NCBI GenBank assembly: GCA_017984755.1 | Contig: JAGNYW010000024.1 | Location: 1-44,532, forward strand | DNA from: Methyloversatilis sp. | GTDB lineage: Bacteria > Pseudomonadota > Gammaproteobacteria > Burkholderiales > Rhodocyclaceae | Length of the DNA stretch: 44,532 nucleotides | Direction of reading: 5' to 3' | Shown here: positions 1-44,532 of the stretch, piece by piece | Position numbering within the stretch: position 1 is the stretch's first letter | How the letters are laid out: each line of letters starts with the position of its first letter | Program-made: the position numbers and the translations under genes | Notes under the pieces: generated by a model | Databases searched by the model: none | Seen by the model: only the letters and a program-made list of their open reading frames with translations | Told to the model about the DNA's origin: nothing

Positions 1-1
1 A

Positions 2-2410
2 CGCTTCAATTTCGCCTCCGACGGCGTGGTCAGCGAAACGTCCGGCGGTGGCGGCAATTTCAACAACAGCGGCACCCTGGCCAAGACCGGCGGCACCGGC
101 ATCAGCGGTTTTGCCAGCCTCGCGCGCCTCGTGGATCAGGACGGCAGCTATCGCGGCGAATCCGGTACCCTGCAGCTTGCGTCGCTCGGCAACCTGAACG
201 GTTTGATGCACATTGCTGCGGGCGCCACGATCACTACGGCCTCAGGGCTGACGAACACCGGTTCCATCGAAGGCAGCGGTACGCTGAATGTGAGTGGTGG
301 CACCCTCGTCAGCAGCGGCGTGGTGCGCCCGGGTGGCGGCGGCCAGATCGGCCGGCTGACGCTGCTTGGCGACTTCACGCAGACCTCGACCGGTCGTCTT
401 GAAACAGAATTCACGGGTACGTCGTCCAACCAGTTCGATGTACTCGACGTAAGCGGTAACACGCTCCTCGACGGCGTGCTGGAGGTACAGGCGCTTGGCA
501 CGGCAGCACCCACCGAAGGCATGCAACTGGCTGTCGTGATCGCCGGCGGTTCGCTCGATGCCGGAGCACTCCGGCTGTCGGCACCCAACGGCGTCACCAC
601 TCGCACGCTCCGCAACTCACTGAGCCTCGGCTATACAACCTGCAATGTCGGCATCTGCTGGGATGGCGGCGCGGGTAGTCAGCTGTGGACCGATGCAGCC
701 AACTGGACCGGCGACCTGCTGCCGGGCGTGAATGACCTGGTGTTCATCACGCTCGCCGGCGGCGCCGACGTCATGCTGAACGCGATCCCGATCACCACCG
801 TCGCTGGCCTGACCATCGGCAATGCAAACTCCCTGACGCTGACCGGTGGTTCATTGAACGTTTCAGACCGGACTACCGTACAGTCCGGCGGCACGCTCAA
901 CCTCAATGGCGGCAACCTGAACATTGGCAACACCCTGCTCAACAACGGTATCCTCAACTACGCCGGCGGCACGATGAGCGGCAACGTATTCAGCAACAAC
1001 GGTACGCTGAATGTGGGGTCCGGCAGTGCCGGCAACCTGACGACGACCCGCCTGGACAATAACGGCAGCATCATCGTAGATACCGATACGACATTCGAGT
1101 TCGGCAACGGCGGCGGCATGATCCTGGCCAACAACGGCTCGGTGGACGTCCGGAGCGGCACGCTGTCGGTGCTGGCACACGACACCGATCTGTCCGGTCC
1201 GGGTGCAGACAGCGGCGCCTACACGGTCGATTCAGGCGCGACGCTGCGTTTCCGCGACGCCTTCCGCGACTTCGGTCCGGGCTCGTCGATCACCGGTCCC
1301 GGCGACGTCGAATTCACCGCGTTCTCCGGCGGCCTGTTCAACGTTAATGGCACGTACGCCGTCAGCGGCGAAACACGGATCAGCGGCAATACGCTGGTCA
1401 ATTTCAACCGCGACGCCACCTTCGGCGACCTGCGGGTTGCCGGCAACATCGGCGGCAACGGTACGCTGACGGTGACCGACGATCTCAACTGGACCGCCGG
1501 TTCCATCGGCGGAAGCGGCCGAGTCATCGTGGCAGGCGGCGACACGATACTCGACGGCAGCAGCCTCGCGCTCAACGGTGCCGTACTGAACATCGGCGGT
1601 TCCGGTCTGCTCGACACCGGTACGCAGCTGGCGCTGAACAGTAGCTCCCGACTCATCGTCAGCGACGGTGCATCGCTCGGTCTGGGCAGCAACACGAGCG
1701 TTGGCGGTACCGGCAGTCTGGTCAACCGCGGTACGCTGGAAGGCACATTGGGCGGAGGCACCTCGAACGTCGGCGTGCGTCTGATCAATGACGGCAACGT
1801 GCAAGCCAGTGCCGGCAACCTCGGTCTGACCGGCGGAATCGGCGGTGGCGGCAGTTTCGTCATCGGCGACGACGCGACAATGGAACTGGGCGGTGACCTC
1901 CCGCCGGACATCTTCAGCCGCATCGGCGGTGCAGGCACGCTGGGTTTCGCGCCAGGCACCATGACCGTCATCAACCAGACCTTCGCCGCGCGCGCCGGCG
2001 AGCCGTTGGGATTCTCCCTGCGCAATGGCAGCACGCTGGCGACGCAGCCAGCCGGCGGGGAAATTTCGGGTGCGGATTCGGGCTGGACCTACCTTGCGCG
2101 CGGCACCACGAGTGGCGCCGACACAGCACGTTTCAGCCTGACGCTGGGCGCCGGTACGGCGAGCATCTTCATCACCTTCAACGTGACGCCCGAAGTGACC
2201 ATCACGCCGCCGGTGGCCGTCGTAGTTATCACGCCACTGCTGCGTGAAACCGTGCAGCCGCCGAAAATCGACCCCCCGCAGCCGCCGAAAATCGACTCCC
2301 CGCGGCCGCTCGCATCGGTCGACGCGTTGAGCGACATCGTGACCGCGTCGGGCACACAGATCGAACAGCCGCTGCGCGACTTCCGCGCCAGCCGCCTGCA
2401 ATGTCGTTGA
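2..2410 (+). CDS. Giant repeat-rich secreted adhesin / filamentous-haemagglutinin-like protein (5' truncated by window edge)
   Basis: The frame is open to the first bases of the window, so this is the C-terminal ~800 residues of a longer protein. The visible part is almost entirely short repeats rich in Gly, Asn, Thr and Ser (units such as GGTLNLNGGNLNIGNT and NNGTLNVGSG). This is typical of right-handed beta-helix stalks of surface adhesins secreted by the two-partner or type V route. Near residue 210 an insert with CNVGICWDGG and LWTDAANWTGDLLPG resembles motifs common in such haemagglutinin-type proteins. The C terminus is Pro-rich with two PPKID repeats and ends in CR; I see no autotransporter beta-barrel. 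A FecR-domain protein follows 10 bp later, a pairing often seen for exported surface proteins. The exact ligand is unknown. Confidence 0.7.
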   Translation, partial: RFNFASDGVVSETSGGGGNFNNSGTLAKTGGTGISGFASLARLVDQDGSYRGESGTLQLASLGNLNGLMHIAAGATITTASGLTNTGSIEGSGTLNVSGGTLVSSGVVRPGGGGQIGRLTLLGDFTQTSTGRLETEFTGTSSNQFDVLDVSGNTLLDGVLEVQALGTAAPTEGMQLAVVIAGGSLDAGALRLSAPNGVTTRTLRNSLSLGYTTCNVGICWDGGAGSQLWTDAANWTGDLLPGVNDLVFITLAGGADVMLNAIPITTVAGLTIGNANSLTLTGGSLNVSDRTTVQSGGTLNLNGGNLNIGNTLLNNGILNYAGGTMSGNVFSNNGTLNVGSGSAGNLTTTRLDNNGSIIVDTDTTFEFGNGGGMILANNGSVDVRSGTLSVLAHDTDLSGPGADSGAYTVDSGATLRFRDAFRDFGPGSSITGPGDVEFTAFSGGLFNVNGTYAVSGETRISGNTLVNFNRDATFGDLRVAGNIGGNGTLTVTDDLNWTAGSIGGSGRVIVAGGDTILDGSSLALNGAVLNIGGSGLLDTGTQLALNSSSRLIVSDGASLGLGSNTSVGGTGSLVNRGTLEGTLGGGTSNVGVRLINDGNVQASAGNLGLTGGIGGGGSFVIGDDATMELGGDLPPDIFSRIGGAGTLGFAPGTMTVINQTFAARAGEPLGFSLRNGSTLATQPAGGEISGADSGWTYLARGTTSGADTARFSLTLGAGTASIFITFNVTPEVTITPPVAVVVITPLLRETVQPPKIDPPQPPKIDSPRPLASVDALSDIVTASGTQIEQPLRDFRASRLQCR
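2255..2302 (+). repeat. 24-bp tandem direct repeat encoding PPKID units
   Basis: An 18-base core, cagccgccgaaaatcgac, occurs at 2255-2272 and again at 2279-2296, giving a 24-bp period. It encodes the Pro-rich linker near the C terminus of the adhesin. Being in frame (8 codons), changes in copy number would lengthen the linker without a frameshift. Confidence 0.8.
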
Positions 2411-2420
2411 GGAGACCATC

Positions 2421-3182
2421 ATGAAGCTGCTTCGCCCGTTCATTCCGCTTGTCATGCTGGTCGCGGGCGTATCGCACGCCGCAGACGACCCGGCCGCCGG
2501 CCGCGTCAGCTATCTGTCGGGCACGATGTATGTACAGACCCCGGACAACAAGACGCGCATCCTCGCGCGCAATTCGTCGATCTACGGCGGAGACCTGATC
2601 ACCACCGAAAAGAGCACGGTCGCGCGCATCGAATTCGGCGACGGTTCGACGCTTGCACTGCGACCGCGCAGCAAGGTGAAGATCGATTCGTTCGCCTTCG
2701 ACGAGGCCAAACCGGAAAAGGACAACATGTTCTACAGCCTGCTCAAGGGCGGGCTGCGCGCAGTGACCGGACTGATAGGCAAACGCAATCGCGACGCCTA
2801 CCGAGCCAGCACGGTGACGGCGACCATCGGCATCCGCGGCACCAGCTTCGGCATGTTGCTGTGCGACGAGAACGAGAAGGAAGATCCGGCCTGCCTGAAG
2901 ACGCTGGAAGAGGCGAAGGACAGGCAGGCTGGGGAGCCGGCGCTGGTTTTCGATGTCGAGGAAGGCAGCATCGAAGTGAAGAACGACGCCGGATCGAAGA
3001 CCTTCAAGGTGGGCGAAGCCGGTGTCGTATCGAGCAGCCGGAGTGCACCGGAAACGCTGTCCGAAAATCCGGGGCTGGGCAATGCGCTGCCGTCATCGAC
3101 CGCCGCGCGTCCGGGCCCCGACGGCGTGGGCGGCAGCACCGGCCTAGGCAGCGACGCCGACGCATCCTGCACGGTGCAGTAA
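2421..3182 (+). CDS. Secreted FecR-domain protein
   Basis: 253 residues. The ATG lies 10 bp after the adhesin stop and follows a GAGGAG Shine-Dalgarno (in gttgaggagacc). Residues 1-20 form a Sec signal peptide (Lys, hydrophobic core, SHA cleavage). Residues ~28-150 carry the FecR pattern: GRVSYLSGTMYV, NSSIYGGDLITTEKST, ARIEFGDGSTLALRP and ATIGIRGTSFG. Free-standing FecR-domain proteins of this kind are exported, lack the sigma-regulator transmembrane segment, and often sit beside large surface proteins or CHASE2 cyclases. Operon position suggests it acts with the upstream adhesin in the envelope. The C-terminal ~50 residues are low-complexity Gly/Ser/Pro and end near a lone Cys. The family is well supported; the function is inferred. 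Confidence 0.8.
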   Translation: MKLLRPFIPLVMLVAGVSHAADDPAAGRVSYLSGTMYVQTPDNKTRILARNSSIYGGDLITTEKSTVARIEFGDGSTLALRPRSKVKIDSFAFDEAKPEKDNMFYSLLKGGLRAVTGLIGKRNRDAYRASTVTATIGIRGTSFGMLLCDENEKEDPACLKTLEEAKDRQAGEPALVFDVEEGSIEVKNDAGSKTFKVGEAGVVSSSRSAPETLSENPGLGNALPSSTAARPGPDGVGGSTGLGSDADASCTVQ

Positions 3183-3183
3183 G

Positions 3184-3213
3184 CGCCGCCCCCCCCTTCT
3201 GCGCAGCGGCGCA
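3184..3213. terminator. GC hairpin between convergent genes
   Basis: gcgccgc (3184-3190) pairs perfectly with gcggcgc (3207-3213) directly after the FecR gene stop. The loop starts with a C tract. The flanking genes converge, so it could end transcription from either side, but there is no T run, so factor-independent termination is uncertain. Confidence 0.4.
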
Positions 3214-3244
3214 GATCGCGCGCCCCGTCCTGCGCGGTCGGGGG

Positions 3245-4528
3245 TCAGCCCGTTCCGCTCGTTCCTGTGCCACTTTCCGGCTGTGTTGCCGCAGCTGGCG
3301 ACGGCGGATTCAGCGCTTCGACGACGATGCTGCCGACGATGTCGCCCTCGACATTGACCACGGTACGCACGGCGTCGAGCAAGCGGTCGATCGGCAGCAG
3401 AATGGCGATCGCCTCGACCGGCAGACCGACAGACTGCAGCACCATGGCCATGGTCACCATGCCGGCGCTCGGGATGCCGGGTGCGCCGACGGCCGCCAGC
3501 ATCGACATGATGCACACCACCACCTGCTGACCCAGACTGAGTTCGATGCCGACCAGATTGGCGATGAACAGAGCCGCGGCCGCCTCGTAAAGGGCCGTGC
3601 CGTCCATGTTCATGGTGGTGCCGACCGGTACGACGAAACCGACGGTCGCCGGACGCACACCGAAATTCTGTTCCGTGATGCGCATCGTGATCGGCATGGT
3701 TGCCGCACTCGAACTGGTTGCCAGCGCGGTGATCAGCGATTCCCGGCCGCCGCGCCACAGCGCCAGCGGACTGACCCGGGCGATCAGCCATAGCAGGCCG
3801 GGCAGCACAACGATGCCGTGGAACAGCGTGGTGCCCAGTACCACGGCCACGAAGCGCGCCATGGTTTCCAGCAGCGCCATGTCCTGCGTGGCGATCAGTC
3901 GGGCCAGCAGCGCCGCGACGCCCCAGGGCGCGATCTTCATGATGACGCCGACGACGGTCAGCGACAGATCGAGCATCTCTTCCATCAGCTTGCCGATGAC
4001 GCTGTACCGCTCGCCGCCCTGCACCAGCGCGATTCCGAGAATCAGCGCGAACACCACGAGCGCGACGATGTTGCCCTGGGCCAGCGCGGCGAACGGGTTC
4101 TGGAACAGGCCGGTCAGGAACTGCTGGACGAAATCGGGGAACGGCAGTTGCTTCGCCTCGAAGCCCGCCATCGCGCCGGCGAACATGTCCAGATGCATGC
4201 CGGCGCCCACGTCGAATACGTTGGCAGCCGTCAGGCCCAGCGTCACGGCAATGGTGACCGTGAGCAGATAGAACAGCAGCGTGGTGACCCATACGCGGCG
4301 CATGTTCTGCTGCGCGCGCAGCTGTGCCACGCCGACCACGATGGACGCGAACACCAGCGGTACCAGCACCATCTTCAACAGCGCGATGAACAGGCTGCCG
4401 ATCAGTCCGGCGGCGTAGAGACCCCGTGTGCGCAGAGCGGCATCGAGCGGCAGTGCCCCGAGGCCGACACCCAGTGCCACACCAGCCACTGCGCCCACCA
4501 GGATCTGCGTATTCATCGACATCCGCAT
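3245..4528 (-). CDS. Dicarboxylate/amino acid:cation symporter (DAACS family)
   Basis: 427 residues, inner-membrane secondary transporter that couples uptake of dicarboxylates or acidic amino acids to Na+ or H+. Family signatures are visible: ATSSSAATMPITM (the Ser-rich re-entrant hairpin, HP1), VPVGTTMNMDGTALYEA (TM7 with the NMDGT cation/substrate motif), GAPGIPSAG (HP2) and the late DRLLDAVRTVVNV segment (TM8, with the Asp/Arg substrate region). About eight transmembrane helices plus two hairpins are expected, and the length is normal for GltP/DctA-type carriers. The start was chosen at the first ATG of MRMSMN, preceded by GGGAG. A longer open frame upstream is antisense to the protease gene and was ignored. 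The precise substrate cannot be read from sequence. Confidence 0.9.
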   Translation of the reverse strand: MRMSMNTQILVGAVAGVALGVGLGALPLDAALRTRGLYAAGLIGSLFIALLKMVLVPLVFASIVVGVAQLRAQQNMRRVWVTTLLFYLLTVTIAVTLGLTAANVFDVGAGMHLDMFAGAMAGFEAKQLPFPDFVQQFLTGLFQNPFAALAQGNIVALVVFALILGIALVQGGERYSVIGKLMEEMLDLSLTVVGVIMKIAPWGVAALLARLIATQDMALLETMARFVAVVLGTTLFHGIVVLPGLLWLIARVSPLALWRGGRESLITALATSSSAATMPITMRITEQNFGVRPATVGFVVPVGTTMNMDGTALYEAAAALFIANLVGIELSLGQQVVVCIMSMLAAVGAPGIPSAGMVTMAMVLQSVGLPVEAIAILLPIDRLLDAVRTVVNVEGDIVGSIVVEALNPPSPAAATQPESGTGTSGTG

Positions 4529-4639
4529 GCAATGCACTCCCGTCCGTTTTGCCCGACCATACCATCGGCCGGTACTGCGGATGAAACCAAGCCGTTTCGC
4601 GGCAGTCCGAGCGGCACCTGTCGTCACGCGGAGACCCTC

Positions 4640-5293
4640 ATGAGAAGAACGATTGCGGCAATCGGACTGCTGTGCGCAGTTGCCGGCGCTCACGCCATGA
4701 ACATCGCCACGGCGATCCAGACCACGGTGCGCGTTCAGGCAGAACAGGCTGACGGATCGATTTCCGTCGGCAGCGGCGTCGCGCTGCCGGGCGAACGCGT
4801 CGCGACCGCCTGCCACGTGATTGCTGGTGCGAAAGCGCTGAAGGCGAGCTATCAGTATGTCGCCCGGCCGGCAACGATGCTGCGGCAGGACACCGGACGC
4901 GACCTCTGCGTGCTGTCGGTTCCGGGGCTCACGGCACCGGCAGCGGTCGTCGCGCGGAGCAATGACCTGAAGCCCGGCGACCGCCTGCTCGCATTCAACG
5001 GCGCGTTCGGCGTCGACGTGCGCCTGCTGGTCGGCGCGGTGACGAAACTGCATCCGCTGGACGGCGCACCGGTCATCGAAACCAGTGTGCCATTCGCCAT
5101 CGGCGACAGCGGCGGAGGCCTGTTCAACGCGGCCGGCGAACTGGTCGGCATCCTGGCTTTCATCGCAAGGGCGCCGGGCGAAGCGCGATACGCAATTCCG
5201 ATCGAGTGGCTGGACGCGGACATCGACGCGGCGAAGACGATCCCCTTCTGGAAGGAAGAGTCTGCACAGAGGCCTGACTTCCTGCGCCAGTAG
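4640..5293 (+). CDS. Secreted trypsin-like serine protease
   Basis: 217 residues, divergent from the symporter. A signal peptide covers residues 1-19 (MRRTIAAIGLLCAVAGAHA). The chymotrypsin-fold triad is readable: His59 in TACHV, Asp88 in GRDLCVL, and Ser157 in GDSGGGLF. No PDZ domain follows, so this is a short S1-type protease rather than a full DegP/HtrA. It is predicted to be periplasmic or secreted; the substrate is unknown. The last ~25 residues (FWKEESAQRPDF...) are polar and outside the fold. Confidence 0.8.
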   Translation: MRRTIAAIGLLCAVAGAHAMNIATAIQTTVRVQAEQADGSISVGSGVALPGERVATACHVIAGAKALKASYQYVARPATMLRQDTGRDLCVLSVPGLTAPAAVVARSNDLKPGDRLLAFNGAFGVDVRLLVGAVTKLHPLDGAPVIETSVPFAIGDSGGGLFNAAGELVGILAFIARAPGEARYAIPIEWLDADIDAAKTIPFWKEESAQRPDFLRQ

Positions 5294-5442
5294 TTGCTTG
5301 TTGCCGACGTGGCACGTCGGCCCGGAACCTGGTCCCGATCCGCGCGACACACGTGTCCGCGATCAGCGGATCGCTACAATGACGCAACGGCAGCGGCTTG
5401 GCGCGGCCCCCTTTCCATCCTCTCCCTGCCTCCGTCCCATCC

Positions 5443-8400
5443 GTGTCGCAAAGATCCTTTCGCCCCCTCGGCTCTGCGCCGCAAGACGCCATCAGCCTGC
5501 GTGGCGTGCGCCAGAACAATCTGAAGAACATCGACGTCGATTTTCCGCTCGGCCAGCTCACCGTGGTGACCGGCGTGTCGGGCTCGGGCAAGTCCTCGCT
5601 GGTGTTCGACACCCTGTATGCGGAAGGCCAGCGGCGTTACGTCGAAACCTTTTCGCCCTACGCGCGGCAGTTTCTCGATCGCATGGATGCGCCGCAGGTG
5701 GATTCGATCTCCGGCGTGCCGCCGGCGATCGCCATCGACCAGAGCAATCAGGTGCGCACCTCGCGGTCGACCGTCGGCACGATGACCGAACTGAACGATC
5801 ACCTGAAGCTGCTGTTCGCGCGCACCGCCACGCTGCATTGCCGCGGCTGCGGCCAGCCGGTGCATGAAGAATCGTCCGACCGCATTGCCGGCGACATCGC
5901 GGCGCGTGCGGCGGCCGCCGGCGATCCGCGTCTGGTGGTGACCGCGCCGGTATCGGTGCCGGACAACTTCACCGATGCGGAAATCCAGGGCTGGCTCGAG
6001 CGTCAGGGTTACACGCGCGTCCATGCGCGCGACGGCAGCACACTGCACGTGGTGCAGGACCGCTTCCGTGCCGCCGCTGCCGAAGGCGCACGCGTGGCTG
6101 AAGCCGTCGAAGCGGCGCTGCGGCTCGGTCAGGGGGTCATGCATGTGCAGGTGCTCGACGCAGCGGGTGCGGTCACGGCGCGCTGGGCATTTTCCAGCCG
6201 TCTGCATTGCGCCGGATGCGACATCGCCTACAGCCCGGCACTGCCGGCGCACTTCTCGTTCAATTCTCCGCTGGGCGCCTGCGAAACCTGCCGCGGTTTC
6301 GGTCGCGTCATCGGAATCGACTTCGGACTGGTGGTTCCGGACGAGCGCAAGACGCTCGCCGGCGGCGCCATCAAGCCGTGGCAGACCGAGTCGTACGGCG
6401 AATGCCAGACCGATCTGGAAAAGATGGCCTCCAGGTACGGCGTGCCGATGGACGTGCCGTTCGCCGAGCTGAGTGCCGAACATCGCCGCTGGGTGCTCGA
6501 GGGCGACGCGAAATGGAAGAACTGGCAGAAGTCGTGGCCCGGCACCTGGTATGGCGTGCGCCACTTCTTCGAGTGGCTGGAAACCAAGGCCTACAAGATG
6601 CACATCCGCGTGCTGCTGTCGCGCTATCGCGCGTACACACCGTGCGTGGCCTGCGGTGGCAGCCGGCTCAAGCCCGATGCCGCGCTGTGGAAGATCGAAG
6701 GCCACGGCATCCATGACCTGATGCGGTGGCCGGCATCGAAACTGCGCACCATGATGGACGCACTGCGCCTGCCGCCGCCGCTCGACACGGCGACCGCAGA
6801 ACTGCTGGCCGAAATACGCACGCGGCTCGGCTACCTCGCCACGGTCGGCCTCGGATATCTGAATCTCGACCGCCAGTCGCGCACGCTGTCCGGCGGGGAA
6901 GTGCAGCGCATCAACCTGACGACCGCGCTCGGCACCTCGCTGGTCAACACGCTGTTCGTGCTCGACGAACCGTCGATCGGCCTGCACCCGCGCGACATGG
7001 AACGTGTGATCGGCGTCATGAAGCGCCTGAAGGACGCCGGCAACACGCTGGTCGTGGTTGAGCACGACCCGCAGATCATGCGTCATGCCGACCGTCTGCT
7101 CGACATCGGCCCCGGCGCCGGCACGCGCGGCGGCGAAGTGGTGTTCGACGGCCCGCCGGCCGGCATCGCCGGCGCGCACACGCTGACCGCCGACTACCTC
7201 GCCGGCCGCCGTCAGGTCGATGCCGCACTCGGCAGCCGGCGCACAGTGAAGCAATCCGGTCCGACGCTCAGGCTGGTGGGTGCGCGGGCGCACAACCTGA
7301 AGCGGCTCGACATCGCGATTCCGCTCGGCCATCTGGTCGCCGTGACCGGCGTGTCCGGCTCGGGCAAATCGACGCTGATCCAGGATGTGCTGTACCCGGC
7401 GCTGCTCAAGCACTTCGGCCGGCCGACCGAATCCGCCAGCGAACATGATGTGCTGGAGGGCGTCGAGCGGATCGCAGACGTGGTGATGGTCGACCAGTCG
7501 GCCATCGGCAAGAGCGCGCGCTCCAACCCGGTCACCCATGTCGGTGCCTTCGACCCGATGCGCGAGCTGTTCGCGCTGCAGGCCGAAGCGAAGCAGCGCG
7601 GCTACACCGCCGGCACCTTCTCCTTCAATGCCGGCAAGGGCCGCTGTGCAACCTGCGGCGGCACCGGTTTCGAGCACGTCGAAATGCAGTTCCTGTCCGA
7701 CGTGTACCTGCGCTGCGCGGATTGCAACGGCACGCGCTACCGTGCCGAGGTGCGCGAAATCACGGTCGACGGCCGCAGCATTTCGGACGTGCTGGCCATG
7801 ACCGTGCGCGACACGCTGGACTGGCTGCGCGACCTCGCTGCGCTGGAGAAGCCCCTTCGCCGGCACGCCGACGCGGCAATGACCGGCCTGCAGGCGCTGG
7901 TCGATGTCGGCCTCGATTACGTGACGCTGGGTCAGCCGGTACCGACGCTGTCCGGCGGCGAGGCACAGCGCCTGAAGCTGGCCGGCTTTCTCGCCGAGGC
8001 CGCCACGACGAAGAAGAACAAGGCGACGGGCAGCAGGCTGTTCCTGCTCGACGAACCCACCACCGGCCTGCACTTCGACGACATCGCCCGGCTGCTCGGC
8101 GCCTTTTCGAAACTGCTGGACGGCGGCCATACGGTGCTGGTGATCGAACACAATCTGGACGTGATCGCCGCGGCCGACTGGCTGATCGATCTCGGCCCGG
8201 AAGCCGGCGAAGACGGCGGCGAACTCGTGTTCGAAGGCACGCCGGCGCAGATCGTGACCTGCGTCGCCTCGCACACCGGTCGGGCACTGGCCGAGTACCG
8301 CATCACCGACACCTTCGGCCCAGGCACGGGCGACGTGCCGGCTGCCGAACCGACCGACGCGGCGCACAGTGCGTTGCGTGCCCGCGCGGCGCATGCCATC

Positions 8401-11019
8401 GTCGTGCACCGCGCACGCGAACACAATCTGAAGAACATCGAAGTCGACATTCCGCGCGACCGCTTCACCGTGGTGACCGGCGTGTCCGGTTCCGGCAAGT
8501 CCACGCTGGCCTTCGACATCGTGTTCGGCGAAGGACAGCGCCGCTATCTGGAATCGCTGAATGCCTACGCGCGCCAGTTCGTGCAGCCGGAGAGCAAGCC
8601 GGACGTCGACGGCGTGTTCGGCATTCCGCCCGCCGTGGCCATCGCGCAGCGCACCAGCCGCGGCGGACGCAAGAGCACGGTGGCGACACAGACCGAGATC
8701 TATCACTTTCTGCGGCTCATGTACGTGAAGCTGGGGGTGCAGCATTGCCCGGATTGCGGCTGTGCGATCGCGCCGCAGTCCGAAGACGCCATGGTGGCGC
8801 GCATCCTGCGCGAGCGACGCGGCCAGCACATCGGCCTGCTGGCGCCGCTGGTGATCAGCCGCAAGGGCTATTACACCGAACTGGCGCGCTGGGCGAAAAC
8901 GCACGGCCACACGCATCTGCGGGTCGACGGCGAATTCCTGCCGACCTCACCCTGGCCACGTCTGGACCGCTTCAAGGAACACACCATCGAGCTGCCGATC
9001 CGCGATTTCGTGGTCAGCGAGCGCGACGAGAAGACGCTGCGCGATGCGGTGCGCCAGTCGCTCGAACACGGCAAGGGCGTGCTGCATCTGCTGGCGCCGC
9101 TCGACGGCCTCGGTCAGCCGGATGCCCCGGTCCCGGCGGTCGAGGTGTATTCGACCCAGCGCGCCTGCCCGAGCTGCGGTACCGGCTTCGCCGAACTCGA
9201 TCCGCGGCTGTTCTCTTTCAACTCGAAACATGGCTGGTGTCCGAAATGCATGGGCACGGGTCTGAAGCTGCCGGGCTTCGATGCCGAACAGACGGGCGAG
9301 GAGGCGACCTGGAACGAGTGGCAGGCGGACGAACCGGAAGCCTGCCCGGCCTGCGACGGCGAGCGGCTGAACCCGATTGCCCGCCACGTCGCGCTGTTCG
9401 GCCAGTCGATCGCGAAACTGACGGCGCAGCCGGTATCGACACTGTCTGCTGCCATCTCCGGCTGGACACTCGAAGGGCGGGATGCCGACATCGCACGCGA
9501 CGTGGTGAGCGAACTGAACAGCCGCCTGCGCTTTCTGGCCGAGGTCGGCCTGGGCTATCTGTCGCTGGACCGCGCCGCCCCCACGCTGTCGGGTGGCGAG
9601 GCACAGCGCATCCGGCTCGCCGCACAGCTAGGTTCCAACCTGCGAGGCGTCTGCTACGTGCTTGACGAGCCGACCATCGGCCTGCACCCGAGGGACAACG
9701 ACGTACTGCTCGACACACTGGTGAAGCTGCGCGACAAGGGCAACACGCTGCTGGTGGTCGAGCACGACGAAGACACGATATTGCGCGCCGACCACGTGAT
9801 CGACCTCGGTCCGGGCGCCGGCCGGCTCGGCGGCGAGGTGATCGCCGAAGGACATGCGTCGGATCTTGCGATGCAGCCGAAGTCGATCACCGGCCAGTAC
9901 CTTGCGCGCCCGCTGCCGCACAGCTTCGCGCCGCGCCGCCCGGTCACCGACGACACACCGGCGCTGACTGTTCGGGAGGCGCGACTGCACAACCTCAAAG
10001 GCATGGACGTGCGCGTGCCGCTCGGCCGGCTGGTGGTGATGACCGGCGTGTCGGGCTCCGGCAAGTCGTCGCTGGCGCGGGAGGTGCTGCGTGACACCGT
10101 GGCGGCGAAGCTGTCCGGCCACGACGGCGACTGCACCGGCTGCCGCGACATCGAAGGCTGGGGCGCACTGGGCCGGGTGCTCGAGGTAGACCAGACACCG
10201 ATCGGCAAGACGCCGCGATCCTGTCCGGCCACCTACATCGGCTTCTGGGACGCCATCCGCAAGCTGTACGCCGATACCCAGGACGCGCGCGAACGCGGCT
10301 TCACGGCAGCGCGGTTTTCGTTCAACACCGGCCCCGGCCGCTGCACGCTGTGCGAAGGCCAGGGTCTGCGGCAGATCGAAATGTCCTTCCTGCCCGACGT
10401 GCGGGTGCTGTGCGAAGCCTGCAATGGCGCCCGCTTCAACGGCGAAACACGCGCCGTCATGTGGCGGGGCAGGAGCATTGCCGACGTGCTGGCAATGAGC
10501 GTGGATGAGGCGGCGGACTTCTTCGCCGCACACCGTGCCATCGCCACGCCGCTCAAACTGATGCAGGAAGTCGGCCTCGGCTACCTGACGCTGGGGCAGC
10601 ACAGCCCGACGCTCTCGGGCGGCGAGGCACAGCGCATGAAACTGGTGACCGAACTGGCGAAGTCACCGGCGAGCGCAGGCGACGCCACCGCCGAACCGGC
10701 CGGAGCGCGGCGCGGTCGCGGCAATCCGCATACGCTCTATGTACTGGACGAGCCCACCACCGGCCTGCACATGGCCGACATCGCAAAGCTGATCACGGTG
10801 CTGCATCGCCTGGTCGATGCCGGGCACAGCGTGGTGGTGATCGAGCACGATCTCGATCTGATGGCCGAAGCCGACTGGATCATCGATCTCGGACCGGAAG
10901 GCGGAGACGGCGGAGGTCAGTTGGTCGCGAGCGGCTCACCGGCAGACTTCCTGACGCTGGGCGCGCTGTCGCACACCGCTCGCGCGCTCGAGAAATTCAG
11001 CATCAGACGGCGGCGCTGA
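5443..11019 (+). CDS. Double-length UvrA-like excinuclease ATPase (two UvrA units in one chain)
   Basis: 1858 residues from the GTG at 5443 ([10 protein letters not shown]); a TTG at 5398 would add 15. Normal UvrA is ~940 residues with two ABC ATPase halves. This chain has four: Walker A GVSGSGKS near residues 45, 634, 1011 and 1533; ABC signatures LSGGEVQR or LSGGEAQR near 482, 835, 1381 and 1723; and four LDEP Walker B motifs ([48 protein letters not shown]). UvrA zinc modules ([48 protein letters not shown]) are present in both halves. It therefore looks like a covalent UvrA dimer. UvrA recognises bulky DNA lesions as a dimer and loads UvrB. Large tandem UvrA-like proteins are known in proteobacteria beside a normal uvrA; whether this one works in repair is inferred. 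It overlaps the convergent PEP-CTERM gene by 17 bp. Confidence 0.9.
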
Positions 11020-11728
11020 GCCCGCTGGCAGACCGGCGCCGGCGAAGGGCGACCAGGCCACCGAAAGCAAGTGCCGACAGGGCAAGCGTGCCCGGCTCGG
11101 GCACGCCGTTGGCCTGGGCGCTGCGCAGCGGCGACGGAAGTGCCCTGAACACGGCCAGATCCTGATGCGTGGGACTGGCCAGGACATCGAACGAGTAGCG
11201 CGACAGCGTCGGCAGGCTGGACAGCCATTCCTGGGCCAGGGCGATCGAGCCGTCCGACGCGCGCGATGCGCCGAAATTTCCGCTTCCCAGATCGAGCACA
11301 TCGTTCTTCTCGTTCACGATTTCCCAGATGGCAAGCTGGAAGGCACCGGCGTTCACACCACCGGTCAGCGCATCGCCGAAGGCCCGCGTGGCGAGCCGGC
11401 CGAGCAGATCCGCCCGCTCCGGCTGAAGGCCGAAGTAATCCTGTCCGCTGGTCAGCGAAAAATCATGGACCGTGCTGCCGAAGCGGGTCGGCTGGAAAAT
11501 GTCCACGCACCAGGCAACGAACATGTTGGTCGCGTTCTCGACCGCCGAAAATCCCGCAGCGTGCACGAACTGGCTCTGCAACGAAGGGTTGGCGTTCCGG
11601 ATGCGTACCGTGGTGACAGGCTCGGGCGAGGCCCAGCCGTTGACGACGACGGGTCCGGCCTGCGCCGGCAGCGCAGCCATCAGCGCAACGGCAAGTATCG
11701 GGCGCAGCATGCGGGGCAGTGTTTTCAT
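11003..11728 (-). CDS. PEP-CTERM sorting-domain exported protein
   Basis: 241 residues from MKTLPRML, with a signal peptide ending at AQA (residue ~24). The C terminus carries [25 protein letters not shown]: the VPEP motif, a single hydrophobic helix and an Arg cluster. This is the PEP-CTERM signal cut by exosortase (EpsH/XrtA) in exopolysaccharide-producing Gram-negative bacteria. The middle ([43 protein letters not shown]) matches a recurrent beta-rich domain of PEP-CTERM surface proteins. No exosortase lies in the window. A strong hairpin sits in its leader (11752-11780). The precise role is unknown, probably extracellular matrix or surface. Confidence 0.85.
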
Positions 11729-11751
11729 GGTTGGGATTTCGGCTCGGTATT

Positions 11752-11780
11752 GGATGGAGCCGAGACTACCGGCTCCATCC
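11752..11780 (-). promoter_or_regulatory. 11-bp perfect hairpin in the leader of the PEP-CTERM gene
   Basis: ggatggagccg (11752-11762) pairs with cggctccatcc (11770-11780) around a 7-base loop. It ends 24 bp upstream of the PEP-CTERM start codon. It could be an mRNA-stability or translational control element, or a protein-binding inverted repeat; there is no T run to suggest a terminator. Confidence 0.5.
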
Positions 11781-12074
11781 ACGAGGCAATGAGCGACAAA
11801 TTCAACACTCGGCGCCGATTCACACACTGCACCAATCGTGTATTCATGTTGCGTAATGCACCCTCTGCAGGCGTCACCGACACAGGGTTCGACCGACAAC
11901 GCAAGTTCTCGAACGCCTACAGGCTTCCGGTCGCACACGCTGTAGAGTTGATTGGCACGGACTGAGGGCGTGATCGGGTAACGATTTGAAGCATCTGGAT
12001 CACCGATGCCCGTCAGCCGTCGAAGGCATTCGGACGTTATTCGTCGGGAACCGTGAAAGAAGGGGGACACAAAG
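11781..12074. other. Intergenic stretch, no gene seen
   Basis: About 290 bp between divergently transcribed genes. It is less GC-rich than its neighbours and should hold both promoters. I found no convincing sigma-54 or sigma-70 promoter, tRNA or coding frame. The sequence ggggga just before 12075 is the likely ribosome site of the next gene. Confidence 0.4.
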
Positions 12075-12545
12075 ATGAAAAAAATCATATTGGCAGCCGC
12101 GCTCGTCGCTTCCGCAGCATCCGTGTTCGCCGCAGATGTGGGCGTATCCATTACCGTGGGGCAACCGGGCTTCTACGGACACATCGACATCGGCGACTTT
12201 CCGCGACCACGCCTGATCTATGCAGAGCCGCGGATCATCATCCGGGGCGGTCCTGGCGGCCCTCCCATGTATCTGCACGTACCGCCGGGCCATACGAAGA
12301 ACTGGAGCAAGCACTGCAGCCGTTACAACGCCTGCGGCCGCCCGGTCTATTTCGTGCAGGAGAGCTGGTACAACGATGTTTACGTGCCGCGCTACCGTGA
12401 ACGCGAACGCTCGCGAGGCGATCACCGCGATGACCGCAGTCAGGACCGGGATTACCGCGACGACAGGCAGGGCAAGGGGTCACATGGAAACGGAAACGGA
12501 AACGGCAAAAGCCACGGTGGTGGCAAAGGCGGCGGCAAGGACTGA
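12075..12545 (+). CDS. Small secreted protein with Gly/Asn/His-rich tail, function unknown
   Basis: 156 residues. Signal peptide MKKIILAAALVASAASVFA (1-19). The mature part has a hydrophobic beta segment (VGVSITVGQPGFYGHIDI), a PPMYLHVPPGHTKNW segment and two cysteines (KHCSRYNACGRPVYFV) that could form a disulfide. An Arg/Asp-rich stretch follows (residues ~110-135), then a GNGNGNGKSHGGGKGGGKD tail. It resembles short conserved periplasmic proteins of betaproteobacteria with the CGRPVYFV motif, which have no assigned role. It is monocistronic, followed by a clear terminator. Confidence 0.7.
   Translation: MKKIILAAALVASAASVFAADVGVSITVGQPGFYGHIDIGDFPRPRLIYAEPRIIIRGGPGGPPMYLHVPPGHTKNWSKHCSRYNACGRPVYFVQESWYNDVYVPRYRERERSRGDHRDDRSQDRDYRDDRQGKGSHGNGNGNGKSHGGGKGGGKD
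12486..12503 (+). repeat. Three tandem ggaaac hexamers
   Basis: Three exact copies of a 6-base unit encode the GNGNGN stretch near the C terminus of the secreted protein. It is in frame, so slippage would only change Gly-Asn copy number. Confidence 0.7.
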
Positions 12546-12569
12546 CGCGCCCGAAAGTCGTTGAAACAG

Positions 12570-12609
12570 GGAAATCCTCCCGAATGATCCGGGATGATTT
12601 CCTTTTTTT
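12570..12609 (+). terminator. Rho-independent terminator
   Basis: ggaaatc (12570-12576) pairs with gatttcc (12596-12602), one mismatch follows, then tcccg pairs with cggga around a short loop. A run of seven T (12603-12609) follows. This is a textbook intrinsic terminator for the gene ending at 12545. Confidence 0.9.
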
Positions 12610-12697
12610 ATCCTGACCCGGGAATCCATCCCGACGTCGGTAAGATTGGGTATTGCACCGCAGCATCCACAGCCTTACCCACCATCAGGAGCTATCC

Positions 12698-13207
12698 ATG
12701 AAGAAAACCGCATTGCTCGTCGCGCTGCTGGCGTTCGCCGGCATCACCCAGGCCGCGACGACTCCGAAAACATCGGCCGGCCTGGAAAAGTGCATGAAGG
12801 CAGCACTCGAGGCCAGGGACGGCCAGATCGTGAAGATCGAACTGAAGAAGGAAGACGGCGACGGTCACGTTTACGAATTCGACATCGAAACGCCGGACGG
12901 CAAGGCATGGGATGTCGAATGCAGCGGCAAGACCGGCAAGGTGGTCGAGATCGAAGAGGAAGTGACCAGGGACTACGCCGGATTCTCGGGCGCCAGGGTC
13001 AGCGAAGCGGCCGCGCGCGAGATCGCGCTGAAGAGCGTCCCGGGGGAAATCATCGAAGTCGAGTATGAAATCGAAGCAGACGGCAAGGCGTCCTACGAAT
13101 TCGACATCAAGACCACGGGCGGCAAGGAAGTGAAGCTCGAGGTTGATACCGAATCGGGTGCCATCGTGTCGCGCTCGGACGAGATCTGGCAGATCGGCAA
13201 GGAGTGA
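12698..13207 (+). CDS. Periplasmic PepSY-domain protein
   Basis: 169 residues, from the ATG preceded by AGGAG at a 6-base spacing. Signal peptide MKKTALLVALLAFAGITQA. Two PepSY-like repeats follow: KAALEARDGQIVKIELKKED...YEFDIETPDGKAWDVECSGKTGKVVE, and ALKSVPGEIIEVEYEIEADG...YEFDIKTTGGKEVKLEVDTESGAIV. The fold is small and beta-rich; PepSY domains often act as inhibitors or modulators of extracytoplasmic proteins. It is a stand-alone gene; its partner is unknown. Confidence 0.85.
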   Translation: MKKTALLVALLAFAGITQAATTPKTSAGLEKCMKAALEARDGQIVKIELKKEDGDGHVYEFDIETPDGKAWDVECSGKTGKVVEIEEEVTRDYAGFSGARVSEAAAREIALKSVPGEIIEVEYEIEADGKASYEFDIKTTGGKEVKLEVDTESGAIVSRSDEIWQIGKE

Positions 13208-13213
13208 TCGTGC

Positions 13214-13244
13214 TGCAGCGGCCCGGTGTCTGCCGGGCTCCTGC
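13214..13244. terminator. Hairpin between convergent genes
   Basis: gcccgg (13221-13226) pairs with ccgggc (13233-13238), extended by gcag/ctgc outside an internal loop. It sits between the stops of the PepSY gene and the convergent small membrane gene, so it may serve both. There is no T run. Confidence 0.5.
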
Positions 13245-13267
13245 CTGCATGGGGTCGGACCGTCCGA

Positions 13268-13543
13268 TCAGGCGGACTGACGCGGCCATCGGGTGATCAG
13301 ATCGGCCACGTGTGCCACCCCCGAAAGCGCCAGGAAAGCGGCAACCCACATCCATCCCGAATCAACCAGCGCAGCGCGCAGCGCGAGCATCAGGCACATT
13401 CCGGCCGCCAGATTGGGCAGCAACTGCCGCCCGGAAAGCCCCTTGCCCGTCCGGCGATGCCGTGCCGCGAGAACAAGCCATTCGACGACAACGAGGACCA
13501 CCACGAAAGCGGTAAGTCGTCCGTCAAGTATTGCTTCCGCCAT
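13268..13543 (-). CDS. Small three-helix membrane protein, unknown
   Basis: 91 residues with three predicted transmembrane helices: LTAFVVVLVVVEWLVLAA; LLPNLAAGMCLMLALRAALV; MWVAAFLALSGVAHVADLI. Arg/His-rich loops (RHRRTGKG, RWPRQ) suggest the orientation. I do not recognise the family. It is divergent from the heme oxygenase gene with only 44 bp between the starts, so the two probably share a control region. That is the only hint of a link to the phytochrome module. Confidence 0.65.
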   Translation of the reverse strand: MAEAILDGRLTAFVVVLVVVEWLVLAARHRRTGKGLSGRQLLPNLAAGMCLMLALRAALVDSGWMWVAAFLALSGVAHVADLITRWPRQSA

Positions 13544-13587
13544 CTTTCTTCCTCGGTTTGCGCGGTCCGACAGGCTATCATTTCGGC

Positions 13588-14223
13588 ATGCATGCGGATT
13601 CAGTCATCACCGGCCTGGCTGCGCGTCTGCGAGCCGAAACGTCGCTGTTGCACCGGCAGGCCGAACACACGGGCCTGATGCCACAACTGCTGAAAGGCAA
13701 GTTGCCTATGCCGGCCTACTGCAGATTGCTGCGCAACCTTCACGCGCTGTACTCGGCGCTCGAAACCGGATTGGCTCACCATGCGTCCGACCCGTCGGTT
13801 GCACCTATCCACCTGCCCGAGCTTGCTCGCACCATGGCAATCGAATCGGATCTGCAGGCCCTGCACGGACACGGCTGGGAGCGCGACATCGAACTGACGC
13901 CGGGTGCCGCCGACTATGTGCGTCACCTGCAGCAACTCACGCTGGAGCGCCCCGCGCTGCTGGCGGCACATTCCTACGTCCGTCATCTCGGCGACCTGCA
14001 TGGCGGCCAGGTGCTCGGACGCGTCGTGTCGTCGATGCCCGGCACGAGCGACGGCACAGGAACGTCTTTCTACGCATTCGCGGGGGACGTTGCGGTGCTG
14101 ATCCGTCGCTATCGGGCAGGGCTGGATGCACTGCCGCAGGACGACGAAAGCGTGGCAGCGCTGGTGGCCGAAGCCTGCTCCGGCTTCGCCCGACACATCA
14201 CGCTGTTCGACGAACTGGCGTGA
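13588..14223 (+). CDS. bphO: Heme oxygenase (biliverdin supply for bacteriophytochrome)
   Basis: 211 residues from ATGCATGCG. Heme oxygenases open heme to biliverdin, CO and Fe2+; biliverdin is the chromophore of bacteriophytochromes. Visible family features are the N-terminal LLHRQAEHTGLMPQLLKG region with the candidate proximal heme ligand His22, an aromatic LYSALE helix, and the distal-helix motif YVRHLGDLHGGQVLGR, whose Gly-rich kink lies over the heme. It ends 18 bp from the stop of the convergent bphP gene, and that pairing supports the bphO name over a heme-iron utilisation role. Confidence 0.88.
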   Translation: MHADSVITGLAARLRAETSLLHRQAEHTGLMPQLLKGKLPMPAYCRLLRNLHALYSALETGLAHHASDPSVAPIHLPELARTMAIESDLQALHGHGWERDIELTPGAADYVRHLQQLTLERPALLAAHSYVRHLGDLHGGQVLGRVVSSMPGTSDGTGTSFYAFAGDVAVLIRRYRAGLDALPQDDESVAALVAEACSGFARHITLFDELA

Positions 14224-14241
14224 GCAGGCGGAAGCTGCCTG

Positions 14242-16485
14242 TCAGTTGCCCCGCGTGAAGGCACGCAGCTTGCCGTAGATGGCGGCGGCGCGCGTTGCAG
14301 ATGCTTCGAGCTCTTCTATCAGCGTCGCAACCGGGCCCGCCGCAGCCGTATCGGTCAGTTCCATCGCAGCCACGCTGGCGTTCGCCAGAATGGCGCCGAC
14401 CACTTCATCCGGTTCGCGCCTGATCGGCATGGCCGGATCCCGGCCGATGCCGGCACGCCCGGCTTCGCTCAATGACTGTTCGAGATGCCGACGCGCCGCT
14501 TGGGTACGCTTGGTGTCGGTGAGGTCGGTGAGGATGATGATGTAGCCGAGCACCGTGCCGCCCGGCCCCGGAATGGCATCGGCCCGGATGCCCAGGGCAA
14601 CGAGCTGGCCCTCGCCTGCCTTGAGGCACCACTCGCCGCGCCACGAGTCACGCTCGGTACGCAGCACATCCAGCACCTGCCGGACATGAGCCGGATCGAC
14701 AAACATGTCGGCCAGATCGTCGAGGACGCGTATGGGGGGTGGCGGCGTCCGGAACAGTGCGGCGAACGCCGCGCTCGGAAACAGCACGCGCCCCTGCGCA
14801 TCGGATACCAGAACGGGTTCCTGCGACGTTTCGACGGCGCTGCGGAAGCGATCGGCCTGATGCTGGGCGATCAGCAAACGAACCGCCTGCGTCTGCAGGA
14901 TCACGTCGCGCAGTGTGGTACCGATCGCACGTGCCAGTGCAATGTCGGCCTTGCTCCAGGGCGCCGCGCAGCCGCGCACGATCTCGGACCAGGCAGCGAA
15001 TGAACGACGCGGCGACAGGGTCAGCGGATCATTGCCGACGACGGGTTTGGTCGGATCGCCCGCCCATGTAATGCTCGCCGACTGCTCGCGGCGGAACCAC
15101 ATCAGGAAATCCTGACCGGACGACGAAAGCTCGATCGCCAGCACGCCGCATGCAACGGGCGTCAGCGATTCGAGTTGCGGATTGGCACGTTCGACCGAAA
15201 CGCAACTGAAGAACCCCTGCCGGATTTCACTACCGACCCAGTCCGCGAGGCTGCGCAATTCAGAGGTCGAAGGCACATCGCCGACGGTGAGCAGTTCGCC
15301 CTCGTGAAACAGCGCGGCACCGGTCGCTTCGAGCGGCTGCAGCAGGGTACGGGGATTCCGCACCAGCGCAAGGCGCCAGTCGCCCTCGGTCGAGGTGGCT
15401 TCGATGAGACGCAATTCAAGGCTGCGCACCAGCACGTCCACCTGGGTGCGCACGTAATTCTCGATCGCGGCGATCCGCGTCGCGACCACCTCCGCCAGCA
15501 GGTCAACCGCGGCGCGTTCCGTATAGTGGATGTGCCGGGCCGAATAGTGGTGGCATGCGATCAGGCCCCACAAGCGCCCCTCCCGCACGAGCGACACGAC
15601 AAGCGTTGCCGTCACGCCCATGTTCTTCAGGTACTGGATGTGGAGCGGCGACATGCTGCGCAGGTGGCACATCGACATGTCGAACTCTTCGCCGGTGTCC
15701 GGAAGTACGCGCGGCAGCACCGCAGAAGGTGTGTAGCCCGCATCGGCCAGCACGCGTACCCGGTTGCGCAGATACAGGCCGCGCGCACGCTGCGGAATGT
15801 CGGTCGCCGGATAGCGCTGCCCGAGCAGCGACTCGAGCCTGGGTTCGCGTGCCTCGGCGATGATTTCCCCATGACCGTCATCATCGAAGCGGTACACCAT
15901 CACCCGGTCGTAACCCGTCAGTTCGCGTACCGACAGCACCACCGCGTCAGCGAGCGCTGTGATGTTCAACGCTTCGCTGAATCGCCTGACGGAAGTCGCG
16001 AGCAACGCCTGGGAAGCAAAATCGAGTGAGCCGCCTTCCGACGGAGCGGCTTCCAGTTCGATCACGATGGTGCCTGACTGTCCGAGATGCGCCATGCCCT
16101 CGAACGCCCTGCACGAATCTGCTGCGCCGACGTCGCAGCGGAAGGCGGTCAGTTCATCCGGACTCAGCTCATCTGCAATCGCGCGCACCCGTTCAGCCAG
16201 ATTGCCACCCAGCGTCGCAAGGCCCTGATCAAGCACGCGATGATGTGGCGTACCAAGCAGCTGCCCGACGTTCTCGCTGGCGAGCAGCACACGCAGATCC
16301 GTGGCGTCGGCCACCAGCAACACCCCGTGTGGCTGGATGGAGCCAGCCAGATGGATGAGCTCGCGTTCGCAATTGGTGAGATCCGCCTGACCGAAGGGCG
16401 GACTGAAAGTCGGTTCGTTCAACAAGGGTCTCCCGCCGACGCGGGACGCGCGGCGCTCAGTGAACGCTGCCCCGGTGCGGCACAC
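14242..16485 (-). CDS. bphP: Bacteriophytochrome, PpsR-associated type, without histidine kinase
   Basis: 747 residues from the ATG at 16485. Adjacent TTG codons at 16425 and 16422 would give a start nearer to known homologues. Domains: PAS (~35-145) with the biliverdin-binding Cys39 in LTNCERELIHLAGSIQPHG; GAF (~160-335) with the signature YPATDIPQRARGLYLRN (Asp229-Ile-Pro) and HLRSMSPLHIQYLKNMGV; PHY (~345-520) with tongue motif SPRRSF (492-496). A second PAS follows (~545-655), then a short helical tail (~660-747). There is no HisKA H-box and no HATPase N/G boxes. This layout (photosensory core, PAS, helical output) matches the phytochromes that bind PpsR directly in Rhodopseudomonas and Bradyrhizobium, not two-component kinases. 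The gene overlaps the 3' end of the PpsR-like gene by 29 bp (translational coupling), and bphO converges from the other side. Predicted role: a cytoplasmic red/far-red sensor controlling photosynthesis genes by protein-protein contact. Confidence 0.92.
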   Translation of the reverse strand: MCRTGAAFTERRASRVGGRPLLNEPTFSPPFGQADLTNCERELIHLAGSIQPHGVLLVADATDLRVLLASENVGQLLGTPHHRVLDQGLATLGGNLAERVRAIADELSPDELTAFRCDVGAADSCRAFEGMAHLGQSGTIVIELEAAPSEGGSLDFASQALLATSVRRFSEALNITALADAVVLSVRELTGYDRVMVYRFDDDGHGEIIAEAREPRLESLLGQRYPATDIPQRARGLYLRNRVRVLADAGYTPSAVLPRVLPDTGEEFDMSMCHLRSMSPLHIQYLKNMGVTATLVVSLVREGRLWGLIACHHYSARHIHYTERAAVDLLAEVVATRIAAIENYVRTQVDVLVRSLELRLIEATSTEGDWRLALVRNPRTLLQPLEATGAALFHEGELLTVGDVPSTSELRSLADWVGSEIRQGFFSCVSVERANPQLESLTPVACGVLAIELSSSGQDFLMWFRREQSASITWAGDPTKPVVGNDPLTLSPRRSFAAWSEIVRGCAAPWSKADIALARAIGTTLRDVILQTQAVRLLIAQHQADRFRSAVETSQEPVLVSDAQGRVLFPSAAFAALFRTPPPPIRVLDDLADMFVDPAHVRQVLDVLRTERDSWRGEWCLKAGEGQLVALGIRADAIPGPGGTVLGYIIILTDLTDTKRTQAARRHLEQSLSEAGRAGIGRDPAMPIRREPDEVVGAILANASVAAMELTDTAAAGPVATLIEELEASATRAAAIYGKLRAFTRGN

Positions 16486-17650
16486 CGGGACCGCGCGGCT
16501 GAACCGCGCGAATGATGAACCCGATACTGTTCGAATTTCCGTTGTGGATCAATACGGCAGACAGTTCGATATCCAGCTGGACATCCGTTTCATCGCGCAA
16601 TCGGGCCGTCAGGCGCTTCACACCTGAACGGCGCACGCTGTCCAGCAGCGACACAAATCCGCTACCTTCGCGTTCTACCCACTCGCCCAGCGAGCGCCCA
16701 CGCACATCCTGTGCATCCGAAATCCTGACCAATTCGAGGAAGGCCGGATTGGCGCTCAGAACCAGTCCCTGTTCGTCGGTGAATGCGATGGCATCCGGTG
16801 TCAGGCGCATGAGATCCGGCAGCATCGTGTCTTCGGGCGGCGGCGGCAGGGACGGCATGCCATCCGGCGTTGCCCTGAGCAGCAGCAGGTTCTGACCTTC
16901 ACTGCGCAGCGGCGATGCCCATACGTGAATATTTCCGCGCTGACCGGACAGATGAAGCGATGCATCGCCCGAGCGTCCGGACACCCGAACCGTCCCGAGC
17001 AGTTCCTGAAGAACCGATACGGACGCCGGTGCTACGCCTTCAACCGCCTGGCGTCCCGACATTTCCTGGACCGTGCCTCCGAACATGCGGGCTGCAGCGC
17101 GATTCGCGTCCACCACCTGGAAGGTTTCGGCATCGATCACGAGCACGGCATCCGTCGCAATCTGGAACAGCAGGCGATAGCGCGTTTCGGCCTGACGCAT
17201 GCGCCAGTAATCACGCTCCATGGACTGCTGGGCGTCCACCAGCCGTTGCTGCATGACCGAAACAGCTCGGAGGTCGCGACCTGCGACCAGCAGCGGGCCC
17301 GACTGACCGAGCCTGACAGCCGTATACGCGACCGGAATGTCCGCTCCTGCCGGTGAAGGATGGTTGATGTGCCTGGTACGCGAAACGCCCGCCTGGCTGG
17401 CTTCCCGCAGCAGTTCTTCCACCTTGCGTCTTGTTTCGCTGGTAACGGTATCGACGAGCTGGCGGCCGAGCCATTCGCTTGCCGTGGCACTGACCGGCTC
17501 CGCTCCGCCCAGCGCAACGCTGCGGATGTAGCCCTGGTCGTCCAGTACGAGGGCGATATCACTCGTGACCGACACCAACATGTCGGCCAGTTCTGGGGCA
17601 ACCTCAGAAAACGCGCTCAGATCGCCCGGATCGTTCGGTAACTTGTTCAC
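16457..17650 (-). CDS. PpsR paralogue lacking the DNA-binding domain and all cysteines
   Basis: 397 residues from a GTG. It aligns by eye along its length with the full PpsR at 21949-23376. An N-terminal PAS-like domain (~20-120: TSDIALVLDDQGYIRSVALG) is followed by a Q-linker coiled coil (~130-165: MQQRLVDAQQSMERDY, nearly identical to LQQRLVDAQQSIERDY in PpsR). PAS1 (~165-275: YRLLFQIATDAVLVIDAE) and PAS2 (~285-390) complete it. It stops at QPRGPGVPHRGSVH, where PpsR continues into its Fis-type helix-turn-helix. No HTH remnant is visible in any frame before bphP begins. It contains no Cys, whereas PpsR has the two positions tied to redox sensing in the family. Cotranscribed with bphP. Inferred role: phytochrome partner that heterodimerises with, or titrates, PpsR. 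Confidence 0.88.
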   Translation of the reverse strand: MNKLPNDPGDLSAFSEVAPELADMLVSVTSDIALVLDDQGYIRSVALGGAEPVSATASEWLGRQLVDTVTSETRRKVEELLREASQAGVSRTRHINHPSPAGADIPVAYTAVRLGQSGPLLVAGRDLRAVSVMQQRLVDAQQSMERDYWRMRQAETRYRLLFQIATDAVLVIDAETFQVVDANRAAARMFGGTVQEMSGRQAVEGVAPASVSVLQELLGTVRVSGRSGDASLHLSGQRGNIHVWASPLRSEGQNLLLLRATPDGMPSLPPPPEDTMLPDLMRLTPDAIAFTDEQGLVLSANPAFLELVRISDAQDVRGRSLGEWVEREGSGFVSLLDSVRRSGVKRLTARLRDETDVQLDIELSAVLIHNGNSNSIGFIIRAVQPRGPGVPHRGSVH

Positions 17651-17970
17651 TGGATGGGACCGGATGAACGCAGTCGCAAAAGAAAGCGTGCGAGATGCTT
17701 TTTATACAAAACCCGGCGCCTACCGGGGGCACTGCAAGCCAGATCGACGGGTCGCGGAATCTTCTGCTGAGACAACCGCACTTGGCATCGCGTTCTCGTC
17801 ACGTCCGGTCCTGACGCGCGCCGTTGCGCGTTCAGGCCGCTTGTGCGATGCATTGACCGTCACGGCGGAGCCCCTCAATGCTTCACGACACGTCCCTGCA
17901 TGCTACGGTAACTCATCAAAAAAAACATATCACAAGTCCGAAATGATCGAAAAGATCGATGTTTGTCCGG
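17651..17970. other. Intergenic region upstream of the ppsR-like/bphP operon
   Basis: About 320 bp. It must hold the promoter of the ppsR-like gene and the end of the tspO operon. I see an A8 run near 17918-17926 and a small hairpin (atcga/tcgat, ~17946-17960) beyond the tspO stop. That pair could be a weak terminator on the minus strand. No TGT-N12-ACA box and no credible gene was found; the open frames here lack codon character and start signals. Confidence 0.4.
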
Positions 17971-18468
17971 TCACTGCGCCACAAACGGCCCATTCATTTC
18001 GACGATCGCCATATTTAGCCAGGCGGCGAATGCCACCCAGGCCAGATAGGGAAGCAGCAGCAGCGAGGCCGTCCGGGACCATGAGCGAAGGTGCAACGCA
18101 AGCAGCGCAACGGACAGCCACAGGAAGCCCACCTCGACAAGCGCCAGATCAGGGCGCTGCAGGTGAAAGAAGAGCGCGCTCCAAAATATGTTCAGACCAC
18201 CGTTGAGCGCAAAAAGGCCGAGCATCCATACCCGGCAGCGCGCATTCGGCGCACGCGTCCAGCCCAGAACGCCCGACATCGCCGCAAGACTGAATATGAG
18301 TGTCCACGCGGGCCCGAACAGCCAGTCGGGCGGCTGCCACGACGGCTTGGCGAGCGCTTGGTACCACGGACTCAGGTCGGTCGCCGCTGCACCCAGCGCA
18401 CCGACGAGGAATGCCGCCAGTGCGGCTGCCGCAACCGGCGGCCAGCGCTGGGCGGCGAACGCGTTCAC
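17971..18468 (-). CDS. tspO: TspO/MBR family membrane protein (tryptophan-rich sensory protein)
   Basis: 165 residues. The GTG start overlaps the bchP stop (GTGA), so the two are translationally coupled. Five hydrophobic helices and the family's Trp-rich pattern are visible: PSWQPPDWLFGPAWTLIF in the first loop, LNIFWSALFF, and YLAWVAFAAWLNMAI at the C terminus. TspO is a porphyrin-binding membrane protein. In Rhodobacter sphaeroides it dampens expression of photosynthesis genes under oxygen. Placement as last gene of the bchG-carrier-bchP operon fits a tetrapyrrole-linked role. A longer upstream frame inside bchP was rejected. Confidence 0.9.
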   Translation of the reverse strand: MNAFAAQRWPPVAAAALAAFLVGALGAAATDLSPWYQALAKPSWQPPDWLFGPAWTLIFSLAAMSGVLGWTRAPNARCRVWMLGLFALNGGLNIFWSALFFHLQRPDLALVEVGFLWLSVALLALHLRSWSRTASLLLLPYLAWVAFAAWLNMAIVEMNGPFVAQ

Positions 18469-19643
18469 GGTGAGACGATGCCGCAGAGATGCGCCAGATC
18501 CTTGAAGAAGATGCGCGCATGCGCCATCGGCTTCGCCTTGACCAGTCTCTTGTGCATGTAGGCCTGCCACGTCAGATGCTGCACATCCGGATCACGGCAG
18601 ATGCTGACGAAGCGCTCACGTCGCTTGTCGCTGGCGTACCAGAAGCGCTGCATGATGCCGAGGATCATGAACACACGACCATGCGCCTTCATGAATCGCT
18701 TGCGCGCAAGCGCCAGCGACCGCGCATCACCCGTGATGAGGAAAAGATCGACGGATTCAGCGGCGAGGCGCCCGCCGGTCATCGCGTAGTAGAGGCCTTC
18801 GCCCGATGCCGGCGCCACGACACCTGCGGCATCGCCGGCGAGCACGACATCGCGACCGTTGTCCCACTTCCTGAGCGGCTTCATCGGAATCGGAGCACCC
18901 TCGCGGCGGATCGTATCCGCACCTGCAAGGCCGGCAGCTTCGCGCAGTGCCGTGGTGCCGTTGCGAATGGAGAACCCCTTGCGTGCGCTGCCACTGCCGA
19001 TGCTGGTGGTGTCCCCGTGCGGGAAAACCCAGCCATAGAAATCCGGAGACAGCTTGCCCTGGTAGTAAACGTCGCAACGGCTGCCGTCGAAGCCCTGCGT
19101 CGGCGAACGGACAATCTCGTGGTAGGCGAACACGCACGGCACTTCATCGGCACCCGGCACACACTGACGCCCGACTGCCGACAGAGCGCCATCCGCGCCG
19201 ATCACGGCACGCGCGCGAACGCCGACGGTTTCGCCGTCCTTGTTGCGATAGTTGACGATCGCCCGGCCATCAAGGTCACGCGTGATCGTGTCGAACGAGC
19301 CCGCGCGCCGTTGCGCGCCTGCCAGACCGGCACGGCCACGCAGATATTCATCGAAGTGTTCGCGATCGACCATGCCGACGAATCCGCCCTGGATAGGCAT
19401 GTCGGCAACGCGTCCGGACGGGGAAATCATTCTTGCCGAACGTGCCTTGGCCACCAGCTGCTCGTCGGGAATGGCGAACTCCTCGATCAGCCGCGGCGGC
19501 ACTGCGCCACCGCAAGGCTTGATGCGACCGGCCCGGTCGAGCAGCAGAACGGAATGTCCCTGCCGGGCGAGATCCGTTGCGGCAGTCGAACCCGCCGGCC
19601 CGCCGCCCACCACGACCACATCAAAACTTTCCATGCCCGACAT
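18465..19643 (-). CDS. bchP: Geranylgeranyl (bacterio)chlorophyll reductase
   Basis: 392 residues. BchP reduces the geranylgeranyl tail of bacteriochlorophyll to phytyl in three NADPH-dependent steps. N-terminal FAD-binding Rossmann motif VVVVGGGPAGST, then LLLDRAGRIKPCGGAVPPRLIEEF, which is diagnostic for the BchP/ChlP family. A second FAD contact is VVLAGDAAGVVAPASGEGLYYAM. Length is normal. It starts 2 bp after the stop of the PucC-type carrier and overlaps tspO. No frame damage. Confidence 0.95.
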   Translation of the reverse strand: MSGMESFDVVVVGGGPAGSTAATDLARQGHSVLLLDRAGRIKPCGGAVPPRLIEEFAIPDEQLVAKARSARMISPSGRVADMPIQGGFVGMVDREHFDEYLRGRAGLAGAQRRAGSFDTITRDLDGRAIVNYRNKDGETVGVRARAVIGADGALSAVGRQCVPGADEVPCVFAYHEIVRSPTQGFDGSRCDVYYQGKLSPDFYGWVFPHGDTTSIGSGSARKGFSIRNGTTALREAAGLAGADTIRREGAPIPMKPLRKWDNGRDVVLAGDAAGVVAPASGEGLYYAMTGGRLAAESVDLFLITGDARSLALARKRFMKAHGRVFMILGIMQRFWYASDKRRERFVSICRDPDVQHLTWQAYMHKRLVKAKPMAHARIFFKDLAHLCGIVSP

Positions 19644-19645
19644 GT

Positions 19646-20995
19646 TTACGCCTTTCCTTCTGCAGCGGACATGAATGGAGCCGCCGCCTTCGGTTGATCT
19701 TGCACGTCACGTCTGACCGCCGGGCCGACAATGCGCAGAGCCATTGCTGCGGATACGACAAACAGCAGGCCTTCACAGGCGAAGACCAGCGCGTAGGCGA
19801 ATCCGGCAGAAGGGATGACTGCGCGCGTGATGTCTATGGCCACCGTGCCGGCAAACCCGCCAAGGCCGAACGCGATGGCCTGCGCAGCGCCCCAGAGCCC
19901 CATGCGGACACCTTCGCGCCCGGCGCCGCCCGCACCGGCGAGACTCATCATCGAAGCAATGGCAGCGACCGCGAACGCACCGTTGGCCACCCCGAGCGCG
20001 AACACGGTTTCCCGCAAGGGCCATTTGCCTGCGAGCACACCGCCGATCGCCAGGCCGAACAGGGCAAGGGCGGATGCGACGCAACCACCGACGGTCCACA
20101 CCCGCAGCGACCCTATCTGTCGCCCGCCGAACACGCTGCCCATGAGCGCAACAAGCAGCATTCCGGCAAACACGCCGCCGTGCTGGAGACCGGCGAGCCG
20201 CGTCGATTCACCGGGCGTGTAACCGAAAACCGTGCCGGCGAAGGGCTCGAGTATCAGATCCTGCGCGCTGTAGGCCAGCATGGATACGAACACGAACAGG
20301 GTGAAAAGTCTGGCCTGCGGCTCGCTCCAGACTTCCGACAGGGCATCCCGAAACGACATGCTCGTCCGTTCGACCGTTTCCGGCGATGCGGGCGGCTTGT
20401 ACCGGCCCTCGACACCGCTGACGGCGACGAGCGCGACGATGAAGGCAATGAGAGACGTGGCAGCGACCACCTGCACCAGCCGCACGGTCGAAAATGGATC
20501 GAGCAGTCGCCCGGTGATGCCGGCCGTCAGCGCGAATCCCAGAATCATCATCATCCAGACGACCGTGGCGGCCGCGGCGCGACGCGACGGATGAACCCGC
20601 TTGGCCAGCAACACGAGCAGCGACGTGCCGGCTGAGCCAACACCGGCGCCAATCATCAGGAAAGCCACCACCGCGAGCGCAATACCGGCCGCATGTTCGG
20701 TCGCCATCCATGCCGTGGCTACCGCCGCCAGCGTGCCCCCCGCCGCCAGCACAGCCATGCCGCCGATGATCCAGGGGGTGCGACGCCCCCCCACGTCGGA
20801 ACCGTGTCCCATGCGCGGCCGCAGCATCTGCACCATGTAGTGCAGGGCAACGAGTATTCCGGGCAGCATCGCCGGCAGGGCCAGCTCGACAACCATCACC
20901 CGATTCAGCGTCGACGTCGTCAGCACGACGATGGCACCCAGTGCGGTCTGCACCAGACCGAGGCGGAAAATGCCAAGCCAACCGAGTTGTGCCAT
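19646..20995 (-). CDS. PucC/BCH2-family membrane carrier
   Basis: 449 residues, about 12 transmembrane helices. The opening (LGWLGIFRLGLVQTALGAIVVLTTSTLNRVMVVELALPAMLPG) and RPRMGHGSDVGGRRTPWI identify the PucC/LhaA branch of the major facilitator superfamily. The gene between bchG and bchP in purple bacteria (often called orf428 or bch2) has this place. Members are thought to deliver or hold bacteriochlorophyll for light-harvesting assembly. Start at MAQLGW, 1 bp after the bchG stop; the following bchP begins 2 bp after its end. Confidence 0.88.
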   Translation of the reverse strand: MAQLGWLGIFRLGLVQTALGAIVVLTTSTLNRVMVVELALPAMLPGILVALHYMVQMLRPRMGHGSDVGGRRTPWIIGGMAVLAAGGTLAAVATAWMATEHAAGIALAVVAFLMIGAGVGSAGTSLLVLLAKRVHPSRRAAAATVVWMMMILGFALTAGITGRLLDPFSTVRLVQVVAATSLIAFIVALVAVSGVEGRYKPPASPETVERTSMSFRDALSEVWSEPQARLFTLFVFVSMLAYSAQDLILEPFAGTVFGYTPGESTRLAGLQHGGVFAGMLLVALMGSVFGGRQIGSLRVWTVGGCVASALALFGLAIGGVLAGKWPLRETVFALGVANGAFAVAAIASMMSLAGAGGAGREGVRMGLWGAAQAIAFGLGGFAGTVAIDITRAVIPSAGFAYALVFACEGLLFVVSAAMALRIVGPAVRRDVQDQPKAAAPFMSAAEGKA

Positions 20996-20996
20996 G

Positions 20997-21878
20997 TCAG
21001 ATCTCCGCAACCGCACGCAACGCAAAAGCGCTGACCAGCATGCCGATGACGTACAGCGTGATGCCCGTCCCGTTGTACCAGGGTGCTCGTTCGCGCGGAT
21101 TGTCGAGCAGGCGCGCCATCAGCATCAGCTGCGCTCCGAGCAGCAGCCCCACGACCGCAGCGTGTCCGGTGGCCCCCCAGTGAGCGAGCAGGCCAACGAC
21201 CACGAACTGTGGAACGGCCATCACCAGGCAAGCCACACGGCCGGCATTGACGACACCGAGTTTCACGGGCAGCGATCCGATGCCCATGCGCGTATCGCCT
21301 TCGACCGACTTGAAATCGTTCAGGGTCATGATGCCGTGTGCCCCGGCGCTGTAAAGGCCCGCGAGGATCAGACTGCGCATGTCCGGCATCGCGCCACCCG
21401 CCATGACGGCAGCACCGGTGACCCATGCCAGCCCTTCATAGCAAACTGCGCACGCGGTGTTGCCCCACCAGCCGTTCTGCTTCAACCGCAGCGGCGGTGC
21501 GCTGTAGGCCCAGGCCAGCAACAGACCGATCGCTGCGGCCCCGAAGCCCCACGGACCGAGCGTCGCCGCCACGAGGAGCGACAGCAGGGTCCAGGCAATG
21601 GCGATGTAAAGACCCCACGCGCCGGGCATTCGACCGGACGGGATGGGGCGATTGGGTTCGTTGATGGCATCGACGTGGCGATCGAACCAGTCGTTGACCG
21701 CCTGACTGGTGGCACACACGAGCGGACCGGCGAGCAGGATGCCGACCACCACGATCTGCCAGCGATCGGCTGCCGACATTCCGGAAGCCACGACGCCACA
21801 GCCGAACGCCCACATCGGCGGAAACCACGTGATGGGCTTGAGCAGTTCGGCGACAACAGAAATGGATGGGCGACTCAT
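20997..21878 (-). CDS. bchG: Bacteriochlorophyll synthase (geranylgeranyl transferase)
   Basis: 293 residues from MSRPSISVVAELL. UbiA-family integral membrane prenyltransferase that esterifies bacteriochlorophyllide a with geranylgeranyl diphosphate. The Asp-rich substrate motif NDWFDRHVDAINEPNRPI, with IPSG after it, is present. So are LLLAWAYSAPPLRLKQNGWWGN and the second Asp region NDFKSVEGDTRMG. About eight or nine helices are expected. First gene of a tight bchG-carrier-bchP-tspO operon. A promoter with PpsR-type boxes lies in the 70-bp gap behind ppsR. Confidence 0.95.
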   Translation of the reverse strand: MSRPSISVVAELLKPITWFPPMWAFGCGVVASGMSAADRWQIVVVGILLAGPLVCATSQAVNDWFDRHVDAINEPNRPIPSGRMPGAWGLYIAIAWTLLSLLVAATLGPWGFGAAAIGLLLAWAYSAPPLRLKQNGWWGNTACAVCYEGLAWVTGAAVMAGGAMPDMRSLILAGLYSAGAHGIMTLNDFKSVEGDTRMGIGSLPVKLGVVNAGRVACLVMAVPQFVVVGLLAHWGATGHAAVVGLLLGAQLMLMARLLDNPRERAPWYNGTGITLYVIGMLVSAFALRAVAEI

Positions 21879-21893
21879 GGTGTAACAGTAGGC

Positions 21894-21913
21894 TTGACGC
21901 ACGAATGCGTCAA
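21894..21913. promoter_or_regulatory. Perfect 8-bp inverted repeat in the bchG promoter region
   Basis: ttgacgca (21894-21901) and tgcgtcaa (21906-21913) are exact inverted copies 4 bp apart. On the minus strand the left arm supplies a -35-like TTGACG, followed after 17 bases by TACTGT near 21885-21890. The palindrome therefore spans the -35 and spacer of the likely bchG promoter and is a good operator candidate. Confidence 0.55.
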
Positions 21914-21926
21914 GGTGAACTTACAC
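21909..21926 (-). promoter_or_regulatory. Candidate PpsR box upstream of bchG
   Basis: Minus strand TGT-N12-ACG: one mismatch from the PpsR/CrtJ consensus TGT-N12-ACA. It covers the -35-like TTGACG of the bchG promoter. A second one-mismatch box lies 5 bp further upstream (21932-21949). Confidence 0.5.
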
Positions 21927-21931
21927 CGCGA

Positions 21932-21949
21932 TGTCACACGAACTTGACT
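21932..21949. promoter_or_regulatory. Second candidate PpsR box, touching the ppsR stop
   Basis: Plus strand TGTC-N10-GACT, that is TGT-N12-ACT, one mismatch from consensus with the preferred inner C and G present. It ends on the first base of the ppsR stop codon complement. Confidence 0.45.
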
Positions 21950-23376
21950 CAGTCTTCGGCGTCGATGTCGTCGTGTTCGGAGTTCAAGTCGCCGAGGCCA
22001 TAGCGACGCAGCTTCACATAGAGGCTTTGTCTGCTCAGACCCAGCATTTCCGCCGCGGAGGCACGATTGTCATGAGTCAATTCAAGCGCCGCCTCGATGC
22101 ACAGCTTTTCGATCAGATCGGTTGATTCGCGCACCAGCTCCTTCAGCGACACGCGACCGACGAGACCGGTCAGCTGTTCCACCGAACGCGGCAGATCCCG
22201 ACCGGCGCGCGGATCGAGCTCGACCCGCCTGCTGACACCACGCACCGTGAAACCGAGGCAGGGCGTTTCGCCATGCGGCACCGACACGGCAGAAATTTCG
22301 ACCTCGACATCCGAACCATGCTCGCCGCGGACCAGCGTCGAGAACAGGCGCACCGAACCATGCTGACGTAGATTGACCATCAACACCTTGAAATCGACGC
22401 CGGGTCGACCGAGCCAGCGCTCGAGCAGCTCTCCGCGCGCCTGTTCGACCGAAGCCAGCTGGGCAAGGTCAAGAAAGGCGTGATTGGCGGTCAATACGCG
22501 GCCGGCTTCATCCGTGAGCACAAAGCCGTCGGGAACCTGTTCGATGGTATCCAGCAATGCCTTCTGAAGCCCGGACGACGCTGGCTGCTCCATGGCACAC
22601 GGCGACAGGCGGACAAGGAAAAGTGCCGCATTGTCCTGACGCACGAGCGATGCTGCCACCACCAGTTCACGCCGGTCGTCCGCAAGATGGGCATGCACGT
22701 CTTCCGCCTTGCCGGCGGCGCGCACACTGGCCAGCAGGTCCTGAACGGTCTGCATGCCCGCTTCGTCGAATCCGTCCGGAAACGTCCTGCCGACCAGTCC
22801 TTTCGGGAGTGACCCGAGAAGGCGCACCGCAGCCGGGTTCGCCTCCATCACGCGCTGACTGCCCGCCTCGACGATGAGCACCGCCTCCGATGTCATCTGA
22901 AACAGCAGTCGATAGCGGGTTTCCAGCTGCCGGAGCTTGGCGTAGTCGCGCTCGATGGATTGCTGCGCATCGACCAGGCGCTGCTGCAGCGAGGATAGCG
23001 AGCGAAGATCGCGGCCGAACGCGACGACCTTTCCTTCCTGACCGACCTGAATCGCCGAATAGAGCACCGGAAGATCGATGCCACCCGGAACCGGGTGATT
23101 TACGTGGCGCCATCTGTGGCTGGAGTCGGCTGATGCGTCGGTGAGCAGCTCCTCGACCTTGGGCCGGCTTTCGACCGTCACCACATCGGCCCAGCGACGA
23201 CCGACCCAGTCGTCGTAACCGTCGGGCGCCAGCTCCTGGCTGCCGAAAGCAATGTCACGGATGACACCCTGGCCGTCGAGCACCAGCGCAACGTCCGACG
23301 CCGCGGCCACAAGCCGCGCAACGGACTTCGCATCCACCCCGCCGAGCGACGCAAGCGGTGAATCAAAAGGCTTCAC
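21949..23376 (-). CDS. ppsR: Photosynthesis gene repressor PpsR/CrtJ (full length)
   Basis: 475 residues from the GTG at 23376, with GGGGGG about 9 bases before it. A TTG at 23439 would add 21. The GTG start matches the paralogue and typical family length (~465). Domains: N-terminal PAS (~5-100), Q-linker coiled coil with LQQRLVDAQQSIERDY, PAS1 (~155-265), PAS2 (~275-390) and a Fis-type HTH (~420-462: ASAAEMLGLSRQSLYVKLRR). Cys260 (LSPCAM) and Cys426 (KLCIEAALEL) lie close to the two positions implicated in thiol redox control in Rhodobacter. PpsR binds TGT-N12-ACA and represses bch, crt and puc genes under oxygen. Lies between ppaA and bchG, all leftward. Confidence 0.93.
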   Translation of the reverse strand: MKPFDSPLASLGGVDAKSVARLVAAASDVALVLDGQGVIRDIAFGSQELAPDGYDDWVGRRWADVVTVESRPKVEELLTDASADSSHRWRHVNHPVPGGIDLPVLYSAIQVGQEGKVVAFGRDLRSLSSLQQRLVDAQQSIERDYAKLRQLETRYRLLFQMTSEAVLIVEAGSQRVMEANPAAVRLLGSLPKGLVGRTFPDGFDEAGMQTVQDLLASVRAAGKAEDVHAHLADDRRELVVAASLVRQDNAALFLVRLSPCAMEQPASSGLQKALLDTIEQVPDGFVLTDEAGRVLTANHAFLDLAQLASVEQARGELLERWLGRPGVDFKVLMVNLRQHGSVRLFSTLVRGEHGSDVEVEISAVSVPHGETPCLGFTVRGVSRRVELDPRAGRDLPRSVEQLTGLVGRVSLKELVRESTDLIEKLCIEAALELTHDNRASAAEMLGLSRQSLYVKLRRYGLGDLNSEHDDIDAED

Positions 23377-23461
23377 GCTGTCCGCCCCCCACTCGACGCC
23401 ACTCGTCGCGAGTTCACTGCGCCCCTGCTCCGATCCCAATCATTCACCCCGTAGATCCAGT

Positions 23462-24376
23462 TCAGCCCTGCGTACATCGCAGCGGTACCATTTCATCTGC
23501 TCGCCTTACGGCGTCCTTTGCGTCCGTCGCAGTCGCGTCCGCCCCCACAAGAGCAACCCATTCGGGATGCTCGACAAAGATCGGGCCACCGACCATGACG
23601 ATCAGGTCGGGGTTCGAAGAAACGCCACGAACCGCCGAAATCAGGCGCTTCAGCGCTTCCAGCCGCGCCTCGCTGCCCACGGAAAAACCAAGCACATCGA
23701 ATCGTTCCGTCTGCACCGCCTGCACCAGGTCAAGACTGCGCCCGGAAGCACCGGCACAGACTTCCCAGCCGCTGTGACGAAAGAATTCGGCAACCATCAG
23801 CAACCCGAGCGTGTGCTGGTCACCGGGCGCCGCCGACAACAGGACACGCCGGCCACCGGGCGCGAACTGAGCGTCATTGCGGAAGCTCGGCGCCAGCTCG
23901 TGGACCACCTGCTGAATGCGCCACAGACCGAGCGTGACCTGGGTGAAGTCGCACAGGTCGGCCTCCCAAAGCTCGCCCAGTCGTCGCGCGGCCGGAGCAA
24001 GAAGTTCGAGAAAAATCGTTTCAGGAGAAGCACCGCGGGCACGCACCGCCTCGACCCAGGTTCGCGCAACCCTGGCATCCTGGGCCAGCACGAGATTGGC
24101 GAATTCCACAACCTCGGGCGACGACGGCGCCTTGTCCTCACAACCGATTGCCGGTGCAGAGGGATCCTGACCGCCGTGCGCAAGCATGAGCCGCGGAATG
24201 ATTTCCGCCTCTATGGTACGCGCCAGATCACCCATCCAGTCGGCGGTCGGGAAGACCAGCTCACCGGTACTGCGAGTCACCGGCTGGGGCGACGATCTGG
24301 GCGGACTCCCTGATTCCGACCAGTATTCCCCCGCAATGCGCGCCGTATTGGCGTCTTCCTGAGTGGTCCCGGCCAT
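23462..24376 (-). CDS. ppaA: PpaA/AerR cobalamin-binding antirepressor
   Basis: 304 residues. AAAGGA lies 8 bases before the ATG. An all-helical part (~85-165: FLELLAPAARRLGELWEADLC and LWRIQQVVHEL, the B12-dependent cap helix) is followed by a Rossmann-like B12 domain. This domain has APGDQHTLGLLMVAEFF, which keeps the His-x-x-Gly cobalt-ligand motif at His188. The late GGP element VMVGGPIFVEHP is also there. AerR/PpaA proteins bind B12 in a light-dependent way and relieve PpsR/CrtJ repression. The position immediately upstream of ppsR, with the same direction, is the classical arrangement. Confidence 0.92.
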   Translation of the reverse strand: MAGTTQEDANTARIAGEYWSESGSPPRSSPQPVTRSTGELVFPTADWMGDLARTIEAEIIPRLMLAHGGQDPSAPAIGCEDKAPSSPEVVEFANLVLAQDARVARTWVEAVRARGASPETIFLELLAPAARRLGELWEADLCDFTQVTLGLWRIQQVVHELAPSFRNDAQFAPGGRRVLLSAAPGDQHTLGLLMVAEFFRHSGWEVCAGASGRSLDLVQAVQTERFDVLGFSVGSEARLEALKRLISAVRGVSSNPDLIVMVGGPIFVEHPEWVALVGADATATDAKDAVRRADEMVPLRCTQG

Positions 24377-24388
24377 CTCTCGTCCTTT

Positions 24389-24401
24389 GGTGTGTGTGTG
24401 T
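24389..24401 (-). repeat. Short (TG)n dinucleotide repeat next to the ppaA ribosome site
   Basis: About six TG units on the plus strand (CA on the ppaA strand) lie just upstream of its AAAGGA Shine-Dalgarno. The tract is short, so slippage would be rare, but it is the only such tract I see in the PGC. Confidence 0.6.
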
Positions 24402-24559
24402 ATGCCGGCTCCGACTCAGGCTGCCCGCGGCGTTGGGGGCTGGCAAGGAACGGCCGTGCTTTTTCTAGCTACATGGAGCGCTTACCCCGGCTCGTAGTCC
24501 GTCTAGGCACCAATCACGAGAGCAACCAGTCTATAGAGATAGTTCGTGCACGCGGCCAC

Positions 24560-24577
24560 TGTCAAGTTTACTTGTCA
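24560..24577 (+). promoter_or_regulatory. Upstream PpsR box in the ppaA-bchF intergenic region
   Basis: TGTC-N10-GTCA: TGT-N12-TCA, one mismatch from TGT-N12-ACA, and near-palindromic (tgtcaag/cttgtca). It lies 91 bp upstream of a second box that overlays the bchF promoter. The ~365-bp region 24377-24741 is AT-richer than its surroundings, holds no gene and separates divergent ppaA and bchF. Confidence 0.55.
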
Positions 24578-24668
24578 GTATTGAGCACCACCTTGGTTAT
24601 CAGCGCGATGCGAGCGGCAAGTCCTGCCAACTTAACTGCACCTTTCAAAAGCTGTCAACTGTGATGTA

Positions 24669-24686
24669 CGTCAATTTATATTGACA
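24669..24686 (+). promoter_or_regulatory. PpsR box over the bchF -35
   Basis: CGT-N12-ACA on the plus strand (TGT-N12-ACG on the minus), one mismatch from consensus, with the inner C and G present. Its last six bases are the -35 TTGACA of the bchF promoter, so binding would block RNA polymerase. An overlapping weaker TGT-N12-ACG occurs at 24653-24670. Confidence 0.6.
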
Positions 24687-24709
24687 CTCTTGCTCCGGAC
24701 GTCTAGATT
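24681..24709 (+). promoter_or_regulatory. Sigma-70-type promoter of the bchF operon
   Basis: TTGACA (24681-24686), a 17-base spacer, then TAGATT (24704-24709). The -35 is perfect and the -10 has four of six consensus bases. The bchF start lies 33 bp downstream of the -10, with GAGGAG before it. Confidence 0.65.
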
Positions 24710-24741
24710 TTCAGACAAAGAAGACCGAGGAGACATCGCAG

Positions 24742-26111
<1,370 letters not shown>

Positions 26112-26137
<26 letters not shown>

Positions 26138-26252
26138 GGCCCCTGCAGTGCGCGTGGTCATCGTGACCATGGACACGCACCTTGCCAGTGCTGCGGAACG
26201 CGCTGGCGTGGAGTTGCGCCGCGAACTTCCCGGGCTGCAGCTTCGGGTCCAC
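26112..26252 (+). pseudogene. bchH: bchH, first ~47 codons only (Mg-chelatase large subunit)
   Basis: Starts inside the end of bchB (26-bp overlap). The residues [32 protein letters not shown] and LRRELPGLQLRVH match the BchH N terminus. Full BchH is ~1200-1280 residues; everything beyond is gone and the reading frame enters puhA sequence out of register, ending at 26489. Without BchH the pathway would lack magnesium insertion into protoporphyrin IX unless another copy exists. Confidence 0.85.
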
Positions 26253-26800
26253 CCAGCAACAATGTGTCGCCGCAGACGCTCAAGGCGACGCCCAGCGGAA
26301 AGTGGCCAGGCGCACCGCTCAACCCGACCGGCAACCCGATGCTGGACGGCGTCGGCCCGGGTGCGTATGCGGACCGCGCCGACATTCCGGATGTCACCTA
26401 CGACGGCAGTCTGCGCATCGTGCCGCTGCGCGCCGACACCGCCTACGGTGTCGCGCATCAGGACAGGGATCCGCGCGGCATGGAAGTGATCGGTGCAGAC
26501 GGCAAGGTGGGCGGCATCGTCCGCGATATGTGGGTCGATCGTTCGGAAGCGATTTTCCGCTACCTCGAACTTGACGTTCAGGTCGGCGGCGGTACGCGGC
26601 GCGTGATGCTGCCGATCAACTTCACGCGAATCGGGGCACGCCAGGTCAAGGTCGCCTCCATCCTCGGCCACCAGTTCTCGAGCGTGCCGAGCCTGCGCAA
26701 CCCGGACCAGATCACCTTCCTGGAAGAAGAAAAGGTCATGGCCTACTACGGTGGCGGCACGCTGTACGCCACGCCGTCGCGCAAGGAACCGCTGCTGTGA
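26249..26800 (+). pseudogene. puhA: puhA, C-terminal ~180 codons (reaction centre H subunit)
   Basis: From about SNNVSPQTLKATP, in phase with GAPLNPTGNPMLDGVGPGAY, DIPDVTYDGSLRIVPLR, DMWVDRSEAIFRYLELDV and VKVASILGHQFSSVP to the stop. This is the cytoplasmic PRC-barrel domain of subunit H. The first ~70-75 residues, with the single membrane anchor, are missing, cut at the bchH junction. In intact clusters bchL, bchM and lhaA lie between bchH and puhA; all three are absent here. The stop overlaps the puhB GTG. Confidence 0.88.
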
Positions 26801-27516
26801 GCAAGCTCAAGGCGGTCGCCAGCAGCGGCCACGAACACGAGTTCGAGGCGCAGCCGGGCCTGCCCGAGCGCCTGCCTGCCAATGAACAGCTGCTCTGGCA
26901 GGGCTCGCCGGACTGGCTGCGCCTGGCGCGCGAACGGTTTCATCTTTCCGCGCTGGCCGGCTACTTCGTCGCCATCCTGGTGCTGCGTGCCGGGTTCGTG
27001 ATATCGGAAGGCGGCAGCGTGGGCGAGGCGCTGACGGCAGTGGCGATGCTGCTTCCGCTGGTCGTCTTCGCGCTCGGCATCGTGGCCGGTCTCGCCTGGT
27101 TGTCGGCCCGCACGACGGTCTACACCATCACCGACAAGCGGGTCGTCATGCGCGTCGGCATCGTGCTGAGCCTGACCTTCAACCTGCCGCTGCGCCGGCT
27201 CGAAGCGGCCGGCCTCAAGCTGACGAAGGACGGCCACGGCAACATTCCGCTCACGCTCGGCGGCACCGACCGCATCGCCATCGTTCACCTGTGGCCTCAC
27301 GCACGCCCCTGGCGTGTGGCGAAGCCGGAGCCGATGCTGTGCTGCATCCCGGATGCAGCGCACGCTGCCGAGGTGCTGCACCGTGCCTGGACGGCCGAGA
27401 TGAACCGGACCACCGGCGCGGCCAGCGCATCATCGGCACTCACGAACCACGGCGAAACGGCGCGGCAACCGCGCGTACGGCAGAACGGCAGCACCCCGCA
27501 ACTGGCAATCGACTGA
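26797..27516 (+). CDS. puhB: Photosynthetic complex assembly protein PuhB
   Basis: 239 residues from a GTG that overlaps the puhA stop. PuhB aids reaction-centre assembly. Visible features are GLPERLPANEQLLWQGSPDW at the N terminus, three hydrophobic segments (~45-105), and a PH-like domain with RTTVYTITDKRVVMRVGIVL and LPLRRLEAAGLK. The C terminus (beyond ~205) is a polar extension. Intact and in operon with puhC and acsF. Confidence 0.92.
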   Translation: MSKLKAVASSGHEHEFEAQPGLPERLPANEQLLWQGSPDWLRLARERFHLSALAGYFVAILVLRAGFVISEGGSVGEALTAVAMLLPLVVFALGIVAGLAWLSARTTVYTITDKRVVMRVGIVLSLTFNLPLRRLEAAGLKLTKDGHGNIPLTLGGTDRIAIVHLWPHARPWRVAKPEPMLCCIPDAAHAAEVLHRAWTAEMNRTTGAASASSALTNHGETARQPRVRQNGSTPQLAID

Positions 27517-27526
27517 GGCAAGGATC

Positions 27527-28003
27527 ATGGACGCTCACGCTATGCCGCAAACGCTGTCGAAATGGCCACTGCTGGCCATCGGTGCCATGCTGATGTCGAT
27601 TCTGATCGGCGTCACCGCCGTGCGCCTGTCGGGCACCGACATCAGTACCCCGGATGCAGCGGCCGTGGCAACCCGTGACCTGCGCTTCGAAGACCGGCCG
27701 GACGGCAGCATCGCGGTCATCGACGCATCCAGCGGCATCGTGATCGAATCGATCGTCGGCGAGCAGGGCTTCATCCGCGGCACGCTGCGCGGACTGGCAC
27801 GCGAGCGCAAGCGTCAGGGCATCGGCCCCGAGGCGTCCTTCCAGCTGGTGGGGCGCGCCGACGGACGGCTCACGCTGATCGATCCCGCGACCGGCCGGCG
27901 TGTCGACCTCGAGTCATTCGGTCCGGTGAATGCCGGCGCCTTCGTCCGCCTGCTTGAACAATCAGAACCGCTCGAACTGCACGCTACAGGAGCACAGCAA
28001 TGA
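27527..28003 (+). CDS. puhC: Photosynthetic complex assembly protein PuhC
   Basis: 158 residues. One N-terminal membrane anchor ([20 protein letters not shown]), then a periplasmic domain with [21 protein letters not shown] and [19 protein letters not shown], the PuhC family hallmark. Required for optimal reaction-centre and LH1 assembly in Rhodobacter. The stop overlaps the acsF start (ATGA). Confidence 0.92.
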
Positions 28004-29067
28004 CCACCGCAACGCCGTCAGCCGCCATTTCCGAAGATTCGACCGCCAAGGCACGGGTCAGCACGGTCCTGAGCCCGCGTTTCTACACCACCGACTTCGA
28101 GGCGATGAACCGCATCGACGTGAGCGCCGTGCGCGCGGAGTGGGACGTGATGATGGCCGAGTACGAGGGCGACAACAATCACGATCATTTCCAGCGCACC
28201 GACGATTTCGGCGAGCAGATCCGCAAACTGCCGCCCGAGCTGCATCAGGAATTCATGGACTTCCTGATCAGTTCCATCACGTCCGAGTTTTCAGGTTGCG
28301 TTCTGTACAACGAGATCAAGAAGAACGTCGACAATCCGGACGTCAAGGAACTGATGTCATACATGGCCCGCGACGAAGCGCGGCATGCCAACTTCCTGAA
28401 CATGTCGCTCAAGGACTACGGTCTGGGCGTCGATCTGGGTGGTCTGAAGCGCACGAAGAAGTACACCTTCTTCAAGCCGAAATACATCTTCTACGCGACC
28501 TACCTGTCGGAGAAGATCGGCTACGCGCGCTACATCACGATCTATCGCCAGCTCGAGCGGCATCCCGAACTGCGCTTCCACCCGATCTTTCGCTGGTTCG
28601 AGCGCTGGTGCAACGACGAATTCCGTCACGGCGAATCCTTCGCCCTGATCATGCGTGCCAACCCGCATCTGCTGCGCGGCGGCAACCTGCTGTGGGTGCG
28701 ATTCTTCCTGCTCGCCGTCTACGCCACGATGTACGTGCGCGATCACATGCGTCCGCAGTTGCATCAGGCCATGGGCCTCGATGCCGAAACCTATGACTAC
28801 GAAGTGTTCCGCATCACGTCGGGAATTTCCAAGCAGGTGTTCCCGCTCACGCTGGATACCGACAGTGCCGTCTTCCGCGCCGGTTTCGAGCGGCTGTTCG
28901 AGCTGGCTCAGGCCAATGAACGTGCCAAGGCGCAGGGCGGCGTGATCGGTCTGCTGAAGCGCGGAGCCTGCGTGGCCGGCGCGTTCGCCACCTTCGCGCG
29001 GCTCTATCTGCACCCCGTCAAGCGGAACGACATTCCGCAGAGCGTGCGCATGGCGCCCGCCTGGTGA
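28000..29067 (+). CDS. acsF: Aerobic Mg-protoporphyrin IX monomethyl ester cyclase
   Basis: 355 residues. AcsF is the oxygen-dependent di-iron enzyme that forms ring E of the tetrapyrrole. Di-iron ligand motifs are visible: [20 protein letters not shown] and [10 protein letters not shown]. The N-terminal [19 protein letters not shown] is typical. No oxygen-independent bchE is seen, consistent with an aerobic or microaerobic life style. Coupled to puhC by an ATGA overlap and to puhE by a GTGA overlap. The gene is intact. Confidence 0.95.
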
Positions 29068-29930
29068 GCTTCATGAGCGCCTGGATGACGCCTGCGCTGT
29101 TCGCGCTGTGCCTCTGGTGGTTCGCCACCGGCGCCATCCTGTATCTCGACGGACTGCCCCCGCGCACCTTCCGCCACAGCATGCTGGGTGCGACCGTACT
29201 GCTGGTGGCAGCACTGTTCTCGCTGGATCACAGCGCAGCGCAGCAGTCCACTGCCATGGCCTACTGCAGCTTCACCAGCGCACTCATCGTCTGGGGCTGG
29301 CTCGAAATGAGCTTCCTGATGGGCTTCATCACAGGTTCGCGCAAGCACGGATGCGCCGAAGGATGCAGCGGACCCGCCCATTTCTGGCACGCCACGGAAG
29401 CCATCCTGCATCACGAATTGTCGATACTGGTCTGCGCAATCGTCATCGTCTCGATCACCTGGGGCGACCCCAACCAGACCGGCACCTGGACCTTCATGCT
29501 GCTGTGGGGAATGCGGCTGAGCGCCAAGCTCAACCTGCACCTGGGTGTGCGCAATTTCAGCGAGGAATTCCTGCCGCCTCACCTGACCTATCTGAAAAGC
29601 TTCTTCCGTCGCCGGCGCATGAACCTGCTGTTTCCGCTTTCGGTCACGGCAGGCAGCATCGTGACGACCGTGCTGGTCCAGCACGCGACGGCATCGGGAA
29701 ACAGTGAAGCGGAAACGGTTGCCTGCACGCTGCTCGCAACAATGTCGGCACTCGCCGTCATCGAACACTGGTTCATGGTGCTGCCGCTGCCGTTCAACGC
29801 ATTGTGGAAGTGGGGTCTCAAGTCGCGCGACAGACGCGTGGCCGGCCCGGAATCGGCACATGCCTGCACGACGGCGGTGCATGCCCGCCATCTCGTCCCG
29901 GCGGAGATCATCAAGGCGCAGGACGCCTGA
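29064..29930 (+). CDS. puhE: Putative photosynthetic complex assembly protein PuhE (DUF3623)
   Basis: 288 residues from the GTG overlapping the acsF stop; the ATG at 29073 is an alternative. Multi-pass membrane protein with family sequences [54 protein letters not shown] and [24 protein letters not shown]. Found only beside puh genes of purple bacteria; the function is not established biochemically. Last gene of this operon. Confidence 0.92.
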
Positions 29931-30032
29931 CACTCGGCGCTGAGCCAGCTCCCCGCATCATCCACCGACGATAGGCAGATCGCCGCAGCATGTCCTCGTC
30001 GGACACATGCAGCGGCAACCCGCCCGCCGCCG

Positions 30033-30860
30033 TCATTCCTCGACCCTGGCCTTGCCGAGCAAGCTCGTGACGTGCTTCTGGACCGCCTGCTGCTGCAGAT
30101 GCTGCACCATGCGCTCCTTGACCTCATTGAGCGGCGGCGGGCCCTTCTTGCGTACGTCCTCGAGCAGGATCACGTGATAGCCGAACTGGGTCTTGACCGG
30201 CTCGGTGGTGTACTTGCCTTTCTCCAGCGCCGTCATCGCCGTGCTGAATTCCTTCACGTAGGTGACCGCGTCGGCCCAGCCCAGATCACCGCCCCGTTCC
30301 TTGGTGCCCGCATCCTTGGAGTAGATGGCAAGCGTAGCGAAGTCCATGCCGTTCTGAAGGTTGGTGATGATGGACTTTGCGTCTTCTTCCTTCTCGACCA
30401 GGATGTGGCTCGCCTTGTATTCGTTGCCGGTACCGAGCTTCGCTGCTGCACGTTCGTACTCGGCAGTGATGTCTGCGTCCGTGACCGGGTTCTGCTTCGC
30501 CCACACATCGAGGTAAGCGTTGATCAGCATTTCGTCGCGGGCGTAAGCCATGCGCTCGAGCAATTCCGGATCCTTGTCCACTTTCTCCTTGCGTGCCACC
30601 TGCAGCAAGACTTCACGACGCACCAGATGGTCGCGGATGCGCGAACGCAGATCGGGGCCGTCGATTGCCCCCTGGGCAATCTGTTCCTTCATGAAGGCAT
30701 TGCCGAGCGCCGGGGGAATGGTCACGCCGTTAACTTTCGCAACCTTTCCGGTGAACCCCGACGTCGATGCAGCAGGTGCCGCCGCCGGCTGTTCTGCTGA
30801 TGCAGGGAATGCAAAGCCCAGTGCCAGGGCGAGCGCCAGGCCGTTCAAAGTGTGGTTCAT
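30033..30860 (-). CDS. Periplasmic parvulin-type peptidyl-prolyl isomerase (PpiC family)
   Basis: 275 residues from MNHTLNG, with a signal peptide (~1-22, ending ASA). A helical SurA-like N-terminal chaperone region (~35-135) is followed by a rotamase domain (~140-240): YKASHILVEKEEDAKSII, GGDLGWAD, FSTAMTALEKGKYTTEPVKTQFGYHVILLEDV. It catalyses proline isomerisation and chaperones envelope proteins. It lies between the puh and puf operons, transcribed in the puf direction behind a ~400-bp structured leader. It may aid folding of exported proteins such as the cytochrome PufC, but that is inference from position. Confidence 0.88.
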   Translation of the reverse strand: MNHTLNGLALALALGFAFPASAEQPAAAPAASTSGFTGKVAKVNGVTIPPALGNAFMKEQIAQGAIDGPDLRSRIRDHLVRREVLLQVARKEKVDKDPELLERMAYARDEMLINAYLDVWAKQNPVTDADITAEYERAAAKLGTGNEYKASHILVEKEEDAKSIITNLQNGMDFATLAIYSKDAGTKERGGDLGWADAVTYVKEFSTAMTALEKGKYTTEPVKTQFGYHVILLEDVRKKGPPPLNEVKERMVQHLQQQAVQKHVTSLLGKARVEE

Positions 30861-31285
30861 GGATGATCTTTCAGGTTCGGATTTATCGTTCAGCCCCGGC
30901 AACGCGCGGACGTGCACCTTGCTGGTGCCTTAGTCCTTTCCGCCAGCGGAAAGGTTGCAGCACCAGCCGGCCGAGCCGTCGATTGTCGCAGGTTCATCCC
31001 TTCGGGCGAAGCCCCCGGAAACACCGCAAGCGAGGCTCCGGGGGACAAGGTGGAGGCGCAGCCGTCTGGCAAGGCGCGATGGCCGATGCCATTGCGTCAG
31101 TGCAGTCAGGTCACGCCGGACGAGCGAACGTCGCGCGCGAGCGACTGGATGAACCTCGGGGGAATCGGACAGAACACGAGGTCCGGTGCCGCTCCCGCAA
31201 GGACGCTGTCTGGCACAGCGCAGGGGTGATGCGGGAGCGGTCGGACGATCGTCAGTTCCACTGCCGGGGAGGCAGCGGAACCCAG
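30861..31285 (-). ncRNA. Highly structured puf 3' UTR / ppiC leader; candidate small RNA
   Basis: 425 bp without a credible gene, between two leftward genes. It contains at least four strong hairpins. (1) gctggtgc/gcaccagc (30921-30928 with 30960-30967) encloses cctttccg/cggaaagg (30935-30954), with a TGCAA/ACTAAG internal loop. (2) cccccgga/tccggggg (31012-31019 with 31037-31044). (3) gtccg/cggac outside an 11-bp perfect stem ccgctcccgca/tgcgggagcgg (31189-31199 with 31230-31240), containing an inner cgctgt/acagcg hairpin. (4) gttcc/ggaac with ctgcc/ggcag (31255-31281), touching the pufC stop. It does not match tmRNA, RNase P, SRP, cobalamin, glycine or SAH consensus elements that I know. 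In Rhodobacter the puf 3' end yields the sRNA PcrX, so a processed sRNA is plausible. Confidence 0.5.
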
Positions 31286-32392
31286 TCAGGACTTCGGTGC
31301 TTCGGTCGTGGCTGCGGCTTCAGGCTCGACGGGCGGCGGTGCGCTCGCTTCGGCTTCTGCCGGCACCGGTATCGCTGCATGCGCGCCTGCCGCACTCAGT
31401 GCCGGGTAGTCCTTCAGCATCGAAGCGCCGTACATCGGTTTGTAGGCACCCTGGTGGCAGGTGGCGCAATTCACCTTTGCAACATCGCCAAGTGCGCCCA
31501 GACGATTGACCGGGAAGGTCTGCGTGAGGGGCTCCATGTAGGTGTTGTTCAGATCACGCGCCATGCGGATGCCGTGCCATGCCGTCACGCGCTGCGGCGT
31601 GCTGGTGCTCCACGACGAGAACGCTCGACTGTTGTGGCAGTACGTGCAGTTGACGCCGAGGCCGTCTGACATGTGCATCATCAGTGCGTAGGTCTGCTCC
31701 GTCGCTGCGATGGAACCGACACGCTCGTTCGGCAGGGCGGTCGTCGCATTCACGGCGATGGTCTGTGCCTTGCTGAGGTAGGGCGTGAAGGGATCGTACG
31801 GCAGCGATGCAAGGGCCACCGACTCGGCCGCCGTATTCTGGCCACCGTTGCTGCCGACCATGCGCGTCGCATGCTTCTGCGGCTCCGGTGCAAACCACAC
31901 ATTGGCCGGTACGGGCATGCCGCGGTGACAGGTGTAGCAGGTGACACCGGTGTCGGCGACGTGCGTCTTGTAGTCGCTGTTGATGTTCTGCGTCATCTGG
32001 ATCATGCGGCGCGCCACGACCTTGGTGTACATCGAGTCATCGGCGAGGTTCTGCAGGTTGTGGCAGTAGCCGCAACCCTGCTGGGGCGCAACCCACTGCG
32101 TCATCGCGACCATGATGCGGGTGAATTCGGCCACGCTGACATCACCCAGCACCTTGACGTTCTGATACACCTCCGACGCCTTCTGACCTTCGCGCGGCAC
32201 GGCAGGCAATGCGGCCGGCACCGCATTCACGGACGCCTGGGTTTCAACGATGCGCGGATTGGAGACGTGCACCATGCCGGTTCCGCGGAATCCGCCCTGC
32301 ACGGTATCGATCGGCGGTTTCTCGCACGCCGACACCAGCAGGCCGGCTGCCAGCAGCAGCGCTGCGCGGATGCTTCTGTTCGAGTTGATCAT
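31286..32392 (-). CDS. pufC: Reaction centre tetraheme cytochrome c subunit
   Basis: 368 residues. Four CxxCH heme sites: 107-111 (CGYCH), 152-156 (CYTCH), 249-253 (CTYCH) and 309-313 (CATCH), the normal count. N-terminal lipoprotein signal [12 protein letters not shown], with the lipid Cys at 23, anchors it at the periplasmic face. It reduces the photo-oxidised special pair. An Ala/Pro/Glu-rich tail (~340-368) extends past the last heme. The start overlaps the pufM stop (ATGA). Intact. Confidence 0.96.
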
Positions 32393-33366
32393 GGTTGCGC
32401 TCCTTGCAGCGTGGCGGGATCAACGACGGTTCCGAACACCGCCGGGTACATCGGTGCAACGTGGTGCTTCACGGCCCACAGGTACCAGTTGTCGACCACG
32501 GTGCCGGTCAGCAGGATGCCGATGCCACCGGTCAGCGGGCACAGCACGGCGAACCACCAGGCCCAGCGGTGAATGGACTCCATCGAGGCGTTGAAGCCCA
32601 TGGTCCAGCGCCAGAACAGTGCAGCACGTTCCGAAGCCGTACCACGGTCGGTGATCTGCTCTATTTCACGCTCGCCACCGAAGCGGCTCACCGCGAGGAT
32701 GGTCGCGCCGTGCATGGCGAACAGCAGCGCCGATCCGTACAGGAAGGCGATCGACAGCATGTGGAACGGGTTGTAGAACAGGTTGCCGTAGCGGATCGAG
32801 AACGCGGCGGTCCAGTCCAGGTGCGGGAATATCCCGAACGGCACCGCTTCCGACCACGAACCCATCAGCAGCGGACGGATGAAGCCAAGCACCAGATACA
32901 GCCAGATTGCCGCGGCAAACGCCCATGCGACATGCGTGCCCATGCCGAGTGCCCTGGCGCGGCGATACATGCGCACCCACCACAGCATGATGGACAGCGT
33001 CAGGAAGAAACCGGCCATCAACCACCAGCCGCCCTCATTCAGCGGCGGAATCTTCAGTCCGTTCGCCGGCGACGGCGGCTCGAGACCGAGCCAGAACAAC
33101 TGCCGCACGAACTCGACCGGATTCCAGTTCACCGACGCGAGCATGTTCAGGCCGATGATCTCGAACGCGACAAGGAAGCAGAACAGAGATGCCAGACCCA
33201 GCCAGCCCAGATAGATGGGGCCGATCTGCGCATCGCCGAGCCGTCCGAAGAGGTGTACATCGCTGGGTTTGCCCAAGCGCTCGCCATCATCGCGACCGAT
33301 CGACACCCCCGGGAACGCAGGTCCGTGCACCTGGACCTGCGTGAAAAGATTCTGGTATTCCGCCAT
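32389..33366 (-). CDS. pufM: Photosynthetic reaction centre subunit M
   Basis: 325 residues from [13 protein letters not shown]. Five transmembrane helices. Conserved ligands are at their standard positions: His182 (FPHLDW), His202 (NPFHML, special-pair bacteriochlorophyll) and His219 (AMHGAT, iron). PRRS-type decay is absent and the gene is complete. Start chosen 63 bases inside the longest open frame, where the family begins. Third gene of pufBALMC by order. Confidence 0.97.
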
Positions 33367-33389
33367 GACTCTACCCTCTCTTTCTTCTG

Positions 33390-34214
33390 TTATCGCCACA
33401 CGGGGAGGTTGAGCCACCAGCTCCACCATTCAGGCCATCCGCGTGTCCAGAACGGACCACTGATGATGATGCAGACCGCGCTCCAGAAAACCGCGGACAA
33501 GGCCAGGAACAGGCCGAGGCGGTGCACCCCCAGCGTGCCGATCGAGTAGCCGATGGCGTCGCGGAAGAAGGTGTTTTCGTGATCCGGCGTCTTCACGGCT
33601 TCACCCTTGGCCGGATTGGTCGACGACAGGATGAGTGCGCCATGCAGCGACAGTGCAAGGGTGGTGGCGAAGAAGCAGCTCACCGCCAGCATGTGTGCCG
33701 GGTTGTAGTGGAAGTGCAGGTACTGGTAGCCGGTGTTCGATACCCAGTCCAGGTGACTCATGATGCCGTAAGGGAAACCGTGGCCCCATGCGCCCATCAG
33801 GATCGGACGGAAAACGACCAGCGTCACATACGCCAGGATCGCGAACGAGAAAGCGACCGGAATGTGATATCCGATGCCGAGCTTGCGGCAGATTTCAACT
33901 TCCCGAAGCGCCCATGACACGAAGGCTCCGATTGCACAGACCGTGATCAATTGCCATAGCCCGCCTTCCATCAGCGGCGCCATGCCCAGCCCGTAACTCA
34001 GGTCGGGGGGTGCGATATTGATCTGCCACAGATTCCATGTCGTCCCCTGCGAGGCGCCCCACAGGATCAGCAGCGTGCCCACGAGGGCAAAGAATATCGA
34101 GGTGACACCGAAGAAACCAACGTAGAAGGGGCCCACCCAGAAATCGAACAGGTCTCCGCCTATCAGCGTTCCACCTCGGACGCGGTACTTTTTTTCAAAA
34201 CTGAGCATGGACAT
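33390..34214 (-). CDS. pufL: Photosynthetic reaction centre subunit L
   Basis: 274 residues from [17 protein letters not shown], chosen because AAAGGGGG lies 6 bases before this ATG. Five transmembrane helices. Conserved His154 (SHLDW), His174 (NPAHML, special pair) and His191 (SLHGA, iron) are present, one residue offset from Rhodobacter numbering. The LRE motif [13 protein letters not shown] is present. Complete, 23 bp before pufM. Confidence 0.97.
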
Positions 34215-34272
34215 GCCAACCCCCTTTGGGGAAGCCTCGAGGCCTCCACTTTTCACACGTGTGGTCGCAACA

Positions 34273-34301
34273 GGCGAGGCCGGGCAGGCCCGGTCCTCGC
34301 C
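34273..34301 (-). promoter_or_regulatory. pufA-pufL intercistronic stabilising hairpin
   Basis: ggcgagg (34273-34279) pairs with cctcgcc (34295-34301), and after a one-base bulge ccggg pairs with cccgg around a four-base loop. This gives 12 bp in all. The same position in Rhodobacter holds a hairpin that blocks 3' exonuclease and makes pufBA mRNA more abundant than pufLM. Confidence 0.7.
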
Positions 34302-34319
34302 AGACTTGCGCCTTCTGCC

Positions 34320-34520
34320 TTACTGCATCTGCCGCAATGCAACCGGTGCCGGCAACGACGAGCTCGCTGAAACCTGAGCCTTCTTGCTGGGACCTTCGAT
34401 CCAGTTGAAGCGATCGGTGCTGAGCAGAATGAAATGAATCACGATCGCAAGCACGAACAGGAAGGCAGCCAGAGCAACCAGCGATCTGCGCGGATCGAAC
34501 AACATCCATATACGCCACAT
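34320..34520 (-). CDS. pufA: Light-harvesting 1 alpha polypeptide
   Basis: 66 residues. [20 protein letters not shown] is the classic LH1 alpha N terminus. One transmembrane helix with the bacteriochlorophyll ligand His29 ([11 protein letters not shown]), then the RFNW motif. The C-terminal ~20 residues ([22 protein letters not shown] region) are hydrophilic and variable. Starts 10 bp after pufB. Confidence 0.96.
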
Positions 34521-34530
34521 ATTTTTGCTC

Positions 34531-34761
34531 CTATGCCTGATAGATGTAGGGGATGACCGAGTATGTCGCCGCCTTGATGCCTTCGAACAGCGACGCATAA
34601 CCCTCGGAACCGGGGAACCAGGGACGCCAGTTCCACACGAGGATGTGCGCGACAATTGCGATGACGGTGAAGACGATGAAGCTGGTCATGAAAATGGCGT
34701 GGAATTCCCGCGCCTCGGAAGCTGTCAGTCCTGACAGGGATCCGCTGTTGGCATCAGCCAT
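34531..34761 (-). CDS. pufB: Light-harvesting 1 beta polypeptide
   Basis: 76 residues from [20 protein letters not shown]. One transmembrane helix with two conserved histidines, His21 and His39 ([14 protein letters not shown]), the latter the axial bacteriochlorophyll ligand. A strong AGGAGG Shine-Dalgarno sits 7 bases before the ATG, matching the high expression of LH1. First gene of pufBALMC. No pufQ is present, as usual in betaproteobacteria. Confidence 0.96.
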
Positions 34762-34795
34762 AACGATTACCTCCTGATGAGCCTTTCGGCCATTA

Positions 34796-34814
34796 CCGCG
34801 CCAATCCCGCGCGG
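34796..34814 (-). promoter_or_regulatory. Hairpin in the pufB leader
   Basis: ccgcgc (34796-34801) pairs perfectly with gcgcgg (34809-34814) around a 7-base loop, between the bchZ stop and the pufB ribosome site. It could be a processing or stability element of the bchCXYZ-puf readthrough transcript. Confidence 0.45.
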
Positions 34815-34917
34815 CAAGGACTTTCGGGGCCAACAACACCCCGGAAGACTGGGTTCCGGACATGCCGGAAACATTTCTCGAATTCGTTGGCTGTGCCGAT
34901 ATGCGCCATGAGCTCTT

Positions 34918-35637
34918 TCATGTCGGCTCCAGTGCCATGCGTGCATGGATCACACGGTCGGCGGTGATGCGCTCTTCGTCGGCGCGGCGAGCGTCTTCTT
35001 CGGCACGATCGCGCAGACGCTTGGCGGCGGAGATCCGCACGAGGAAGGGCTGGTTGTTCACGTACTGGTCAAGCAGGCGCTGCGCATCGTCATCCCAGGG
35101 GCGTGTGCCGGCGCGGCTGATGCGCGAGGGCGTCGGATCGACGCGGTCCATGTCGGTGGCCAGCGGCAGGATGTGGAACAGCGCGTCGAACAGCGCGTTG
35201 CACACTTCCTGCACGATGTAGGTAGCACCCGAATAGCCCATGAAAGGCGTGCCGGTATGGCGGCGGATGATGGCGCCCGGAAAGGACGCCGGAATGTAGC
35301 TGGCGCGTGCTCCGCATTCGGCCATGTACATGCGCTCGTTGTAGCTTCCGAACATGACCAGCGGGGCCTTCTCGCGAACCATGCGGCGCACGTCCTCGTT
35401 GTCTGTCTTCTGCCCCGGGCAGCGCGACACCGCGAAGTTGCAGGGCAGGCCCATGTCCTCTTCGAGGAAGTGGCGCAGGCCGCGTGCGTAGGTTTCGTTG
35501 GCCACCACGGCGAAGCTGGCGGTGCCGAAGAAATCCTGGGTGACCGAACGCCACAGGTCCCAGATCGGCTTGATCGTCGTGTGCTTCTCGCGTTCGATGA
35601 AAGGCTCCGGATCGAGTCCGGTCAGCTCGCCCACCGT
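34918..35637 (-). pseudogene. bchZ: bchZ, C-terminal half (chlorophyllide reductase subunit Z)
   Basis: About 239 residues from [19 protein letters not shown] to RMALEPT. Recognisable BchZ pieces are [55 protein letters not shown] and the C-terminal [30 protein letters not shown] region. The N-terminal ~half (about 240-250 residues), with cluster-ligating cysteines, is absent. The start of homology coincides with the break in bchY. The remaining half is undamaged. Confidence 0.88.
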
Positions 35638-35938
35638 AGAAGTGCGATGTGAAAGTCAGTCCATAGACACAGCAGGCCGAACCGGACAGCACGGTGGCCG
35701 TGCGGCGCATGCGCAGGCCGACGCGCAGCGAACCGAATGCCGGGCACATCGACTGCGGCTGGTCGTGCGGCCCCTTCGGATAGTCCTGCGCATACTGATC
35801 GAGCACACCGCTCTTGCCGGCGGCGCGCGCCGCGCCTTCGAGCTGATCGCGACCGGCATGGCAGCCGGCACCGTCGCTCTTCAGCGCATCGGTATTGATG
35901 ACCTGTACATCCGGCCTGGAGGGCGTTGTCATGGACAT
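35633..35938 (-). pseudogene. bchY: bchY, N-terminal ~100 codons (chlorophyllide reductase subunit Y)
   Basis: From MSMTTPSRPDVQV through GCHAGRDQLEGAARAAGKSG, DQPQSMCPAFGSLRVGLRM and [16 protein letters not shown], all typical of BchY, whose full length is ~500 residues. It stops at the bchZ junction; the frame reads on out of register to 35090. The start is intact, 10 bp after bchX. BchY and BchZ form the catalytic part of chlorophyllide a oxidoreductase, so both subunits are lost. Confidence 0.88.
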
Positions 35939-35948
35939 GGCGGCCACC

Positions 35949-36971
35949 TCAGACGGTGTCGTACACCACTTCGAGGGTGGGCTTGATGACTTCATCCTTG
36001 CCCAGCATGTCGGCGACGGTTGCCGGCGTCATGACGTAGTCGCGCCCCGTGACATCGGCAGCGAACAGGCCCAGCAGGCCGTCCTGCGTCATGGGTTTCG
36101 GCCGCACCGGCGGTGCATCGGCGACGTTGGTGGCCAGCTCCTCGAAGAGAGATGCCCACTGTGTTCCCGGCCGACCGATGATTTCGTAGCTCGCGCTCTT
36201 GCGACGGATGTCGTCATTGGCCGGGATGGTGGCCAGCACGGGAATGCCGGCAGCCTCGGCGAACTGCGCCGCCTCGCCGGTGCCGTCGTCGCGGTTGATC
36301 ACCACGCCGGCCACGCCGACGTTGCCACCGAGCTTGCGGAAGTACTCGACCGCACTGCACACGTTATTGGCGACATACAGGCTCTGCAGGTCGTTGCTGG
36401 CGACGACGATGACTTTCTGGCACATGTCGCGGGCGATCGGCAGACCGAAGCCGCCGCACACCACGTCGCCCAGGAAGTCGAGCAGCACGTAGTCGAAGCC
36501 CCAGTCGTGGAAACCCAGCTTCTCGAGCGTTTCGAAGCCATGGATGATGCCGCGGCCGCCGCAGCCGCGACCGACTTCCGGTCCGCCCAGCTCCATGGCA
36601 AACACGCCGTCACGGATGAAGCAGACATCGCCGATCTTCACTTCCTCGCCGGCGAGCTTCTTCTTGCTGCTGGTTTCGATGATGGTCGGGCAGGCCTTGC
36701 CGCCGAACAGCAGGCTGGTCGTGTCGCTCTTCGGATCGCATCCGATCAGCAGCACCTTCTTGCCCTGCTGCGCCATCATGTAACTCAGATTCGCCAGCGT
36801 GAAGCTCTTGCCGATGCCGCCCTTGCCGTAGATTGCGATGATCTGCGTGGTCTTGGTCGGCGGCTCGGTCGATACGGGATCCGGATCGATGGCGGCTTCG
36901 GCACGCAGCAGCTTGTTCACGTCGAACTTGATGGTTGAAGTGACCGGCTTGGTTCCGCAGGCGTCGCTCAT
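35949..36971 (-). CDS. bchX: Chlorophyllide a reductase iron protein
   Basis: 340 residues. NifH-like ATPase that feeds electrons to BchYZ. P-loop [20 protein letters not shown], switch region [15 protein letters not shown], and 4Fe-4S ligands in [13 protein letters not shown] and [13 protein letters not shown]. The ~40-residue N-terminal extension before the P-loop is usual for BchX and separates it from BchL. Its start overlaps the bchC stop (ATGA). Intact, although its partners bchY and bchZ are broken. Confidence 0.95.
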
Positions 36972-37903
36972 GACATGGATCTCCAGTCGAGAATCATTTT
37001 CAGGCAGGCAGGATCGGAGAAGGCTGTGCGGTATGCCGCGTCAGCCCGGGCCGCTTCCTGCCGGTGAGTGATCAGGCCATCGAGCGACAGCTGGCCTGAA
37101 GCCGCCATGTCGCGCACGGTCACGAGATCGCCTTCCTGCCACTGCGCCGCGATGCGCAGACGGGCTTCACGCATGAAGGCCGGCGGAAAGTTGAAGGACA
37201 GTGCGTCTTCGTAGAAGCCGGCCAGCACGATTTCACCGTGCGGGGCCAGCCTCGAGATCAGTGTGTCGAGCAGGCTGCCGTCACCGCTCACATCGCAGAT
37301 GCAGCGGTAATTGCGGCGGTCATCGAGTTCGGGATCGATGACGCCATAGCCTTCGGCCCCCTCGGCGCGCATCGGATTGCGCTCCCACACCACCGGATCG
37401 CCCCCTGCCGCCACAGTCAGCCGGGCGATCATCCGCCCCAGTACGCCATGGCCCACGATCAGGTCGGGAAGATGGTCGCCACCGGCAATCGCGTGCTGCG
37501 CGGTGGCCGCGAGGGCCAGCAGGATGCCGCGCTCGCCGAAGCCTTGATCCAGCTTCACGATGCGCGCGGCGGGAACCACCAGGCGGGATGCGGCACCGCC
37601 GAACAGGCCGCGTACTTCGCCGAAACAGCGGGCACCCGGTACGAAGACGTGGTCACCGACAGCCAGGTCCGTATCCGGACCGCGGGCGGTCACGCGACCG
37701 ACCGATTCGTAACCCGGAACCAGCGGATAACCCATGCCCGGAAACGGCGGCATGCGACCGGACCACAGCAGACGCTCCGTTCCGGTGCTGATGCCACTCC
37801 ATTCGACGTCGACGACAACGTCAGCATCGCCGGCCGGCGTCAGGACGAGCTGATTCAGCTCGAGCTGTTCCGGCTTCTTCAGGACCACGGCAATGCTGTT
37901 CAT
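36968..37903 (-). CDS. bchC: 3-hydroxyethyl bacteriochlorophyllide a dehydrogenase
   Basis: 311 residues from [16 protein letters not shown]. Medium-chain dehydrogenase fold without the catalytic zinc set, oxidising the C3 hydroxyethyl group to acetyl. Family sequence: [35 protein letters not shown]. First gene of bchCXYZ, with a promoter and double PpsR box at 37964-38007. Confidence 0.94.
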
Positions 37904-37963
37904 CGAACCTCCGCACTGAGGACTTCCATCCGACAACCCGTAACATAAAGTTGTCGCCTTGAG

Positions 37964-37981
37964 TGTCATTCTAGGCTGACT
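37964..37981 (-). promoter_or_regulatory. PpsR box over the bchC -10
   Basis: TGT-N12-ACT on the plus strand (AGT-N12-ACA on the minus), one mismatch from consensus. It contains the -10 hexamer TAGAAT (minus strand, 37968-37973). Exactly 8 bp separate it from the next box. Confidence 0.7.
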
Positions 37982-37995
37982 CTGATTAGTGTCAA
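37968..37995 (-). promoter_or_regulatory. Sigma-70-type promoter of bchCXYZ
   Basis: Minus strand TTGACA (37990-37995), 16-base spacer, TAGAAT (37968-37973). The bchC start lies 64 bp downstream of the -10. Both hexamers sit inside PpsR boxes. Confidence 0.7.
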
Positions 37996-38007
37996 CTAAT
38001 GATTACA
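37990..38007 (-). promoter_or_regulatory. Perfect PpsR box over the bchC -35
   Basis: TGT-N12-ACA with no mismatch in the conserved triplets; the TTGACA -35 is its end on the minus strand. It lies directly after the crtF stop codon. Two boxes 8 bp apart over -35 and -10 is the arrangement known for the Rhodobacter capsulatus bchC promoter bound by CrtJ. Confidence 0.78.
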
Positions 38008-38008
38008 T

Positions 38009-38552
38009 TTAAGCTGTCAAATGTTTCGGACGCGCAACCATCACGCAGGTCTGCAGCGGAATCCGGGTAGGGATGAGACCGATCTGGCAGAAGCCGGCAG
38101 CGCGGAGCATGTCGGTCAGGCGGGCTTCGGAACGCGGACGGCCGCGACCCATCGCCATCAGGTAGAAGCCGAAATAGGCATCGCCCACCGGCTCGGCACC
38201 GGGCACGTCCGACATCTGCTCGGCGATCAGCAGCGTGCCGTCCGGCGGCAAGGCCCGATGAATCGCGCGCAGCAGACCCATCACGTCTTCGTCGTCGTGG
38301 TCGTGCAGCACGCGCACCAGCGACACCAGGTCGGCACCGACCGGCAACAGGCCGGTCTGGAACGAACCGCCGAAGGCCGTGGCACGGCCGGCCAGCCCGG
38401 CCGCTTCGAACCGCATCCGCGCCCGGTCGGCCACGGCCGGCAGGTCGAATAGCTGAAGCTCGAGGTCCGGCGCCCGGGTTGCCGCCGCGGCAAGAAAGCT
38501 GCCATCGCCGCCGCCGATATCGAGCAGACAGCGATGTGCAGCGACCGGGTAT
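38009..38552 (-). pseudogene. crtF: crtF, C-terminal part (spheroidene pathway O-methyltransferase)
   Basis: About 180 residues from GYPVAAHRCLLDIGGGDGSF to VARPKHLTA. It has the SAM-binding motif LLDIGGGDGSFL, then VRVLHDHDDEDVMGLLRAIH and LLIAEQMSDVPG, typical of class I plant-type O-methyltransferases such as hydroxyneurosporene methyltransferase. The N-terminal ~200 residues (dimerisation part) are missing at the junction with crtD near 38545-38555. The stop adjoins the bchC control region. Confidence 0.85.
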
Positions 38553-39041
38553 CCGGACGAGTTCGCCGCCGTGTTCAAGCGGCGCAGCATCGTCGACGCA
38601 CCGACCGTGTACGTCTGCGCGCAGGACCGCTCCGATCTGTCGGACCACGCACCCGACCGCGAACGGCTGCTGGTGCTGATCAACGCACCGGCCGACGGCG
38701 ACACGCGCGCCTTCGGCGAAGCCGAAACGGCCAGGCTGGCCGACAACGCCTTCGGTCTGATGAAGGCCTGCGGGCTGGAGATCGACGCCGCGCCGGACGC
38801 CTGCGTCGCCACCACGCCGCACGGCTTCGACCGGCTGTTCCCGGCGACCGGCGGCGCGCTGTACGGCCGTGCCAACCACGGCTCGATGGGCAGCTTCGCC
38901 CGGCCGGGTGCGGCCAGTGCGATACCGGGTCTCTACCTCGCCGGCGGCTCGGTGCACCCCGGCCCCGGCATTCCGATGGCGCTGCTGTCCGGGCGCCGCG
39001 CCGCCGAAAGGCTGGTGGCCGATGCTGCGCGCACACGCTGA
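38547..39041 (+). pseudogene. crtD: crtD, C-terminal part (methoxyneurosporene desaturase)
   Basis: About 165 residues from GYPDEFAAVFKRRSIVDAP, TVYVCAQDRSDLSDHAP, LVLINAPADGDTR to IPGLYLAGGSVHPGPGIPM and ALLSGRRAAERL. This is the C-terminal FAD-binding end of a CrtI/CrtD-type desaturase. About 340 N-terminal residues, with the dinucleotide motif, are absent. It begins head-to-head with the broken crtF, so both genes have lost their 5' ends and whatever lay between them. Confidence 0.82.
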
Positions 39042-39105
39042 AGCGCTCGCGCAGCGCACCTCGAAAATGCACCGGTCAGCGGACTTTTTGTCGACCCGGC
39101 CTGTC

Positions 39106-39123
39106 TGTGACCGGGGGACAACA
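39106..39123 (+). promoter_or_regulatory. Possible PpsR box upstream of crtI
   Basis: TGT-N12-ACA with exact triplets but without the preferred inner C and G. It lies in the 138-bp gap between the crtD stop and the likely crtI start and sits within an imperfect inverted repeat (ttgtcg... / ...gacaa, 39088-39122). The single box is weak evidence. Confidence 0.35.
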
Positions 39124-39179
39124 TGCAATCATCCCGGCCGTCGTCGACGTCGACCGGTCATCACCGAAACATCGTATCC

Positions 39180-40715
39180 ATGACAACACACCCTGTTTCA
39201 GCCCCTGCCCTCGATCAGCCGCCCCACGCCGTGGTGATCGGCTCCGGATTCGGCGGTCTGGCGGCGGCCATCCGCCTCGGCGCGCGCGGCTACCGCGTCA
39301 CCGTTCTGGAAAAGCTCGATGCACCGGGCGGCCGCGCCTATGTATACAGGCAGGACGGCTTCACCTTCGACGGCGGTCCGACCATCGTCACCGCGCCCTT
39401 CCTGCTGGAAGAACTGTGGGCGCTGTGCGGCAAGACCTTTTCCGACGACGTCGACCTGCGGCCGGTCGCGCCCTTCTACCGCATCCGCTTCGACGACGGC
39501 GAGCACCTCGACTATTCCGGCGACCCGGAAACGATGCGCCGCGAAATCGCCCGCTTCGCACCGGAAGACGTCGACGGCTACGAACGCTTCATGAAGCAGG
39601 CCGAGGCCATCTTCGACGTGGGCTTCACCGAACTGGTCGACATTTCGTTTTCCGACTGGACCACGATGCTGAAGATCGCGCCCGACCTGCTGCGGCTGAA
39701 AAGCTACCGCACGGTGTACGGGCTGGTGGCCAGCTATGTGAAGAACGAGCGCATCCGCACCGTGCTGAGCTTTCACCCGCTGCTGATCGGCGGCAACCCG
39801 TTTACCACGACCTCGATCCTGTGCCTGATTTCGCATCTCGAACGGCAGTGGGGCGTGCACTTCGCCATGGGCGGCACCGGCGAAATCGTGAAGGGCATGG
39901 TCAGGCTGATCGAAGGCCAGGGCGGCACCGTGCGCCTGAACACCGAAGTCGCGGCGATCAACGCGGCGGCCCGCGAGGCCAGCGGCGTCACGCTGACCAC
40001 GGGTGAAGTCATGCCCGCCGATGTGGTCGTGTCGAACGCCGACTCGGCCTGGACCTACCGCAAGCTGCTGGCCCCCGAACACCGCAGACGCTGGACCAAC
40101 CGGCGCATCGACAAGTCGCAGTTCTCGATGAGCCTGTTCGTGTGGTACTTCGGCACCCGCCGCCAGTACCCCGACGTGCAGCACCACACCACCCTGCTCG
40201 GGCCGCGCTACGAAGGCCTGCTGACCGACATCTTCCGCAACAAGATCGTGGCGGACGACTTCAGCCTGTATCTGCACCGCCCCACGAAGACCGACACCTC
40301 GCTCGCGCCCGAAGGCTGCGATGCGTTCTACGTGCTGTCGCCGGTGCCGCATCTGGGCAGCGGCACCGACTGGCGCGAAAAGGCCGAGCCCTATCGCAAG
40401 GCCATCGAAAAGTATCTGAGCGATTCCATCCTGCCCGGGCTGGCGGACGAAATCGTCACGTCGATGATGCTCACGCCGCAGGACTTCCAGGATCGCCTGA
40501 ATTCGCTCAACGGCGCCGCCTTCAGCCTGGAACCGGTGCTCACGCAGAGCGCCTGGTTCCGCCCGCACAACAAGAGCGAAGAGCTGGACAACCTCTATCT
40601 GGTCGGTGCCGGCACCCACCCGGGCGCCGGCGTGCCGGGCGTCATCGCGTCGGCCAAGGTGCTCGATCGCGTGGTGCCGCACGGCAGCGAGGCGAAGCGC
40701 ACGGGGCGCGGCTGA
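39180..40715 (+). CDS. crtI: Phytoene desaturase
   Basis: 511 residues from MTTHPVSAPALDQPP; an ATG at 39123 would add 19 low-complexity residues. CrtI introduces double bonds into phytoene to give neurosporene or lycopene. FAD motif VVIGSGFGGLAAAIRLGARG, then VLEKLDAPGGRAYVYRQDGF and FDGGPTIVTAPFLLEELW. The C-terminal bacterial-type phytoene dehydrogenase signature is NLYLVGAGTHPGAGVPGVI. Complete and undamaged. crtB, usually next to crtI in purple bacteria, is not in the window. The following gene converges with a 21-bp gap. Confidence 0.95.
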   Translation: MTTHPVSAPALDQPPHAVVIGSGFGGLAAAIRLGARGYRVTVLEKLDAPGGRAYVYRQDGFTFDGGPTIVTAPFLLEELWALCGKTFSDDVDLRPVAPFYRIRFDDGEHLDYSGDPETMRREIARFAPEDVDGYERFMKQAEAIFDVGFTELVDISFSDWTTMLKIAPDLLRLKSYRTVYGLVASYVKNERIRTVLSFHPLLIGGNPFTTTSILCLISHLERQWGVHFAMGGTGEIVKGMVRLIEGQGGTVRLNTEVAAINAAAREASGVTLTTGEVMPADVVVSNADSAWTYRKLLAPEHRRRWTNRRIDKSQFSMSLFVWYFGTRRQYPDVQHHTTLLGPRYEGLLTDIFRNKIVADDFSLYLHRPTKTDTSLAPEGCDAFYVLSPVPHLGSGTDWREKAEPYRKAIEKYLSDSILPGLADEIVTSMMLTPQDFQDRLNSLNGAAFSLEPVLTQSAWFRPHNKSEELDNLYLVGAGTHPGAGVPGVIASAKVLDRVVPHGSEAKRTGRG

Positions 40716-40736
40716 GCGCTGCGCTCACCTCAGCAC

Positions 40737-41645
40737 TCACTCAAGGAAGGCGCGCACCGGTGCCAGCGAGCGCACCGGGTCTTCCTCGTGCGGCACATGG
40801 CCCATGCCGGGCAGCGGCACCAGCCGGGCATCGGGCAGCGCGGCGACGTAATCCGCCGCGTTCGAGAACGGAATCATTGCGTCCTGCTCGCCCCACAGCA
40901 GCAGCACGGGCACCTTGATCCGCTGCAGCAGCGGCACCGGGTCGGTCAGCCTCACCTGCTCCATGCGCCGCAGCATCGCGTCGCGCGCACCGGGCGCCAG
41001 CATCAGGTCGTGATAGCGCGACGTCATTTCTTCGGTCAGCACGCGCTTGTCCGCATAGGCCGGCTCCAGACTCATCTTCAGCATGAAGCGCGGCAGGCAG
41101 TAGCGCATCAGCGTGAGCATGGCCGGTACTTCGGGCGACTTGTCGTATTCGAAACCCGGGCTGGCGAAACCGTCGGGCGACACCAGCACCAGACTGCGCA
41201 CGCGTTCGGGATGCTGCGCCGCGAAGCGCCACGCGATGCGCCCACCCAGCGAATTGCCGATCAGCGTCGCCTGCGCCACGCCCAGGCGGTCCATCAGTGC
41301 CGCGACCAGCTGCATGCTGCGCGTGTCGCTGTAGTCGCCGGTCGCGTCCGGCGGGCTCAGGCCGCTGCCCGGCAGATCGAGGCGGATCACGCGATGGCGG
41401 TCCGACAGCGCCTTCGCCCACGGCTCCCAGGTGTGCAGGCTGGCGCCGAAGCCGTGCAGCATCACGATGGCCGGTGCGTCCTTCGCGCCGCTGTCGCGCA
41501 CGCGCAGCCGCGTGCCGGCCACGTCCATCATGTCGCCCGGCGCGTCCAGGTAGCGCGCCTCCAGCCACGCGAGATCACGGTCCGGTGTCCATAGCCAGTA
41601 CGCCAGAACCGCCAGCAGCAGAACCCCTGCAACGAAAAACTTCAC
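40737..41645 (-). CDS. Membrane-anchored alpha/beta hydrolase
   Basis: 302 residues from the GTG at 41645, with GGAGAG before it. One N-terminal membrane helix (KFFVAGVLLLAVLAYWLW), then an alpha/beta-hydrolase fold: oxyanion loop MLHGFGAS, nucleophile elbow LIGNSLGGR (Ser), acid LLLWGEQDAMIP (Asp) and GMGHVPHEE (His). Resembles general periplasm-facing or membrane-bound esterases. It is unlike BchO in lacking PGC-specific context beyond location. Substrate unknown. Confidence 0.85.
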   Translation of the reverse strand: MKFFVAGVLLLAVLAYWLWTPDRDLAWLEARYLDAPGDMMDVAGTRLRVRDSGAKDAPAIVMLHGFGASLHTWEPWAKALSDRHRVIRLDLPGSGLSPPDATGDYSDTRSMQLVAALMDRLGVAQATLIGNSLGGRIAWRFAAQHPERVRSLVLVSPDGFASPGFEYDKSPEVPAMLTLMRYCLPRFMLKMSLEPAYADKRVLTEEMTSRYHDLMLAPGARDAMLRRMEQVRLTDPVPLLQRIKVPVLLLWGEQDAMIPFSNAADYVAALPDARLVPLPGMGHVPHEEDPVRSLAPVRAFLE

Positions 41646-41676
41646 ACCAATCTCTCCATGAACATGAACGGTCCGA

Positions 41677-42576
41677 TCACCTTCCGCTGCCCGCCGCACC
41701 GAGCAGCCCGAGCACCGCTTCGAGCCTGGCCGTGTCCTGATGCCAGCCCCATTCGGTCGCCCGGCACAGCGTGATCGTCATTTCGCCGCCGTCGGCGAGC
41801 ACCAGCCGGACGCCCACATTCTTCTGCTGCACACCATCGATCGCTTCGGCGCGCACGATGTCCCGGCGCAGCACGCGCTGCACCGCACCGGCCGAGCCGG
41901 CAGGCACCGCCTCCTGCGGCAGGAACACCAGCGAGCCCTCGCCCACCCCCAGCAGCGCACCCGGCCGCCCGTGCGGTGGCCCGCACCACAGCTTGAAGTC
42001 GGTCTGTGCGCCCGCTTCCCACATGACATCGCGAAACCAGCGCGCCGGTGCTTCATGTGCCCCATCCACCTCACCCGCCCCGAAGGCCAGGCGCATGCGA
42101 TCCGCCTGCCGCTGGTCGCGCATCGCGACGTCGCGCGCCAGAAACGGACAGCGCTTGAGCACGGCGCGCCGGCTCGACGCCGCGGCCTTCAGGTCCGAAC
42201 ATTCCGCCATCTCGAATGCGCTGTCCGTCACGACGCCCGCATCGTCATACCGGACCAGCAGGCGGCGCAGCAGCACCTCATCAGGCAGCGGCAGGCGGTC
42301 GACGAACGCGCCGGCAGACCACACCGGCGTCCACGCGCCCGATTCGCCACGGACGAAGCTCGATTCATGGAAGGCCCAGCGACCGTCCGGCGCCGATACC
42401 GCCGGCGCGCCGAGCACCCGCTCGACCTCTGCACGCGAGGTGACACCCCGCTCGATGAAGACCGGCGCGCGCTCGCCCAGCACGTCACCCGCTGCATCGC
42501 CAAACGCCTGGCACGAGGCCGGCAGCAGGCCGGCGCACAGCACGGCCGCCGCCGCAACCTTGAACCGATCAGCCAC
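41677..42576 (-). CDS. Secreted protein of unknown function with BamE-like N-terminal part
   Basis: 299 residues with a signal peptide (~1-24, LLPASCQA). Residues ~40-110 (IERGVTSRAEVERVLGAPAV...GRWAFHESSF, then LLRRLLVRYDDAGVVTDSAFE) have the pattern of SmpA/BamE-like domains: a G-x-TS-x-x-E-V helix followed by strands. The C-terminal ~130 residues (LVFLPQEAVPAGSAGAVQRVL, VQQKNVGVRLVLADGGEMTI) look like a separate PH-like beta domain. Not part of the PGC; function unknown. Confidence 0.7.
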   Translation of the reverse strand: MADRFKVAAAAVLCAGLLPASCQAFGDAAGDVLGERAPVFIERGVTSRAEVERVLGAPAVSAPDGRWAFHESSFVRGESGAWTPVWSAGAFVDRLPLPDEVLLRRLLVRYDDAGVVTDSAFEMAECSDLKAAASSRRAVLKRCPFLARDVAMRDQRQADRMRLAFGAGEVDGAHEAPARWFRDVMWEAGAQTDFKLWCGPPHGRPGALLGVGEGSLVFLPQEAVPAGSAGAVQRVLRRDIVRAEAIDGVQQKNVGVRLVLADGGEMTITLCRATEWGWHQDTARLEAVLGLLGAAGSGR

Positions 42577-42600
42577 GCCGCCCCCAACCGGAAGAACCGC

Positions 42601-44532
42601 TCACACCGCCCACGCCTCGCCCAGCGCCTCGGCCTGCTGCAGCACCAGCGTGACGGCGGCTTCCTGCAGGTCGGGCGGGTATCTGTACTTGCGCAGGATG
42701 CGCTTCACCATCAGGCGCAGCCGGGCACGCACGTTTTCGCGGGCCGACCAGTCGACGGTGATGTTGCGGCGCAGGTTTTCGGTCAGTTCGTGGGCGATTT
42801 TCTTCAGCGTTTCGTCCGACAGTTCGCGCACGGCCGATTCGTTGTCGGCCAGCGCGTCGTAGAAGCGCACTTCGTCTTCGGTCAGGCCGAGTTCGTCGCC
42901 GCGGCTGGCGGCGGCCTTGAACTTCTTCGCCATGTCGATCAGTTCTTCGATCACCTGCGCGGTTTCGATGGCGCGGTTCTGGTAGCGCGTGATGACGTTG
43001 GCGAGCAGTTCCGAGAATTTCTTCTCCTGCACCACATTGCCGGCAAAACGCGACTTGATTTCGCCCTGCAGCAGCCGATCCAGCAGTTCGACCGCCAGAT
43101 TGCGCTCCGGCAGGTTGCGCACGTCGGCGAGAAAGTCGTCGTCGAGAATGCCGATGTTCGGCTTGTCGAGACCGACCGCGTCGAACACATCCACCACCTC
43201 GTCCGACACGACGGCCGAGCCGATGATCTGGCGGATGGCGAGTTCGCGCGCATCGTCGGTGCGCTTCTGCTGCGTGAGGTCGCGCTTGGTGAGGATGACC
43301 TTCACGACCTGGAAGAAAGCCACTTCCTCGCGCACCGCCTTCGCTTCGTCGAGCGTGCAGCACAGCGTGAACGCCTTGCTCATGGCCAGCGCGGTGTCGG
43401 CGAAGCGCTTCTTGCCGTCCGGCTGGCCGAGCACATGGTTGGCCGCCCCGGCGCAGCGCTTGTGGCTGGCGGTCAGGAAGTCGCTCCAGTCGTAGCCATG
43501 CAGCAGCGCGCGCAGCACGTCGAGCTTTTCCGCCAGCACGGCATACGCTTCGGCGACATCCACCGTCGGCCGGCCGCGCCCGTTGCTGGCCGTGTATTCC
43601 TTCAGCGCGCTCTTCAGTTCGTTGGCGATGCCGATGTAATCGACCACCAGCCCGCCCTGCTTGTCCTTGAACACCCGATTGACCCGGGCGATCGCCTGCA
43701 TCAGGTTGTGGCCCTTCATCGGCTTGTCGATGTAGAGCGTGTGCATGCACGGCGCGTCGAAGCCGGTCAGCCACATGTCGCGCACGATGACCAGGCGCAG
43801 CGCATCGTCCGGCGCCTTGAAACGCTTCTCCAGCCGCTTCTTCACCTGCGCGCTATATATATGCGGCCGCAGCAGTGCGCGGTCCGACGCCGAGCCGGTC
43901 ATCACGATCTTGATCGCGCCCTTCTCCGGGTCTTCGTCATGCCAGTCGGGGCGCAGCGCCACGATGGCGTCGTACAGATGCACGCAGATTTCGCGGCTCA
44001 TCGCCACGACCATGGCCTTGCCGGTCTGCGCCGTGTTGCGCGCCTCGAAGTGCGCGACCAGATCGGCCGCCACGCGGGCGATGCGCGGTTCGGCGCCGAC
44101 CACCTTTTCCAGCGCGGCCCAGCGGCTCTTCAGCCTTGCCTGCTGGCTCTCTTCTTCGTCTTCGGCCAGCTCGTCGACCTCGTCGTCGATGTGCGGCAGT
44201 TCTTCCTGCTTCAGCGACAGCCGGGCCAGCCGCGATTCGAAGTAGATCGCGACCGTCGCACCGTCTTCGCGCGCCTGCTGCATGTCGTAGACGTGGATGT
44301 AGTCGCCGAACACGGCGCGCGTATCGCGGTCTTCGCTCGATACCGGCGTGCCGGTGAAGGCGACGAAGGTGGCGTTGGGCAGCGCATCGCGCAGATGCTG
44401 CGCATAGCCGACCTGATAGCGCGTCCGGTAGTCGCCGTCGGGTTCTGCCGCCTTGAGTTCCGCTGCCTTGAGTTGCGGCGCATCGTCATTGGCCGCCGCC
44501 CCGCCCGACCGCGCCGGCCGCATCGTCTTCAG
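42601..44532 (-). CDS. hsdR: Type I restriction enzyme R subunit HsdR (5' end beyond window)
   Basis: C-terminal ~643 residues; the frame stays open to the last base, so the N-terminal nuclease and first helicase motifs lie outside. Visible helicase motifs are [10 protein letters not shown] (motif III), [20 protein letters not shown] (motif V) and [19 protein letters not shown] (motif VI). The helical C-terminal coupling domain contains [25 protein letters not shown]. HsdR cleaves foreign DNA when complexed with HsdM and HsdS, which are presumably upstream, off the window. An insertion with duplicated AAELKAAE (near the 5' edge) and an acidic stretch [13 protein letters not shown] are notable local features. 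Confidence 0.92.

Follow-up and report, generated by a model that had tools for sequence, protein, structure and literature searches.

A PpsR paralogue without the C-terminal HTH beside a bacteriophytochrome gene in Methyloversatilis: a candidate light-gated partner of PpsR1

A truncated PpsR adjoins a kinase-less bacteriophytochrome

The window, the whole stretch of 44,532 nucleotides that was analysed, carries two genes of the PpsR family of photosynthesis-gene repressors, ppsR-L and ppsR1, together with a bacteriophytochrome gene, bphP. NCBI taxonomy places the genus, Methyloversatilis, in the Betaproteobacteria, Nitrosomonadales; in GTDB we take its order to be Burkholderiales. The features are as follows.

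13531..14223, + strand: heme oxygenase for the supply of biliverdin, gene convergent with bphP (Pfam)
14242..16485, - strand: bphP (P0003), PAS-GAF-PHY-PAS bacteriophytochrome without a kinase domain (Pfam, structure-database match)
14245..14514, - strand: BphP C-terminal region at the HOS output position, with a motif that the alignment shows conserved in linked BphPs
16457..17650 (stop codon counted in), - strand: ppsR-L (P0001), PpsR paralogue without HTH, 397 aa (profiles, structure model)
17273..17578, - strand: ppsR-L N-PAS domain, residues ~25-126 (TIGR02040 profile, model, fold match)
17177..17272, - strand: ppsR-L Q-linker, residues ~127-158, most conserved part (model helix 127-164)
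16865..17176, - strand: ppsR-L PAS1, residues ~159-262 (Pfam, model)
16505..16825, - strand: ppsR-L PAS2, residues ~276-382, last strand 373-382 retained (Pfam, model)
16460..16504, - strand: ppsR-L C-terminal tail of 15 residues, modelled with low confidence
17971..18570, - strand: tspO (Pfam)
21949..23439, - strand: ppsR1 (P0002), full PpsR with HTH (Pfam, TIGR02040)
21994..22173, - strand: ppsR1 HTH, wanting in ppsR-L (Pfam, HTH profile)
23462..24376, - strand: B12-binding protein adjoining ppsR1 (Pfam), presumably PpaA/AerR by its position

The ppsR-L reading frame opens with GTG, and its product passes the curated cut-off of TIGR02040 (NCBIfam; 303.9 bits against 275.4) in a match over profile positions 1-364 of 442, which takes in everything from N-PAS up to where PAS2 ends; together with Pfam and the structure model this bears out the initial annotation, which had N-PAS, Q-linker, PAS1 and PAS2 retained. 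The Pfam scan of ppsR-L found PAS-type regions only, with neither HTH_8 nor a BLUF or B12 domain; in ppsR1 HTH_8 scores 42.5 bits and TIGR02040 matches over positions 1-442, i.e. both proteins are PpsRs by profile and ppsR1 alone carries HTH_8. The C-terminal Fis-type HTH is a hallmark of PpsR/CrtJ proteins, beginning in other PpsRs where ppsR-L has its 15-residue tail, and a profile of 90 PpsR1 HTHs scored at most 2.4 bits in all six frames of 14201-17650 (segments of at least 15 residues). The protein does end before the HTH with no remnant in any frame, as had been claimed, and since the C-terminal HTH is missing we class ppsR-L as a PpsR paralogue and not as a PpsR repressor.

The top match of ppsR-L, both by fold and by sequence, is 4hh2, with TM-scores of only 0.49 and 0.52 because the relative placement of the domains differs. 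Going by their titles, 4hh2 is a Rhodobacter sphaeroides PpsR without its HTH motif and 4hh3 an AppA-PpsR core complex. A count on P0001 agrees with the annotated absence of cysteine, the HTH cysteine found in 87 of 90 PpsR1 being among those wanting; for ppsR1, annotated with two (Cys260 and Cys426), the count is three, at 281, 394 and 447 (numbered from the TTG at 23439). PpsR/CrtJ proteins bind the operator motif TGTN12ACA, which has no occurrence near ppsR-L and four in the whole window (5.7 expected). A scan of 14100-18100 found no sigma-70-like site, and three terminator-like sites where 2.5 arise by chance.

Directly after ppsR-L follows bphP, whose first GTG overlaps it; judged by eye, translation may in fact begin at a TTG near 16425. 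The domain series PAS-GAF-PHY plus PAS9 and a cysteine in the N-terminal region are those of an RpBphP1-type (type 3) bacteriophytochrome. This cysteine, which we take to be the chromophore attachment residue, is kept in 41 of 43 aligned rows, the other two being gapped there and one of them a 12-residue fragment. The Pfam scan found no kinase family in the window BphP. Its C-terminal region is modelled as two helices, but with pLDDT under 50, and the model as a whole (mean pLDDT 51) is too poor for use. The best solved relative is 4gw9, R. palustris BphP1 according to the available part of PMC6899989; ppsR-L does lie directly before a bacteriophytochrome gene, as annotated.

The shortened form is kept across the genus

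The ppsR-L gene is present in 10 of 13 Methyloversatilis genomes, every time alongside a normal PpsR and with the HTH absent at the domain edge, and its orthologues stop at about the same site in all six named loci, one of them in M. thermotolerans on a scaffold of 4.1 Mb. An assembly or sequencing error concealing an HTH, the artefact against which the initial annotation had cautioned, is ruled out by this common end in independent genomes and by the HTH-free frames; no observation spoke in its favour, and we give it a vanishingly small probability. The natural HTH-less PpsR beside bphP is therefore conserved in relatives. Cysteine-freeness was tried as a second conserved trait and failed, the orthologues having two cysteines each inside the protein at four loci (L009-L012) and none at two (L013, L014).

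The matched region is free of stops in nine of the ten genus copies, the tenth (genome G005) having a nonsense codon in PAS1. Values of dN/dS for ppsR-L lie at 0.03-0.17 in four of five comparisons (0.03 and 0.07 in close pairs) and at 0.30 in the most distant, similar to those of PpsR1 and bphP.

Erosion of the HTH is general in BphP-linked PpsRs of the window's order

The search found 144 PpsRs, of which ten were dropped (short loci, genomes already represented); the remaining 134 comprise 90 PpsR1, 33 BphP-linked, 8 divergent and 3 unlinked proteins. Wherever a PpsR directly precedes a kinase-less BphP in the window's order, its HTH is eroded or absent (33 of 33, this linkage being the selection rule for the copies), with scores against our own profile of at most 42 bits, and in 14 copies it is wholly missing. 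The 90 PpsR1 score 110-128 bits (these being the profile's training set), and 11 BphP-linked PpsRs of a second order 68-109 bits, none of them eroded. The bphP match starts -87 to 118 nt from the stop of the linked PpsR, here PpsR2, in 32 of 33 copies, and at 602 nt in G005 because of its nonsense codon. All 31 linked BphPs readable to the end finish in a short C-terminal stretch and no kinase, the Pfam scan having covered that of the window.

The HTH is the best-conserved part of PpsR1 and among the least conserved of BphP-linked PpsR2: mean within-group identity is 83% in PpsR1 (n=7) versus 42% in 19 remnant-bearing PpsR2 (16 BphP-linked, 3 unlinked), and 91% versus 34% in the recognition helix, the least conserved part. 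PAS2 is relaxed as well (57% to 38%), N-PAS stands at 46% in PpsR1 and 56% in PpsR2, and the Q-linker at 68% and 64%. These figures bear on the idea that ppsR-L is a former R. palustris-type PpsR2 in decay, having lost an unneeded DNA-binding end and now without function. The relaxed PAS2, the nonsense codon in G005 and an HTH decay that is graded among lineages would fit it; we nevertheless consider it quite improbable, given the low dN/dS, above all in close pairs, the nine stop-free genus copies, and an N-PAS more conserved, and a Q-linker about equally conserved, relative to PpsR1.

The remnants outside Methyloversatilis could instead bind DNA with a new specificity, the HTH-less copies being isolated endpoints and not the rule. 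Two of five scanned remnants do exceed the HTH_8 cut-off of 22 (L103, 25.2 bits; L141, 34.2 bits); however, L100, L101 and L098 reach only 15-17 bits, the Pfam scan gave no HTH_8 match in L097 and L102, and the recognition helix is the part that has diverged most. Moreover, residues invariant in 90 of 90 PpsR1 are mostly lost from the 19 remnants (R470 kept in 6, Q471 in 2, Y474 and K476 in none, the last being R in 14), and such a new specificity likewise appears quite improbable to us. Of the linked copies, the 14 without HTH have lost the position of the HTH cysteine, and 17 of the 19 that keep a remnant have another residue there. The proposed redox-blindness is weakened all the same, as absence of cysteine altogether varies even within the genus.

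A complete PpsR1 co-occurs with ppsR-L or its relatives in 35 of 36 genomes, which is weak evidence since PpsR1 is also found in many phototrophs without the ppsR2-bphP cassette. The Q-linkers of ppsR-L and the window ppsR1, described as nearly identical, share only 22 of 31 residues, and the argument for heterodimers drawn from them fails its control: same-genome PpsR1/PpsR2 pairs are 60% identical (17 pairs) and different-genome pairs 59% (272 pairs), so Q-linker identity is no heterodimer signature. PpsR-L might also serve BphP and bypass PpsR1, tuning photochemistry or dimerisation or signalling to another partner. The tight gene order in 33 copies speaks for this, as does its persistence at six loci (L142-L144, L146-L148) where bchG, bchP and ppsR1 are unmatched within 12-15 kb; against it stand the near-constant presence of PpsR1 and the continued conservation of N-PAS and Q-linker, taken as the parts by which PpsR associates with itself, and we hold it to be unlikely.

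Three genomes (G1254, G1389, G1437) have a second PpsR with an eroded HTH and no bphP in the contig DNA read. No RpBphP1-type BphP turned up in the three genomes of G1042's family, nor did the control give a match. Eight plasmid records contain a PpsR relative, at 39% identity at best.

The number of erosions

The first PpsR tree held 84 of the 134 proteins (45 PpsR1, 28 BphP-linked, 8 divergent, 3 unlinked); for the second the long PpsR1 branch L060 was dropped and three proteins added (n=86, bootstrap not settled). Left out of the BphP tree were the 12-residue fragment (L162), two rows cut off by a contig end and four near-duplicates. A single origin of 31 window-order copies, a group defined only after the first tree had been viewed, has p-AU 0.642 there, the constrained tree being even better, and with three second-order cassette copies added it is not rejected (p-AU 0.082); the BphP tree rejects a single clade for the window's order (p-AU 0.035). 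Given these values and the post hoc naming of the group, at least two parallel erosions of the HTH in the window's order are favoured, not proven.

A light-gated role through PpsR1

Together, these results make a light-gated adaptor or dominant-negative role the best reading of ppsR-L, and suggest that a PpsR linked to a light sensor passes its signal by touching proteins and not DNA. We put at about even odds that ppsR-L is a second PpsR that gave up DNA binding and, partnering the adjacent BphP, acts as a light-gated antirepressor or adaptor via PpsR1. This draws on the shared end in the genus, the eroded HTH in 33 of 33 window-order copies versus 0 of 11 in the second order, the collapse of HTH identity while N-PAS and Q-linker stay conserved, the low dN/dS, tight bphP linkage and near-constant PpsR1, the short, kinase-less ends of the linked BphPs, and the fold match to 4hh2 with its AppA-bound counterpart 4hh3. 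It also draws on published parts: in the accessible portions of the papers, Q-linker plus PAS1 of R. palustris PpsR2 is enough for BphP1 binding (PMC13058837), and BphP1 without HOS is unable to bind PpsR2 (PMC6899989).

In the mechanism we propose, red/far-red light would switch BphP, which would bind or release PpsR-L via Q-linker and PAS1; PpsR-L would join mixed oligomers with PpsR1 through the N-Q-PAS1 core, and repression by PpsR1 would weaken. The chain would run through protein contacts and would involve no phosphotransfer or DNA binding upstream of PpsR1. Its sign could be either of two: BphP-bound PpsR-L may pull PpsR1 off DNA, so that far-red light derepresses as in R. palustris, which we slightly prefer, or BphP may withdraw PpsR-L, a dominant-negative subunit, from PpsR1, with the sign inverted.

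Several points count against this reading. The cautious SAXS-based model in PMC6899989 makes the PpsR2 HTH part of the BphP1 contact, impossible for an HTH-less protein; the Q-linker resembles that of PpsR1 at a general level only; PAS2 is relaxed and G005 interrupted; and three genomes have eroded PpsRs without a bphP nearby. For the order as a whole, with slightly less than even confidence, we suggest that its BphP/PpsR2 pairs evolved at least two times by loss of both kinase and DNA-binding outputs and control the redox repressor PpsR1 only via its oligomers, BphP having a short helical output and PpsR2 being an oligomerisation core built into, or withdrawn from, PpsR1 oligomers.

The light branch here apparently lacks a DNA target of its own; it would then have to work via another protein, PpsR1 being the simplest choice. 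The division of light and redox between two PpsRs thereby becomes a testable question. A natural HTH-less partner can decide how BphP1-type sensors hold PpsR2, by the HTH as in the SAXS model or by Q-linker and PAS1. Some 30 candidate partner pairs become available for far-red optogenetics, several already without a DNA-binding domain, and parallel loss of both outputs, if true, would be a natural counterpart of truncated near-infrared optogenetic partners.

Comparison with known systems

The ppsR2 and BphP1 genes of R. palustris are presumably adjacent, and ppsR-L likewise adjoins a BphP1-type bphP. In both cases a PpsR paralogue is paired with a non-kinase BphP, that of the window matching 4gw9; the HOS output is a feature of R. 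palustris BphP1, the R. palustris sequences themselves lying outside the comparison. Unlike ppsR-L, which by Pfam and in six frames is without a C-terminal HTH, R. palustris PpsR2 carries one (PMC6899989, in part). Q-PAS1 is a laboratory-cut BphP1 partner (Redchuk 2017 as cited in the available part of PMC13058837): ppsR-L is similarly a BphP-adjacent PpsR without HTH, but it is natural and keeps the N-PAS and PAS2 that the engineered protein lacks. The domain set of 4hh2 is identical to that of ppsR-L, 4hh2 being a laboratory construct.

The co-directional cassette also occurs in the second order of the phylum, where three copies were read with HTH scores of 68-76 bits. Eight further second-order loci likewise have a second ppsR adjoining bphP, but there the genes are divergent, the BphP end is histidine-kinase-like and the HTH scores 88-109 bits. 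PMC12654162 mentions loci in Bradyrhizobium that combine a bphP with a pair of ppsR genes. Of 11 second PpsRs found in the second order eight were read, and those of G1008, G1051 and G1104 have profile matches reaching position 441-442; in G1105 the contig end precedes any readable ppsR2, and the order of G612 is, at a guess, alphaproteobacterial. In its proposed effect on PpsR1, ppsR-L would resemble the antirepressors AppA, PpaA/AerR and LdaP, none of which, to our knowledge, is itself a PpsR paralogue.

HTH-less PpsR and bacteriophytochrome of the window

The genes referred to below are, on the window:
14242-16485, minus: bphP, the bacteriophytochrome gene
16457-17650, minus: ppsR-L, the HTH-less PpsR paralogue (397 residues, GTG start)
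21949-23439, minus: ppsR1, the full PpsR with HTH (PpsR1)
23462-24376, minus: a B12-binding gene directly before ppsR1
5398-11019, plus: a 1873-aa ORF with two sets of UvrA-like ATPase motifs, seemingly two UvrA-like halves within one protein (by eye)

The initial annotation described ppsR-L as a PpsR that retains N-PAS, Q-linker, PAS1 and PAS2 and lacks the HTH, and the profile searches bear this out. Pfam finds PAS regions and no HTH, and the TIGRFAM-type PpsR-CrtJ model (NCBIfam; cut-off 275.4 bits) matches ppsR-L with 303.9 bits at profile positions 1-364 of 442, whereas the full PpsR, 42% identical to it across 363 residues, covers the model end to end (1-442). The claim that no HTH remnant follows in any frame also holds: a six-frame search from the start of ppsR-L to past the end of bphP, with a profile of 90 PpsR1 HTHs, gave at most 2.4 bits. 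The structure model (mean pLDDT 74.6, pTM 0.38) has the three PAS-like segments and a single long Q-linker helix (127-164); since its final PAS2 strand lies at 373-382 and a low-confidence tail begins at 385, ppsR-L stops at a domain edge. The solved structure that matches it best, at E 3.2e-33, is 4hh2, 'Structure of PpsR without the HTH motif', with TM-scores of 0.49 and 0.52 and an rmsd of 18.6, so that the domains agree but their arrangement does not.

The proposed adjacency to a bacteriophytochrome gene is confirmed by bphP directly downstream, which encodes PAS-GAF-PHY-PAS with the kinase domain absent (Pfam). Among solved structures its closest relative is 4gw9 (582.6 bits), described as R. 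palustris BphP1 without HOS (PMC6899989), followed by 5oy5, another BphP1 entry (499.9), the remainder scoring 327 bits and lower. In the alignment, a short C-terminal motif is kept among linked BphPs at the place of the R. palustris BphP1 HOS output. A heme oxygenase gene adjoins bphP in convergent orientation. The B12-binding gene before ppsR1 is, judging from its position, presumably PpaA/AerR, and may thus provide PpsR1 with a second input.

Conservation within Methyloversatilis

The HTH-less form is kept in relatives, of which the closest with a name belong to Methyloversatilis: 6 named loci carry it with 60-81% identity and with much the same end position, and it is present in 10 of 13 genomes of the genus. 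The same 10 genomes have a second match, a full PpsR; the other three have neither gene. One of the ten copies, in the single-contig genome G005, carries a TAG inside PAS1 (locus L109, about 10853-10855); the following bphP is open. The dN/dS of ppsR-L (0.13, 0.17 and 0.30 for the window against three relatives, 0.07 and 0.03 for two close pairs) is much like that of PpsR1 (0.10, 0.25, 0.22; 0.02, 0.03) and bphP (0.14, 0.25, 0.32; 0.08, 0.07), synonymous differences of the distant pairs being close to saturation. The absence of cysteines, also claimed at the outset, stands for the window, L013 and L014 but not for L009-L012, which have two apiece. In G957, the tspO adjoining ppsR-L (L010 3646-3907; L113 10197-10458) is matched only as two abutting segments (query 1-54 and 124-155), as though its middle were deleted.

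Second PpsR copies beyond the genus

In the window's order, PpsR-CrtJ matches occur in 49 of 399 genomes, 10 of which, the window's counted, have a second copy; an apparent second copy in G265 is a single gene in two parts. A search of one genus (12 genomes, PpsR in 8) returned six second copies, all previously found, and more were gained from one family (PpsR in 34/200 genomes) and another (5/67). A phylum sample of 398 genomes has PpsR in 31 and second copies in only three, all of the window's order. This survey, of the kind the initial annotation had proposed, yields 33 second copies co-directional with and before a bphP, 14 of them HTH-less. Three others (G1254, G1389, G1437) have no bphP in the sequence available around them: the downstream gene in G1254 is ppsR1, and nothing matches across 15 kb in G1389 or across 5.9 kb after the copy in G1437. 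Perhaps the photoreceptor gene was lost or moved. These three (L149, L153, L155) have an eroded HTH and are placed among BphP-linked PpsRs in the tree. Of the 36 genomes that have a second PpsR of this kind, 35 have PpsR1 as well; in the exception, G1429 (77% complete), a 5.7-kb contig stops just beyond bchG, the usual site of ppsR1. Another order of the same phylum (the second order below) has an arrangement unlike that of the window: in 8/8 loci read (within L125-L136), ppsR2 lies divergently beside a bphP with a histidine kinase-like end.

Erosion of the HTH

We scored HTHs with a profile built from 90 PpsR1 with no bphP found adjoining. These gave 110-128 bits as the training set; outside it, 8 second-order PpsR2 beside divergent bphP gave 88-109 bits and the three unlinked copies 8.5-30 bits, and none of the 33 copies linked to a BphP in the window's order exceeded 42 bits. 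The 14 HTH-less copies are those of G313, G351, G530 and G445 and the 10 of Methyloversatilis, among them G005, cut short by its own stop codon. Three second-order copies in co-directional cassettes (ppsR2 directly before bphP) with a window-type BphP score 68-76 bits with an intact recognition helix; because they keep the HTH, lineage and not kind of cassette is the cause of the erosion. As an independent check, Pfam HTH_8 (cut-off 22) was run on eight proteins: second-order L163 scores 48.5, L141 34.2, L103 25.2, L100 16.8, L101 16.7 and L098 14.9, and L097 and L102 have no match. Some remnants, then, are still recognisable HTHs, as L103 and L141 exceed the cut-off.

The constraint on the single domains is compared in the table; its seven PpsR1 are those of these genomes that stand in the tree, and 16 of the 19 remnants are BphP-linked.

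Mean pairwise identity within group (%)
Group: N-PAS, Q-linker, PAS1, PAS2, HTH, recognition helix
PpsR1 (7): 46, 68, 43, 57, 83, 91
Remnant PpsR2 (19): 56, 64, 44, 38, 42, 34

The HTH goes from the most conserved domain of PpsR1 to among the least conserved parts of remnant PpsR2, where PAS2 is relaxed as well but N-PAS and Q-linker are not; in the second-order divergent PpsR2 (7), HTH and recognition helix are 71% and 78% identical. Residues R470, Q471, Y474 and K476 (numbering of PpsR1 of the window) are invariant in 90/90 PpsR1 and 8/8 divergent PpsR2; among 19 BphP-linked remnants, they are kept in 6, 2, 0 and 0, respectively. The HTH cysteine is present in 87/90, 8/8 and 2/19.

Two other departures from the full architecture were seen. 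A PpsR beside a divergent kinase-type bphP (L134 of G1018, 6424-7410) keeps the HTH without the PAS2 stretch (profile match 1-230, then 378-442), the truncation opposite to that of ppsR-L. In L104, L105 and L106 (G265, G382, G412), each a single PpsR, the match is broken between PAS2 and HTH (1-368 or 1-367; 377-442 only for G265), which suggests an insert there.

In a first tree of 84 PpsR proteins, complete HTH loss requires three changes. In a second, of 86 proteins (PAS core without HTH; bootstrap not settled), 25 copies of the window's order including Methyloversatilis form one group (100/99), and six copies of one genus (G313, G351, G530, G474, G226, G445) join the three HTH-bearing second-order copies (100/100). 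In the BphP tree, too, this genus groups with the second order (SH-aLRT 100), and a single clade of the window's order is rejected (p-AU 0.035); the PpsR tree does not reject it (p-AU 0.082; 0.642 before the three second-order copies were added). Given both trees and these p-AU values, at least two erosions of the HTH are favoured.

Discussion

The HTH-less PpsR was correctly observed and stands at one end of a broader pattern: judged from sequence comparison, the PpsR paralogues linked to a BphP in the window's order have lost DNA-binding constraint and kept the N-PAS/Q-linker core. The simplest mechanism would be a relay of protein contacts, each inferred, in which BphP would pass the signal to PpsR-L and PpsR-L would pass it to PpsR1.

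Search listings of the open-licence literature show no description of an HTH-less PpsR or of the ppsR-bphP pair of such bacteria, which may be described elsewhere. One paper mentions, for Roseateles, a ppsR together with a 'crtJ homologue (ORF350)' (PMC10037100), and another a photosynthesis gene cluster in Methyloversatilis with no proof of its use (PMC12654162). In R. palustris, according to PMC6899989, BphP1 binds PpsR2 in far-red light, does not bind it without HOS, and, in a model put cautiously, HOS pairs with the HTH of PpsR2, whose redox cysteine is missing in strains other than CGA009. A PpsR2 cut down to Q-linker and PAS1 is described as a usable binding partner (PMC13058837, citing Redchuk et al. 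2017).
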